A program made the position numbers and the translations under genes. From the NCBI GenBank assembly GCA_937919625.1, contig CALFRK010000113.1, forward strand, positions 1-64,000: DNA of 64,000 bases. Reading direction: 5' to 3'. This document shows positions 1 through 64,000 of this stretch, piece after piece. How positions within the stretch are numbered: the stretch's first letter is position 1; each line of letters begins with the position of its first letter. The DNA comes from an uncultured Ilumatobacter sp. (GTDB taxonomy: Bacteria; Actinomycetota; Acidimicrobiia; Acidimicrobiales; Ilumatobacteraceae). The notes under the pieces were generated by a model that was not told where the DNA came from, searched no databases, and saw nothing but the letters and a program-made list of their open reading frames with translations.

Positions 1-63
1 AGCCGAACCAGCAGCCGAACCAGCAGCCGAACCAGCAGCCGAACCAGCAGCCGAACCAGCAGC
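1..63. repeat. 12-bp tandem repeat (agccgaaccagc) encoding an (AEPA)n linker
   Basis: At least five near-perfect copies of gccgaaccagca at the window start, in frame with the BMP CDS; continues off-window. Confidence 0.9.
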
Positions 64-1075
64 CGAATGCGACCCGATTCAGGCGGCATTCGTCTACGTC
101 GGACCGATCGGCGACGCCGGTTGGACCAAGAAGCACGACGATGGTCGACTCGAACTCGAGGCGGCTCTCGGAGAGTGCGGCGTTACCACCACCTTCCTCG
201 AAAGCGTGCCGGAGGGCGCCGAGTCAGAGGCCGTGTTCGAGCGTCTTGCACGCGACGGTGCCGACGTCATCTTCGGAACCTCGTTTGGCTATATGGATCA
301 GATGCTGGCCGTCGCCGAGCGCTTTCCCGACGTCAAGTTCGAGCACGCCACCGGCTACAAGACCAGCGACAACATGGGCACCTACTTCGGCGCCGCCGAA
401 GAGGCCAGGTATCTGACCGGTATGGCCGCAGCGTCGGTTACCAAGTCGAATCAGATCGGGTATGTCGCTGCCTTCCCGATCCCGGAAGTGCTGCGAGGCA
501 TCAACGCTTTCACCTTGGGCGCCCAGTCGCTCAATCCGGACATCACCGTCGAGGTCGCCTGGACATCGACGTGGTTCGATCCGGTGATCGAAAAGGAGGC
601 CGCCGAGGCTTTGCTCAATGGTGGCGCCGACGTGATCGCCCAGCACCAGGACACACCATCGGCCGGTGAGGCTGCCCAAACCGCTGGTGGCTACTGGGTC
701 GGCTACAACGACGACATGTCGCGCTTCGCCCCCGACGCCTGGCTGACCGCTCCGGTTTGGGATTGGGGTCCGTTCTACATCGCCACCGTCGAAGCAATTC
801 GTGACGGCGCATGGGCATCCGAGCAGTACTACGGCACGATGGCCGACGGTCTCGTCACGATCGCCGACGTCGCCGCCGTAGTTCCCCCAGATGTGCGCGA
901 CCAGATCGACGCCAAGCAGGCCGAGATCATCGCCGGCACGTTCGCTCCGTTCGCCGGGCCGATCAGCGACCAGGACGGCAACGAAAAGGTTGCCGCCGGC
1001 GAAGCTCCCGATCTGGGAGCCCTGCTAGGCATGGACTACTTCGTGGCCGGCGTCATCGGTGGCGCCAGCGGCTGA
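2..1075 (+). CDS. BMP family (PnrA/Bmp-like) ABC transporter substrate-binding lipoprotein, 5' truncated by window edge
   Basis: Frame 2 is open from base 2 (AEPAAEPA...ECDPIQAAFVYVGPIGDAGWTKKHDDG) through the 206..1075 ORF; BMP-type motifs (GPIGDAGWT, TSFGYMDQML, YVAAFPIPEVLRGINAFTLGA); followed by ABC ATPase and two permeases. Confidence 0.9.
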   Translation, partial: AEPAAEPAAEPAAEPAAEPAAECDPIQAAFVYVGPIGDAGWTKKHDDGRLELEAALGECGVTTTFLESVPEGAESEAVFERLARDGADVIFGTSFGYMDQMLAVAERFPDVKFEHATGYKTSDNMGTYFGAAEEARYLTGMAAASVTKSNQIGYVAAFPIPEVLRGINAFTLGAQSLNPDITVEVAWTSTWFDPVIEKEAAEALLNGGADVIAQHQDTPSAGEAAQTAGGYWVGYNDDMSRFAPDAWLTAPVWDWGPFYIATVEAIRDGAWASEQYYGTMADGLVTIADVAAVVPPDVRDQIDAKQAEIIAGTFAPFAGPISDQDGNEKVAAGEAPDLGALLGMDYFVAGVIGGASG

Positions 1076-1076
1076 T

Positions 1077-2630
1077 ATGTCATCTGCCGTCGAGGCTGGT
1101 CCGGGCGCAAGCCCGGACCAGCCGGCAGCTATCGCTGCCATCAACGTCACCAAACGGTTCCCGGGGGTGCTCGCCAACGACGCCGTCGACTTTTGTGTGT
1201 GGCCGGGCGAGGTCCACACGATCCTTGGCGAAAACGGAGCCGGTAAAAGCACCCTGGCAGCGATGCTGTGCGGGCTGTACCGGCCCGACGAAGGCCACAT
1301 CGAACGAAACGGTCTGCCCGTCAGGCTGCGCAGCCCGCGCGACGGGCTGGCCCACGGCATCGGCATGGTGCACCAGCATTTTCGACTGGTCGACCGGTTT
1401 ACTGTCGCCGAAAACGTTGTGCTCGGCGATCCCGACCAAACACGAATCCTCGACTACCGCGAGATCGAGAAGCGGGTCGCCGAGATCGGCGACCAATTCG
1501 GGCTACCGATCGATCCTCGCGCCCTGATCTCCAACCTCACTGTCGGCCAGCGCCAGCGGGTCGAGATTGTCAAAATGCTCTATCGCGGCGCCGACGTATT
1601 GCTGCTCGACGAGCCGACCGCCGTGCTCACCCCACCAGAAGTCGAGGCGCTGTTCACCACCGTGCGCTCGATGACCTCCGAAGGCAAGGCACTCGTCTTT
1701 ATCAGCCACAAGCTGGGTGAGGTGATGGAGATCAGTGATCGTGTCACCGTGATGCGCGCCGGTGCCGTGACCGGCGAAGTCGCCACCAGCGAAACGAACC
1801 AACGCCATCTCGCCGAACTGATGGTCGGCCGCCCTGTCGAGGTCGATACTCGCCGGGGCAGCGCCACCACGACCGATGTCGCCTTCACCGCCACCGGCCT
1901 CACGGTGCTCGACGCCGGACAAACGGTGGTCGACAACGTCGACATCACCGTGCACCGCGGCGAGATCGTCGGCATCGCTGGAGTCGCCGGAAACGGCCAG
2001 CGCCCGCTCGCCCGAGCCCTCGCCGGGGTGATCAAGCCGAACAAGGGTCGCGTCACGATCGGCGACAACGACGTCACCGGCAAGGGCCCCAAGGCTGCTC
2101 GCCGGGCCGGGCTCTCATTCGTTCCAGAAGATCGGCTCGGCACTGGCCTCGTGCCCGGTCTCAGCCTGACCGACAACATGCTTCTGACCCGCAAGCGCGG
2201 GTTTTTTGTCGACCGAAAATCGGCCAGAGCAGAGATCGCCGCCTCGATCGACGCCTACGAGATCAAGACTCCGGGCACCGAGGCCGAGGCCCGAAACCTT
2301 TCGGGTGGCAACTCCCAGAAGGTGCTGCTGGCTCGCGAGCTGGCCGGTCTCGGTGAGTCCGGCGGGCCGCAGGCGATCATCGTCTCCAGCCCGACTCGTG
2401 GTCTCGATATCGGCGCCGCCGAGTTCGTGCGCGGGCTCTTGCACGAGGCCCGCCAACGAGGCGCCGCCGTGTTGATCATCAGCGAGGACCTCGAAGAGGT
2501 GCGCAGCCTGAGCGACCGTATGGCGGTGTTGTACCGCGGCCGTATCGCGCTCGAGGGTCGCACCGATGAGTTGCCCTTCGAATCGATCGGTCTTGCGATG
2601 GCCGGCGTCGCCGAGGAGGAAACGGCATGA
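1077..2630 (+). CDS. Simple sugar/nucleoside ABC transporter ATP-binding protein (two ATPase domains)
   Basis: ORF 1059..2630, likely start ATG 1077 just after BMP stop; Walker A GENGAGKST, signature LTVGQRQRVEI, second signature NLSGGNSQKVLLAREL. Confidence 0.93.
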   Translation: MSSAVEAGPGASPDQPAAIAAINVTKRFPGVLANDAVDFCVWPGEVHTILGENGAGKSTLAAMLCGLYRPDEGHIERNGLPVRLRSPRDGLAHGIGMVHQHFRLVDRFTVAENVVLGDPDQTRILDYREIEKRVAEIGDQFGLPIDPRALISNLTVGQRQRVEIVKMLYRGADVLLLDEPTAVLTPPEVEALFTTVRSMTSEGKALVFISHKLGEVMEISDRVTVMRAGAVTGEVATSETNQRHLAELMVGRPVEVDTRRGSATTTDVAFTATGLTVLDAGQTVVDNVDITVHRGEIVGIAGVAGNGQRPLARALAGVIKPNKGRVTIGDNDVTGKGPKAARRAGLSFVPEDRLGTGLVPGLSLTDNMLLTRKRGFFVDRKSARAEIAASIDAYEIKTPGTEAEARNLSGGNSQKVLLARELAGLGESGGPQAIIVSSPTRGLDIGAAEFVRGLLHEARQRGAAVLIISEDLEEVRSLSDRMAVLYRGRIALEGRTDELPFESIGLAMAGVAEEETA

Positions 2631-3733
2631 TCCCATTCCGATTCAGACTCGAACGCCGACTCGAACGCCACTGGTGGCAGTCCGTGCTGACCCCGCTGCT
2701 GTCGATCCTCGCTGCCTTCGCGGCCGGGGCGATCTTCCTGTTGATCAAGGGTTTCGATCCGATCACCGTCTACCGCGAGCTGTTCAAAGCCAGCTTCACC
2801 AGCAAATTCGGCATCACTGACAGCCTGACGATCGCCGTCCCGCTGATCCTTACCGGACTCGCTGCAGCGGTCGTATTCCGCATGAACATCTTCAACATCG
2901 GCGCCGAGGGCCAGCTGTATCTCGGTGCGATCTTTGGATCTTGGGCCGGCTTGGCTCTAACCGGAAACCTTCCAACTGTTCTGGGGGTCGCCGTGGTGCT
3001 GGTCGCCGGCGCCGTGGGTGGCGCACTGTGGGCAGCTCCGGCAGCCGTGTTCAAGGCCTACTTCGGCACGAGCGAAATCATCACCACGCTGATGCTCACC
3101 TTTATCGCCCTGTTCCTGATGAGATATTTGATCTTCGGTTCGCACTCGTACTGGCGCGACAACGAGGCCGCCAACTTTCCGCAGGGCAAGAAGATCCCGA
3201 GTTCCGCTCGGTTCGAATTGTGGAGCGATACCCGACTGCATTGGGGCCTGGTCGTGGCGATCGCGATCGCCGTGCTGGTCTGGGTGATCATCCGGTTCAC
3301 ATCGCTCGGCTACGACATGAATGTGGTCGGCTCGTCCGACGCCGCGGCCCGTTACTCCGGTATTCCAGTGCGCCGCACGGTGATCATGGCGATCCTGATC
3401 TCCGGTGCGCTCGGTGGGCTCGCCGGCGCCACCGAAGTGGCCGGCAGGGCATACGCCCTCGACCCCAACGGACTCGAACTCGGGCTCGGCTTCACGGGCA
3501 TCGTCGTGGCGGCGCTCGCCAGGTACAACCCCTTCGCGATCATTCTTGTCGCCACCTTCCTTGGTGGTTTGCGCAACGCAGGTGTGGCGTTGCAGGGCCT
3601 TCCCGGCGAGCGTGTCCCGGTCGAGGTCAGTCTGATGTTGCAGGGGGCGATTCTGCTGTTCGCGATCGGTGGCGAGATCTTCACACACCATCGATTGTCG
3701 GTCAGCCGGGTTGCCGAGGCGGTAGCAACATGA
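2627..3733 (+). CDS. ABC transporter permease (nucleoside/BMP type, YufP-like)
   Basis: ATGA overlap with upstream ATPase; hydrophobic; FNIGAEGQLYLGAIFGSW motif typical of the family. Confidence 0.92.
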   Translation: MIPFRFRLERRLERHWWQSVLTPLLSILAAFAAGAIFLLIKGFDPITVYRELFKASFTSKFGITDSLTIAVPLILTGLAAAVVFRMNIFNIGAEGQLYLGAIFGSWAGLALTGNLPTVLGVAVVLVAGAVGGALWAAPAAVFKAYFGTSEIITTLMLTFIALFLMRYLIFGSHSYWRDNEAANFPQGKKIPSSARFELWSDTRLHWGLVVAIAIAVLVWVIIRFTSLGYDMNVVGSSDAAARYSGIPVRRTVIMAILISGALGGLAGATEVAGRAYALDPNGLELGLGFTGIVVAALARYNPFAIILVATFLGGLRNAGVALQGLPGERVPVEVSLMLQGAILLFAIGGEIFTHHRLSVSRVAEAVAT

Positions 3734-4670
3734 ACGACGCCGTCTTCGTGCTAACCCTGGCCGCCGCGGTCGGTGCGGCCGTACCGATCGCCCTGGCCGC
3801 CCTCGGCGAGTTGCTGGCCGAGACGTCAGGCGTCTTGAACCTTGGTGTCGAAGGCATGATGCTGATCGGTGCCGTGATGGCCTTCCAAGTGGGCGACGCC
3901 ACTGGCTCACTGTGGCTGGCGCTGCTGGTTGGAAGTCTTGCCGGCGCCTTGTTCTCGTCGATCCATGCCTTCTTGTGCGTCACACTGCGCGCCAACCAGA
4001 TCGTGTCCGGCCTAGCACTGGTGATCTTTGGTACCGGACTGTCGACATTCATCGGCAAGTCGATCGAAGGCAAACCGCTCGACACCGACTTCACCCCGAT
4101 CCGATGGGGCTTTCTGGCCGACATCCCAGTCTTGGGGCCCCTGCTCTTCGATCAGGACCCGATGGTCTACGCCACGATCGCGATCGCGATCGCGATCACC
4201 TTGTACCTCAACCGAACCAAGGCCGGCTTGGCGGTGCGGGCAGTCGGCGAGTCACCCGGTACCGCCGACACGATGGGCGTCGCCGTCGCGGCCACCCGAT
4301 ACGTGCATGTCATGTTGGGTGGGTTGCTGGCCGGTATGGCCGGCGCCTATCTCGTGCTCGGGCAGGTCCCGTCGTGGAGTCAGGACGGCACAACGGCCGG
4401 AATCGGCTGGATCGCCCTTGCACTCGTGGTGTTCGCATCGTGGCGTCCGCTGCGGGTGTTGCTCGGAGCCTTCCTGTTTGGCTTTGCCCGGCGCGCCAAC
4501 TTCTGGCTGCAAGGCGAGGATTGGGCTCCCGACATCCCAGCCGAGTTCCTCAGCATGTTGCCTTACCTACTCACGATCGCCGTGCTGGTGGTGTGGGGCA
4601 GTCGCGACCTGCGGCGCCGAGTTGGGTCCCCGAGCGCGCTCGGCGTGCCATACGACCGGGCCGAGCGCTG

Positions 4671-4671
<1 letters not shown>
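3730..4671 (+). CDS. ABC transporter permease (nucleoside/BMP type, YufQ-like)
   Basis: Within ORF 2941..4671; ATGA start overlap at 3730; GVLNLGVEGMMLIGAV motif. Confidence 0.92.
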
Positions 4672-6133
<1,462 letters not shown>

Positions 6134-6137
<4 letters not shown>

Positions 6138-8398
6138 GCGTCGGATCATCATCGATCCGGATCGATGCCCACGCCAAAACCACCGGCGAAGCTCAGTATC
6201 CGGGTGACCGCGCCCCCGCCCATGCACTGGCGGCCCGGGTCGTATTCACCGATCAGCCGCACGCCCGACTGCTCCGGCTCGATGTGGCGAAAGCCGAACA
6301 GATGCCGGGCGTGATCGCCGTGTTTACCGGGCGTGACGTACCGGTCAACGAGTACGGCCTGACCGAGTTCGACCAACCGGTATTCGTCTCGATCGAACAC
6401 ACCGGTCGCACCAAGGTCGAGAGCGACATCAGCCGATGGGAGGCCGACCATCTGGCGCTCGTCGTAGCCGATACTGACGAACAGGCAACGGCTGCTGCCG
6501 CAATGATCGAGGCCGATTGGGCGCAGTTGCCGATTGTGGCCGACATCGATCAGGCGCTGGCACCAAACGCCTCGCTGGTGCATCCCGAACTCAAACTCGA
6601 CAGCAACATCTACCACACATACAAGATCCGCAAGGGCTCGATCGATGCGGCATGGGCCGACGCCGCTGTGATCATCGAAACAACGTATGAGCTGCCGTAT
6701 CAGGAGCACGCCTACCTCCAGCCCGAGGCGGCGGTCAGCTATATCGACGAAGAGGGCCGCGTCACGCTCGAGGTCGCCGGCCAGTGGGCGCACGAAGACC
6801 AAGAGCAGATCGCCCATGCCCTCGATCTGCCCGTCGATCAGGTCAGGGTGATCTATCCGGCGATCGGCGGCGCATTCGGCGGGCGTGAAGACATGTCGCT
6901 GCAGATCGTGCTGGGGTTGGCTGCGCTACGGCTGGCCGAGCGCGGCGAACACCGGCCGATTGCCAGCCGCTGGTCGCGCGAAGAGTCGATCGTGGGTCAC
7001 CACAAGCGGCATCGAGGCCGGATCCACGCCAAGTGGGGCGCCGACTCCAACGGCAAGCTGGTCGCGGTGCAAAGCGAGGCCTGGCTCGATGCCGGCGCCT
7101 ACAACTACACCACAAACAAGGTGCTCGGAAACTGCCACCTCGGACAGGCAGGGCCCTACGAGGTTCCAAACGCCCAGATCGACAGCCATGCCGTCTACAC
7201 CAATTCTGTTCCGGGTGGGGCGTTTCGTGGTTTTGGAGGTCCGCAAGCTGCGTTTGCCGCCGAGTCACAAATGAACAAGTTGGCCGAGGCGCTCGGCATC
7301 GACCCTGTCGAAATCCGTCTTCGCAACGCTGTTCATGACGGCAGCATCGGTATCACCCAAACGGTGATGCCGGCTGGGGTGACAATGCTGCAGGTGATCG
7401 AGCGCTGCGCCAGCGAGTCACAGTTTCACCAACCGCTAACGCCCGCCGAGCCGTTCTCGCCGTTCGCCTCGCTGCCGCCTGTTGAGGGTGATCTGCTACG
7501 TGGGCGTGGGTTCGCCTGTTCGTTCAAGAATGTCGGGTTCTCATTCGGGTTTCCCGAGCGTTGCGAGGCAACGATCGTGCTGCACGGCAAACCCGACTCG
7601 CCGACTGCCGAGCGAGGCGAGCTGTTCCATGCCGGCGCCGATGTCGGCCAGGGGGCCCACACGGCGTTCCTGCAGATGGCCGCCGAGGCGACAGGTCTCG
7701 CGTTCGAGAACATGACGGGTGGATTCTCCGACACGTCGTCGTCGGGCGATTCAGGTTCTGCATCGGCGTCGCGCCTCACCTTCATGTCGGGCAACTCGAT
7801 CCTTGGCGCGGCTGAAGCGGCCGACAAGGCGTGGCGCAACGGCGACCGGCCGGCGGTCGGTCATTTCCGCTATGTGCCGCCCCCCACCGAAGCGCTCGAC
7901 CCCGAAACCGGCGCCGGTGCCCCCAACTTCAGCTACGGCTACGTGGCCCAGACTGTCGAACTCACCGTCGACCGGGCAACCGGCCACATCGTGGTCGACC
8001 GCGTCGTCAGCACGCACGACGTCGGACGCGCGATCAACCCGGCCAATGTCATCGGCCAGATCGAGGGCGCAGTCGTGCAAGCTCACGGCTATGCCCTCAG
8101 CGAGCGCCTACAGGTAGAGAACGGGCGGGTTCTCAACCCGCGCTTCAGCACCTATCTGATCCCCGGAATCGGCGACGTTCCGACCCGGATTGAGAGCGTC
8201 GTGCTCGAACTCGCTGACCCAAACGGCCCCTGGGGGGCGCGCGGTATGGCCGAAATGCCATTCATGACGTACGCCCCGGCCGTGGTGGCCGCTCTGCACG
8301 ACGCGACCGGCGTGTGGTTCGACTCATTCCCGCTCACGCCCGACCGTGTCACAGCGGTCTTGGCGCAAGCGGCCGCTCCGTCGTCGTCTGGTCGCTGA
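6134..8398 (+). CDS. Xanthine/aldehyde dehydrogenase-family molybdopterin-binding subunit
   Basis: ATGA overlap; GGAFGGREDMSLQ, GGAFRGFGGPQ, VGQGAHTAFLQMAAE, GPWGARGMAEMPF motifs. Confidence 0.93.
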
Positions 8399-8610
8399 AC
8401 TGGTGGTCGACTTCGCTCTCCAGATCGACAAGACCACGGGCTTCACAAGCGCCCGCATCCAAATCCCCGTCAAGCAGTTCGAACCCGACAGGCAGTGTTT
8501 TACAAAATGTTCAATCCATACCTATCATGGAGACTGATGCCGTCCGTTCGGTTGCGCCACAACAGGTTTGTGCAGACCTCCCAGAAGCTCCAACCTCACC
8601 GGGCCACAGC

Positions 8611-9546
8611 ATGAGCCGGATCGTCACGATTGGGGCCGGTCAGCTGGGACCAATCAACCGCGACGAGGGGCGCGAGTCGGTCGTCGATCGACTGATCGTG
8701 TTGCTCGAACAGGGCGCCGAACGGCACTGTGACCTCATCGTGTTTCCCGAGTTGGCGCTGACCACCTTTTTCCCTCGCTGGTACACCGACGAGATAAGTG
8801 GGCACGACCACTACTTCGAAACCGAGATGCCGAGCCCTGTCACGCAGCGGCTGTTCGACGCCGCGGTCCGGCTGAAGATCGGCTTCTGCCTCGGCTACGC
8901 CGAGCTGACACCCGACGGCGAGCGCTTCAACACGTATGTGCTGGTCGAACGCAATGGGTCGATCGTAGGCAAGTACCGCAAGGCGCACATCCCCGGCCAC
9001 GAAACACACGAACCGTGGCGCCCGTTCCAGCACCTCGAGCGGCGCTACTTTCAAGAATCACACGAAGGGTTCGGAGTCTGGCGCTCGTTCGGTGGCGTGG
9101 TCGGGATGGCGCTGTGCAACGACCGTCGCTGGCCCGAAACGTATCGGGTAATGGGTTTGCAGGGTGCCGAACTGATCCTGATCGGTTACAACACGCCGAT
9201 GCACTATGCCCCCGACCCCGACCAGAATGCCCTGCAGGGGTTCCACAATCACCTCGTGATGCAGGCCGGCGCCTATCAGAATGGTGCCTGGGTGGTCGGC
9301 GTCGCCAAGGGTGGCGTTGAAGAGGGTGTCGAGTCGCTGTCGCAAAGCGCAATCATCGCCCCATCCGGTCAGATCGTCGCCCAAGCCGTTACCAGCGGTG
9401 ACGTGCTGATCAGTGCCCGGTGCGACCTCGACCTGTGCAGCCGCTACAAGGACACCCTGTTCGACTTCGCCCGCTACCGCCGCCCCGAGGTGTACGGCTT
9501 GATCACCGAACGCAAGGGCTCGATCTCTCCCCCGGAGCTGCCGTGA
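8611..9546 (+). CDS. Carbon-nitrogen hydrolase (nitrilase superfamily, N-carbamoyl-D-amino acid hydrolase-like)
   Basis: MSRIVTIGAGQLGPINRDEGR...DLIVFPELALTTFFPRW...GKYRKAHIPGHE...GMALCNDRRWPE shows the Glu-Lys-Cys triad contexts. Confidence 0.88.
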   Translation: MSRIVTIGAGQLGPINRDEGRESVVDRLIVLLEQGAERHCDLIVFPELALTTFFPRWYTDEISGHDHYFETEMPSPVTQRLFDAAVRLKIGFCLGYAELTPDGERFNTYVLVERNGSIVGKYRKAHIPGHETHEPWRPFQHLERRYFQESHEGFGVWRSFGGVVGMALCNDRRWPETYRVMGLQGAELILIGYNTPMHYAPDPDQNALQGFHNHLVMQAGAYQNGAWVVGVAKGGVEEGVESLSQSAIIAPSGQIVAQAVTSGDVLISARCDLDLCSRYKDTLFDFARYRRPEVYGLITERKGSISPPELP

Positions 9547-10595
9547 CAACACATCCAGCGCTCGGTCCGTCGCAGACAGCTGGGCTCGTCTGCGCTCACC
9601 ACCACCTCTATTCAGGCTTGGCGCGGGGAATGCCGGCGCCGCCGCGTACACCGACCGAGTTTCTCGAGATCCTCGAGCTTGTGTGGTGGCGGCTAGACCG
9701 GGCGCTCGATGCCGACACGATCTATTGGTCGGCCAAGCTGGGCGCACTCGAGGCGCTCGAGCGCGGCTGTACAGCGATCATCGATCACCACGAGTCGCCC
9801 AACGCGATCGAGGGATCGCTGTCGCTGATCGAGCAAGCGTGCGCAGAGGTCGGTGTACGGGTCAGCTGCGCCTACGGCGTCACCGACCGTCACGGTCCCG
9901 AAGGCGCCCAGCGCGGATTGGCCGAAAACGACCGTTTCTTGCGCGAAGGCGGGCATGGCATGGTCGGAGTGCACGCCGCATTCACCTGCACCGACGACAC
10001 GTTGGCGGCAGCTGCCGAGTTGGCTGCCCGTCACGGTGTCGGCGTACACATCCATGTCGCAGAGGGGCCTACCGATGCCGGCGCCGCCGACCGCATTCGG
10101 CATCTCACCACACCGGATTGGATGATCATCCACGGCGTTCATCTCGACGATCAACACGGTCTGCAGGGCACGATCATCCACAACCCGCGCTCGAACATGA
10201 ACAACGCCGTCGGGTATGCCAGGCCGACCCGTTTCACCAACCCGGTCGGGCTTGGCAGCGACGGCATCGGGGCCGACATGCTCGACGAGTTCCGAGTTGC
10301 CTATGTGCGACTGCGTGAGCACGACGTCACCGAGACACCCGACACGGTGTGGGCCATGTTGAATACAAATCACGATCTGTTTCCCGAGGCGCTCGACGAT
10401 CGGGTCACATGGTCGTACCAACCGATCGATCCCTGGCGACTTGCGTTTACCACCGGCGTCAATCCGACCAAGGTCGAAGTCGACGGCGAGACGATGTGGG
10501 AGAACGGCCAACCAACACGCGTCGACGCCAACGAGATCCGCGCCAAGGCCGCCGAAGCCGCAACTCGACTGTTCGCCAACATCGAAGCTCTGTAA
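9543..10595 (+). CDS. ssnA: SsnA-like amidohydrolase/aminohydrolase
   Basis: GTGA overlap start at 9543; GLVCAHHHLYSGLARGMPAPP, DHHESPNAIEGS, HVAEG, VGLGSDGIGADMLDEFRVAY. Confidence 0.8.
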   Translation: MTTHPALGPSQTAGLVCAHHHLYSGLARGMPAPPRTPTEFLEILELVWWRLDRALDADTIYWSAKLGALEALERGCTAIIDHHESPNAIEGSLSLIEQACAEVGVRVSCAYGVTDRHGPEGAQRGLAENDRFLREGGHGMVGVHAAFTCTDDTLAAAAELAARHGVGVHIHVAEGPTDAGAADRIRHLTTPDWMIIHGVHLDDQHGLQGTIIHNPRSNMNNAVGYARPTRFTNPVGLGSDGIGADMLDEFRVAYVRLREHDVTETPDTVWAMLNTNHDLFPEALDDRVTWSYQPIDPWRLAFTTGVNPTKVEVDGETMWENGQPTRVDANEIRAKAAEAATRLFANIEAL

Positions 10596-10662
10596 ACCGA
10601 TTACGCGTGCCGATCAACGGCGCGACATCAGCACTATAAGCACATAACTAGGAGGAGTTCCC

Positions 10663-11664
10663 ATGACACGGCTCGCGATCTACCTGCAGGACGCACACCC
10701 GATCCGAGAGGCGATCTCGCACACTCAGTACGCCGAGTCGAAGGGTTTCGAGGCGGTGTGGCAGGCCGACTCGCGTCTTGTCCGTGAGGCCAGTGTGCCA
10801 ATGGCCGCCTTCGGTGCCAGCACCAACACGATCAAGATCGGTTCCGGCGTGATCGACATCTGGACCCGCAACCCTGCGCGCTTGGCGTCTATGTTCTCGA
10901 CCCTCGATGACCTCGCGCCCGGCCGCATGATCTGTGGCCTCGGCGCCTGGTGGGAGCCGTTGGCCACGAAGGTCGGCGTCGACCGCCGTAAGCCGCTGCT
11001 TGCGATGCGCGAGATCGTCACCGCAGTACGGGCGTTGCTCAACAACGAGACCGTCACGTTCAACGGCGAGTTCGTCCACCTCGACGGCGTCGAGCTCGAC
11101 TATGTGCATCAAGAGCGGCGGCCGAAAGACGTTCCGATCTATATCGGCGCCACCGGTATGAAGATGATGGAACTGGCCGGTGAAATTGCCGACGGTGTCG
11201 TGCTCAACTACCTCGTCGGCCCGTCGTACAACAACGAGGCGATGGAGCACCTCCAGATCGGCGCCGAACGGGCGGGTCGCTCGGTCGACGACCTCGACCG
11301 TCCCCAACTCGTGGTCTGCTCGGTCGACGAAGACCGCCAGGCGGCGCTTGACGGCGCGCGCCTGCTCGTCACCCAGTACCTCGGCCAGCAACCCCACATC
11401 ATGAAGGCCAGCGGCGTGCCACAATCCTTGCTCGACGCGGTCGGCAACGTGCTCACTTGGCCGGCTACTCACGATCAGGTTGTCGAGGCGTCGAAGCTGG
11501 TGCCCGATGACATCGTGCAGATGATCTGCGCCGCCGGCACCCCCGACGAGGTACGCGCCAAGGTTGGCGAGTACATGGCCAACGGGTGCACGTGCCCGAT
11601 CCTGTACCCGCTCGGGCCGGATGTCCGCTACATGATCGATACGTTCGCCGACTGGCAACCCTGA
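10663..11664 (+). CDS. LLM class (luciferase-like, probably F420/FMN) oxidoreductase
   Basis: Good RBS (aggagg) upstream; [77 protein letters not shown]. Confidence 0.9.
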
Positions 11665-11734
11665 TGGACCCCGGGATGGACCCCGCGATGAACCCCGCGA
11701 TGAAGCCCGCGATGAAGCCCGGGCCGAGCCCGGT
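11663..11734 (+). repeat. 12-bp degenerate tandem repeat (gatgaaccccgc) at the 5' end of dpaL
   Basis: gatggaccccgg/gatggaccccgc/gatgaaccccgc/gatgaagcccgc/gatgaagcccgg encodes [20 protein letters not shown]. Confidence 0.85.
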
Positions 11735-12902
11735 TCCGATCGCTCGGACCACGCCCAATCCGCTCCGCACAACGATCGACATCGCTCCGATCGATCCCAA
11801 AGTCACGGCGTTCCACGCCCGCATGCCGGCCTATTCGCCGACGATGCTGTTCGACGTGCCCATGCTGGCCACCCAGCTGGGCGTCGGGCGGTTGCTGGTG
11901 AAGGCCGAGACGCGTCGGATGGGGCTGCCATCGTTCAAGATTCTCGGCGCCTCGTGGGCCACGTACCGGGCGATCTGCGAGCACATCGGTTACGAGCCCG
12001 AGCCTTGGCGCAACATCAACGAACTGGCAGCAAACCTCGAGCATCTCAAGCCATTCAAGCTCGCCACGGCGACCGACGGCAACCACGGCCGGGCCGTAGC
12101 GTTCATGGCTCGGCTGCTCGGGTTCTCGTGCCACATCTATGTGCCGAAAGGCATGGTTGAGGCGCGTATCCAGGCGATCCGCAGCGAGGGCGCCCTCGTC
12201 ACCGTTGTCGACGGCACATACGACGAAGCAGTCGCCCGCTCGGCGCAGGAAGCCTCCGATCGTTGCCTTGTGGTCAGCGACACCTCGTGGGAGGGGTACG
12301 AAACCACGCCGGCGCGGGTGATCGAGGGCTACTCGACGATCTTCCACGAAATCGACGACGCGATCGACGCCAGCGGCCTACGTCACCCCGACATCGTGGT
12401 CATCCCGATGGGCGTCGGTGCCTTCATGGCGGCCGGTGTCAGCCACTACCGCGCCAACGCTGGCAAGGCCGTGATCGTCGGTGTCGAGCCGCTCGACGCC
12501 AATTGTGTGCAGGTATCTGCGCTGGCCGGCGAGATCACCGCGGTGCAGGGTCCGCACAACTCGATCATGGTCGGGCTGAACTGCGGAATGCCCTCGCTGA
12601 CCGCATGGCCACGCTTGTCGAAGGGCATCGATTGGTTCGCCTCTGTAGACGACGAGGCGGCATGCCAGGCGATGCGCGATCTGGCCGCGGTCGGGATTGT
12701 CTCCGGTGAAACAGGGGCAGCCGGGCTGGCCGGATTCGAGGCGCTGATTCGTGACGACGACTTCCGTTCAAGCACCGATCTCGCCAACGCCACCGTGTTG
12801 GTTGTGGTGACGGAAGGGGCCACCGATCCCGAGCACTACGAGCAGGTAGTCGGCCGCGGACACGAGACGATCGGCAGAGTCATCACGGCGGTCCGTGCCT
12901 AA
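11664..12902 (+). CDS. dpaL: Diaminopropionate ammonia-lyase-like PLP enzyme (DpaL/YgeX type)
   Basis: TGATG start; LPSFKILGASWA (PLP Lys), TATDGNHGRAVAFMARLLG, DTSWEGYETTPARVIEGYSTI, GLNCGMPSLTAWP, SGETGAAGLAGF. Confidence 0.82.
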   Translation: MDPGMDPAMNPAMKPAMKPGPSPVPIARTTPNPLRTTIDIAPIDPKVTAFHARMPAYSPTMLFDVPMLATQLGVGRLLVKAETRRMGLPSFKILGASWATYRAICEHIGYEPEPWRNINELAANLEHLKPFKLATATDGNHGRAVAFMARLLGFSCHIYVPKGMVEARIQAIRSEGALVTVVDGTYDEAVARSAQEASDRCLVVSDTSWEGYETTPARVIEGYSTIFHEIDDAIDASGLRHPDIVVIPMGVGAFMAAGVSHYRANAGKAVIVGVEPLDANCVQVSALAGEITAVQGPHNSIMVGLNCGMPSLTAWPRLSKGIDWFASVDDEAACQAMRDLAAVGIVSGETGAAGLAGFEALIRDDDFRSSTDLANATVLVVVTEGATDPEHYEQVVGRGHETIGRVITAVRA

Positions 12903-13026
12903 GTTGGCAGTTGCGCCAAAAGCGCGAGCCGATACGCGAACTACGACCAATCGTTACGGGGGAACATGCGGAGTCAAAAGCAGCGCAGCGACCTATCCGC
13001 TGGGTTTCCAGGCACAACTCCCAACT
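12902..13026. repeat. Long (~125 bp) palindrome-ended dispersed repeat, copy R1
   Basis: Starts aGTTGGCAGTTGCGCC and ends GGCACAACTCCCAACT (inverted); internal GCGAACTACGACCAATCGTTAC...GGGAACATGCGG matches copy R2 at 22700. Confidence 0.85.
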
Positions 13027-13043
13027 CAACGGGCTCGAGCGTT

Positions 13044-13856
13044 ATGACCAACCATCTGTGCGTCATCCGGGGCGGCGGTGATCTCGCCACCGGAGTTGCC
13101 TGGAGGCTTACACGCGCCGGTATCGCTGTCGTGGTGACCGAGTTGGCGTCCCCCCTCACGGTGCGTCGTACAGTGGCACTCTCGACCGCCGTCACCGAGG
13201 GCACGGTCGAGATCGAGGGCATGGTCGGCCAGTTGGCACCCACCGCAGGCGAAGCCGTAAACATCGTTCGTTCGGGACACGGCGATGCCGGTCGGATGGT
13301 CGTCGGAGTCGTCGTTTCGCCCGAGCTGCCCGATCTCAATGCCGATGTCGTGGTCGATGCCCGGCTCGCCAAACGCAACATCGACACGTCGATCGACGAC
13401 GCCCCGCTGGTGATCGCCCTCGGCCCAGGGTTCACAGCCGGCCTCGACTGTCACGCCGTCGTCGAGACGATGAGAGGACCTCACCTCGGGCGGGCACTCT
13501 GGACCGGCTCGGCCGAACCCAATACCGGCACCCCCGGCATCGTCGACGGCCGTGGCAGCGAGCGGGTCGTAAAGGCGCAGAACGACGGATCGGTTCGATG
13601 GGTCAGGGCGATCGGCGACGTCGTCGACGATCATGAGATGCTCGGTACGGTGGATCTGGTGCCGGTGCTCGCACCATTTACTGGAGTGATCCGCGGGCTG
13701 ATCCGCGATGGCAGCGACGTCACGGCGGGTCTGAAGATCGGCGACGTCGATCCGCGACTCGATGTGCAGGCCTGCCATGAGATTTCCGACAAGGCGCTGG
13801 CGATAGGCGGCGGCGTCGTCGAGGCGGTGCTGTGGTGGATACACCAATCCCGCTGA
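13044..13856 (+). CDS. yqeB: YqeB/EF2563-family selenium-dependent molybdenum hydroxylase system protein
   Basis: MTNHLCVIRGGGDLATGVAWRLTRAGIAVVVTE..., DARLAKRNIDTSIDDAPLVIALGPGFTAG, APFTGVIRGLIRDGSDV; the longer ORF start (12966) lies inside repeat R1. Confidence 0.85.
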   Translation: MTNHLCVIRGGGDLATGVAWRLTRAGIAVVVTELASPLTVRRTVALSTAVTEGTVEIEGMVGQLAPTAGEAVNIVRSGHGDAGRMVVGVVVSPELPDLNADVVVDARLAKRNIDTSIDDAPLVIALGPGFTAGLDCHAVVETMRGPHLGRALWTGSAEPNTGTPGIVDGRGSERVVKAQNDGSVRWVRAIGDVVDDHEMLGTVDLVPVLAPFTGVIRGLIRDGSDVTAGLKIGDVDPRLDVQACHEISDKALAIGGGVVEAVLWWIHQSR

Positions 13857-13912
13857 GCCCCATCCCATTGAGCCCCATCCCATTGAGCCCATCCCATTGA
13901 GCCCCATCCCGC
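13854..13912. repeat. 15-bp tandem repeat (tgagccccatcccat) at yqeB/yqeC junction, one unit 14 bp
   Basis: Four consecutive units; the third lacks one C (14 bp). Confidence 0.9.
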
Positions 13913-14622
13913 TGATCCCAATTCAACTGGCTCGGGTCGCCGAGGCGTTCGGTATCGGCGCACGTTCGCACATCGCCCTGGTGGGAGGCGGCGGCAAGTC
14001 AACGCTATTGCACGCGCTCGGTAGCCAGGTCACCGGATCGGTGGTGCTGACCTGCACCACCAAGATGGGCGCCGACCAGCACCTCGGCCGGCGGGTGTTG
14101 GTCTCACCCACCGACGACGAGGTCGCCGAGGCGGCGGCGCACGAGCTCCTGATGGTGTGGTCGAGCATCGATGGTCAAAAGGCGGTCGGTGTCGAACCCG
14201 GCAGGTGCGACGCCTGGTTCGAGCGTGTCGCCCACGTCGTCATCGAGGCCGACGGCTCGCGGCGACGGCCGTTCAAAGCACCCGCCGAATACGAGCCGAT
14301 CGTTCCGTCGACAGCGACGACCGTGATCAGCGTGATCGGCGCCGATGCCCTCGGCCGCGTGATCGCCGACCAGTGTCATCGACCGCTGCGAGTGGCAGCG
14401 CTGGTGGGCTGCCGGGCCGATGTGCGACTCGAGCCGTGGATGGCCGCCACCGTGATCCTGCACGAGCGTGGCGCCGCCAAGGCGGTTCCGCCAGGTGCCG
14501 AGCTGGCGGTGGCGATCAACAAGGTCGACGCTGGCAACGCAGCGCTGGTCGAGCAACTGATCGACGAACTGCGGCTTCGTCGCCCCGACCTTCGCATCGT
14601 CCCGATCGCCGCCCGGTACTGA
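13897..14622 (+). CDS. yqeC: YqeC-family selenium-dependent hydroxylase accessory protein
   Basis: LVGGGGKSTLLHALG P-loop, VVLTCTTKMGA, VVIEADGSRRRPFKAPAEYEPIVP; TTG start inside the tandem repeat. Confidence 0.83.
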   Translation: MSPIPLIPIQLARVAEAFGIGARSHIALVGGGGKSTLLHALGSQVTGSVVLTCTTKMGADQHLGRRVLVSPTDDEVAEAAAHELLMVWSSIDGQKAVGVEPGRCDAWFERVAHVVIEADGSRRRPFKAPAEYEPIVPSTATTVISVIGADALGRVIADQCHRPLRVAALVGCRADVRLEPWMAATVILHERGAAKAVPPGAELAVAINKVDAGNAALVEQLIDELRLRRPDLRIVPIAARY

Positions 14623-14781
14623 ATGACACCCGAGGCAGCACCCTCACACCAACGATCCGGTGACGGTACGCGCGAGCCCAGCCCGCCACGTCGAGCAGGG
14701 CGAACACTGAGGTGACGTGGTCGGCGTCTGTATCGTTCCAACACGAAGCCCGGCCAGATTGCTGATCAAAGCGCAGACTTC

Positions 14782-15804
14782 ATGAATCCAGCACCTTCAC
14801 TGCGAGTTCTGATCATCGTGTCGGCCTTCGTCGTCTCCATCTCGGGATGCGGGGCTGGCGACAGCCGTGGCGCGACCGACTCCGACGTGTCGGTTACGCA
14901 ACCGTCTAGTTCGGATCGCGACGACATCGTCGCCGAAGCACCAGGCCAGATTCCGGCGCAGGCTTCAGCGCCGAAAATCGTTGTTCAGACGACACCCGCT
15001 ACCTCCGGCATTCCAAGTCGAGCCGGCCTGGCCGACGCAGCCGCCGAAGCATCAACAGCCGAGTCCCACACCACGGATCTGTCAGACACACATATCGTCG
15101 TCTTAGGCAACTCGGTCGACCGAGTCGCTGGGATTCGGGAGGATGGCGACGGCGACGTGTGGCCAGACCTGATGAAGGCGATCCTCGGTCGCGATCCAGA
15201 ATTGGCAAACCTGACCGTTCAGAACGAGGCGCGGCCAGGTGCGACCATGGCCACCGTCAATACCTGGGGTAGCGAGAGCCATTTCCGTATGGTCACGCAT
15301 GTTCCCGAGGTGTTCAAAGGGTTCGACGAAGTGCAACTCGGCAGGACGGTCGTGATACTTGCGCCGAGCGTCATCGACCTTCAGCTCAACGGTGGCGACG
15401 TGGAGGCGGCCGTCTTAGCACTGCACGAGGTGGTAGACGTTCTCGATCCACTCGGCCTCAAACGGATCATCGTGCTCCCCATGAACCCACTTTCGAGCGT
15501 GCCGTTGCCCGCCTTAGGAATCGAAAATGTCACGGCTCTCAACCGTGACATCGCCGAGTTCAACTCGGCGATCGTGCGGCAGGCTCTCACCCCGCCTGGC
15601 TATTCGGTTTCACCATTGCTCGAAGCTGGATCCAACAATGGCGAACCTCGCTACTACGACGACTTCCGAAGCACAAACCTTCAGGGTGACACGACTGGTT
15701 CAGACGGATTGCACCTCGATCGCGAAGGACACATGCGGATCGCAACGGCGGTCAGCGATCTTCTCCTCCACACCATCTTCGAGATGCCCGTCGGCGACTC
15801 ATAG
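14782..15804 (+). CDS. Putative SGNH/GDSL-like secreted lipoprotein
   Basis: Lipoprotein signal (IIVSAFVVSISGCGAG); IVVLGNSVDRVAG ... QGDTTGSDGLHLDREGHMRIA (DGLHL near C-terminus). Confidence 0.6.
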   Translation: MNPAPSLRVLIIVSAFVVSISGCGAGDSRGATDSDVSVTQPSSSDRDDIVAEAPGQIPAQASAPKIVVQTTPATSGIPSRAGLADAAAEASTAESHTTDLSDTHIVVLGNSVDRVAGIREDGDGDVWPDLMKAILGRDPELANLTVQNEARPGATMATVNTWGSESHFRMVTHVPEVFKGFDEVQLGRTVVILAPSVIDLQLNGGDVEAAVLALHEVVDVLDPLGLKRIIVLPMNPLSSVPLPALGIENVTALNRDIAEFNSAIVRQALTPPGYSVSPLLEAGSNNGEPRYYDDFRSTNLQGDTTGSDGLHLDREGHMRIATAVSDLLLHTIFEMPVGDS

Positions 15805-15898
15805 GCGTGGATCCGCCGCCCGTGTTGCGCAACGTGTGGTCGGCGGCTGATCATGGTGCGGTCTCGATCGTGGGACACATCGATGGAGGGACCAGAAC

Positions 15899-16849
15899 AT
15901 GACGATCAGAATCGCACTCGCCGGGGCCGGGGCGTTCGGCATCAAGCACCTCGACGGGCTGGCAAACATCGACGGGGTCGAGGTGACATCGCTGGTCGGA
16001 CGGACGCTCGAGAAGACGCGTGCTACCGCGGAGCAGCACAACATCGCACACGCCACCACCGATCTCGCCGAGACGCTCGCCCGCGACGATGTCGACGCCG
16101 TGATCCTGGCAACGCCCACGCCGATGCACGCGCATCAAACGATCGCCTGCCTCGATGCCGGCAAGCACGTGCAGGTCGAGATCCCGCTGGCCGACAGCGT
16201 CGGCGATGCACGGGCGGTCGTCGCCAAACAACGCGCCACCGGTCTCGTCGCGATGTGCGGGCACACCCGGCGCTTCAATCCCAGTCATCAGTGGGTTCGC
16301 CAACAGATCCAGGCCGGCAAGTTTGCGATCCAGCAAATGGACGTGCAGACCTACTTCTTCCGGCGTACCAACACGAATGCGCTCGGAGAGGCGCGCAGCT
16401 GGACCGACCATCTGCTCTGGCACCACGCCGCCCACACCGTCGACCTGTTCTTGCACCAGACCGGCGGCACAATCGTGCAAGCCAACGCGATCCAGGGGCC
16501 GACCAATCCCGAGCTCGGGATCGCGATGGACATGTCGGTCCAGCTCAAGGTCGACACCGGCGCGATCTGCACGCTGTCGTTATCGTTCAACAATGACGGG
16601 CCGCTGGGAACGTTCTTCCGGTACATCGGCGACACCGCCACCTACATCGCCCGCTACGACGACCTAATCACCGGCCGCGACGAGGTGGTCGACGTATCGC
16701 GCGTCGACGTGCCGATGAACGGCATCGAGCTGCAGGACCGTGAGTTCATCGCCGCGATTCGTGAGGATCGCGAGCCGAATTCGAGCGTTGCCCAGGTTCT
16801 CCCCTGCTACGAGATCCTGCATGATCTCGAGCAACAGATCGACGACTGA
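15899..16849 (+). CDS. Gfo/Idh/MocA family oxidoreductase
   Basis: IRIALAGAGAFGIKHLDGLANIDGVEV; DAVILATPTPMHAHQTIACLDAGKHVQVEIPL. Confidence 0.9.
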   Translation: MTIRIALAGAGAFGIKHLDGLANIDGVEVTSLVGRTLEKTRATAEQHNIAHATTDLAETLARDDVDAVILATPTPMHAHQTIACLDAGKHVQVEIPLADSVGDARAVVAKQRATGLVAMCGHTRRFNPSHQWVRQQIQAGKFAIQQMDVQTYFFRRTNTNALGEARSWTDHLLWHHAAHTVDLFLHQTGGTIVQANAIQGPTNPELGIAMDMSVQLKVDTGAICTLSLSFNNDGPLGTFFRYIGDTATYIARYDDLITGRDEVVDVSRVDVPMNGIELQDREFIAAIREDREPNSSVAQVLPCYEILHDLEQQIDD

Positions 16850-16860
16850 TCGCAGCAGCA

Positions 16861-16881
16861 ACGTTGTGTCAGACACAACGT
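16861..16881. repeat. Short perfect palindrome ACGTTGTGTC-A-GACACAACGT between convergent genes
   Basis: 10-bp perfect arms; same core as the 33-bp palindrome family with a compensatory C/G to T/A change. Confidence 0.8.
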
Positions 16882-16885
16882 GACG

Positions 16886-18787
16886 TTAGGCGATGATGCC
16901 TATTGACTGGAGAGTGGCGATGATCGCATCGGCTGCTGATTCGGCGCTCATCGACGTGGTGTCGACGTGAACCTCTGCAACCTCGGGAGGCTCGTAGGGC
17001 GAGTCGATGCCGGTGAAGTTGGCCAGCTCTCCGGCGCGGGCCTTGGCGTACAGACCCTTCGGGTCACGCGACTCGGCGACGTCGAGCGGCGTGTCGACGT
17101 GGACCTCGATGAACTCACCCTGCTCGACCCGTGATCGAGCGAGCTGACGCTCGGCCCGGAACGGTGAGATGAACGAGACCAACACCACCAGGCCGGCATC
17201 GACCATCAGGCGCGACACCTCGGCGATCCGACGAATGTTCTCGACACGGTCGGCGTCGGTGAACCCGAGGTCACGGTTGAGACCGTGTCGAACATTGTCG
17301 CCATCGAGCAGATAGGTACGCACGCCGAGCAGGTGCAGTTTCGACTCGACGATGTTGGCGATCGTCGACTTGCCCGAGCCCGAAAGACCGGTGAACCACA
17401 CCACACCTGAGCGGTGGTTGTTGATCTCGGTACGGGCCTGCTTGTCGACCTGCACCTTCTGCCAGTGGATGTTGTGAGACCTGCGCAGAGCGAAATGCAA
17501 CAATCCGGCGCCGACCGTGTTGTGCGTGAGCTTGTCGATGATGACGAAGCCGCCGGTCTCACGATTGTGGTCGTACGGATCGAACGGGATCGGCCGGTCG
17601 AGGCTGAGGTTGCAGACCCCGATCTCATTCAAGTCCAGCGTGGTCGCCGCAAGATGATCAAGATTGTTGACGTCGATCCGATACTTCGGATGCCCCAACG
17701 TGACACCCACAGTGCGCGTACCGATCTTCATCAGATACGAGCGCCCCGGCAGCATCTCGTCTTCGTGCATCCAAACAATGTGTGCCTCGAACTGATCGGC
17801 CACCTCGGCGGGCGCGTCTCCGGCGCAGATCAGATCACCGCGGCTGGCGTCGATCTCGTCAGCCAGCGTGATCGTGACGGACTGGCCGGCGATCGCTCGA
17901 TCGAGATCGCCATCGAAGGTGACAATTCGATCGACCTTGCTGGTGGTTCCTGCTGGGAGCACTCGAACCAAATCGCCGGGCCGGATCGTGCCGCCCACGA
18001 TGCGTCCCGAGAACCCACGAAAGTCAAGGTTGGGCCGATTGACCCATTGCACAGGCATCCGGAAAGGCGCCTCGGCTAGATCGTCGTCGACCTGGACGGT
18101 TTCGAGGTGACCCATCAAGGTCGGGCCGTGATACCAGCGCATGCGCTGGCTGACGTCGACGACGTTGTCGCCCTTCAGCGCAGAGAGCGGGATGAACGTG
18201 ATGTCGTCGAGCCCGATCCGCCCGGCGAAGTCGCTGTACTCGGTCTCGATCGCCGAGTAGACCTCGTGCGAGTAGTCGACCAGGTCCATTTTGTTGATCG
18301 CCACGACGACACGCTTGATGCCCAGCAGCGACACGAGGAAGCTATGGCGCCGTGTTTGCGTCAGCACCCCCTTGCGAGCATCGATCAGGATCACGGCCAA
18401 ATCGGCGGTCGATGCCCCGGTGACCATATTGCGGGTGTACTGCTCATGGCCCGGCGTGTCGGCGACGATGAACTTGCGGCGCTCGGTGGAAAAGAATCGG
18501 TAGGCGACATCGATCGTGATGCCCTGTTCGCGTTCAGCCGAGAGGCCATCGAGCAGCAGCGCAAAGTCGAGGTCGCCACCCTGGGTGCCGACCTTGGCCG
18601 AGTCGGCGGCGAGGGTGGCGAGATGATCCTCGAATACCAGATGTGACTCGTACAACAGCCGACCGATCAGCGTGCTCTTGCCGTCGTCGACGCTGCCGCA
18701 GGTGATGAAGCGCAGCAGACTCTTGTATTGGTGCGACTCGAGATAGGCATCTATGTCGCTGGCGATCAGATCGGAGGCGTGTGCCAT
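16886..18787 (-). CDS. cysNC: Bifunctional sulfate adenylyltransferase subunit 1/adenylylsulfate kinase (CysN/CysC)
   Basis: [35 protein letters not shown] (GTPase) and [18 protein letters not shown] (APS kinase); start ATG 18787 overlaps cysD stop. Confidence 0.95.
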
Positions 18788-19731
18788 CAGAAGTACCCCT
18801 CCTGCTTCTTCTTCTCCATCGAGGCGGAGCCGTCGAAATCGATAATGCGGCCCTGCCGTTCTGACGTTGTGGTGAGCAGCATCTCCTGGATGATGCCGGT
18901 CAGCGAGTCGGCATCGCTCTCGATTGCCCCCGACAACGGGTAACAACCGAGGGTGCGGAACCGGACGTTCTTGACCATCGGCAGCTCGCCATCGCCGAGC
19001 CGCATGCGGTCGTCATCGACCATGATCAACACACCATCGCGGTCGACCACCGGGCGCGGTGCCGAGTAGTACAGCGGCACGATCGGGATCTGCTCGAGGT
19101 GGACGTACTGCCACACGTCGAGCTCGGTCCAGTTTGAGATTGGAAACACGCGCAGCGTTTCCCCGTTGCTGCGACGGGCGTTGTACGTGCTCCACAGTTC
19201 GGGGCGTTGACGCTTGGGATCCCACTGATGCTGCGCCGAACGAACCGAGAAAACACGCTCCTTGGCGCGCGACTTCTCTTCGTCGCGGCGGGCCCCACCG
19301 AAACACAGGTCGAACCGGTGTTGATCGATGACCTGCTTGAGTCCCTCGGTCTTCCACATGTCGGTGTGCACCGCCGAACCATGATCGAACGGGTTTATGC
19401 CACGCGCAACACATTCGGGGTTCTGGTGGACGATCAGGTCGAGCCCCAGCCGGGCCGCCGTCTGGTCACGGAACGCATACATCTCGTTGAACTTCCACGT
19501 CGTGTCGACATGCACCAAGGGGAACGGCGGCAACGACGGGTAGAACGCCTTGATCGCCAAGTGCAACATGACCGAGCTGTCCTTGCCGACCGAGTACAGC
19601 ATCGCCGGTCGATCGCTCTCGGCGACGGCCTCGCGCATGATGTGGATCGCCTCGGCCTCGAGCCTTTGCAGGTGTGTCAGCCGCCCGGCCGGAATGCGGT
19701 CTGAGCTCGGTCGATCAACGATGTCGGTCAT
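18787..19731 (-). CDS. cysD: Sulfate adenylyltransferase subunit 2
   Basis: [62 protein letters not shown]. Confidence 0.96.
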
Positions 19732-19846
19732 TCGTGTCTCCAGATGTGTCCAGCGGGCGCAACCCTTCGGCTATTCAACGGTAAGTCCGTGGAGAATACA
19801 CAGATTTCGAGAAACCGCCACTCTGGCCACTTCCTACCAAAGGTGA

Positions 19847-20824
19847 TCACAGCTCGGGGTGTGAAAGAACGTGCTGAACGGCGGCGACAATCTCGTCGTG
19901 AAATCGGCCGTCGGTGGCAACGATGCCACGGTTCTGGGCGAGCAGCCGACCGTGCGAAAAGTCGAGCGACAAACCGTCGACATCGGTGACCCGACCTCCT
20001 GCTTGTTCGACCACGAATTTGCCGGCGGCGTGGTCCCAGATCTTCTCGCGGTAGTCGACCCGAGTCGGCAGTCGCAAATAGATCGAGGCGTCTCCGCGGG
20101 CCACCGCGCCGTACTTGCACTGGCTGTCGATGCGATACGGCGCAGCGAGAACTCCCAACCGCTCGGTGATACGAGCTGAATGGCCGTGGTTCGAGTGCCC
20201 CGACTCGACCGATTCGCACACTCGCGCCTCGGCCAGCGACATCGGGGCTGTAACGACGGCAGGAGTCGGATCATCGACGCCCGGGTAATAGACCTCGCAC
20301 GAACCAGCGGTGGCGACGAAGATAGCTCCGTGTGAACCATCGGGGTTGGGCAGATTTGGGCAACCCAGTACACCCAACACCACCTCGCCATGTTCGATCA
20401 GGGCCAGGGCAATCGCGTACTGATCTCCACGCAGGAAACCTTTCGTGCCATCGATCGGATCGAGGGTCCAGAATCGGTCACCGAACCCGTCGCCGTCGCC
20501 AACCGAGATCCAGTCGAGCACACCGTCGGCGCTCACCTCGCCCCCTCGCTGGGCACGCACCAGATCGACCACACCGTCACGCAACACGGTGCGGCCACGT
20601 AGATCTGCCGAGTCCTCTTCGCCAACCAGATCGACCGCCCCGAGTCGCTCGGTCAAGGTGGCGCACACCACCGCCTGAGCAGCGAAGTCGGCGACCGTGA
20701 CCGGGCTGTCGTCGCCCTTGGTGAGGGTTTCGCCGGCAGCCAGGCGTCCCTGGGCGGCAGTGCACAGTTCGGATGCGGCCCTCACCGCCTCCAAGGCAGC
20801 CAGGCGCTCACGCTCAACGACCAA
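19847..20824 (-). CDS. cysQ: 3'(2'),5'-bisphosphate nucleotidase CysQ/inositol monophosphatase family
   Basis: GEEDSADLRG, FWTLDPIDGTKGFLRGDQYAIALALIE, WDHAAGKFVVEQAGGRVTDVDG; TTG start near 20824 (approximate). Confidence 0.85.
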   Translation of the reverse strand: MVVERERLAALEAVRAASELCTAAQGRLAAGETLTKGDDSPVTVADFAAQAVVCATLTERLGAVDLVGEEDSADLRGRTVLRDGVVDLVRAQRGGEVSADGVLDWISVGDGDGFGDRFWTLDPIDGTKGFLRGDQYAIALALIEHGEVVLGVLGCPNLPNPDGSHGAIFVATAGSCEVYYPGVDDPTPAVVTAPMSLAEARVCESVESGHSNHGHSARITERLGVLAAPYRIDSQCKYGAVARGDASIYLRLPTRVDYREKIWDHAAGKFVVEQAGGRVTDVDGLSLDFSHGRLLAQNRGIVATDGRFHDEIVAAVQHVLSHPEL

Positions 20825-21281
20825 AACGAGCCTCCGTTGCCGCTTGATACTCGTTGGCCATCTCAACCACGCTCGTCGGTAGCTCGCCTGAAACCAGATC
20901 GGCAACCGACACGGTTTCGAGCACACGCCGCAGGCTGCCGCGGATCGCCATCCAAACCAGAGGAAGTGCTTCCGCCGGCGCCGGGTATTCGAGCCCCCGC
21001 AGGCTCTCGTCGTGAACATCTGCGAGTGGCCCATCGACGGCACGAAAAACGTCGGCGAGCGTGATCTCCGAGGCCGCCCGCGACAGGGTGAACCCTCCGT
21101 CGGGCCCTCGTTTCGAGCGCACCAACTCGGCCCGCTTGAGGTCTCGCAAGATGTCGAGCAGGTACTTGAGCGACATGTCCTGATGGGTTGCAATCACCTC
21201 GGCCTTGACCGGTCCGGCGCCACCGACAGCCAACTCGCCCATCGCCCGCACGGCGTTGTCAACCCGCTCAGAGATCCGCAT
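20814..21281 (-). CDS. Rrf2 family transcriptional regulator without cluster cysteines
   Basis: MRISERVDNAVRAMGELAV...HQDMSLKYLLDILRDLKRAELVRSKRGPDGGFTLSRAASEITLADVFRAVDG; no Cys in the protein. Confidence 0.88.
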   Translation of the reverse strand: MRISERVDNAVRAMGELAVGGAGPVKAEVIATHQDMSLKYLLDILRDLKRAELVRSKRGPDGGFTLSRAASEITLADVFRAVDGPLADVHDESLRGLEYPAPAEALPLVWMAIRGSLRRVLETVSVADLVSGELPTSVVEMANEYQAATEARFGR

Positions 21282-21414
21282 CGTCGCCGACGCTACCCGT
21301 CGCGAACCTCGGCGCACCTTGCGGTCGATCTCTCCTGCGCCTTGCCGAAGCGCTACCCGGCGGCCCAAGATGGGCAGCGCGTCAATTCCGTCAACGACGA
21401 TCCCCGAGGTTCAT

Positions 21415-22699
<1,285 letters not shown>

Positions 22700-22700
<1 letters not shown>

Positions 22701-22825
22701 GTTGGGAGTGGCGCCTGGCGCCTGACCCGGTCGGCGAACTGCGACCAATCGTTACCGGGGAACCATGCGGTATCAAAAATAGTGCCGCTACCTATCTCTG
22801 AGATCCCTGGTGCGACTCGCCACTC
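22700..22825. repeat. Long (~126 bp) palindrome-ended dispersed repeat, copy R2
   Basis: Alignable over its length to R1; core GCGAACTGCGACCAATCGTTACCGGGGAACCATGCGG at 22734-22770. Confidence 0.85.
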
Positions 22826-24476
22826 AGCCGGCGACGTCGGCGACCAAGAACGTGTTGAACACCTCGTCGGCGGCGGTCAGGTCGGCGTCTGTAAGGGCGA
22901 CAATCTGAACCGAAGCGAGCCACTCCCGATCCGCTGGCGCGGCGATGACATTGAAGAACAGGCTGAGTTCTGGCCCGCAATCGACGTACAGGTCGTACAG
23001 ACCGACATACACGCCGTCGTCATAATCGTAGCGACCGTCATACGAGCACTGACCCGTGAAGTCGTAGAGGTCGAGCGTTTCGGCGACCGTGGCCGTGATC
23101 AGCGGCGATGCACCGATGAACACTCCCGGTGTTCCCCAGCCAGCGTTCCAGGCTGCCAAATCGGGCGCCGCTGACAGGCCCCACCCGATTTCCTCGTTCA
23201 CGCCGCTTACCAGGTCGGAGTTCCAGGCTGCGCCGTTGACGTCGGACCACTCGACAGGGACGCTGACCGAGATCAGTCCGGAGTCGTCGGTGATGGTTTG
23301 ATACTCGGTGTATTCAAAGCCGGTCGCGTCATCGCCGACGACGTCGTTGAACTGGGTCTCGAACGAGGTGACCACCTCGAGCGCGCGGCCGTTCAGCTGA
23401 CCCTCCAGGATCTCGTCGCTGTCGGCGCGGTAGATCTCGATCGCCAGCGTGTCGGTTGCCTGGTGGCTGCGCAGAATATCGCAGTAGTCGGACATCGTGC
23501 CATCCGTGGCAAGCACGATCGACTCCATGCTTATCAGAAGGTCGCCTGCCTGCATGCCCGCCACGTCGGCGGGTGATCCGGACTGCACCGAATACACCCA
23601 GATCCCCGAGACATCGCCGTCGTATAGCGCCTCGCCGTTGATGCCGATCGTGTTGACGTCAATTCCATTGCGCAGTTGATCGACCACCGGGCGGGCGACA
23701 TCTATGCCGATCGCGAACGACTGCCCAAGGTCGTTGCCTGCAAAGTTGACGGCAACGATTTTGCCCTCGCTGGTTATGATCGGCCCACCCGAGTTGCCTG
23801 GCAACGTGTCGGCGCTGTGCTCGATCACAGAATCGACCGAAGACCACGAGGTCTCGCCGCCGGCGTCCTCCTTGGAGACGATCCCGTCGAGCACCGTGTA
23901 CTCGCTGTCGCCGAGCGGAAAGCCGGCCGCGAAGATCGACATACCGGCCGTGATCTCTGCGTCGTACCACTCGAGATACGGCAAGTCGGCGCCGTCGATA
24001 TCGATCACGGCGAGGTCGGAGCATTCGGAAACGGCGACCACCCGGGCGTTGCGAGGCCGCTCCTCATTGGCGACGTACACGTCGAGCAGGGCTGCTCCGG
24101 TGACGACATGGTTGTTCGTAATCGCCAGTCCGGACGAATCGATGACGAAACCGCTACCGCTGCCTGGCACGTTGGCCTGGACGCCCGAGAGTGGATCGGC
24201 AAACGTGCCGGTGCCGACGATCCGAACGACCGCGCCGCGCACTTCCTCCAACGACTTCGCCGCTGTCATGCCAGACGCGGGCTCTGTCGTGGGAGCCTGG
24301 GCATCGGTGACGGGCGGTGCTTCGGTCGACGCAGGAGCATCTGTTGACGCAGGAGCATCTGTTGCGACCGGTCGGGTCGTCACGGTCGCGGCATCATCTG
24401 ACGAGGAACCGCCGCAACTGGCCACCAACGCCGCAGCAATCACCGAAACAACGAGCATCCGCTTCATTTGATACAC
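22824..24476 (-). CDS. S1C (trypsin-like/PDZ) serine protease lipoprotein
   Basis: Lipobox LVASCGGSS; AITNNHVVTGA, CSDLAVIDIDG, TLPGNSGGPIITSEGKIVAVNFAG; PDZ region GSPADVAGMQAGDLLISMESI. Start could be 24467. Confidence 0.88.
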   Translation of the reverse strand: MYQMKRMLVVSVIAAALVASCGGSSSDDAATVTTRPVATDAPASTDAPASTEAPPVTDAQAPTTEPASGMTAAKSLEEVRGAVVRIVGTGTFADPLSGVQANVPGSGSGFVIDSSGLAITNNHVVTGAALLDVYVANEERPRNARVVAVSECSDLAVIDIDGADLPYLEWYDAEITAGMSIFAAGFPLGDSEYTVLDGIVSKEDAGGETSWSSVDSVIEHSADTLPGNSGGPIITSEGKIVAVNFAGNDLGQSFAIGIDVARPVVDQLRNGIDVNTIGINGEALYDGDVSGIWVYSVQSGSPADVAGMQAGDLLISMESIVLATDGTMSDYCDILRSHQATDTLAIEIYRADSDEILEGQLNGRALEVVTSFETQFNDVVGDDATGFEYTEYQTITDDSGLISVSVPVEWSDVNGAAWNSDLVSGVNEEIGWGLSAAPDLAAWNAGWGTPGVFIGASPLITATVAETLDLYDFTGQCSYDGRYDYDDGVYVGLYDLYVDCGPELSLFFNVIAAPADREWLASVQIVALTDADLTAADEVFNTFLVADVAG

Positions 24477-24530
24477 CCTTCACTCGCGGCGGTAAACCCA
24501 CCGTGTACTTATCCTCTGGCCGCCTCGGCC

Positions 24531-24562
24531 GCAGTGCTAGGGCCGCAAGGCCCTAGCACTGC
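24531..24562. terminator. Perfect 14-bp stem hairpin with GCAA loop
   Basis: GCAGTGCTAGGGCC-GCAA-GGCCCTAGCACTGC, intergenic between divergently read genes; role uncertain (no T tract). Confidence 0.5.
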
Positions 24563-24757
24563 TCATGCCACACCCCTTGAACTCATCGAGCGACAAATCG
24601 GCACCCTTGCAGAATGCCATCAACCTGCTGTGTGTTGTCAACCTGCTGTACGTCGAACCGTGACGAGCGGCACCACCAGAACATAGATCGGTCATTATCG
24701 CTGAGCCGCGCCGGTACGGTCGATGTTCGGGCCTGACGACGAGCTAGACCTAGGCCC

Positions 24758-25237
24758 ATGGCTTCGATTGCGACCAACCGCCACGTCAACCGAGACGAAC
24801 TGGTTGGGTTCGTGCGCCCTCGCCATCAGGGCGTGCTGCTGACCAGCCGACGCGATGGTTGGCCACAATCGTCACTCGTCACGATGGGGGTCAGCGACGA
24901 CGGGCAGCTACTCGTGTCCAGCTACCCGGAGCGGGCAAAGGTGCACAACCTGCGGCGCAACGCGAGGGCATCGATGGTGGTGATGTCCGACACCTTCGAC
25001 GCTGAATGGGTGCAGATCGACGGCACCGCAGAGGTCATAGACGCTCCCGACTCGGTCGACGGCCTGGTTGAGTACTTTCGGGTCATCTCCGGCGAGCATC
25101 CCGACTGGGACGAATATCGCCGGGCCATGGTGCGACAACAAAAGAGTCTGATCCGGATCGCTGTCGAACGGTGGGGTCCGATCGCCAAGGGCGGCTTCCC
25201 GGCTCGGCTGGTTTCCGACTCCGACCAACAGAGCTGA
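24758..25237 (+). CDS. PPOX class F420-dependent oxidoreductase
   Basis: FVRPRHQGVLLTSRRDGWPQSSLVTMGVSDDGQLLVSSYPERAKVHNLRRNARASMVVM. Confidence 0.88.
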   Translation: MASIATNRHVNRDELVGFVRPRHQGVLLTSRRDGWPQSSLVTMGVSDDGQLLVSSYPERAKVHNLRRNARASMVVMSDTFDAEWVQIDGTAEVIDAPDSVDGLVEYFRVISGEHPDWDEYRRAMVRQQKSLIRIAVERWGPIAKGGFPARLVSDSDQQS

Positions 25238-25409
25238 TCCGACGTGCCACGCACCAACGGCTCGGATCGACCATGCGGCCTAATCGGATGGGCGCAGGCA
25301 CAGCGCCACGTCAGCAGCGGTTGCACCGACGGCACATGCGTCGCCCGATCGACCAGTCTCCGGATCGCTCTCGACCGCTGACAGTTGGAAGTTACGCGAG
25401 ACTGATTCG

Positions 25410-26246
25410 ATGGCGAATGGCACCTGGGACCACATCCGTTACGAGCAGCCGAGCAACGGCGTGGCTCGGATCGTGTTGGCACGCGCGCAGACCGCCAATG
25501 CGCAGAACTATCAGATGCTCAGCGAGCTCAACCAGGCGTTTGATCGGGCGGCTCGCGACAGTTTGGTGCGGGTCATCATCCTCGCTGCTGACGGCAATCA
25601 CTTCTCGTCCGGTCACGACCTGCGTGCCGGCATCGACATGTCGGATATCGAGCCGACCGGTACGTGGTGCTGTTTCGAGTCGGAGGGCGCCGAGGGTTAC
25701 ATGGCGACCGAAGCCGAGATGTACGTCGGGCTGTGCTGGCGCTGGCGCAACATCCCCAAGCCGACGATCGCCCAGGTGCAGGGCAAGGTGATTGCCGGCG
25801 GGCTGATGCTTGTCTGGCCGATGGACCTGGTGGTGTGTTCCGAGGAGGCAACTTTCTCCGACCCCGTCGTGGCGTTCGGAGTGAACGGCCACGAGTACTT
25901 CACACACCCATACGAGGCGGGCGCCCGGCTTGCCAAAGAGATGCTTTTCACCGGACGAGCAATCACAGCCGACGAGGCCTACCGGCACGGGATGGTCAAC
26001 AAGGTGGTGCCACGTGACGAGCTCGAGTCGGCGACGTTGGCGATGGCCGAACACATCGCCAAGCGACCGATGATCGGCCTCACACTCGCCAAGCAGAGTG
26101 TAAACAATTCGCTCGACGCGATGGGCATGTACACGTCGATCCAGTCGGCATTCGGCCTGCACCACGTGGGCCATAACCACAACCTTCGGCTCTTCGATTC
26201 GTTGGTCGACCCCGGTGGTCTTCAGGTGATTCGCGACGAAGCCTGA
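25410..26246 (+). CDS. Enoyl-CoA hydratase/isomerase family protein
   Basis: VARIVLARAQTANAQNYQMLSELNQAFD, FSSGHDLRAG, KPTIAQVQGKVIAGGLMLVWPMDLVV. Confidence 0.9.
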   Translation: MANGTWDHIRYEQPSNGVARIVLARAQTANAQNYQMLSELNQAFDRAARDSLVRVIILAADGNHFSSGHDLRAGIDMSDIEPTGTWCCFESEGAEGYMATEAEMYVGLCWRWRNIPKPTIAQVQGKVIAGGLMLVWPMDLVVCSEEATFSDPVVAFGVNGHEYFTHPYEAGARLAKEMLFTGRAITADEAYRHGMVNKVVPRDELESATLAMAEHIAKRPMIGLTLAKQSVNNSLDAMGMYTSIQSAFGLHHVGHNHNLRLFDSLVDPGGLQVIRDEA

Positions 26247-26431
26247 CCGGCGAGGGCGATGACTTCGGCGCAAGCTTTCCTGTCTAGCTGCCCAATCATT
26301 TGCAATCGTGGAGGTCGGTGGGTCGACGCCGCGCGTTCTTGAAGAGACCCACTGGGAGGAACGTCCTCAATTCGCTCGTAGGGTCCCTTGTGAGTTGCCA
26401 CAATGGCTGCTCGTTCAGAAAGTAGAAACCA

Positions 26432-26629
26432 ATGCAAGGTACCGTGAAGTTTTTCAACAGTGAGAAGGGCTTCGGCTTTATCTCACGCGAAGGTGGAGAC
26501 GACGTGTTCGTCCACCACTCGAACATTGCCGGCGAGGGCTACAAGTCACTCGACGAAGGCCAGAAGGTCGAATTCGACATCGGCCAGGGACGCAAGGGCG
26601 ACGAAGCCCAGAACGTGCGCGCGGTCTGA
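26432..26629 (+). CDS. cspA: Cold shock protein
   Basis: [65 protein letters not shown]. Confidence 0.97.
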
Positions 26630-26645
26630 TCGATCTCGTTCGCTG

Positions 26646-26684
26646 AACGCCGCCGGCCCTCGTGGTCGGCGGCGTTTGCCGTTT
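26646..26684 (+). terminator. Rho-independent-like terminator after cspA
   Basis: AACGCCGCC(ggccctcgtggtc)GGCGGCGTT followed by tgccgtttt. Confidence 0.75.
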
Positions 26685-26824
26685 TCGGGTCCCGGCGCAC
26701 GAAACGGTCGAATGCCGCGCCCACGCTAAGTCGACGACAAGCCGATCACCCGCCGTCGGCGCCCTCAACGGCTTAACACCTGGGCCGGTTCGGCACGCCG
26801 TGTTCTGCGTTCTACTCCGGTCGT

Positions 26825-27346
26825 TTAGTCAAAATCCCCGGATCCTCGACGTAGTTCGTCCAGGCCTCGCACGACATCTGTCGCGTGCGCAGCGGCGAGA
26901 TCGAGCTGGCGGAACACTTGCTCGTTCAGCAGCACCGTGCACAATTCCACCAGCGATCTGCCGGCCACCGTGATCTCGGCCAGCACACTGCGCCCGTCGT
27001 CGGGATTCGTTCGCCGAACCACCAGTCGTGCTTCCTCCAGGCGTTGAACAGCGTTGGTGACGCTCGCCGGATGGACCTGCAGGCGCTCTCCGATCTTGCC
27101 GACCGGCAACTCTCCACGCCGTGTGAACGCCAGCAGCCGCAACACTTCGAAGCGGGCAAACGTCAGACCGTGTGGCCGCAGCAGCGCCTCGATCCGGCCG
27201 AGCAGCAGCTGTTGCACTCGCATGATCGAGGTCACCAGCGCCATGCCGTCAGCGGCATCGGCCCAGCCGGCAGCGATCCAGTTGCGGCGCGCCAACTCGA
27301 TCGGGTCGTGTCGTAGCCCCGGCGAGATCTCCACCACTCGAACCAT
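26825..27346 (-). CDS. MarR family transcriptional regulator
   Basis: MRVQQLLLGRIEALLRPHGLTFARFEVLRLLAFTRRGELPVGKIGERLQVHPASVTNAVQRLEEARLVVRRTNPDDGRSVLAEIT. Confidence 0.9.
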   Translation of the reverse strand: MVRVVEISPGLRHDPIELARRNWIAAGWADAADGMALVTSIMRVQQLLLGRIEALLRPHGLTFARFEVLRLLAFTRRGELPVGKIGERLQVHPASVTNAVQRLEEARLVVRRTNPDDGRSVLAEITVAGRSLVELCTVLLNEQVFRQLDLAAAHATDVVRGLDELRRGSGDFD

Positions 27347-27390
27347 ACCGCGACATGGACATTACTTGGACATCAAAGTAATCTGTCATC

Positions 27391-29037
27391 ATGGCGACAC
27401 ATCAGCCCAGCAATCGCGAGTTGTGGGAAGCGGTGTTCGATGCCTCGACTCTTCGCGACGCCGACTTCCAGACGATGTCGGGGATTCCGCTCGAGCCGGT
27501 GTACGGCCCAGACGATGGCGAGTTCCCCGGCCAGTTCCCGTACACCCGCGGGCCGTACGCATCGATGTACCGCTCGCGACTGTGGACGATGCGGATGTTC
27601 GCCGGGTTCGGCACCGCCGACGACACAAACTGGCGCTTCAAGGAGATCATCAAGGCAGGCGGCACGGGTTTGTCGACGGCGTTCGACATGCCGACGCTGC
27701 TCGGCATCGACAGCGACGACGCGATGGCGCTCGGCGAGGTTGGGCGTTGTGGTGTGGCGATCGACACGATCGCCGACATGGAGGATCTGTACAGCGGCAT
27801 CGACCTTGGCGAGATCACCACCTCGATGACGATCAACTCCCCGGCTGCGGTGATCTTCGCCATGTTCGTGGCCCAAGCCGAGCGGGCCGGCACCCCTCGC
27901 GCTCACCTTGGCGGGACACTCCAGAACGACATCTTGAAGGAGTACCAGGCCCAGAAGGAGTTCGTGTTTCCTCCCCGTCAATCGATGCGGCTCGTACGCG
28001 ACACGATCGACTTCACCGCCGCCGAGATGCCCCGTTGGCACAGCATCTCGATCTCCGGCTACCACATCCGCGAGGCCGGCTCGACGGCTGTCGAGGAGTT
28101 GGCATTCACCTTGGCGAACGGGTTCGCCTATGTCGAGTTGGCGATGCAGGCCGGGTTGCCGGTCGATACGTTTGCCCCGCGATTGAGCTTCTTCTTCAAC
28201 GCCCACATCGACTTCTTCGAAGAGATCGCCAAATACCGCGCCGCCCGACGGATCTGGGCGCGCTGGATGAAAGAGCGCTACGGCGCCGCCCACGAGCGCT
28301 CGATGCAGCTTCGTTTCCATTGCCAGACCGCAGGCGTGTCGCTGACCGCCCAACAGCCCGAGGTCAACATCGTGCGTACGGCGATCGAGGCACTCGCCGG
28401 TGTGCTGGGCGGCGCTCAGTCGCTGCACACCAACTCGATGGACGAGGCAATGGCGCTGCCGACCGAGAAGGCCGCCCGAATCGCGCTGCGCACCCAGCAG
28501 GTGATCGCCAACGAAACGAACGTCACACACGTGGCCGATCCGCTCGGTGGGTCGTACTTCCTCGAGGCGCTCACCGACGAGATGGAGGCCCAGGCCGAGC
28601 ATCTGTTTGGATATCTCCACCAGCTCGGCGACGGGTCGATGCTGGAGGGTGCGATCAAGGGCATCGAGGAAAACTGGTTCCAGGGAAAGATTGCCGACTC
28701 GGCCTACGACCTCGAGCGCCAGCTCAACGCCGGGCGCCGCATCACGGTCGGGGTCAACGCCTACACCGAGGGCAACGACGAAGCCCAGATCGATCTGCTC
28801 AAGATCACCACCGAAGACGAGTCACGCCAACGCAAACGTCTCGACCAGGTTCGCCACGACCGCGATCAGCACGCCGTCGATTCGGCTCTCGAGCGGATCC
28901 GCACCGAAGCGGCCGATAGCAGCGTCAATCTGATGCCGGCGCTGATCGACGCGGTGAAGGTTTACGCCACCCTGGGTGAGATCATGGGCACGATGGAGTC
29001 GGAGTTTGGTCGCCATGTCGAAGTGCCAGTGATCTGA
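27391..29037 (+). CDS. Acyl-CoA mutase large subunit (B12-dependent; isobutyryl-CoA mutase-like signature)
   Basis: Mutase family motifs LWTMRMFAGFGTADDTN, GTLQNDILKEYQAQKEFVFPP, SISGYHIREAGSTAVEELAFTLA, TQSLHTNSMDEAMALPTE; Phe and Gln at positions equivalent to MCM Tyr89/Arg207. Confidence 0.92.
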   Translation: MATHQPSNRELWEAVFDASTLRDADFQTMSGIPLEPVYGPDDGEFPGQFPYTRGPYASMYRSRLWTMRMFAGFGTADDTNWRFKEIIKAGGTGLSTAFDMPTLLGIDSDDAMALGEVGRCGVAIDTIADMEDLYSGIDLGEITTSMTINSPAAVIFAMFVAQAERAGTPRAHLGGTLQNDILKEYQAQKEFVFPPRQSMRLVRDTIDFTAAEMPRWHSISISGYHIREAGSTAVEELAFTLANGFAYVELAMQAGLPVDTFAPRLSFFFNAHIDFFEEIAKYRAARRIWARWMKERYGAAHERSMQLRFHCQTAGVSLTAQQPEVNIVRTAIEALAGVLGGAQSLHTNSMDEAMALPTEKAARIALRTQQVIANETNVTHVADPLGGSYFLEALTDEMEAQAEHLFGYLHQLGDGSMLEGAIKGIEENWFQGKIADSAYDLERQLNAGRRITVGVNAYTEGNDEAQIDLLKITTEDESRQRKRLDQVRHDRDQHAVDSALERIRTEAADSSVNLMPALIDAVKVYATLGEIMGTMESEFGRHVEVPVI

Positions 29038-29064
29038 GATCCACCAACGACACGGAGAACCGAA

Positions 29065-29460
29065 ATGAGCGAACGAATCCTAATTGCCAAGGTGGGCCTC
29101 GATGGGCATGATCGTGGCATCAAGGTCGTGGCCCGGATCCTGCGCGACGCCGGTTTCGAGGTGATCTACACCGGGCTGTTCCAGACACCGCAGACGGTCG
29201 CTGCAGCGGCGGTCGATGAGGACGTCGACGCGATTGGTCTGTCGATGCTGTCGGGGGCCCATATGACACTCGCCCCGTTGGTCGTCGAAGCGGTTCGCAA
29301 GCTGGGTAGCGAGATACCTGTGATCCTCGGCGGCATCGTTCCCGACCACGACCTCGACCAGCTGACGGCTGCCGGCATCGCCGCCGTGCTGACGCCGGGA
29401 GCAACAGCCGTCGAGATCGCCACCGAAGTTCGCGCCGTACTCGACCGAGCCAACACCTGA
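29065..29460 (+). CDS. Cobalamin-binding small subunit of acyl-CoA mutase
   Basis: [34 protein letters not shown] (DxHxxG); directly downstream of large subunit. Confidence 0.93.
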
Positions 29461-29636
29461 CGCCGCGATCACGTTGTCCGCTGGCAGTCGGACGTGCCGT
29501 GTCCCGTGGCTGGCCAAAGCGCTGCACCCCTCACCAGCGTTGCTAATGGTGCCTGCTGGCACCTGCGGTAACTCTGGCCGAGTGATTGGGGTGGCGTCGA
29601 TACCCAGCTGGTCGCTGTGTGGCTAACGTCACCCGG

Positions 29637-31973
29637 ATGACAGCTGATGTCGCCGGCGTGATCATCGCGGCAGTTCACGGGGCAACCCAAGCGAAGAACG
29701 CGTTGGCCGTTGCCGCCGCTCTGAACTGTGTCGAGCCCGAGGCGCTCGCCGGTTTCTTCCACGCCAGCCTGTCTGCCGATATCGACGCCAAACCCATAGC
29801 GATTGGCCTGGCGGCCTCGCCGGGCGCGGCGACTGGCAGGATCGTGCTCACGTCCAACGCGGCGATGACGGCCGGCGAGGCCGGCGAGCACGTGATCCTG
29901 GTTCGTCGCGAGACCACACCTGACGACGTGCTCGGCATGCAGGCCTCGCAGGGCATCCTGACCAGCCGCGGTGGCATGGTCAGCCACGCGGCTGTGGTCG
30001 CCAGAGGTTGGGGCATCCCCGCCGTCGTCGCCGCCGCCGAGGTGCGCATCGAAGCCGACACGGTAACGATCGGAGACCAAATTCTGCAGGCCGGCGACGA
30101 AATCACTATCGACGGCAGCACAGGACACATCTATGCCGGAGTGCTCGCCACGTCTGGCGTTGCAGCCCCACCCGAACTCACGACACTGCTGGCTTGGGCT
30201 GACACGGTTGCTGCCGGTCACGTACAGGTGCGCGCCAATGCCGACACCCAGGGCGACGCCACGGTCGGTCGCCAACTCGGCGCGCAGGGCATCGGGTTGT
30301 GCCGAACGGAGCACATGTTTCTGGCCGCCGACCGGTTGGCGGCGATGCGGCGCTTCATCCTCAGCGATGACCCAGCCACAGCGAGTACTGCCTTGAATGA
30401 GCTCGAGGTCGCCCAAACCGTCGACTTCGAGACCGTGCTGGAGGCGATGGACGGCCTGCCCGTCACCGTTCGTCTGCTCGACCCACCGCTCCACGAGTTC
30501 CTGCCCGACCTGCTCGACCTCACCGCTCGCGAGGCGAGGGGCGAACTCAGCCGAGATGAGCGGGTCGAGATCGCCGCCGTGCGTCGGCTCCACGAGTCGA
30601 ATCCGATGATCGGCACCCGCGGCGTCCGGCTGGCGATGGTGCGCGGCGGCCTGTACGAGATGCAGGTGCGGGCGTTGTGCACCGCCGCCGCAAGCCTGTT
30701 CGAACGCGGCAAGAGGCCCCACGTCGAGGTGATGATCCCGCTCGTCGTCGACGCCGAGGAACTGCGGATCGCGCGCAGCTGGGTGACCGGCGTACTCGAC
30801 CGGAGCGGGCACCCCGAGCTGGCGTCGCAGGTCGTAACGGTCGGAGCCATGATCGAGACGCCGCGCGCCGCTCTGACCGCCGGGGCGTTGGCCGAACACG
30901 CCGACTTCTTCTCGTTTGGTACCAACGATCTGACCCAGATGACCTATGCGTTCAGCCGCGACGACGTCGAGTCGAAGTTGCTGCCCGCCTACCAGGCGCA
31001 GGGCATCCTGCCGGCCAATCCGTTCGAAGTGCTCGACGAAGATGGTGTCGGCGAGCTGTTGCGGATCGCCACAGCGGCGGCGCGCGCCGCCAAGCCGGGC
31101 ATCAAGCTCGGGGCGTGCGGCGAACACGCCGGACATCCTGCGTCGACCAACTTTCTGGTGCGGCTCGGGCTCGACTCGGTGAGCTGTTCACCGTTCCGGG
31201 TGCCGCTCGCCCGGCTCGGTGTTGCCCAAGCACTGCTGGCGTGTGGGAGGGTCAACATCAACGACGTCGATTTCGACTTCGCCGAACACTTCACCGAGCA
31301 CCCCACCGACGTCGCTGGCGTCCAACCGGCACAGGCCTTGGCCGCCGCGCCTGTCACAGCTGCGTCCACCGAACTTCACGACGACGAGGTGCTCGTGCTG
31401 CACACCTTGCGGGTGCGCGGGTTCGTGACTGCCGACGGGTTCGTCGAGAGCCTCGGGCACCATCCCCACGACCTCCTGGTCGGGCTCGTGAAGAACGGCT
31501 TCGTGCGCTACATCGAAAAGCGGCAAATCTACGGCTTGCTCCCGGCCGGCAGGGAGCAGCATGCGGCGCTACTCGACCAGCTCGCCGACGATTCGGCCCA
31601 GGTCGGGTTGGCTGAGAACTACCGGACGTTCCTGAAACTCAACGACACGTTCAAGCAACTCTGCACCGCTTGGCAGCTCCGCAACGGAGAACCGAACGAT
31701 CACAGCGATGCCGCCTACGACCAGCTCCGCATCGATCAGCTGACACAGCTGGCCGCAGATGCCGAACCGGTGATCGACGGGCTCGGTAACGCCGTGTCGC
31801 GAATCGCCAGGTACAACACCCGCCTTGCACTCGCCGTCGACGCGGTGGCCAATGGAGAGACAAGAAAGTTCACCGGCGTGATGTGCGAATCATTCCATGA
31901 CATCTGGATGGAGTTGCACGAAGACTTGATCTTGCTGCAAAGAATCGACCGCGCCGAAGAAGGAAGCTTCTAG
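29637..31973 (+). CDS. PEP-utilising enzyme: phosphohistidine swivel + PEP/pyruvate TIM-barrel (PPDK C-terminal type) with extra C-terminal region, no ATP-grasp domain
   Basis: GLAASPGAATGRIVLTSNAA, GILTSRGGMVSHAAVVARGWGIPAVV, GIGLCRTEHMFL, NPMIGTRGVRLAM, GACGEHAGHPAS. Confidence 0.87.
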   Translation: MTADVAGVIIAAVHGATQAKNALAVAAALNCVEPEALAGFFHASLSADIDAKPIAIGLAASPGAATGRIVLTSNAAMTAGEAGEHVILVRRETTPDDVLGMQASQGILTSRGGMVSHAAVVARGWGIPAVVAAAEVRIEADTVTIGDQILQAGDEITIDGSTGHIYAGVLATSGVAAPPELTTLLAWADTVAAGHVQVRANADTQGDATVGRQLGAQGIGLCRTEHMFLAADRLAAMRRFILSDDPATASTALNELEVAQTVDFETVLEAMDGLPVTVRLLDPPLHEFLPDLLDLTAREARGELSRDERVEIAAVRRLHESNPMIGTRGVRLAMVRGGLYEMQVRALCTAAASLFERGKRPHVEVMIPLVVDAEELRIARSWVTGVLDRSGHPELASQVVTVGAMIETPRAALTAGALAEHADFFSFGTNDLTQMTYAFSRDDVESKLLPAYQAQGILPANPFEVLDEDGVGELLRIATAAARAAKPGIKLGACGEHAGHPASTNFLVRLGLDSVSCSPFRVPLARLGVAQALLACGRVNINDVDFDFAEHFTEHPTDVAGVQPAQALAAAPVTAASTELHDDEVLVLHTLRVRGFVTADGFVESLGHHPHDLLVGLVKNGFVRYIEKRQIYGLLPAGREQHAALLDQLADDSAQVGLAENYRTFLKLNDTFKQLCTAWQLRNGEPNDHSDAAYDQLRIDQLTQLAADAEPVIDGLGNAVSRIARYNTRLALAVDAVANGETRKFTGVMCESFHDIWMELHEDLILLQRIDRAEEGSF

Positions 31974-32019
31974 GCACCGGTTCCAGGGGACGTTTCCGTA
32001 CGGCGTACGCTCAGCGCCG

Positions 32020-33606
32020 ATGGATGACCACGCTCGCGAGTCAGGTGCGCTGAACCGGCTGAGAGACATCACCGGTGGGCTACGTCGGCCGCGGACACAT
32101 CACGCCGTCTACGCCGACCTGCTGCGCGACGACGGTCGGCTGGATCACGACGAGCAGCTACGGATCATGGCCCTGTTGCTGCCCGCGCAGAACCGCCAGT
32201 CGGTCGTGCGGTTCGCTCTGATGCTCACACTCTCGGTCACGATTGCGGTGATGGGGTTGGCGGCGGATTCAGCCGCCGTGGTGATCGGGGCGATGCTGAT
32301 CGCACCGCTGATGACACCGATCATGTCGTTCTCGGCAGCGGTCGGATTGGGGCTCGGTAAACGCGCCATTCAGGCCGCTTTCCTGGTCGTCGGCGGAGCA
32401 CTGTGGTCGGTCTTCTTCGCCGTCGTGCTGGCCCGGCTGTTGCCGACGGTCACGATCGGCGCAGAGGTCCTGGCCCGCACCCGACCCGATGTGCGCGACC
32501 TGATCGTCGCCATCGCCGCCGGTGCAGCTGGCGCCTATGCCACCGCCCGCGAAGACATGTCAGGGGCTCTTCCCGGCGTGGCCGTGGCGGTTGCCCTCGT
32601 GCCCCCGTTGGCCGCCACCGGCGTGCTGATCGATGCCGACCGGCTCGTGCTGGCAGAGGGTTCGGCGCTGCTGTTCATCACCAACCTGCTGGCGATCATC
32701 GTCAGCGCCCTGATCGTGTTTCTGGCGACCGGAGTAATTCCAACGGTACGTCTGGCGTTCCAAAGTTCGCGGATCGCGATGACCACGATCGGGATCGTCG
32801 TCGCCACTGTGGCGATCGCGATTCCCTTGACGACCCGCTCGCTCGACGCAGCCGAGTCATCGAAACAGGTCAACGAGATCGCGGCGACGATCGATGTGTG
32901 GCTGGGCGAGACGCAGCTCGATGTCACCCACCTCGATGTCTACGGTACGCAGGTCGTGGTCGAACTGACGGGACTCGACGAGCCGCCTAGCGCGTACAAG
33001 TTGGCAACACAGCTCGAACCGTTGCTGGGCGACGATGCTGAAGCGATCGTTCGATGGGATCAGCGGGCGCAAGGCGTAGCCCGCGCCGACACGGAGCCCC
33101 CGCCCGACCCCGCCGATGTCGCCCGTGACGTGATCGACGAGTGGGTCTCAGGATTGGCGATCGATGGTGTTCAGCTCGACGTACTAGATCTCGAGTACGA
33201 CAACGGAACTGTCAACGTCGCGGTCAGCGGGCCGGCCCCGCCGCCGCCCGATCCCGATATCAAGAACGAGGTTGCCGATGCCCTGGGTGGCACGGTCGTG
33301 CTCAACATACGGTGGATCCAGTCGTTCGATCCGGGCCTCACCGCAGAGCCGGCCTCGGTAAGACTCGAGCGGGTCGTACAAGCTTGGATCGGGCCACGAT
33401 CGAGCGTGCGTCTGATCGCCACCGAAATCGTCGGCTCCGACGTTTACATCGATCTTGGGGCAGAGGGCACGCCGCTCGGACTCGACACGTTGCGCCGGAT
33501 CGGGCTCGAGTCGATCGAAGGCGCCGATCGACTCGAGGTTCGGCTGCTGCCACTCAAGGTCGTCGAGATCACCCCTGACGACTTTGGCACCCCGCAGCTC
33601 GATTGA
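32020..33606 (+). CDS. DUF389 domain membrane protein
   Basis: ADSAAVVIGAMLIAPLMTPIMSFSAAVGLG, multiple hydrophobic segments, C-terminal soluble region. Confidence 0.85.
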   Translation: MDDHARESGALNRLRDITGGLRRPRTHHAVYADLLRDDGRLDHDEQLRIMALLLPAQNRQSVVRFALMLTLSVTIAVMGLAADSAAVVIGAMLIAPLMTPIMSFSAAVGLGLGKRAIQAAFLVVGGALWSVFFAVVLARLLPTVTIGAEVLARTRPDVRDLIVAIAAGAAGAYATAREDMSGALPGVAVAVALVPPLAATGVLIDADRLVLAEGSALLFITNLLAIIVSALIVFLATGVIPTVRLAFQSSRIAMTTIGIVVATVAIAIPLTTRSLDAAESSKQVNEIAATIDVWLGETQLDVTHLDVYGTQVVVELTGLDEPPSAYKLATQLEPLLGDDAEAIVRWDQRAQGVARADTEPPPDPADVARDVIDEWVSGLAIDGVQLDVLDLEYDNGTVNVAVSGPAPPPPDPDIKNEVADALGGTVVLNIRWIQSFDPGLTAEPASVRLERVVQAWIGPRSSVRLIATEIVGSDVYIDLGAEGTPLGLDTLRRIGLESIEGADRLEVRLLPLKVVEITPDDFGTPQLD

Positions 33607-33616
33607 CGAACCGCTG

Positions 33617-34384
33617 TCATCCGCTCACCGTCGGCACTCGTACATCGAGAGCCATGTCGATACCGTCGCTGCGCAACCCGCTGAGACGCAGTTGGCCGCC
33701 GACATCAGCGTGCGGGAAACGCAACAGCAGGTCGGCGGTGACGCCCTGCTCGATGGTTCCTGTTCCCCAGGCACCGGTCGTCTCGACACTGTCGCTGCCG
33801 ACTCCAGGTTCGAGCACCGCTGCGAACCCGAATAACTCGACCGTCACGTCGCTGGTGTTGTCGATCTCGAGCAACACTGTCAGGTCGCCGTCGACCGTTT
33901 GATACGCAGATTTCACGCGGGCGACCACGCCGTCGCGGTCGGCGATCAACCCGCCACCCACGATCCGGCCCGTCAACCCAACGCCGTCGATCGAGAAGCT
34001 GGACACCTGGCCGGTCGCCGGATCGGTAACAACAGCTGCATAGGTGCTGCAGACATCGCTCGGGTCACAAACCTCAAAGCCTTGCCCAACAACTACAAGC
34101 GTGCGAGGTGCTACGAGGCCGAGCAGGCCGCGTGACGCGGCTTGGTGCTCGGCATAGATCGCCGCCGCGCTGCCCGGCAAAGCCGCCGAGGCCTCACCAA
34201 GCCCGCCCACAGCGGCCGTCGCCAGCGACTCGAAGTACGACTCGGTCAGGTTCGGCGGCGGTGTGGTCACCAGCGGAACCGTTGTGGCGATCGTGCTCGA
34301 CGTGGTGGGCGGCGGATCGTCACCACCCGTGCAGGCGGCGAGACCACAGATAACGACCAGGGTAATCAGCCGAATCTTCGCCAT
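33617..34384 (-). CDS. Hypothetical lipoprotein
   Basis: MAKIRLITLVVICGLAACTGGDDPPPTTSS lipobox; no recognised catalytic motif. Confidence 0.7.
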   Translation of the reverse strand: MAKIRLITLVVICGLAACTGGDDPPPTTSSTIATTVPLVTTPPPNLTESYFESLATAAVGGLGEASAALPGSAAAIYAEHQAASRGLLGLVAPRTLVVVGQGFEVCDPSDVCSTYAAVVTDPATGQVSSFSIDGVGLTGRIVGGGLIADRDGVVARVKSAYQTVDGDLTVLLEIDNTSDVTVELFGFAAVLEPGVGSDSVETTGAWGTGTIEQGVTADLLLRFPHADVGGQLRLSGLRSDGIDMALDVRVPTVSG

Positions 34385-34412
34385 GTTCGGTTTGTAGCAG
34401 ATAGCCACGCCG

Positions 34413-35132
34413 TCAGAGCGTCTGCTCGGCCAAGAAGCCCTTGATCGTGGAATCGATGGCGGTCAGCGCCTCGCCCTCTTTCCACTGCTCGATGAGGGTC
34501 GCGTTTGGCGCCACCTCAGCGAGGCGACGCGACGTCGACTGCGGGTGATAAAGGTCGTTGCCCATCGCCACCAAGATCGGCGTCGTCACGGCGGCCGCCT
34601 GCTCGGGCGTGGCGGTCAGCACGAACTCGGCGTCCCACATATTGCTACGAAACGAATCCCAATCGGCGCGGGTCATTTCGGGATGGGCCTCGCCGATCGT
34701 CTCGACCCACTGGTCGAACATGTCGTACATCGCCTGTCGGTTGCCATCGATCCCTACCGGCTGCAGTACAACCGCCGCGGCGAAACGTTCGGGAGCGGCG
34801 GCAAGCAGGCCCATGATGTACGGCCCGCCGATGCACATCCCGACCACATGGCAACGTTCGACGCCGAGATGGTCGAGCAGCGCCAGTTGGTCACCTGTGT
34901 AGGTAGCCCAGCCGTCGTCGGCGCTGACGGGCCCCGTCGAGCGCCCGGCGTTGCGTTGATCCATCCCGATCACGCGGTAGTCGCCGGCCAGCGCCGTGCG
35001 CGGGTTCCACGGCATACCGTTCCAGAGCTCGTTGGCCGAACGCATACCGCCGGGGGCGATCAATAGCACCGGAAACCCGTCACCCTCGACGTCGTAGTGA
35101 ATCGACGCCGACACGTTGTCAAAGTTGGCCAT
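34413..35132 (-). CDS. Alpha/beta hydrolase
   Basis: VLLIAPGGMRSANELW, VIGMDQRNAGRS, CHVVGMCIGGPYIMGLL (nucleophile elbow GMCIGG). Confidence 0.85.
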   Translation of the reverse strand: MANFDNVSASIHYDVEGDGFPVLLIAPGGMRSANELWNGMPWNPRTALAGDYRVIGMDQRNAGRSTGPVSADDGWATYTGDQLALLDHLGVERCHVVGMCIGGPYIMGLLAAAPERFAAAVVLQPVGIDGNRQAMYDMFDQWVETIGEAHPEMTRADWDSFRSNMWDAEFVLTATPEQAAAVTTPILVAMGNDLYHPQSTSRRLAEVAPNATLIEQWKEGEALTAIDSTIKGFLAEQTL

Positions 35133-35199
35133 ATACCAAGTCTGCCGCACCGACGATGTGCACGCTCGCCCTGAGCTCGGGTCCGCCGGGTTGCAATCG

Positions 35200-38100
35200 T
35201 TACTCGTCGGCGTACCTGATGAAGAATTCGGCGCAGATCCTGCCATGGTGCTGATCGGCGCAGGATGCGTCGAATTCTTCGGAGTGTCGCTCGACGGTGG
35301 CTCCAAGCTGCTCGTCGATCTGATTGCTAGAGCGCCCCGAGAACGCCGCTTCGAACGCGTTCTGGGCCTCGTCCAGATTGAGCACCTCGCCGACCGGGGT
35401 GGTCGCAACAACGATCCGTCCGTTGATGATGTCATCGATCGCCCGGTCGACCGTCGCCGCGATCTCGGCGGTCATGCCGCCCCCCTGGGTCGAGTAGTCG
35501 AAGGCATGCTCGGCCAGCCCGACTGAGGCGATCTCGCCGACCACGTCGTCGCCAAGCATCCGCTTGATCAACTGGTACGCGGCGTTGTCACCGCGCTTGA
35601 TCACCGATGTCAGCACATAGTCGCGTTGCACCGGGTTGACGTCGAACCATTGGTCGTTGTCGACACCGATCGCCCAGAGCCGTCTCCCGGTCGATTCGGA
35701 TTGGTCGACCACGGCATCGAATAGGCCCCATCCAGAGAACCCGGAAGCGTGGAACACCACATCGGCATTGCGCTGGTACAACGACACCGCTCGGTCGTAC
35801 CCAAGTTGCGGGTCGGCGAAGGCGTTGACGAGACCGCCGACCTCTGCCATGAACTGCTGCTCGATGAAGGTCGCCAGCACCTCGACGTCAGGATCGGCCC
35901 AGACGGCACCAGCCTCGAATCCGGCCCGGAACTCCTCGATGTTGGGGATCGCCGTTGCGCCGACGAATCCGACCACTCCCGTCTCTGACTTCAACGCCGC
36001 AGCTACTCCAGCCAGGAAGGCGCCTTGTTCGTTGGCAAACGAGACGGATACCGCATTGGGCGCATCGAAGAAGCCGTCGACCAGGCCGAACCTGATGTCG
36101 GGGAAGTCGCCGAGCACCTCCGGCGAAGCGAATATCAGTGTCCCGTCGCTGATGATGACATCGGGGCTGGACTCCGCCAGTTTTGGCAGTTCCGCGCCAG
36201 GATCGATAACGGACGGGGCATCGATCAGATTCATGTTGATGTCATTCGCCGCACGGTCGAGACCGGCTCCGATGTTGGCGTTCCAACCGTCGTCGCTGCG
36301 GTCACCAAAGAAGGCGACCGTCGGGCCGGGTCCGCTGTCGAACACACCAGCCGCGTAGGCGCCCGTAGCCCCTATGACGAGCACCACGACAGCCGCAACG
36401 GCCCACAGCCGGCGACGCGCCGAACGCTCGGCCCTGTCGCCCCTCATCGATCGGGTTTGCTCTTCTTCGAGCGTGTTTTCGTGGCGCACCGTCGACAGAT
36501 CGAGAAACTGACGCTCGTCGAGCGTGAGTTGCATCGTGGCGGTTGCAGCCCACGTCGTGTACGCCTCGAGCCGGGCGCCGCGCAACAAGAAGTCGTGGTT
36601 GAAGTCGGCGTCGCTCCACTCGGCCATCGCCGCCGCAAGCGAAACATGGCGCTTGACATCCTCGCGAGCGGCTTCGATCCAGTCGCTCAGGCGTGTCCAG
36701 TTGGTGAGCAGCGCCTCGTGAGCGACTTCGACGGTCGGCGAATCTGTGACCACATCGCGGTCGAGGATGAGGAGGCGGTGGGCGGAGTAAGAATCGATCA
36801 CCGTTTGCAGAGCGAACACATCGACGTCGAGCGACAGGATCTCCGACGCCGGAACACGGCGGCGCGTCCACTCGTCGGTGTCGGCGATGCTGACGAGACG
36901 TAGGAACAGCTGTCGGGCCGTGGCCTGCTGCTCGTCGTCGAGTTGTGCGAACAAGTCGTCGGCGCGGCGGCTCAGCGCACCACTCACGCCGTCCATGGCG
37001 TGATATGCGCCAAGGCTCAGCGTGTTGTCGATGCGGCGATCGAACAGCTCGGTCAAGGCGTACTGGAACAATGGAAGTGCACCGGGGCGACCGATCACAT
37101 CCGTCAACAGGGTGGCGATCAGGGCCGGCTCAAGCATCACGCCGGCACGCTCGGCTGGTTGCAGTGCTGCTGATTCAAGCTCGTTCGAGGTCAGCGGGAC
37201 GACGTTGATGATTCCGTCCCCGAGCCGGGCCCCGAACTCGGGATAGGCGAGCGGACGGTCGTAGAAGTCAGCTCGCAGAGTGATCACGACCTTGACCCGG
37301 CCCCGCGAGTCATCGATGGCGTTCAACAAGCCGGTCAGGAAATCGCCGCAATCAGCCTCATGGGTGACCTGTGTGAACAGCTCCTCGAACTGATCGATCA
37401 CCAGCACGAGGTTCGACGTATCGGTCGGCAGCACCCGCAGTGCGGCCCGCAGCATGCCGGCTTCACGATCGGCGAGTTGGTCGGACAGGCTGTCGGGGGC
37501 GTCCAGAGACGAGCGCAACAGCGCCGCCTCGAGTTCGGCAAACGGTCGCGAGCCAGGGACCATCTGGGCGATCAACCAGCCGTCGGAGCCTTCGATTGCC
37601 CCCTTGCGCAGCGCCGGAATCAGGCCCGCTCGGACAATGCTCGACTTGCCAGAACCGCTCGGCCCGACCAGGGCAAGCAGTGCGGTGTCTGTGGCGAGAC
37701 GTCGCACCGCCTCTGCGACGATCCGGTCGCGTCCGAAGAAGTCGCCGTCGTCGTCCTCGAGGAACGAACGCAGGCCCTTGAACGGATTCGGCGCGCCGTC
37801 CGGGATCGGCTCGTCGTTGGAATGGCTACCCCTGTGACGGGCTTGCAGCCGCGAGTCGTGAAGCAGGATCTGTTCCTCGAGCCGCCGTAGCTCGGGTGAC
37901 GGATCGACGCCGAGCTCTTCCACCAAATGTAGCCGGTAGCGCCTGAACACGGCCAGGGAGTCGATCTGGCGTCCGGACCGGTACAACGCCAACATCAACT
38001 GGCTGACCAGACGCTCGCGTGTCGGGTAGGCGCGATGCAACGACTCGAGTTCGCTGATCAGCTCGCCGGAACGTCCGAGCTTCAGGTCGGCCTCGATCCG

Positions 38101-38577
38101 ATCCTCAACGGCGAGCGAGCGCAATTCTTCCAGACGAACGATCTCGGCCTGGGCGAAGTCTTCGTAGGAAAACTCCTCGAACGCCGGCCCCCGCCAGAGG
38201 GCGAGCCCGTCGCTCAGCAGCTGAGAGGCCCGCGCCGGATCGTTGCTCATCAACACCCGACCGGCTGCCACCATCGTTTCAAACCTGCTGGCGTCGAGAT
38301 CGTCCGGCCCGATCAGCAGCGAGTACCCGTGATCACGTGTGACCAGAATGTCGCGCTCACCCAGCGCCGCCCGCAATCTCGAGATGTACACCCACAACGT
38401 CTTCTCCCTGCCGGCGGCATCGTCACCCCACAGCTCGTCAAGCAGGCGGTCGGTCGTGACGACTCGATTGGCGTTGAGGATCAGCAGGGCCATCAGAGAC
38501 TGAAGCTTTCGACCGCCGATGGCGATTGCCTGCCCGTCGTCGACGACCTGCAACGGACCCAGGATCCCAAACTCCAC
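35200..38577 (-). CDS. SARP-type regulator (wHTH + BTAD) fused to STAND NTPase, TM helix and C-terminal BMP-family ligand-binding domain
   Basis: GTG start at 38577 (MEFGILGPLQVVDDGQAIAIGGRKLQSLMALLILNANRVV); BTAD VFRRYRLHLVEELGVDPSPELRRLEEQIL; NPFKGLRSFLEDDDGDFFGRDRIV, LVGPSGSGKSSIVRAGL; TM RRRLWAVAAVVVLVIGATGAYAAGVF; BMP TVAFFGDRSDDGWNANIGAGLDRA...GFVGATAIPNIEEFRAGFEAGA. Confidence 0.88.
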   Translation of the reverse strand: MEFGILGPLQVVDDGQAIAIGGRKLQSLMALLILNANRVVTTDRLLDELWGDDAAGREKTLWVYISRLRAALGERDILVTRDHGYSLLIGPDDLDASRFETMVAAGRVLMSNDPARASQLLSDGLALWRGPAFEEFSYEDFAQAEIVRLEELRSLAVEDRIEADLKLGRSGELISELESLHRAYPTRERLVSQLMLALYRSGRQIDSLAVFRRYRLHLVEELGVDPSPELRRLEEQILLHDSRLQARHRGSHSNDEPIPDGAPNPFKGLRSFLEDDDGDFFGRDRIVAEAVRRLATDTALLALVGPSGSGKSSIVRAGLIPALRKGAIEGSDGWLIAQMVPGSRPFAELEAALLRSSLDAPDSLSDQLADREAGMLRAALRVLPTDTSNLVLVIDQFEELFTQVTHEADCGDFLTGLLNAIDDSRGRVKVVITLRADFYDRPLAYPEFGARLGDGIINVVPLTSNELESAALQPAERAGVMLEPALIATLLTDVIGRPGALPLFQYALTELFDRRIDNTLSLGAYHAMDGVSGALSRRADDLFAQLDDEQQATARQLFLRLVSIADTDEWTRRRVPASEILSLDVDVFALQTVIDSYSAHRLLILDRDVVTDSPTVEVAHEALLTNWTRLSDWIEAAREDVKRHVSLAAAMAEWSDADFNHDFLLRGARLEAYTTWAATATMQLTLDERQFLDLSTVRHENTLEEEQTRSMRGDRAERSARRRLWAVAAVVVLVIGATGAYAAGVFDSGPGPTVAFFGDRSDDGWNANIGAGLDRAANDINMNLIDAPSVIDPGAELPKLAESSPDVIISDGTLIFASPEVLGDFPDIRFGLVDGFFDAPNAVSVSFANEQGAFLAGVAAALKSETGVVGFVGATAIPNIEEFRAGFEAGAVWADPDVEVLATFIEQQFMAEVGGLVNAFADPQLGYDRAVSLYQRNADVVFHASGFSGWGLFDAVVDQSESTGRRLWAIGVDNDQWFDVNPVQRDYVLTSVIKRGDNAAYQLIKRMLGDDVVGEIASVGLAEHAFDYSTQGGGMTAEIAATVDRAIDDIINGRIVVATTPVGEVLNLDEAQNAFEAAFSGRSSNQIDEQLGATVERHSEEFDASCADQHHGRICAEFFIRYADE

Positions 38578-38696
38578 GGCTTTCCCCTCTCGACCCCTCG
38601 GCGATCCTAGACCGACCGCGCTGCGCCCCGTTCGAGACCAGTTGACCAGGTCCACCTTTCATCCTCCTTACATCCCGCACGCTGGGGATACGCCCG

Positions 38697-39365
38697 TCAT
38701 CCCACCTCGATGGCGGCAGTCGCCCGGCTCCCCTCGGCGTAGGTAGCAGCGCGATCCAGTTGTTCGGTATCGATCGACGAAACGGCCTCCAGTGGCTCGA
38801 GTGACGTGGCCCGGTGCGTCGGGATCCCGGTCAGCGACTCATACTGGGCGAACTCACGATCTCGATTCTGCCCTGCCGTCAGCGGTTCGGAGAGCAAGCC
38901 GTGCGCCAGTGTGTCGGCGGCAATCTCGATCGCCCGACGGCTGTGAGGTGTGTCGGCGGCGTTCCAGGTCGGCGCTTCAATCTGCTGCTGGAAGCGGGCC
39001 CGGTCCAGATCGTCGAGGTTGAAGTGCTCCCACGCATGCCCGAGCTCGTGAAGCACCAGGAACTCACCCTCGAAACACAGATCGATCGCTGGTTCCCCGT
39101 CATTGTGGTGGAACAGCCCTCGGTGCCCGCCGCAGCCGGTGGAATCGGCGTGAAAGCGAATCTCTAAATCTGGCAACGCCAAGCCTTCCCCCACGAAACT
39201 CCCAACGGCGTCCAGCGCCGTCAGGCGATCGGCGACTGAGCCGGCTACGAAGGAGATCTCCGGATTCAAGCTCACGAGCGCAGCCGGTTCGGCGTCGCTG
39301 GCGGTGCCGATCGGGCTCTGAACGAGCAAGATGCCGATCAGTGCTGTACGTGTGATGAGGAACAT
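38697..39365 (-). CDS. Hypothetical secreted protein with HExxH metallopeptidase-like motif
   Basis: N-terminal signal-like sequence; CFEGEFLVLHELGHAWEHFNLDDLDRARF. Confidence 0.65.
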   Translation of the reverse strand: MFLITRTALIGILLVQSPIGTASDAEPAALVSLNPEISFVAGSVADRLTALDAVGSFVGEGLALPDLEIRFHADSTGCGGHRGLFHHNDGEPAIDLCFEGEFLVLHELGHAWEHFNLDDLDRARFQQQIEAPTWNAADTPHSRRAIEIAADTLAHGLLSEPLTAGQNRDREFAQYESLTGIPTHRATSLEPLEAVSSIDTEQLDRAATYAEGSRATAAIEVG

Positions 39366-39584
39366 GCCGCCACCCTGTTGAACAGGGCTTTCGCGACGCC
39401 TTCGGCATTCCTGTTAGCAACGAAAGTGGTCTGAAAGGTGGAGATGAGACGCTTCAGCGGGCTCGCTGCCGCCGCTCGGTAAGAGCCGACAGACCCCAGG
39501 ACCATCGCCTCTGGCATGCTGGGGTTGGTATCGAGTCAGATGGAGCCCAGAAGGCAGCGCTGACAGCGCAGAAACGAGGTCATC

Positions 39585-40049
39585 ATGGTTGGTTCGCGAG
39601 TCGGCCCCGTGGTCGTCGGCATCGATGGATCCGCAAATTCCGGGCGGGCACTGATCTTTGCCGGCCGGTATGCCGCACGGGCAGGGGCGCATCTCGTCGT
39701 GGTACACGCGATCGGATTGACAGAGATGATCGATGGCGAGCATGTGCCAACGCACGATCACCAACAACAGATCGCCGAGCATGTCGATGTGTGGTGCGAG
39801 GCGCTCCGCGAGGATGGCCACGACGAGTTCGAGATTCGCTTGGTGCACGGAGCACCAGTCGATGCCGTGCTCCGGACGGCCCATGACGACGACGCGTCAG
39901 TGATCGTGGTCGGGCGACGTGGGGCGGGCAACAGGCCCGAACTTCGGCTCGGCAGCACAGCCCACCAGGTCGTCGAACACAGTCACTGCCCGGTGCTGGT
40001 GATTCCCCCGATCGGCCGTTCGACGACCGTCGGGGACGCCTCCGGCTGA
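39585..40049 (+). CDS. Universal stress protein (UspA family)
   Basis: GPVVVGIDGSANSGRALIFAGRYAARAGAHLVVVHAI; VIVVGRRGAGNRPELRLGSTAHQVVEHSHCPVLVI. Confidence 0.92.
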   Translation: MVGSRVGPVVVGIDGSANSGRALIFAGRYAARAGAHLVVVHAIGLTEMIDGEHVPTHDHQQQIAEHVDVWCEALREDGHDEFEIRLVHGAPVDAVLRTAHDDDASVIVVGRRGAGNRPELRLGSTAHQVVEHSHCPVLVIPPIGRSTTVGDASG

Positions 40050-40062
40050 CCCCCCCCCGTCG

Positions 40063-42888
40063 ATGGCGTCCCCACCAAACGAACCCTGGGCGTTGCCGAT
40101 CGCGGACATTATCCACGGCGTCGCGACCGACCCGACTTCAGGACTCACGTCGGTTGAAGCGGCGCGCCGGCTTGTCGAAAGCGGCTCGAACGAGATCGCT
40201 GCCGCTGCCTCGACGCCGTGGCGGCGGCGGCTCGGTCACCAGTTCACCGATCCGCTTGTGATCTTGTTGCTGGTAGCGATCTTGATTTCGCTGATCGCCT
40301 GGTGGAGCGACGGCGCCGACGAAACGCCGCTCGAAGCGTTCGTGATCGCCGCCATCGTTGTGCTCAACGCTGGGATCGGATTCTGGCAGGAGTCCAAGGC
40401 GATCAAGGCGGTCGCCGCCCTGCAACGACTGAGCGCAACCCGCACCAGTGTGGTCCGCGACGGCGTGGTCGATCGCATTCCAACCGCCAATCTCGTCGTC
40501 GGTGACTTAGTGCTGCTGGCCGAGGGCGACGCCGTTGGCGCCGACTGCCGACTGACGAACTCTTCGTCATTGCAGATCGCTGAGGCTCCGTTGACGGGAG
40601 AGAGTATGCCTGTCGAGAAATCTACGGTGATGGTCGCCTCCGAAGCACCACTCGCCGAGCGCACCAACATCGCGTTCAGTGGCACCGCTGTCGTACGCGG
40701 CCGCGGAGAGGCCGTCGTGGTCGCCACCGGCATGAACAGCCAGATCGGCCGGATTGCCACGATGCTCGATCAGGAAGACTCACCGACTCCGCTGCAACAG
40801 CAGATCGCCTGGCTCGGACGCTGGCTCGGCATTGCCGTGGTCGTCTTGTCAGCGCTGATCGTCGGCGCCGTCCTGATCACCGCCGAAACACGTTCGTTCG
40901 CCACGACCGTCGACGCTCTGCTGATCGGTGTTTCACTGGCCGTGGCCGCCGTACCGGAAGGGCTCCCGGCGATCCTGTCTGTGGTGCTTGCCCTCGGCGT
41001 GCAGCGGATGGCCCGCGAGCAGGCAATCGTCAAGCGGCTGTCGTCGGTCGAGACACTCGGATCGGCGTCGGTGATCTGCACCGACAAGACGGGCACGCTG
41101 ACGCGCAACGAGATGACGATCGTTCAGGTCGTCACGGCCTCCGGTGCGGTCGACATCACGGGTGTCGGATACGAGCCAGTCGGCGAACTGGTGATCCGCG
41201 ACACGGCCACCCCACCAGATCTGGTGACAGGCGAGGTGACCGCCACGTTGAACGTCGGCAGCCTCGCCAATGACGCCTCGCTTCGCGAGCACGAACCGGG
41301 TGTCTGGGCCGTTAACGGCGACCCGACGGAGGCGGCGTTCTTGGTTGCCGAACACAAGATCGGAGTGGCGCCGGTCAACGGTCGGCCCGATCGTGTCGCC
41401 GAGATCCCATTCTCTGCCGAGCGCCGGCGGATGACGACTGTCCACGACAGCAACGGCAACAACAACGACGCTCTGATGCTGTGCAGCAAGGGTGCCCCTG
41501 ACGTGATCCTCGACCGCTGCACACACGAGCAGGTTGGCCTCGACGTAGTCGCGCTCACCGCCGAGCGGCGAACCCGGATCGCTGCCGAGGTCGATCGTCT
41601 GGCATCGAGCGCGCTGCGCACGATCGCAGTCGCCTACCGGCCATTCGACCCCAGCGACCTCGAGCCACCCCGGCCTAACGCCCAACCCCCGGAGTTCGGC
41701 GAACGCCACGAACACGATCTGGTCCACCTCGGCGTCGTCGGCATCCTCGACCCGCCCCGCCCCGAGGCTGCCAAGGCGATCACCGAAGCCCAGTCGGCCG
41801 GAATCCGGATCGTGATGATCACCGGTGATCATCCCACGACGGCGGTAAAGATCGGCGAATCGTTGGGAATCAGAACCGCCGGTCGCGCTACCCATGGCAT
41901 CTCCGGTAAAGAGCTGCACGCCACAGATCAGTTCGGGTTCAATGCTCTCGTCAGATCGAATGACGTATTTGCGCGGGTCGAGCCAGAGGACAAACTCCGG
42001 ATCGTCGAGGCGTTGCAGGGTGACGGCGAGATCGTCGCGATGACGGGCGACGGCGTCAACGACGCGCCGGCGCTGCGGCGCGCCGACATCGGGGTGGCGA
42101 TGGGTACTACCGGCACCGAAGTGTCGAAGGAAGCCGCCGACATGATCCTCGCCGACGACAACTTCGCCACCATCTTGAAAGCTGTGCGTGAGGGTCGAGA
42201 GATTTTTGCCGACATTCGCAAAGTTGTGCGCTACCTGTTGGCGTCGAACACGGGGGAGGTGCTGGTGATGGTGATCGGTGTGCTGGCCGCCTCGGCTCTG
42301 GGCCTGCACGCCGTCGGCGGCGACGCAGCGGTGCCGCTGCTCGCCACACAGATCCTCTGGATCAATCTGCTCACCGACGGGGCACTGGCCCTGGCACTGG
42401 GCATCGATCCCGCTGTCGAGAACGTGATGGATCGCCCGCCGCGTCGTCCCGCCGACCGCGTGGTCGACCGCAAGATGCTCGTCACGATCGGCCTGATCGG
42501 CATCACGTCCGCGGTCGCCGCGCTGATCGCCCTCGACCTACGGCTACCGGGCGGCTTGCTCGGGGGTGACGGTGACATCGAAACCGCTCGCACGATGGCG
42601 TTCAGCACGCTCGTGATCGGTCAGATTTTCAACGCATTCAACGCCCGCTCCGACCTTGTCAGCGCCTTTGTGCGTCCGTTCGAGAACCGAATCCTGTGGG
42701 TGGCCGTGATCGTGACGGTCGCCCTTCAGGTTGCTGTGGTTCACCTGCCGTGGCTGCAACGGGCGTTCGACACCGCTCCGCTCGATGTGAACGAATGGTT
42801 GATCACGCTGGCGCTCGCCTCGACGGTGCTGTGGGTCGACGAGCTACGCAAGCTGGTCCACCGTTGGAACCTCAGGCGTGCCGGCTGA
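40063..42888 (+). CDS. Cation-translocating P-type ATPase (P2-type, Ca2+-like)
   Basis: ICTDKTGTLTRNEMTIVQV, PLTGESMPVEKS, MTGDGVNDAPALRRADIGVAMG; AAVPEGLPAILSVVLALG. Confidence 0.95.
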   Translation: MASPPNEPWALPIADIIHGVATDPTSGLTSVEAARRLVESGSNEIAAAASTPWRRRLGHQFTDPLVILLLVAILISLIAWWSDGADETPLEAFVIAAIVVLNAGIGFWQESKAIKAVAALQRLSATRTSVVRDGVVDRIPTANLVVGDLVLLAEGDAVGADCRLTNSSSLQIAEAPLTGESMPVEKSTVMVASEAPLAERTNIAFSGTAVVRGRGEAVVVATGMNSQIGRIATMLDQEDSPTPLQQQIAWLGRWLGIAVVVLSALIVGAVLITAETRSFATTVDALLIGVSLAVAAVPEGLPAILSVVLALGVQRMAREQAIVKRLSSVETLGSASVICTDKTGTLTRNEMTIVQVVTASGAVDITGVGYEPVGELVIRDTATPPDLVTGEVTATLNVGSLANDASLREHEPGVWAVNGDPTEAAFLVAEHKIGVAPVNGRPDRVAEIPFSAERRRMTTVHDSNGNNNDALMLCSKGAPDVILDRCTHEQVGLDVVALTAERRTRIAAEVDRLASSALRTIAVAYRPFDPSDLEPPRPNAQPPEFGERHEHDLVHLGVVGILDPPRPEAAKAITEAQSAGIRIVMITGDHPTTAVKIGESLGIRTAGRATHGISGKELHATDQFGFNALVRSNDVFARVEPEDKLRIVEALQGDGEIVAMTGDGVNDAPALRRADIGVAMGTTGTEVSKEAADMILADDNFATILKAVREGREIFADIRKVVRYLLASNTGEVLVMVIGVLAASALGLHAVGGDAAVPLLATQILWINLLTDGALALALGIDPAVENVMDRPPRRPADRVVDRKMLVTIGLIGITSAVAALIALDLRLPGGLLGGDGDIETARTMAFSTLVIGQIFNAFNARSDLVSAFVRPFENRILWVAVIVTVALQVAVVHLPWLQRAFDTAPLDVNEWLITLALASTVLWVDELRKLVHRWNLRRAG

Positions 42889-43411
42889 CTATCCGATCGA
42901 CGATCTCGTTGGCGATCTCAGTCGGCTTGCGACCCTCGGTGTCGACGTGCTCGAATCCGGCGTAGGCCGGGGCGCGTTCTTCGAGCAACAGTGTGATCCG
43001 TTGGAGCACATCGGTGCCGTCGAGCAGCGGACGCTCGACCGGCGAGTCATCGGCGATCACCCTGGCGAGAATCGTGTCGACCGACGCCGTCAGGCAGAAC
43101 ACATCTCCGGTGGCGCCGAGCCGGGCGGCGTTGACCGCATCGACCATCAGACGTCCGCCCGTCGAGATCACCAGTCGGTCACGTTCGGACAGCTCATCCG
43201 CCACGTCACGTTCGAGGCGGCGAAACTCGCCCTCACCGTGATCGCGAAAAATCTCTGGGATCGGACCGTGCCGTTGCTCGATCACTCGATCGGTATCGAC
43301 GAACTCGTAATCGAATCGCTCGGCCAGCAACCGACCGACCGTTGTCTTGCCGGTACCCATGAACCCGGTCAGTATCACGTTGCCGTGGGCAGGCATCGGC
43401 GAATCCTCCAT
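42872..43411 (-). CDS. Shikimate kinase-like protein
   Basis: NVILTGFMGTGKTTVGRLLAERFDYEFVDTDRVIEQRHGPIPEIFRDHGEGEFRRLERDV; convergent 17-bp overlap with the P-type ATPase 3' end. Confidence 0.87.
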   Translation of the reverse strand: MEDSPMPAHGNVILTGFMGTGKTTVGRLLAERFDYEFVDTDRVIEQRHGPIPEIFRDHGEGEFRRLERDVADELSERDRLVISTGGRLMVDAVNAARLGATGDVFCLTASVDTILARVIADDSPVERPLLDGTDVLQRITLLLEERAPAYAGFEHVDTEGRKPTEIANEIVDRIVSRHA

Positions 43412-43513
43412 GACGACAGCCAGGCTATTGCGTCACATGGTGAGGCGGTCAACGAGATTTCGCGGACCTTCAGAATCACTGCCCAAAACCTGTCTGACCC
43501 GCGGCGCCGGCAA

Positions 43514-43542
43514 GACCACTTTGTGTCAAACACAACGTGGTC
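43514..43542. repeat. Imperfect palindrome GACCACTTTGTGTC..AACACAACGTGGTC
   Basis: 14-bp arms with two mismatches; shares TTGTGTC core with 16861-16881. Confidence 0.7.
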
Positions 43543-45740
43543 TACAGGTCGATCACCAGACGGCGGGCCGCCGGGTCGGCGGCGTTGCGGGCGACCGACA
43601 GCTCGTGGCGGCCTGTTACCCGCTTCCATGCCCTACGTTCTCCGTCGCGCACCGCCATGGCGCCGATGCTGACGCGGAGCTCTACCGTGGCGCTCTCGCC
43701 CGCCCCTACCTCGACTCGGCGAAAGCCGACCAGACGCCGGGGGCGCCCCGGCTCGGGTAACGAGGCGTAGACCTGCACTACGTCGGCCCCATCCCGGTCA
43801 CCCGTATTTCTGACCAAGCCACTGACCACGATCTCATCACCGGACGTGGCAACCTCGAACTCACCGAGTTCGAATGTGGTGTATGACAGACCGAACCCGA
43901 ACGGGTAGGTCGGGGTGTGACCTTCGCGCTCCGATCGCCACCAGCCGTGCCATTGGTCATAGACGACGCGATCGGCTTCACCATCGAAGTCGGGAAGATG
44001 CGACTCGTCAGCGGCGACCGTGAACGGCAAGCGCGCCGAGGGGTTGACTTCGCCGAAAAGCACGTCGGCCAGCCCGTGTCCGGCCTGCTGCCCGCCATAC
44101 CAAGCTTGCACGACAGCGGGAACCGACCCCAGCCAATCGGTCATCACCACCGCGCTGCCTGCCTGGACCACGACGACCGTGCGTTCGTTGGCTGACGCCA
44201 CCGCCTGGATCAACTCCTCATCGTGGGGCCGCAACCGGATCGAATGTCGATCCCCACCTTTCGAAAAGCCAAGCCCGGGCCGAGCGCTCACATGATCGGG
44301 TTTGATAGTCGGCAAGGCGTGATCGAGCGAGGCCCGGAACGCGGCAACAACCTCCGGTTCGTCGACGGCGGGAAACAGATGACTCAGATCGGTCCCCGTG
44401 TCTCCGATGAACTCACCCTCGTCGTCTGACGTGTAGCCGACCACCACGATCGCCACATCGACGTCGGCGGCAACCGCGGCCGCTGCTGCGACATCAGATC
44501 CGTCATCATGCACGATCTCTGTATCGCCCGCAGCGCCCCGAATTCCGGCGAGCAGATTGACATTGTCAAGCGAGTACACATCGCTCGACCCGCCGTCGCC
44601 GAGGTTCGTCTGATCGGCCAGTTCGCCGACCACCGCGATCCGCAGCAAGCTCGAGCACTTCAGCGGTAGCACCGGCTGGCTATCGACCAACTCGTTACGC
44701 AGCAGCACCACCGAGCGGGCGGCTACCTCGCGGGCCAACGCGACATGTTCGGGCGCACCCACAACCGACATCGGAGGATTCGGCGTCGAAAGTACCGAGT
44801 CGAACCTCAGCAGTGTCGAGATCACATTCGTGACCGCCCGATCGACCGCTTCCCACGACGCCTCGCCCGACTCGAGCGCAGCAGGGAGGTCCGAGAATCG
44901 AATCATCCGCCACGGCATCTCGATGTCGAGCCCAGCGTGTAGCGATGCCGCCGCGTCGCGCATCCCAAAAATCCAATCGCTGATGATGAACCCGTCAAAG
45001 CCCCACTCGACGCGCAGAATATCGGTGAGCAGCTCACGCGAATCGCCGCACCACTGGCCGTTGACCTGGTTGTAGGCACTCATCACGCAGGCGACGCCCT
45101 CGTCGATGATGCGCTTGAAATGTGGCAGGTAGACCTCGTGCAGCGCCACGTCGTCGACTTCGACATCAACCCGGAAACGGGCATTCTCCATCGAGTTGGC
45201 GGCAAAATGCTTGACGGTGGCCATCGCGTGGCGCTGGATTCCTCGGGTCAGCGCGGCACCCATCTCACCCACGTGGTGCGGGTCTTCGCCGTAGGTCTCC
45301 TGGGCGCGGCCCCACGCCGGGTGGCGTAACACGTTCACGCACACACCGCCATACAGCGTGGCCCCCGACGCACGAAGCTCACGCCCGATCACATCGCCCA
45401 CACGTTGCTCGAGATCGGGGTCCCATGTGGCTCCCCGCGCCATCGATACGGGGAAACAGGTGGCGTTGCCGATCACCACACCGCGCGGGCCGTCACAGAA
45501 GGCGATCCCCGGCATGCCGACCCGCTCGACGACCGCGCCGTAAAACGGGGCTTCGTGGTATCCACCTTGACCGAGGAACTGAAGCCCGGCCCATGTTGGA
45601 GCATCACCGTCGAGACACCAGAGCTTTTCCTCCGGTGTGAGCGCCGCCACGACGATTGCCGCCGCGGTTCGGGTTGACTCGCCGTCGGCGACTGCGGCAC
45701 GCGCCGTTTCAAAGGGAGAACTCATCGTGTCGGCACTCAT
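43542..45740 (-). CDS. Glycoside hydrolase family 3 (beta-glucosidase-like)
   Basis: GIAFCDGPRGVVIGNATCFPVSMARGATWDP, TVKHFAANSMEN, GFDGFIISDWIFGMRDAAASLHAGLDIEMP; C-terminal FnIII-like. Confidence 0.93.
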   Translation of the reverse strand: MSADTMSSPFETARAAVADGESTRTAAAIVVAALTPEEKLWCLDGDAPTWAGLQFLGQGGYHEAPFYGAVVERVGMPGIAFCDGPRGVVIGNATCFPVSMARGATWDPDLEQRVGDVIGRELRASGATLYGGVCVNVLRHPAWGRAQETYGEDPHHVGEMGAALTRGIQRHAMATVKHFAANSMENARFRVDVEVDDVALHEVYLPHFKRIIDEGVACVMSAYNQVNGQWCGDSRELLTDILRVEWGFDGFIISDWIFGMRDAAASLHAGLDIEMPWRMIRFSDLPAALESGEASWEAVDRAVTNVISTLLRFDSVLSTPNPPMSVVGAPEHVALAREVAARSVVLLRNELVDSQPVLPLKCSSLLRIAVVGELADQTNLGDGGSSDVYSLDNVNLLAGIRGAAGDTEIVHDDGSDVAAAAAVAADVDVAIVVVGYTSDDEGEFIGDTGTDLSHLFPAVDEPEVVAAFRASLDHALPTIKPDHVSARPGLGFSKGGDRHSIRLRPHDEELIQAVASANERTVVVVQAGSAVVMTDWLGSVPAVVQAWYGGQQAGHGLADVLFGEVNPSARLPFTVAADESHLPDFDGEADRVVYDQWHGWWRSEREGHTPTYPFGFGLSYTTFELGEFEVATSGDEIVVSGLVRNTGDRDGADVVQVYASLPEPGRPRRLVGFRRVEVGAGESATVELRVSIGAMAVRDGERRAWKRVTGRHELSVARNAADPAARRLVIDL

Positions 45741-45884
45741 GACGTCCGACAGTACGGCCTTGCCGTCTCACACGGCGAGGTCGTCGATCAAACGCATCGG
45801 GCGATTCCGTGGTCGTTGATGCAGCGGTCACCACACGCGGCATCTCCAACTCACGCGACACGATCACGTGGCCGGCAAAGACAG

Positions 45885-46439
45885 TTACAGAGAACGGTCG
45901 GCGCGAATGATGCTCATCACCATCGCATCGTGGAAGTCTCCCGCCCACAGCAACGCCTGGCGAAGCACACCCTCAGATCGAAACCCGACCTTCTCGTAGA
46001 CGGCCAAGCCACGCGGGTTGAGGTCGTACACCTCGAGCGACAGGCGGTTCACTGGCGGATCGTCGATCTGATCGAAGACATAGTCGACAACGAGTTGGGT
46101 CGCCTCCGTGCCGAGACCACGATTACGGGCAGCGGGACCGAGCGCGATCCGAAAGCCGCACGATCGGTTGTCGGGATCCCAATCGTTGATCACGACTTCG
46201 CCGGCCCACTCACCGGTGCTGCGGTCGGTGACGGCCAGATCGAGACGATCCGTCTGCTCGATCCGACTGGCACACCATTGTTCGAGTTGTCGGCGCTCGA
46301 ACGTGCCGTGCGATCCGGTCAGACGTATGGTCTCGGCGTCGTGAAGGTCGGCCCACATGTGTTCGGTGTCGTCGGCCACCATCGGCCGCAACACGACGAG
46401 CTTCCCGGTCAGTGTCGGCTTGTCAGCGAATGTCGTCAC
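45885..46439 (-). CDS. GNAT family N-acetyltransferase (RimJ/RimL-like)
   Basis: VVLRPMVADDTEHMW; IALGPAARNRGLGTEATQLVVDYVFD; RLSLEVYDLNPRGLAVYEKVGFRSEGVLR. Confidence 0.9.
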   Translation of the reverse strand: MTTFADKPTLTGKLVVLRPMVADDTEHMWADLHDAETIRLTGSHGTFERRQLEQWCASRIEQTDRLDLAVTDRSTGEWAGEVVINDWDPDNRSCGFRIALGPAARNRGLGTEATQLVVDYVFDQIDDPPVNRLSLEVYDLNPRGLAVYEKVGFRSEGVLRQALLWAGDFHDAMVMSIIRADRSL

Positions 46440-46533
46440 GCCGACAAGCTAAAGCCGTAACGACGAAGCGTTCAACCGTCGAATCAACCAGTCCGCGCCG
46501 TCATGCGCCAACGCGCTGCGCTACGGTCGGAAG

Positions 46534-47349
46534 ATGTCGTTGATCTCCGTCGCCGACCTCGCAACCCGCCTTGACGAACCGAATCTGGTCGTGTGCGACG
46601 TGCGCTTCTTTCTCGCCGATCACGACCAGGGTCGCCGCGAGTACCACGCCGGGCACGTGCCCGGCGCTCGCTTTGTCGACCTTCACACCGACTTGGGGAG
46701 AGGCCCGGGCGGCGGGCGGCACCCGTTGCCGAACGTCGCCGACTTCACTGCCCTGCTGGGGCAGCTCGGCATTGGCCCGGCCAGTTTCGTCGTCGCCTAC
46801 GACAGCGCCAGCGGGGCGACCGCCTCACGCTTGTGGTGGATGTTGCGCTCGATCGGACACGGCCGAGTCGCCGTACTCGACGGTGGGTTCCCTGCCTGGT
46901 CGGCGGCTGGTCACCCCGTGTCCGCCGACCTCCCGGCGATAAGCGCAGTCTCGTATCCGCAGGCACCTGACTGGACCGGTGTGATCGACGCCGATGCCGT
47001 TCAACAAGGTGGTGCGCTGGGCGCCACCGTGATCGATTCCCGGTCCCCCGAACGGTTTCGGGGAGACAGCGAACCGCTCGATGCCCAAGCGGGGCACATT
47101 CCAGGGGCGGTCAATCGATTCCATGCCGACAATGTCGGCGCCGATGGTCTGATGCTGCCGATTGCGCAGTTGGCTCAGCGTTTTGCCGGGCTCGGTTCAA
47201 GTCCGATCGTGTACTGCGGCAGCGGTGTCACGGCGTGCCACAACCTGCTGGCGATGTCGCTGGTGGGGGTGTTTGGTGGACGCCTTTACCCAGGCTCGTG
47301 GAGCGAGTGGTCGGCCGATCCCAACCGCGCCGTCGCGACCGGCAACTGA
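46534..47349 (+). CDS. sseA: Thiosulfate/3-mercaptopyruvate sulfurtransferase (two rhodanese domains)
   Basis: VVCDVRFFLADHDQGRREYHAGHVPGARFVDLHTDL; SPIVYCGSGVTACHNLLAM catalytic loop. Confidence 0.9.
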   Translation: MSLISVADLATRLDEPNLVVCDVRFFLADHDQGRREYHAGHVPGARFVDLHTDLGRGPGGGRHPLPNVADFTALLGQLGIGPASFVVAYDSASGATASRLWWMLRSIGHGRVAVLDGGFPAWSAAGHPVSADLPAISAVSYPQAPDWTGVIDADAVQQGGALGATVIDSRSPERFRGDSEPLDAQAGHIPGAVNRFHADNVGADGLMLPIAQLAQRFAGLGSSPIVYCGSGVTACHNLLAMSLVGVFGGRLYPGSWSEWSADPNRAVATGN

Positions 47350-49017
47350 TCAGCGCTTCGAGGTCGACCTCTTCGCCGCCTTCTTGGCGGCGACCTTTTT
47401 GGTCGAAGTCTGCTTGGGTGCAGTCTGCTTGGGTGCAGCCTGCTTGGGTGCAGCCTTCTTGGCAGCCGACTTCTTGGCAGCAGTCTTTTTCGCTACGACC
47501 GGTTTCATCGCACCACGGCGACCGGCGGCAGGCCCTTGCGGCACCGCCCATTCGGCGCCCGATGCCTTGAACAACCGGGTGACCTCATCGATGTGGAGGT
47601 CGGCAAGGTCCCACAGGTCGGGTACCAGCTCGCGGTCCGACACCAGGCCGAAGTCGAGCTGATCGCCGTACGAGTGCACGGTGATGTTCAGACCGATCCC
47701 GTTGGTGATCGTCGACACCGGTGTGTAGTGATCGAGCTTGGCGCCGGCGAAGTAGAGGTCCTCGCGGGGACCGGGAACATTCGAGATGACGACATTGATC
47801 GGCAGCGTTATGCGGTCGGAAAGCCTGGCCATCAAGCGCACAGCAGCAGTGGCAATCACCGGTGATGTGATGTCGGTCGCCTCCATAATGGCGTCGGCCG
47901 GCACCAGATCGAGCTGCAGCTTGGCGGCGTTCATGGCCTCCCTGCAACGCGCCACACGTTCTAGCGGATCGGCGCAGTTGGTCGGGAGCTCCGCAATGAT
48001 CGACGACACGCGGTTCGTCCATGGGTCTTCTTCGAGACCCGTGCGAACCGATACCGGCACCATCGCCCGCAGCGGTTCGTCGGGCAACGCGTCGTGGTGC
48101 AGCAGGTACTCGCGTAATGCACCGGCGCAGATCGCCATCACCACGTCGTTGACAGTTCCGCCGGTGGCATCTTTGAGGCGCTTGATGTTGGCGAGCGACT
48201 CGGAGCGCATGGCAAACCGGCGGTCTGGACCGACACTCTTGTTCCAGGGGGTGGCCGGCGCCGCGGTGAGCGGCATCGTGACCCGCTTGACCTGATCGGA
48301 CACGGCGTTGGCCTGCTCGGAACGGCCTGCGGTCGAGGTGATCAGTTCGCGCGACTTCGTCGCCAGCTCGCCGAGACTGTTGAGGCCGGCCGACTCGGCG
48401 AAGTTGCGCAATATCCGCAGCGAGAGCCGAGCCCCTTTGACCGGGTTCGACACGAGGTGGTTGATCGACCGCTTGAGCAGTTCACGGTCGGTAGGCAGCT
48501 CTTCGCCCTTCCAGGCAACCGGTTCGTACGGCCACGGCGCATCGGCGCTTTCGTCGGTCATCAGCTTCAGCATGATCACACCAGCAGCACCGTCGATCGT
48601 GGCGTGGTGAGTCTTCGTCAGCATGGCCCATCGTCCATCGCCCAGACCCTCGATCACATACACCTCCCACAAGGGACGACTGCGATCCATCGGGCGACCG
48701 ATGATGCGAGCGACCTGCTCGGCGAGCTGGTCGGCAGCGCCGGGAGGTGCCAGGCCGATCTGTCTAACATGAAAGTCGAGATCGAAGTGTGGGTCGTCGA
48801 CCCAATACGGATGGTCAAGCCCGAACGGCACCTCGACGACGCGACGCCGCAATGGCTCCAGGTGCCCGACGAGCGAGCCAAATCGTTCGTACACGGCGGA
48901 GTACGGATCGAAATCCGGTGAGGGACGTTGGTAAACCGCCAGCGCGTTCACGTGCCCGTAGGTGTTGGGCGTCTCCATGTACAGAAACGCTGCGTCGAGC
49001 CCAGACAGTTGCTTCAT
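47350..49017 (-). CDS. WS/DGAT family O-acyltransferase with Lys/Ala/Pro-rich histone-like C-terminal tail
   Basis: MKQLSGLDAAFLYMETPNTYGHVNALAVYQ; HHATIDG (HHxxxDG); tail VAKKTAAKKSAAKKAAPKQAAPKQTAPKQTSTKKVAAKKAAKRSTSKR. Confidence 0.93.
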   Translation of the reverse strand: MKQLSGLDAAFLYMETPNTYGHVNALAVYQRPSPDFDPYSAVYERFGSLVGHLEPLRRRVVEVPFGLDHPYWVDDPHFDLDFHVRQIGLAPPGAADQLAEQVARIIGRPMDRSRPLWEVYVIEGLGDGRWAMLTKTHHATIDGAAGVIMLKLMTDESADAPWPYEPVAWKGEELPTDRELLKRSINHLVSNPVKGARLSLRILRNFAESAGLNSLGELATKSRELITSTAGRSEQANAVSDQVKRVTMPLTAAPATPWNKSVGPDRRFAMRSESLANIKRLKDATGGTVNDVVMAICAGALREYLLHHDALPDEPLRAMVPVSVRTGLEEDPWTNRVSSIIAELPTNCADPLERVARCREAMNAAKLQLDLVPADAIMEATDITSPVIATAAVRLMARLSDRITLPINVVISNVPGPREDLYFAGAKLDHYTPVSTITNGIGLNITVHSYGDQLDFGLVSDRELVPDLWDLADLHIDEVTRLFKASGAEWAVPQGPAAGRRGAMKPVVAKKTAAKKSAAKKAAPKQAAPKQTAPKQTSTKKVAAKKAAKRSTSKR

Positions 49018-49031
49018 GTTGGGCCTTCGGT

Positions 49032-50852
49032 TCAGCTCGAGTAGATGGCATCGATATCGGCCGCAAAATGCGCCAGGATGCCGCGCCGCTTGAGTTTCGA
49101 TGTGGGTGTCAGCAGTTCGGTGTCGGGTAGCCACTCGTCGCCGAGCACCTTGATCTTCTTGACCGACTCGGCATTGTTAAACGTCGACATCGCCTCGATC
49201 AACCCGGCCTCGATCTCGGCCACGACATCTGGGTTATCGGCCATCGCCGCCATGGTTGCGGCGTCTCCCTCGAGCCCGTGGACGGCCGCCCATGCCTTGG
49301 CCGAATCGGGATCGAGAACTACAAGCGCCGACACGAAGGGGCGCTTTTCGCCAACCGCACAGGCCTGTCCGACGAGCGGAATCCCCTTCAGCGCTGCCTC
49401 CAAATTGGCGGGGCTGATGTTCTTTCCGCCGGCGGTGATGATCAGCTCTTTCTTGCGATCGACGATCCGCAGGTACCCGTCGCCATCGACCTCACCGATA
49501 TCGCCGGTGTGCACCCAACCGTCGGGATCCTTTGTTTCGGCGGTCTGTTCGTCGGCGTCGAGGTAGCCCTCGAACATATTGCCGCCCCGCGCCAGAACTT
49601 CGCCGTCTTCGCCGAGCTTCATCTCGACACCGGGAACAGCACAACCGACGTGGCCCGGCTTGGCAAGGTGCGACCAGCTGAGCACCGCAGTTGTCTCTGA
49701 CATGCCGTAGCCCTCGCTGAGCGGCACGCCGATCGTGCGGAACCACGACATCACCTCGGCCGGCAACGGCGCCGCACCACTTATGCAAATCTTCGCCTGG
49801 TCAAGCCCGAGCATCGTTTTGACGCGCTGGAATGCGGCCTGGTCGAGATAATCGTATGTAGCGGCCTGCTCGGCGGTAGCGGTACCGGCTGCAACCTTGT
49901 CGGCGAGCCCTTCGGCGGCAGCAAGTGCACCGGCGAACGCCTTGGCGCCTTCGGGGTTGGCGGCAAGGGCAGCATTGACCCCGGCGTGCAACTTCTCCCA
50001 CACGCGTGGCACGCCGATGAAGAAGTGGGGGTGTACCTCTGCTGTCATCGCGGCGACGAGCGACGTATTCGGACAGCAGTTGACCTGGGTCGCGAACTCA
50101 ACCAGGTAGTAGTGGCCCAGCAGGCGTTCCATGATGTGCGCCAGCGGCAGGTACGACACGTGCCGGAAGCCGGTCATCTCGTCGAGCCCGGTCTGCTCTT
50201 TCATGGAGCAGCTGATCGACTCAAGCGTCCAACACACGTTGCGGTTGCTCAGCATCACACCCTTCGGTGGGCCGGTGGTGCCAGAGGTGTAGATCACCGT
50301 GGCGAGATCATCGGGATCGCCGTGGGCGGCGGCCTCATCGAGGTCGGCCGGCTCGCAGGCGAGCAGGTCGGCATGGCGCACAACGTCGGCCGGGGTCGAG
50401 TCGGACGGCTCGAGGATCACCGTCGTCTCAATCGTGCCGAGCCGGTCGCCGACGGCGTCGAAGCGACCCTTGAACCCATCGTTTTCGAGGATCGCCATCT
50501 TGGCACCGCAGTGATTGACCAGATAGTCGATCTGATCGGGTGCGGACGAGTTATAGATCGACACCGGCGTGGCGCCACAGAACAGCACGGCGAGGTCGAT
50601 CGCATGGAATTCGGGCCGGTTGGCCAGCATCAGTACAACACGGTCACCGTTGCCGATGCCGAGCCCGCGCAGACCGGTGGTCAACCGTGCAACATCGTCG
50701 GCGACTTGCGCCAGGGTCTGGGTCTGCCAGTTGCCACTGGTGTCCTTCCAGCGCAACACCTCGACATCGGCATGGCGTTCGAGATTCGCGAGAAACCGCA
50801 TCGCTACGGTCTGGCCGGCGACGGCCTGGTCAAGTTCTTGTGATGTCATCAT
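49032..50852 (-). CDS. AMP-dependent synthetase/long-chain fatty-acid-CoA ligase
   Basis: VIYTSGTTGPPKGVMLSNRN; LSEGYGMSETTAVLSW; DRKKELIITAGGKNISPANLEAALKGIP. Confidence 0.94.
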   Translation of the reverse strand: MMTSQELDQAVAGQTVAMRFLANLERHADVEVLRWKDTSGNWQTQTLAQVADDVARLTTGLRGLGIGNGDRVVLMLANRPEFHAIDLAVLFCGATPVSIYNSSAPDQIDYLVNHCGAKMAILENDGFKGRFDAVGDRLGTIETTVILEPSDSTPADVVRHADLLACEPADLDEAAAHGDPDDLATVIYTSGTTGPPKGVMLSNRNVCWTLESISCSMKEQTGLDEMTGFRHVSYLPLAHIMERLLGHYYLVEFATQVNCCPNTSLVAAMTAEVHPHFFIGVPRVWEKLHAGVNAALAANPEGAKAFAGALAAAEGLADKVAAGTATAEQAATYDYLDQAAFQRVKTMLGLDQAKICISGAAPLPAEVMSWFRTIGVPLSEGYGMSETTAVLSWSHLAKPGHVGCAVPGVEMKLGEDGEVLARGGNMFEGYLDADEQTAETKDPDGWVHTGDIGEVDGDGYLRIVDRKKELIITAGGKNISPANLEAALKGIPLVGQACAVGEKRPFVSALVVLDPDSAKAWAAVHGLEGDAATMAAMADNPDVVAEIEAGLIEAMSTFNNAESVKKIKVLGDEWLPDTELLTPTSKLKRRGILAHFAADIDAIYSS

Positions 50853-51166
50853 CTCGTGTTGAATCCCTTTGTCAGAGTGGTGATTGTTCGAGTGGTGAGC
50901 GGCTCGGTGCGCGCTACCAAGCGAACCCCAGTCTGGCACGACAAAACGTGGGAGCGACATGGCCAATCGACCCTGATCGCAGAAGTACCCGCGTTGCTCG
51001 AGGTGCCGGCTTGGGCTCAACCGGCGTGTGCAACGGTTGCGGCGGCTGCTCGGAATCACTACAAGTGCAAAGCTATTGCCTATATGACCGCCACCGATTC
51101 TTGCCCGGGCGACCAGGCCGACCTGCTCGACACGATCGCCGCCGAACACGTCCGCAGGCCACAACG

Positions 51167-51604
51167 ATGAAGATCACGACCACGATCGTGATCGAACGCC
51201 CGGTCGACTTGGTCGCGTCCTATGCCGGCGATCCATCGAACGCTCCCGAGTGGTGCCGGCGGATCGAGTCGGCCGAGTGGCAGACCGATCCACCGATCAC
51301 GCTCGGATCGCAGATCACATTTCATGCCCGCGTCATGGGCAAGCGGCTGGTGTACAGCTCCGAAGTGGTCGAGTTCACACCTGGCGAGCAGGTGGCGACG
51401 CGCACTGCACGAGGCCCTTTCTCGATCGACACCACCTACACCTGGCGCGCCGTCGGCAACCGCGTCACCCATATGACGTTACGCAACCATGCCGAGCCGA
51501 AAGGGTTCTCACGGTTGATCGCGCCGATGGTCACGATCGTCATGAGACGTGCCATGCACCGAGAACTCGCCCAGCTGAAGCACGTGCTCGAGCTACGCCG
51601 CTGA
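51167..51604 (+). CDS. SRPBCC family protein
   Basis: MKITTTIVIERPVDLVASYAGDPSNAPEWCRRIESAEWQT...GSQITFHARVMGKRLVYSSEVVEFTPGEQV. Confidence 0.85.
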   Translation: MKITTTIVIERPVDLVASYAGDPSNAPEWCRRIESAEWQTDPPITLGSQITFHARVMGKRLVYSSEVVEFTPGEQVATRTARGPFSIDTTYTWRAVGNRVTHMTLRNHAEPKGFSRLIAPMVTIVMRRAMHRELAQLKHVLELRR

Positions 51605-51783
51605 CCCTGTTCGAAACTTGCCTGATTTCTGGCACGGCCTTCAGCATCAAGAACGACCGTGCAGACCGGTTGGCCCGACAGCTCGTCGCCGTTTCCGGGG
51701 AACGCCTGACGAGAATCATCCCCCAGTCACGACGGCGAGCAGCTCGAAGGCCTCCGGGCCGCGACACCGAATGGTGACAAACT

Positions 51784-52413
51784 GTGGACATGGACATTCC
51801 CGGCCGGATCGACACGATCGCCCAACTCGAAGGGTTGTACCGCAAGCCGAGTGAGGGGGCGGTGAGGAAGCAGCTCTCTTCGATCGACGAAGGAATGGCG
51901 GCATTCATCGACCGCTGCCCGTTCCTGGTGCTCGCCACCACGAACGGAGACGGCTCGGTCGACGCTTCGCCACGCGGCGGTCCCCCAGGTTTCGTGCGGC
52001 ACCTCGATGATCGCCACATCGCGATCCCCGATCTCAACGGCAACAACCGGCTCGACAGCTATCGCAACCTGATCGATCACCCCTTTGCCGGGGTGCTGAT
52101 GATGGTGCCCGGCAAAGACGAGACGCTCCGCATCAACGGGCCCGCCACGCTGACGATCGACCCCAAGTTGTTGGGCGGCTTCACAGCCGAACTGCGCACA
52201 CCCAAGATGGCGCTGGTGATCGAGACCGCAGAGATATACGGGCATTGTGCCAAGGCATTCAGGCGGGCCGCGATGTGGGAGCCCAAGTCATGGGGCGAAC
52301 TCGATGATGCCCCCGATTTGGTGGCGATGTACGCCGGCGCCGGGAACATCGACGGGGACGAGAGGCGAACCGAGCTGGAGGCTGCCTACGCCAAAGGTCT
52401 CTCGCTGGATTAA
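51784..52413 (+). CDS. PPOX-type FMN-dependent flavoprotein (MSMEG_1061-like)
   Basis: CPFLVLATTNGDGSVDASPRGGPPGFVRHLDDRHIAIPDLNGNNRLDSYRNLIDHPFAGVLMMVPGKDETLRINGPA. Confidence 0.87.
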   Translation: MDMDIPGRIDTIAQLEGLYRKPSEGAVRKQLSSIDEGMAAFIDRCPFLVLATTNGDGSVDASPRGGPPGFVRHLDDRHIAIPDLNGNNRLDSYRNLIDHPFAGVLMMVPGKDETLRINGPATLTIDPKLLGGFTAELRTPKMALVIETAEIYGHCAKAFRRAAMWEPKSWGELDDAPDLVAMYAGAGNIDGDERRTELEAAYAKGLSLD

Positions 52414-52451
52414 CCGAACTGAGGCGAACCGGCGCCCGGGCGACGGGTGGC

Positions 52452-53369
52452 TCAGCCCTGGGCGGCGGCGGACCTGATGCCCTCGTGGACCCATACCGGA
52501 GTGTCGAGCGGCATCAGGTTGGTTTCCCAGATCCAGTCCATCGCCGGCACGCTGACGCGAACGCACCCGTGCGAGGCGGGATAATCGGGGACATTGTTCG
52601 AGCCGTGCACGGCGATGCCACCTGTGAAGTACTTGGGTCTGTAGATCTCGCCGAGATCACCTTCCCACCAACCGTCTGAACGCTCGCGATAGACATCATG
52701 CAACCCATTGCGTGTCACGGAGTCTCCCACCTGACGTATCTCCGGATTGTTCTTGTCGGGCTCGTCGTAGGCGATCTCGGTGCCGCTTGAAACGTTGAGG
52801 ACCCATTCGGACTTGCCGTCGATAACAAAAAACAGCAACTGCAGGCCCTTGTCGATTTCGATCAGCGTTCCGGCGTCGGCACGACCGAGGGGCCGCTCGG
52901 TGACGGCGGTCATCATGGCCGCGGTCTGGTCGCCGAGCACGCCGTCGGTGATCACGCCGTAGTACTTCTGGAATGCCATCACCGCTTGCGTCGTCGTGAG
53001 TCCGTAGTCGCCGTTGGCAGCCTGCAGCCAAAAGCCGAGCTCGAGCAGTCGCTCTTGGGCACGCTGTGTTTCGGCGCCGTCGCTCTTGCCGACACCAAGA
53101 ATCGGGGGATCGGCGACCGGCACGGAGATGATGTCGGTGGAATTGATGATCGGAATCGGCGCTGGTTCGGTAATGGCCGTGACGATGACCTCTTCGGTGG
53201 TGCCGGACTCGGCGGTAGTTGCCGACGGCTCTACGGTTGTGGTGGGGGCATCCGTGATGGTGGCGACCGATGGGGCAGGCGCCGGTACCGGCGTGCTGGC
53301 CAACGAAGTACTGGCACAGCCGGACAGCACAACCGCCGCCCCAAGCATCAATCCATCGGTCACACGCAT
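52452..53369 (-). CDS. L,D-transpeptidase (YkuD) with peptidoglycan-binding domain, lipoprotein
   Basis: Lipobox VVLSGCAS; PG-binding GAETQRAQERLLELGFWLQAANGDYGLTTTQAVMAFQKYYG; IAVHGSNNVPDYPASHGCVRVSVPAMDW. Confidence 0.9.
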   Translation of the reverse strand: MRVTDGLMLGAAVVLSGCASTSLASTPVPAPAPSVATITDAPTTTVEPSATTAESGTTEEVIVTAITEPAPIPIINSTDIISVPVADPPILGVGKSDGAETQRAQERLLELGFWLQAANGDYGLTTTQAVMAFQKYYGVITDGVLGDQTAAMMTAVTERPLGRADAGTLIEIDKGLQLLFFVIDGKSEWVLNVSSGTEIAYDEPDKNNPEIRQVGDSVTRNGLHDVYRERSDGWWEGDLGEIYRPKYFTGGIAVHGSNNVPDYPASHGCVRVSVPAMDWIWETNLMPLDTPVWVHEGIRSAAAQG

Positions 53370-53623
53370 ATCGCCAACCACGCTACCGAATCTCCGCAAC
53401 ACGGCGGTGTCACTTCGATTCGAATCGCGTGACAAATCGCGCACAGGCTGCTCACGTGCCCGAAACCCCCTTCGTGGGCCGATTGTTCCCGGTCGGTTCG
53501 CTGATTAGCCCACGAGTGATGCGTCTGGTCGCTCGCTCGCCCGCCCGCCCGGTACGTAGCGATCGCTCCACGGTGCCCAAGAACTTGTTCTGGTAAGTCA
53601 TGGGGCTTCGGGTCGGTCGACGT

Positions 53624-54544
53624 CTATCGCTGCAAGTCGGACAGATATGACGCTGTCTTCGGCAATCGAGAGGGGTCGAAGCGGTCGACCAAACGGTCGA
53701 CCGTGACAATCTCGCCGGGCGCCGCCAGGTTCAGCGAACGCGCCATCGCCCCAAGAACATCCGTAACGGTCAAACCCTGAGAGCGCAGGTCCCCCAGGGT
53801 GACGGCACCGTGCCGTTTCGCCAGGCGTTGCTCGTCTTCGCCGAGAATCAGTGGTACGTGTACGTACTCTGGGGTCGGAGCGCCAAGCAGACGCTGCAGC
53901 AATATCTGGCGCGGGGTCGACGTGAGCAGATCGTCGCCGCGGGTCACTTGAGTCACGCCCTGGTCAGCGTCGTCGACGACAACCGCCAGGTTGTAGGCCG
54001 GCACGCCATCGGCACGGGCCAACACGACATCGTCGACGGCTCCACGAGTCAGGCCGTGGACACGATCGGCGAACTCGATCACCTCGCCATCGGTGCGCAG
54101 CCGCAACGCCGGTTGACGGCCGTCCGCTCGACGTTGGGCCTGTTCGTCGACGCTGAGATCGCGACACGTACCGGGATAGGCGCGATCGGGGAGGTGAACG
54201 TGAGGCGCGAGCGCCGCGGCATCGATCTCATCCCGGATCTCTCGACGCGTACAAAAGCACGGGTACACACGTCCGTCGACCCGCAACCGCTCGATCTCGG
54301 CACGGTAGAGATCAAACCGGTCGCTCTGACGCACCACCTCACCATCCCAGTCGAGCCCGATCGTCGCAAGATCCGCAAGCTGGCGGAGCTCGTGCCGCTC
54401 GGACGACGTCACCCGGTCGAGGTCCTCCATCCGCACCAAAAAGCGGCGCCCTGAGCTGCGCGCCGCCAGCCAGGCGACAAGCGCCGTGCGCAAATTGCCG
54501 AGATGCAGTTCGCCCGTTGGAGAAGGTGCGAAACGGCCGACCAT
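53624..54544 (-). CDS. gluQ: Glutamyl-Q tRNA(Asp) synthetase
   Basis: MVGRFAPSPTGELHLGNLRTALVAWLAARSSGRRFLVRMEDLDR; YPCFCTRREIRD...YPGTCRDL; LAKRHGAVTLGDL; short GluRS-like without anticodon domain. Confidence 0.9.
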   Translation of the reverse strand: MVGRFAPSPTGELHLGNLRTALVAWLAARSSGRRFLVRMEDLDRVTSSERHELRQLADLATIGLDWDGEVVRQSDRFDLYRAEIERLRVDGRVYPCFCTRREIRDEIDAAALAPHVHLPDRAYPGTCRDLSVDEQAQRRADGRQPALRLRTDGEVIEFADRVHGLTRGAVDDVVLARADGVPAYNLAVVVDDADQGVTQVTRGDDLLTSTPRQILLQRLLGAPTPEYVHVPLILGEDEQRLAKRHGAVTLGDLRSQGLTVTDVLGAMARSLNLAAPGEIVTVDRLVDRFDPSRLPKTASYLSDLQR

Positions 54545-54713
54545 CACAGCATTCTGGCGTGTCCGCGGGTCGAACAGTGCGTCGCCAACGGCGGACTCAA
54601 CGAACGCCAAGGTGGACAACCGGGTAACCAGCAGAGGACGAGCCGATGTCGGGTGCGTGTCAACTGCGCCAGCAACGGCATCGAGCCCGCAGGGGCACGT
54701 ATCCTCTGGTTGC

Positions 54714-56276
54714 ATGGTGTGTCACCAGTGTGGGAAGACGGTGCAGCGAGTCGATCGCTTCTGCACGGGTTGCGGCGCGGCGCTGCATGTGGTCGCCGAC
54801 GCGACCGATCCGGTCGAGGTGGCCACGTCTGAACCCGACGCGGCCGCGATCGCCGACGAACCGACTGAATCGATTCCAACGATGAAGCGCCAAATGCTGC
54901 CGCCGCCGAGCGCTGAGGCGTCGCCAACTCACCCGACCGCGTCGACGACCACGCCGACAGTGGCGACGACACCGACCAATCCGACAGTGGCGACCGATAC
55001 CCGAGCCGGCGATCAGACCGAGTTGGTGCCGGTGATCGATGGCGATGATGAGTGGGGCGCCGACGACCCGGTCTGGGCGCCCACAGTTGGTGTCCCAGCC
55101 CAGCCGGCCACCACGCCTTCCGCGTCCGGTCCATCCAACGACGTGCCCGCTGGGGGGTTTACGGCCAATCTCCCGGCGACCGAGCCGATCACCGAGGTGT
55201 GGATGGACTCGGTCGACGTCCCCCCCGAACCGCCGGCCACCACGCCCTACGACTTCATCGAGCAAGAGGAACCGACCGGCAAGACGGCCGCGGTTGCCCC
55301 GACCACTACCACCGAGATGCCCGTCACCGTGGTAACGGCCGCAGCCACTCCAGGCTTTCGTCTCGGCGCCGTCACTTTGCTTGCCATGCTGACGGGGATG
55401 GTCACGCTGATCAGCCTGTTTGCCAACATGGTCGAGGTCACCAGCGATCAACGCCTGACACCCAGCGAACAGACCCCGTTCGGTTTTCGAACCGGCACGT
55501 GGATCGCCGACGACCTCGCCGACAATCTCTCGGTCGCCGGCTTGTTGGCGATCATGCTGATCATCGCCGGCGGTGTCGCGTCGGGGTTTCGATGGCGGTG
55601 GGGCGCCGGGCTGGCTGGCGGTGCCGGGCTGGCTATCGCCGGGCTGGCAGGGCTCACGATCGGACTGGCGCAGTTCCCGATCGATGCCGCCCACAAGTTC
55701 GTGCTGATCCCTAGCGATCAGCGGTTCACACTGACGATCACCAGAGGCCTGGGCTACTGGCTGATAATCGTCGCCGCCGCACTGGGTGTGGTGGTGTTCT
55801 TCGCTGCCATCAATGACGCTTCCGGTGATCGGCGCAGGGGCCTCAACCCGTGGATCGCAGCGCTCGGCGCGTTGGCCACCGTGGTCGCTGCCGCCGGTCC
55901 GCTGCTACCGGAGAAGCAGGCCATCTTCAGCGACAACTGGTACCTCATTGATGGTCTCGGTCAAGCGCCATCGATGTTGCTCGTGGGCCGATCGTTGCAA
56001 CTCGGGCTGCTCCTGCTGGCAGGAGTGGTCGGCTTTCTGACTGTGCGTCGGTGGGGGCTCGGATTGGCGATCGGCGGCTCACTACCGATCATCTGGCTGA
56101 CGATGAGCACGCTGTTCGAGCTCACCGACACGCCAGTCGGACCCGGCTTCCGGAATCCCGGTGCCGCCGACATGCACGTGCACGGTGTCACCATCATCGG
56201 TGTCAGCGCCGTAGCAGCGATGGCGGTCCTGGCGATGATCGCCGCCTACGACCAAGCCGCCCGCGAACGCCCATAG
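54714..56276 (+). CDS. Zinc-ribbon domain membrane protein
   Basis: MVCHQCGKTVQRVDRFCTGCGAALHVV; Thr/Pro-rich linker; several TM segments. Confidence 0.8.
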   Translation: MVCHQCGKTVQRVDRFCTGCGAALHVVADATDPVEVATSEPDAAAIADEPTESIPTMKRQMLPPPSAEASPTHPTASTTTPTVATTPTNPTVATDTRAGDQTELVPVIDGDDEWGADDPVWAPTVGVPAQPATTPSASGPSNDVPAGGFTANLPATEPITEVWMDSVDVPPEPPATTPYDFIEQEEPTGKTAAVAPTTTTEMPVTVVTAAATPGFRLGAVTLLAMLTGMVTLISLFANMVEVTSDQRLTPSEQTPFGFRTGTWIADDLADNLSVAGLLAIMLIIAGGVASGFRWRWGAGLAGGAGLAIAGLAGLTIGLAQFPIDAAHKFVLIPSDQRFTLTITRGLGYWLIIVAAALGVVVFFAAINDASGDRRRGLNPWIAALGALATVVAAAGPLLPEKQAIFSDNWYLIDGLGQAPSMLLVGRSLQLGLLLLAGVVGFLTVRRWGLGLAIGGSLPIIWLTMSTLFELTDTPVGPGFRNPGAADMHVHGVTIIGVSAVAAMAVLAMIAAYDQAARERP

Positions 56277-56307
56277 TTGGCAGTTGTGCCAGGCACAACT
56301 CCCAACT
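56275..56307. repeat. 33-bp palindromic repeat S1
   Basis: AGTTGGCAGTTGTGCC-A-GGCACAACTCCCAACT, one mismatch in 16-bp arms; overlaps the upstream TAG stop codon. Confidence 0.9.
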
Positions 56308-56321
56308 GGTAGAACGCCCGA

Positions 56322-57356
56322 GTGAACATCATCGAATTTCGCAGCGACAACGCCGCCGGAGTAGCCCCCGAGATTCTGGCTTCGATCGCCGACGCCAACG
56401 AAGGATCGGCTATCGCCTACGGCCACGATGGGGTTACGGCCCGACTAGAACAACGTGTTCGCGAGGTGTTCGAGCACGACACTGCCCGCGTGTTCCCCGT
56501 CACCAGCGGCACGGCGGCGAACGCACTGGCGCTGACTGCTCTCTGCCCGCCATGGGGTTCGGTGCTGTGCCACGAAACCGCTCACATCCTCAACAGCGAG
56601 GGCGGGGCCACGTCGTTGCTCGGCGGGGGCGCCGTGATGAAGGGGATATCTGGCAACGACTTCCGGATCGCGGCCGACACTCTGCGAGCAGCGCTCGGGT
56701 CGATCACATGGGGTGACCCGCATCACTCCCAACCGTCGGTGCTGTCGTTCACTCAGCCAACCGATATGGGCACGATCTATCCGCTCGACGAGGTGGCCGA
56801 GCTGTCGGCTATCGCTCGCGGCAGTGGCTTGAAGGTGCATCTCGATGGCGCCCGCATCGCCAACGCATTGGTCGCCCTCGGCTGCTCGCCTGCTGATCTC
56901 ACCTGGCGTTCCGGGGTCGATGCCGTGTCGCTGGGGGCGACGAAAAACGGTGGGCTGTCGGCCGAAGCGATCGTCGTGTTCGACGAACAAGCGGCGGACG
57001 AACTGGTCTACCGCACCAAACGGTCGGGACACGTCACGTCGAAGATGAGGTTCCAGTCATCCCAGATCTTGGCTTATCTCGCAGACGAACTGTGGCTACG
57101 GATGGCACGCAACTCGAACGACCGGATGGTCGAGTTGGCAGCCGGTCTGGCCGAGCTCCCGGTCGAGTTCATCAACCGGCCAGACGTAAACATGCTGTTT
57201 GTCCGGATGCCGTCGGCAGCGATCGATCGGCTCGAGCAAGCCGGCCTGATGTTCTACCGAATGAGCGCCGACACGATCCGCCTCGTCACCAGCTGGCAAA
57301 CCACCGAGGACCACATCAACCAGGCGCTACACCACGTCCGGTCAGCCCTCACCTGA
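56322..57356 (+). CDS. Low-specificity L-threonine aldolase-like (beta-eliminating lyase family) PLP enzyme
   Basis: MNIIEFRSDNAAGVAPEILASIADANEGSAIAYGHDGVTARLEQRVREVFE; LHLDGARIANALVAL; DAVSLGATKNGGLSAEAIVVF. Confidence 0.9.
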   Translation: MNIIEFRSDNAAGVAPEILASIADANEGSAIAYGHDGVTARLEQRVREVFEHDTARVFPVTSGTAANALALTALCPPWGSVLCHETAHILNSEGGATSLLGGGAVMKGISGNDFRIAADTLRAALGSITWGDPHHSQPSVLSFTQPTDMGTIYPLDEVAELSAIARGSGLKVHLDGARIANALVALGCSPADLTWRSGVDAVSLGATKNGGLSAEAIVVFDEQAADELVYRTKRSGHVTSKMRFQSSQILAYLADELWLRMARNSNDRMVELAAGLAELPVEFINRPDVNMLFVRMPSAAIDRLEQAGLMFYRMSADTIRLVTSWQTTEDHINQALHHVRSALT

Positions 57357-60300
57357 GTTGGCAGTTGTGCCTGGCACAACTGCCAACTGGACGATGGTGG
57401 GGGTGCGGTCGACGAGCAGCACGCCACGGCCGGGAGGCATCCGCAGACCCGGGCGGGTTGGCAACTTCACGCCGGTCGCCTGCAGGAACGCACTGGGGTC
57501 TTCAGGCTGCAATACAAGCAGTCGCCGAGCACGCCGCAACAGGCCAACCAGCGCGCTCGTGGTGTACCCCGTCATCGCTCGAGATTCGAGCGAGCCGACG
57601 ACTCGCAACGAGTCAGCATTGGCGAGCCGTTCGAAGATCGGGCTGAGTATCGGATCGTCAAACGTGTCGACATCGTCGACAACAAGCACGACCCTGTGAT
57701 CGGGCCCGCCGAGCGCTAGATGGGTAGCGACTTGATCGAGGAACGGCGCAACCTCGGCTGCTCGACCGAACGCCGACCGGGGAAACCCGAATGCCGCAAG
57801 CGGGCTGGACCTCGGCCCGACCACGAACACATCGTCGTGCTGACGCAGTAGCACCGTCGCCACCGTGGCCAAAGCTGTCGACCTACCCGATCGCGGCGAC
57901 CCTGCGACCGCCAAGTTCGACCAATCGAGATCGACCACCGCGGTGGCACCCGACACATCGATCAGACCGATCGCCACAGCCAGGCTGGCGCTGGTGACGG
58001 CGGCCGGCGTCGGCACGTCGTCGAGCAAGAGCTGTTCGGGCAAGGCGACACTGCTCATTTCGGCGAGCTTTGTGTCGGCGCGGCCAGCCGCCATGGCCGC
58101 GATTGTCTCACCCTGAGCACGACCGGTCGGATCGGACGACACGGATGCGATCTGAATCAGGGTGCCGCCCTGCAGCAGGCCACGTCCGGGTGTTAGTTCG
58201 AGCCCACGTGCGCGAGCAAGCGGCACACCGTGCTCGGCGTACGAACCATCGTCGGCGTGACGCAGTATCAGTCGATTCGCTACGGCGGCGTGTAGCCGGG
58301 ATGGCACAGCGTTGCGGCGGTCGGCGGTGATCACGGTGTGGATGCCGACTTGGCGCCCATCGATGATCAAACGGTTGATCAGCTCGCTCCACATTTCCGA
58401 CGCCATGCCCAATCCGCCGGCCGGTTCGAGCAGCGTGGTCGACAATCCACCGAATCCGTCGATCAAAACGACGATTCTGGTCAACTGCTGCTGATCACGG
58501 TGGTACGCAGTCAGGTGTTCGGCTCGGGCCGCGGCCAAAAGGTGGCGGCGGCGGTCGAGTTCGGCATCGAGCGTCGTCAGATGCCGGGTGACGGCTTCGA
58601 GATCGTCGCCCGTCGCCACGTCGATCACCGACGGCAGCGCCCGCAATCCGGCCAGGCCGCGTGAGGCGAAGTCAAACACGATCGTGGCCACCGGTCGACC
58701 CGGGCTGTATCGGTCTAGTGAGACGGCGATCGTGCGCAGCAGCGTGGTTTTGCCGGATCCCCCGCTGCCGAACACAAGCCAGCCACCGCCTTCTTCCAGG
58801 TCGATAACCCCTGGCCGCTGGTCTTGTTGTTCGGGTGCGTCGATCAACCCGACACTGAGGTGGCGGCCGGGCACCATCGCGGCACAACCGGCCACTGGCA
58901 TCGACAAGACGTCGTCGAGGGTGACGGTGTCTGGGAGCACCTCACGCCACGGACGGCGCTGTACGGGGTGGCCGGCGTTTCGGTTGGCCAGTGCGACGAC
59001 GTCGATCAAGGCTGACAGGTGGGTCGCCGGCGCCGTCTCCCCCGACTTCGGCGTTGTGACAACTGCCCGCGGCGAGTCGTCGGACTGCGTAAACGCGGCG
59101 ACCAGCACAGGCTGACGTGTGTCGGCGCTGACGAGCGGCGCCCCGGCGAACGCACTCTGGAACTCGACCAGCTGGCGCGGGCCAAGCCGGGCCAGGCCGC
59201 GTCCGCGCAGCGGCACAGGTATGTCAGCCGCGGCTGGGCTGGCGATGATCGATGTCGATTCGGCCCGGTCGAGCATCCGCAACGAGATCCGCAGGTTGGT
59301 GTTGGCGAGAATGTTCTCGTTGACCGACCCAGACGGGCGCTGCGTAGCGAGCACGAGATGAATGCCGAGGCTGCGGCCGCGCTGGGCGATGTCGATCACG
59401 CCCTCGACGAACTCGGGGACCTCTTTCACGAGCGTCGCGAACTCGTCGACGATGATCACCAGCGACGGCGGCGCCTCATCGGGAGCGACCTCGAGCATCT
59501 CGGCGAGATCCTTGGCACGACCTTCCATGATCGCCATTCGACGGTTCAGTTCGGCTCGCAGCGAGGTCAGCGCCCGAAGCGACAGTTCGGCGCTGAGGTT
59601 GGTGACGTAACCGACCGTATGAGGGAGGCGTTCGAAGACCTGCGACGACGCCCCACCCTTGTAGTCGACGAACAAGAAGTTGAGCCGAGTCGGTGGGTGA
59701 TGCACGGCCAAGGCGGCCACCATCGACTGCAACAGCTCGCTCTTGCCCGATCCAGATGTGCCGCCGATCAGGGTGTGTGGGCCGTCGTGGACCAGGTCGA
59801 GCCCGACGTTGCCAGTCGCCCCAACGCCGATCGGAAAGCGCAGGTCGTAGCCGGTAGCGCCGCTCCATAGTTGCGCCACCCATGCGGCGGTCGGGTTCCC
59901 GATGCCCAGCACATCGAGCAGTGGCGCAGTCCGTGGGATCGAGGTTGCGAGAGAAGCGGTCGAGGCATCGCGAATCGGGGCGAGCGAGCGAGCCACCCGG
60001 TCGGCGAGGCGACCGCGGAGATGTTCGACTTCCAGCTGCTGTTCGGGTACCTCGGAGTTGGTCGAGGTCAGCGTGCCGACCATCGCTGAACCCCGTGTTT
60101 GACGCACTGCGAGCGACCGGGTGGCGTAGCGGGTCACCCCAGCTGCCGATGCTGCCATCCACACAACGCTGATCCCGGCCAGCGGAGCGAGGTCGACAAG
60201 ACGCGATACCTGGGCGGCATCGGGTGCTAGTTCGGCATCCAGCAACAGCAAGATGCGCGGCCAACAGCGTTCGGCCGCCCGGTCGGCGCTCTCGATCGTG

Positions 60301-61745
60301 CGGAACACGGCAACCTCGATCAGCCGATCGACTAGGGCATCTGTCTCGTCGCGACTCGTGACGAGATGGCCGCCCGACAGTGGCGAAGCGACCGAACGCA
60401 AGTGCGGCAGCCACTTCAGCCAGCCAAGCGAGCGGTCGTTGCCGACGGCCGCCACGATCGTCAAGTCCTCGGGGCTGTGAAGCGTGGCGGCTTGGATGGC
60501 GAGCGATGAGACGATGCCGGCAACCAGCCCGCCTTCGCCATGGACACCGATCACGGCGTCGGTGCGCAGATCGACACTGACGGGCACATTGGCAAGCGAA
60601 TCGAGGCCCTCAACGGCGGCGATCGCCTCGTCGCGCAAGTCGTCGGCGCCGCCTTGTTGGAGTTCGATCGCGAACTGCACCTGGGTCGATCCGAGACCCA
60701 GCCGGAGGCTGAGGAAATCGGGGGCGTTGCGTCCGCGGGCCCACAGATCGATTGTCCGCAACTCGGCGCGCCGCACCAGGTCGGCCAGGTCGGGGGCAGC
60801 CCGTAGGCGATCGATCCGCTCGGCATGGCGTAATCCGTCGAGCCGCGAGCGATGTGCGACGAGGCCGTCTCGAAAACTGGCCAGCTGCTTGGCGAAGTTG
60901 CGCCGACCGGATCTCCGGTCCTCGATCGCAGTAGCGACCATCACGACAGGCGAGATCAGTGTGAGCGCAAGGAACTGCGCCTGATGCGTGAAGGCGTACA
61001 TCGCCAGACCGGCGGCGAGCGGGGCCAGCACGGCAAAGATCTGTAGCCTGCGTGGCTCGGGTCGGGTAGGGATCGGGCCAATCGCGTCGCTGGGCCGCTC
61101 GATCACGATCGGCGGCCGGTACGGCGTGCGATGGAACTCGATCTGGCCGAGACGGTCGTGGTGTTCGTGCCCGCTTCGTTCGAACGCTCGGAATGCCAAC
61201 CGCGTTGCACCGAGCCCTACGACGTCGTCGTGGCCGACCGTTGTCAGTCCATCGATTTCGACATCGTTGACCGTGACGCCGTTGGCGGCTCCCGCCATCG
61301 GATGAACGACTACGCGCCGGTTCAGATCAACTTCGATCACGACGTGATGGCGCGATACAGACGGATCATCGATGACAAAATCCGCACCTGGGTCGCGTCC
61401 GATCGAGAAACGGCCCGGTTGCAGCAATCGCCAACATCCAGAGTCGGGCCCGGCGATCACGTCGGCCGTGGTCGCCAAAGCGGGTAGGCGACGGGGGCCT
61501 GTACCCGGGGGGGCAGCTCCGATCACCAATTCGTCGCCCGACATCAGGCCGCTGCGGGCGACGGGCTGATCAGAGTAGAGCAAATGGCCAAGGCGCAGTG
61601 AGCTGAGCGTTGCCTCGTCGTTTGGGCGACCGAGGTAATCGCACAATGCCTCCGCCAACTCGACCACGGTATGAGCCGGGTCGATGACAGCGATGACGTC
61701 GTCGACCCGGCCGGCCGAATCCTGAACACGCAGGATTAGTTCCAC
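57342..61745 (-). CDS. Type VII secretion EccC/EssC-like ATPase: ubiquitin-like/FHA N-terminus plus FtsK/SpoIIIE domains
   Basis: FHA GRFSIGRDPGADFVIDDPSVSRHHVVIE; LIGGTSGSGKSELLQSMVAALAVHHPPTRLNFLFVDYKGGAS; IVDEFATLVKEVPEF, LATQRPSGSVNENILANTNLRISLR; second FGSGGSGKTTLLRTIA. Confidence 0.9.
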   Translation of the reverse strand: MELILRVQDSAGRVDDVIAVIDPAHTVVELAEALCDYLGRPNDEATLSSLRLGHLLYSDQPVARSGLMSGDELVIGAAPPGTGPRRLPALATTADVIAGPDSGCWRLLQPGRFSIGRDPGADFVIDDPSVSRHHVVIEVDLNRRVVVHPMAGAANGVTVNDVEIDGLTTVGHDDVVGLGATRLAFRAFERSGHEHHDRLGQIEFHRTPYRPPIVIERPSDAIGPIPTRPEPRRLQIFAVLAPLAAGLAMYAFTHQAQFLALTLISPVVMVATAIEDRRSGRRNFAKQLASFRDGLVAHRSRLDGLRHAERIDRLRAAPDLADLVRRAELRTIDLWARGRNAPDFLSLRLGLGSTQVQFAIELQQGGADDLRDEAIAAVEGLDSLANVPVSVDLRTDAVIGVHGEGGLVAGIVSSLAIQAATLHSPEDLTIVAAVGNDRSLGWLKWLPHLRSVASPLSGGHLVTSRDETDALVDRLIEVAVFRTIESADRAAERCWPRILLLLDAELAPDAAQVSRLVDLAPLAGISVVWMAASAAGVTRYATRSLAVRQTRGSAMVGTLTSTNSEVPEQQLEVEHLRGRLADRVARSLAPIRDASTASLATSIPRTAPLLDVLGIGNPTAAWVAQLWSGATGYDLRFPIGVGATGNVGLDLVHDGPHTLIGGTSGSGKSELLQSMVAALAVHHPPTRLNFLFVDYKGGASSQVFERLPHTVGYVTNLSAELSLRALTSLRAELNRRMAIMEGRAKDLAEMLEVAPDEAPPSLVIIVDEFATLVKEVPEFVEGVIDIAQRGRSLGIHLVLATQRPSGSVNENILANTNLRISLRMLDRAESTSIIASPAAADIPVPLRGRGLARLGPRQLVEFQSAFAGAPLVSADTRQPVLVAAFTQSDDSPRAVVTTPKSGETAPATHLSALIDVVALANRNAGHPVQRRPWREVLPDTVTLDDVLSMPVAGCAAMVPGRHLSVGLIDAPEQQDQRPGVIDLEEGGGWLVFGSGGSGKTTLLRTIAVSLDRYSPGRPVATIVFDFASRGLAGLRALPSVIDVATGDDLEAVTRHLTTLDAELDRRRHLLAAARAEHLTAYHRDQQQLTRIVVLIDGFGGLSTTLLEPAGGLGMASEMWSELINRLIIDGRQVGIHTVITADRRNAVPSRLHAAVANRLILRHADDGSYAEHGVPLARARGLELTPGRGLLQGGTLIQIASVSSDPTGRAQGETIAAMAAGRADTKLAEMSSVALPEQLLLDDVPTPAAVTSASLAVAIGLIDVSGATAVVDLDWSNLAVAGSPRSGRSTALATVATVLLRQHDDVFVVGPRSSPLAAFGFPRSAFGRAAEVAPFLDQVATHLALGGPDHRVVLVVDDVDTFDDPILSPIFERLANADSLRVVGSLESRAMTGYTTSALVGLLRRARRLLVLQPEDPSAFLQATGVKLPTRPGLRMPPGRGVLLVDRTPTIVQLAVVPGTTANSGEG
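57356..57388. repeat. 33-bp palindromic repeat S2 (perfect)
   Basis: AGTTGGCAGTTGTGCC-T-GGCACAACTGCCAACT, perfect 16-bp arms; first base is the last base of the aldolase TGA; lies within the C-terminal codons of the minus-strand FtsK-like CDS. Confidence 0.93.
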
Positions 61746-61763
61746 GAAATATCTTCCGCCCGG

Positions 61764-62348
61764 CTAGCGGTCGGCTGCGACGACGCTCTGGACTTGCGCC
61801 GTGATGTAGGACGACAGGGTCTGCTCGGCCTCGTCACACTTTGAGCGGGCCGACGTGGTGAAGCCTCCGACGGCTTCGATCGCGGCGAGCTTTGCGTTGC
61901 CTTCCCAGTCTGTCGATTGGAGACGTTGGAAGTTGGTTGTGAGACCCTGGCGCAGCAGCGTGAAATGACGACCGACCAGGGGCACCAACGATTCGAGGGC
62001 CGCGGTGTCGACATCGACATAGTCGACCGTCTGCGGAACGGGCGGCGCTATCGGCCGGTTGTCGATCTGGATGTGGATCGGCTGACCGCCGAGCGACGCG
62101 GCGATGTTGGACGTCGATTGGCGCACGGCGGCGCCCATCGCTGCCATGTCGAGGTGAAGTCGGTTGGCGAAGTCGGCCGACATGCGACCAGATTCAGTCT
62201 TGAAGGCCACGGCGTTCGGGCCGAAATAGCGGACGGCGACGACTTCATTGACCAGTTCGACGAGCGATTGGTGCATCGACTCGAACGCCTCCTGCGCCTG
62301 GCGGCCATAGCCGCGCACGCTCTCTGGGTTGACTCGGATCAAGGTCAT
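61764..62348 (-). CDS. WXG100-like protein, two tandem WXG100-type helical hairpins
   Basis: 194 aa; first half ...VRYFGPNAVAFKTE..., second half ...STDWEGNAKLAAIEAVG...; adjacent to the EccC-like ATPase. Confidence 0.72.
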   Translation of the reverse strand: MTLIRVNPESVRGYGRQAQEAFESMHQSLVELVNEVVAVRYFGPNAVAFKTESGRMSADFANRLHLDMAAMGAAVRQSTSNIAASLGGQPIHIQIDNRPIAPPVPQTVDYVDVDTAALESLVPLVGRHFTLLRQGLTTNFQRLQSTDWEGNAKLAAIEAVGGFTTSARSKCDEAEQTLSSYITAQVQSVVAADR

Positions 62349-62442
62349 GGAGTTCCTCCGCTGGATTCAGCGCCCGCATCTCAGGCGCAAAGTCGACCGT
62401 ATGCAACCGCCGACGCCACGTGAATGGGGAGCACTCCCCCAT

Positions 62443-62475
62443 GGTTGGGAGATGTGCCTGGCACAACTGCCAACT
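62443..62475. repeat. 33-bp palindromic repeat S3
   Basis: GGTTGGGAGATGTGCC-T-GGCACAACTGCCAACT. Confidence 0.85.
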
Positions 62476-62494
62476 GATACTCGCTGCACCGACG

Positions 62495-63187
62495 ATGGCC
62501 TACACCATTCCGCAGCAGACGTACGCTGGGGAAATGCCGACCGAACAGGACCGGGCGCCGGTCTCGCGGGTGCTCGACGTTGACCGCGCGGGATGGTCGA
62601 TGCGATTCAACATCGCCGTCAAGGTCGCCCTGGCCGCGGCGTTCTTCGTAGCGATCGTGTTCACGCCAGACTCGGTCGAGGGCAAGGCGATGCCGATGCG
62701 GGCGCCGTTGTTCCTGGCGTCGGCTGTGCTCGTTCCGGTGATCGGATGGCGAAGGCGATCGAGCCCGTACTCCCACACTGCCGACGCCCTGCTGGCGGCC
62801 CCGTTCCTGCTCGACACGCTCGGCAACCTATTCGGCCTCTACGACGAGTCGCCACGCACCGATGACGTGCTGCACGCCCTGAACTGGGTGCTGCTGGTGG
62901 CAGCGTTCCATGCCTTCCGGTTCCGCAACGTGCACGATCGGCGCGACGCAGTGCTGCTCGGCTATGGGTTCGGAGCGATCACGATCGTGTGGTGGGAGAT
63001 TCTCGAGTGGCTCGTATCGACCGACGGGATCGGGGGTGCCGATGGGCTCTCGCTGACCTACGGCGACACAATCGGCGACCTGCTCCTGTCTAGCACCGGA
63101 GGCCTGGTCGGCTCGCTGTTGGCAGTCGAATGGCTCGGCCCAAAACGAAGTGAGTTGGGAGATGTGCCCGGCACAACTATCAACTGA
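62495..63187 (+). CDS. Hypothetical multi-pass membrane protein
   Basis: Hydrophobic segments; HALNWVLLVAAFHAFRFRNVHDRRDAVLLGYGFGAITIVWWEILEWLV; start uncertain (62495 or 62534). Confidence 0.7.
   Translation: MAYTIPQQTYAGEMPTEQDRAPVSRVLDVDRAGWSMRFNIAVKVALAAAFFVAIVFTPDSVEGKAMPMRAPLFLASAVLVPVIGWRRRSSPYSHTADALLAAPFLLDTLGNLFGLYDESPRTDDVLHALNWVLLVAAFHAFRFRNVHDRRDAVLLGYGFGAITIVWWEILEWLVSTDGIGGADGLSLTYGDTIGDLLLSSTGGLVGSLLAVEWLGPKRSELGDVPGTTIN
63153..63185. repeat. 33-bp palindromic repeat S4, inside overlapping 3' ends of convergent genes
   Basis: AGTTGGGAGATGTGCC-C-GGCACAACTATCAACT. Confidence 0.85.
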
Positions 63188-64000
63188 CGCTGAAGCTGAC
63201 AGCAGCGCCGCCGTCGCTGGCGTTGGTGGCGTGCACCGCGCCGCCGTGTTGTTCGGCGATCTGTCTGACGATCGCCAAGCCGAGCCCTGAGCCTGGCTGC
63301 GAGCGGGCGTCGTCGGCTCGATAGAAGCGGTCGAACACCCGGTCGAGCTCGGCCGGGGCGATACCAGGGCCGCGGTCTCGTACGGTGACCCGACGGTTGG
63401 CGAGCGCGACATCGATCGGCTCGCTCGACGGACTGAACTTGTGGGCATTGCCGAGCAGGTTGGTAACGGCCCGATCGAGCAGCACAGGATTGCCGACCAC
63501 CACGGTCTGCTCGGCCGTCAGGTTGACGGTGCGTTCGGTGCGTCGGCGAAACCGTTCGACCGCAACGGCGACGATCTCGGCCAGGTCGACCTCGGTGACG
63601 GGCTCGGCGCGTGCGAAGTCGTCGGTGGCGAGCAGCATCACCTCGTCGAATAGGTCGCCGAGCTCCTCGATCTCCGACCGAACTCCAGCCAACACGGCAT
63701 CGCGCTCGTCGATCGGGAGGTCGTGAGCGCGCTGGAGGAACTCGATGTTGGCGCGCAGGCTGGTGAGTGGGGTTCGCAGCTCGTGCCCGGCGTCTTGCAC
63801 CAACCGCCGTTGCTGCTCGCGGCTGACCGACAGCGCCACCAGCATCTGGTCGAAACTGGCGGCAAGGCGCCCGACCTCGTCGTCACGATCCAGCCGCAAC
63901 GGTGTCAGGTCGCGAGTGGCAGCGACTCGTTCGGTAGCTGCGGTCAGGTCTTGGAGCGGCTGCGTGGTGCGACGCATCATCAACCAGCCAGCGGCCGCAG
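63180..64000 (-). CDS. Two-component sensor histidine kinase (HAMP-HisKA-HATPase), 5' end beyond window
   Basis: HAMP DRDDEVGRLAASFDQML; QDAGHELRTPLTSLRANIEF; NLLGNAHKFSP; GSGLGLAIVRQIAEQHGG; open frame continues upstream to the window edge (AAAGWLMMRR). Confidence 0.93.
   Translation of the reverse strand, partial: AAAGWLMMRRTTQPLQDLTAATERVAATRDLTPLRLDRDDEVGRLAASFDQMLVALSVSREQQRRLVQDAGHELRTPLTSLRANIEFLQRAHDLPIDERDAVLAGVRSEIEELGDLFDEVMLLATDDFARAEPVTEVDLAEIVAVAVERFRRRTERTVNLTAEQTVVVGNPVLLDRAVTNLLGNAHKFSPSSEPIDVALANRRVTVRDRGPGIAPAELDRVFDRFYRADDARSQPGSGLGLAIVRQIAEQHGGAVHATNASDGGAAVSFSVS

Follow-up and report, generated by a model that had tools for sequence, protein, structure and literature searches.

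A candidate transmembrane SARP-STAND regulator with a fused BMP/PnrA-type outer domain in an uncultured Ilumatobacter sp.

We analyzed a stretch of 64,000 nucleotides from an uncultured Ilumatobacter sp. (hereafter, the window), in which a minus-strand frame (38577-35200) translates into a 1125-aa protein with a GTG start at 38577 and a stop at 35200 (Table 1). An earlier note on this DNA had described one uninterrupted frame of 1.1 kaa, leaving out the strand, and translation bore this out. An alternative in-frame GTG at 38655 would yield a longer product of 1151 aa; we preferred the start at 38577 because it is where the winged helix-turn-helix (wHTH) domain begins and because the additional segment from 38655 overlaps a candidate SARP-type operator. 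Pfam and hydropathy placed, from N- to C-terminus, a wHTH, a BTAD, an nSTAND1 domain, one transmembrane (TM) helix and a BMP/PnrA domain, confirming the architecture that the earlier note had read, and all four Pfam domains exceeded their gathering scores. Among solved structures (phmmer against the PDB), the N-terminus matched AfsR and EmbR chains, as in a SARP-type wHTH-BTAD head, and the C-terminus matched TmpC/PnrA, Lbp, BmpD and BmpA. The central domain, in which Walker A (GPSGSGKS) and Walker B (LVLVIDQFEEL) are both intact, reads as a member of the nSTAND1 group. The tail of about 60 aa that follows the BMP domain is absent as a conserved feature in most homologues, although the match to one of them (genome G597) covers it. 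Scans for sigma-70-like promoters and for terminators near the regulator gene gave no match.

Table 1. Features of the regulator locus, in window coordinates.
Feature	Position	Strand	Evidence
Whole regulator gene, 1125 aa, GTG start 38577	35200..38577	-	Translation; full-length conservation in other genomes
OmpR-type winged helix, residues 24-87	38317..38508	-	Pfam PF00486 Trans_reg_C, 53.4 bits; PDB matches to AfsR and EmbR
BTAD, residues 94-238	37864..38298	-	Pfam PF03704, 157.4 bits
nSTAND1 NTPase, residues 265-658	36604..37785	-	Pfam PF20703, 367.4 bits
Walker A GPSGSGKS, residues 305-312	37642..37665	-	Kept in nearly all region-spanning fused homologues
Long helix from STAND domain to membrane helix, residues 686-734	36376..36522	-	Full-length AlphaFold2, pLDDT mostly 83-94 to residue 710, then lower
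Single TM helix, residues 727-745, positive side inside	36343..36399	-	Mean hydropathy 2.16; net flank charge +5 before, -3 after
BMP/PnrA-type ligand-binding domain, about residues 756-1058	35404..36312	-	Pfam PF02608, AlphaFold2, Foldseek, pocket table
C-terminal tail, residues 1065-1125	35203..35385	-	Low-confidence alpha/beta (AlphaFold2)
Candidate SARP-type operator GTAAGGA-GGAT-GAAAGGT, two heptamers, 11-bp period	38654..38671	-	77-94 bp upstream of GTG
Partner gene, secreted HExxH...E putative metallopeptidase, 222 aa	38697..39365	-	Conserved neighbour; alignment-invariant residues

A search for the same architecture elsewhere, which the earlier note had proposed, covered genomes of the same class and the same phylum and recovered 34 fused homologues from other Actinomycetota genomes. 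At least 22 of the 396 class genomes carried a full-length or near-full-length fused regulator. While a scan of genome contigs with a single BMP-region sequence returned no relative, an alignment-based scan did find relatives. The best homologues shared 60% identity over residues 1-1075 (G470), 56% (G459) and 52% over residues 2-1124 (G597). Genomes of the window's own family seldom have the fused regulator: of 150 drawn, G017 and G064 carry it, and G036 has a copy cut by the contig end. Named carriers are Acidimicrobiales bacterium OFTM10 (locus L101), an Acidimicrobiia MAG (L102) and a MAG labelled Geodermatophilaceae (L106). No plasmid record spanned 80% of the regulator, the best among the matches listed reaching ~44%. 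The literature that we searched, a part of the whole, gave no account of this architecture, and this conserved family is apparently undescribed.

We assessed topology by hydropathy and the positive-inside rule. One hydrophobic helix lies shortly before the BMP domain in 33 of the 34 fused proteins; in nearly all 34 the flank on the STAND side is net positive, often with an ARRRLWG motif, and that on the BMP side is neutral or negative. For such flanks the positive-inside rule predicts that the BMP domain lies outside the membrane, which would give a ToxR/CadC-like order of cytosolic N-terminal wHTH, one TM helix and outer C-terminal sensor. This agrees with the one-protein, C-out layout claimed earlier; hydropathy and charge did not place both ends in the cytosol. 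The sole fused homologue with no detectable membrane helix (L067:1501-4518) may be a cytosolic variant or a wrongly read join. A full-length AlphaFold model (pLDDT 81.5, pTM 0.51) was confident for the end domains and unreliable for inter-domain placement.

We then modeled residues 720-1125 with AlphaFold (pLDDT 85.7). Foldseek matched this model, at E about 1e-24, to adenosine-bound PnrA of S. pneumoniae, inosine-bound PnrA of T. pallidum, guanosine-bound Lbp of C. thermocellum and adenosine-bound BmpD. The Pfam Bmp match (PF02608) spans residues 756-1024 at 132 bits, and together with phmmer these searches assigned the C-terminus to BMP by both sequence family and fold, as the earlier note had read it. 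A transporter component of this kind would be a free lipoprotein encoded with ABC ATPase and permease genes; here, the BMP domain is fused and no ABC genes adjoin 35200-38577.

Taking the roles of BMP pocket residues from PMC7093131 and PMC13325309, the latter for the ribose contacts, we located pocket residues W765, N766, D834, F883, F920, D973 and K994 in the window protein. These include the ribose-contact Asp/Asp/Lys (D834, D973, K994) and the second stacking aromatic (F920). Across the 34 fused domains the ribose site is largely kept (D108 in 26, D238 in 29, K260 in 29), and 33 have an aromatic residue at position 186. In free BMPs the base-contact loop is near-invariant (D27 in 109, F36 in 116 and N37 in 115 of 118). 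By an alignment that is uncertain in this loop, Asp27 (TmpC numbering) is lost in all 34 fused proteins and the Phe36 position holds Trp in 9, Phe in 6 and mostly aliphatic residues otherwise; with the same uncertainty, the Phe36 equivalent in the window protein is Trp, so that its loop departs from that of free BMPs. With its ribose site retained and its base-contact loop diverged, the domain probably binds a nucleoside-like ligand, not necessarily a purine, with altered base preference. Of the purine nucleoside that the earlier note had named as ligand, the nucleoside part is thus favoured by the kept ribose site, and the purine part is weakened by the changed base-reading loop.

The same divergence of the loop could instead mean that the outer BMP domain docks a protein in place of a free ligand, be it a transporter binding protein, a small exported neighbour or a dimer partner, and in many fused loci the gene just upstream does code for a small protein that is exported or has a TM segment. 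However, most fused proteins retain the ribose-contact Asp/Asp/Lys and the second aromatic, and the window protein has the full pocket set, making docking unlikely in our judgement.

Directly upstream of the regulator, in tandem, lies a gene for an exported-looking protein bearing HELGHAWEH. Alignment of its homologues revealed invariant H106, E107, H110 and E147 and two invariant Cys, giving the HExxH plus downstream Glu ligand of gluzincins. No curated peptidase family passed for this protein (best Pfam, M78, at 13.3 bits vs a cut-off of 22; no NCBIfam match). Of 27 BMP-fused loci, 9 have a peptidase homologue near the regulator, in tandem in the window and L036 and divergently in L101, L185, L187, L188, L189, L190 and L197. 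A search for the peptidase family by itself found it in 45 of the 396 class genomes. Of 51 testable loci outside the BMP set, 29 place it next to a SARP or SARP-nSTAND gene (26 of them divergently), where the chance rate of such adjacency is an assumed 3 percent, and 19 of 22 such regulators have a TM helix after nSTAND. At the genome level, peptidase and chassis overlap in 34 cases vs 6.9 expected (hypergeometric p about 4e-23, uncorrected for phylogeny).

Loci that lack the peptidase often have another exported neighbour, such as a divergent BD-FAE-type esterase (L182 and L183) or an SGL-type lipoprotein (L037). At L191, L192, L193, L194 and L199, BMP-fused regulators without the peptidase are directly preceded, in tandem, by small proteins with one membrane segment, which matched no Pfam family where checked. 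Longer proteins with the HExxH domain (about 500-680 aa; L275, L278, L279, L282, L289) lie mostly away from SARP genes.

A secreted HExxH protein as the most frequent conserved neighbour also fits a membrane-held latent factor, in which cleavage near the membrane, perhaps triggered by the BMP domain or the secreted peptidase, would free the SARP-STAND part; membrane-bound factors activated by proteolysis form an established class (PMC7593790). Yet the peptidase accompanies only 9 of the 27 BMP-fused loci, no conserved intramembrane protease lies nearby, a secreted enzyme could reach only the outer part of the protein, and the long helix and STAND domain suggest allosteric signalling. We regard release by cleavage as improbable, a little more so than docking.

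We also examined the DNA that the SARP head of the regulator may bind. SARP operators consist of heptamers with 4-bp spacers (PMC5930380), and the candidate operator of this form upstream of the regulator is the only exact motif match in the genome. Among 292 loci, the exact pattern GWAAGGW-N4-GWAAGGW occurred at three distinct sites, each 67-100 bp upstream of a BMP-fused regulator, the window's motif thus also preceding two other such genes. In 31 regulator-peptidase gaps we counted 123 heptamer pairs at 11 bp vs 8.5 in shuffled sequence, with 10 and 12 bp near background. After near-copies were removed, 26 of 30 gaps still had an 11-bp pair, vs 5.5 expected from resampling that preserves base neighbours; of 93 control regions taken upstream of free BMP genes, 18 had one. 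Upstream of BMP-fused genes there were 49 pairs at 11 bp vs 12.5 shuffled, and family-wide the heptamer enrichment was confined to 11 bp and its multiples. The repeats have the spacing of SARP direct-repeat operators and may serve as such. The window's motif had no match in the closest homologue, L036, and about half of BMP-fused loci showed no 11-bp repeats within 250 bp. Because the peptidase gene is in tandem and upstream of the operator, the placement in the window suggests autoregulation, which fits better than control of the peptidase. Neither the partner gene nor the operator figured in the earlier note.

We also traced the origin of the fusion. Of the 64 free proteins in a 100-domain BMP tree, 63 lay across a 95-supported branch from the fused ones; the exception was the window's own free BMP (1-1075, L001), which sits on an extremely long branch and is of unsure placement. 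In the nSTAND tree the BMP-bearing proteins formed one group (96 support) that also took in L057, which has no detectable BMP. As the BMP-bearing proteins group together in the nSTAND tree and their BMP domains lie apart from free BMPs in the BMP tree, a single old fusion event is plausible. The earlier note had derived the receptor domain from the transporter BMP at 1-1075. We rejected this origin, as the fused BMPs are their own old lineage in the BMP tree and the 1-1075 protein is very divergent and belongs to a transporter operon. On the plus strand, at positions 1-8398, genes for that BMP protein and an ABC ATPase, along with two permease-like genes, precede frames like the FAD, 2Fe-2S and molybdopterin subunits of xanthine dehydrogenase. 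A family model was applied to the BMP and the other frames were assigned by how they read; this is probably an operon for purine uptake and oxidation, ~27 kb from the regulator.

Relatives on the same chassis carry other C-termini, which the earlier note did not mention. SARP-nSTAND1 proteins at L064, L074 and L082 end in SBP_bac_1, another transporter-type sensor (the count is limited to these three, in which Pfam separates SBP_bac_1 from WD40 proteins), and L066 has a beta-propeller. The BMP-fused regulator L038:5232-9647 (minus strand) has an extra PD40-like propeller after its BMP domain. Elsewhere an N-terminal protein kinase is paired with a C-terminal BMP domain (L040:6121-8922 and L041:2159-4936), a further regulator type with this kind of sensor. 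We think it fairly probable that the window protein represents one branch of a transmembrane SARP-STAND receptor class, so far undescribed, in Acidimicrobiia and related Actinomycetota; the wHTH-BTAD-nSTAND1-TM chassis of this class would bear interchangeable sensors outside the membrane (SBP_bac_1, beta-propellers, or BMP whose ligand loop has diversified) and work with a local secreted metallopeptidase of a new family through shared 11-bp-spaced operators.

Among the proteins of prokaryotic conflict systems, nSTAND NTPases are prominent, so that the BMP domain might sense an invader-derived molecule and the SARP part launch a defence. We consider an immunity role very doubtful: the protein has no effector domain, its SARP head and SARP-type operators indicate a transcriptional regulator, its conservation is long and vertical, and its neighbours are secreted hydrolases and not nucleases. 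Because the same fused order recurs in many independent assemblies and the BMP-bearing proteins fall in one chassis clade (96 support), the regulator is a real gene, and a joining of two adjacent genes by assembly or annotation error, a risk raised in the earlier note, is next to impossible.

We accordingly give reasonable, if guarded, credence to a one-protein, ligand-gated transmembrane receptor and SARP transcription activator that controls its own locus. Computation shows how its domains are ordered and folded, its topology signature and conservation, the genes around it and the operator-like repeats, and from these we infer the ligand class, the direction of signalling, oligomerisation, activation in place of repression, and the target genes. 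In such a receptor the outer BMP domain would bind a small, probably nucleoside-like ligand, and closure of its two lobes would push or twist, via the membrane helix and the long cytosolic helix, on nSTAND1. The nSTAND1 ATPase would then switch nucleotide state and probably oligomerise, allowing the SARP (wHTH-BTAD) heads to bind local 11-bp-spaced heptamer repeats cooperatively. Local promoters would be activated as a result: the regulator's own and, in many relatives, that of a divergent neighbour encoding a secreted protein, putatively a metallopeptidase or an esterase.

SARP activators and STAND ATPases count among the major regulators, and the signals that they respond to are mostly unknown. 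The present regulator offers a covalently attached sensor of a fold with known ligand chemistry, an explicit membrane step, and a candidate operator and partner gene; signal, switch and output are therefore testable in one protein. It also suggests repeated recruitment of transport receptors to serve as sensors on one STAND chassis.

Like AfsR and other large and medium Streptomyces SARPs, the window protein has a wHTH-BTAD head followed by a nucleotide-binding switch, and heptamer operators with 4-bp spacers. The described C-termini of AfsR-type SARPs are, however, NB-ARC, TPR or LAL-type, whereas here nSTAND1, a TM helix and an outer BMP domain follow; a review of the group (PMC10972967) sets out small, medium, large and LAL types with no mention of transmembrane members. 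ToxR, CadC and VtrA share the N-terminal cytosolic wHTH, single TM helix and outer C-terminal sensor, but are without BTAD or STAND ATPase, and their sensor folds are unrelated to BMP. PnrA (TmpC), BmpA/BmpD and Lbp resemble the outer domain in fold and in ribose-site residues, yet they are free lipoproteins of ABC transporters, whereas the window BMP is tethered to a regulator and has a changed base-reading loop. The Foldseek matches also included Med (PDB 2hqb), a BMP fold in a protein named as the comK transcriptional activator, which stands alone without wHTH, BTAD or STAND. Finally, LuxP-LuxQ and XylFII-LytS, both in the Foldseek list, likewise use a periplasmic-binding-protein fold as signal receptor, although in those pairs the binding protein and the histidine kinase on which it acts are separate chains.
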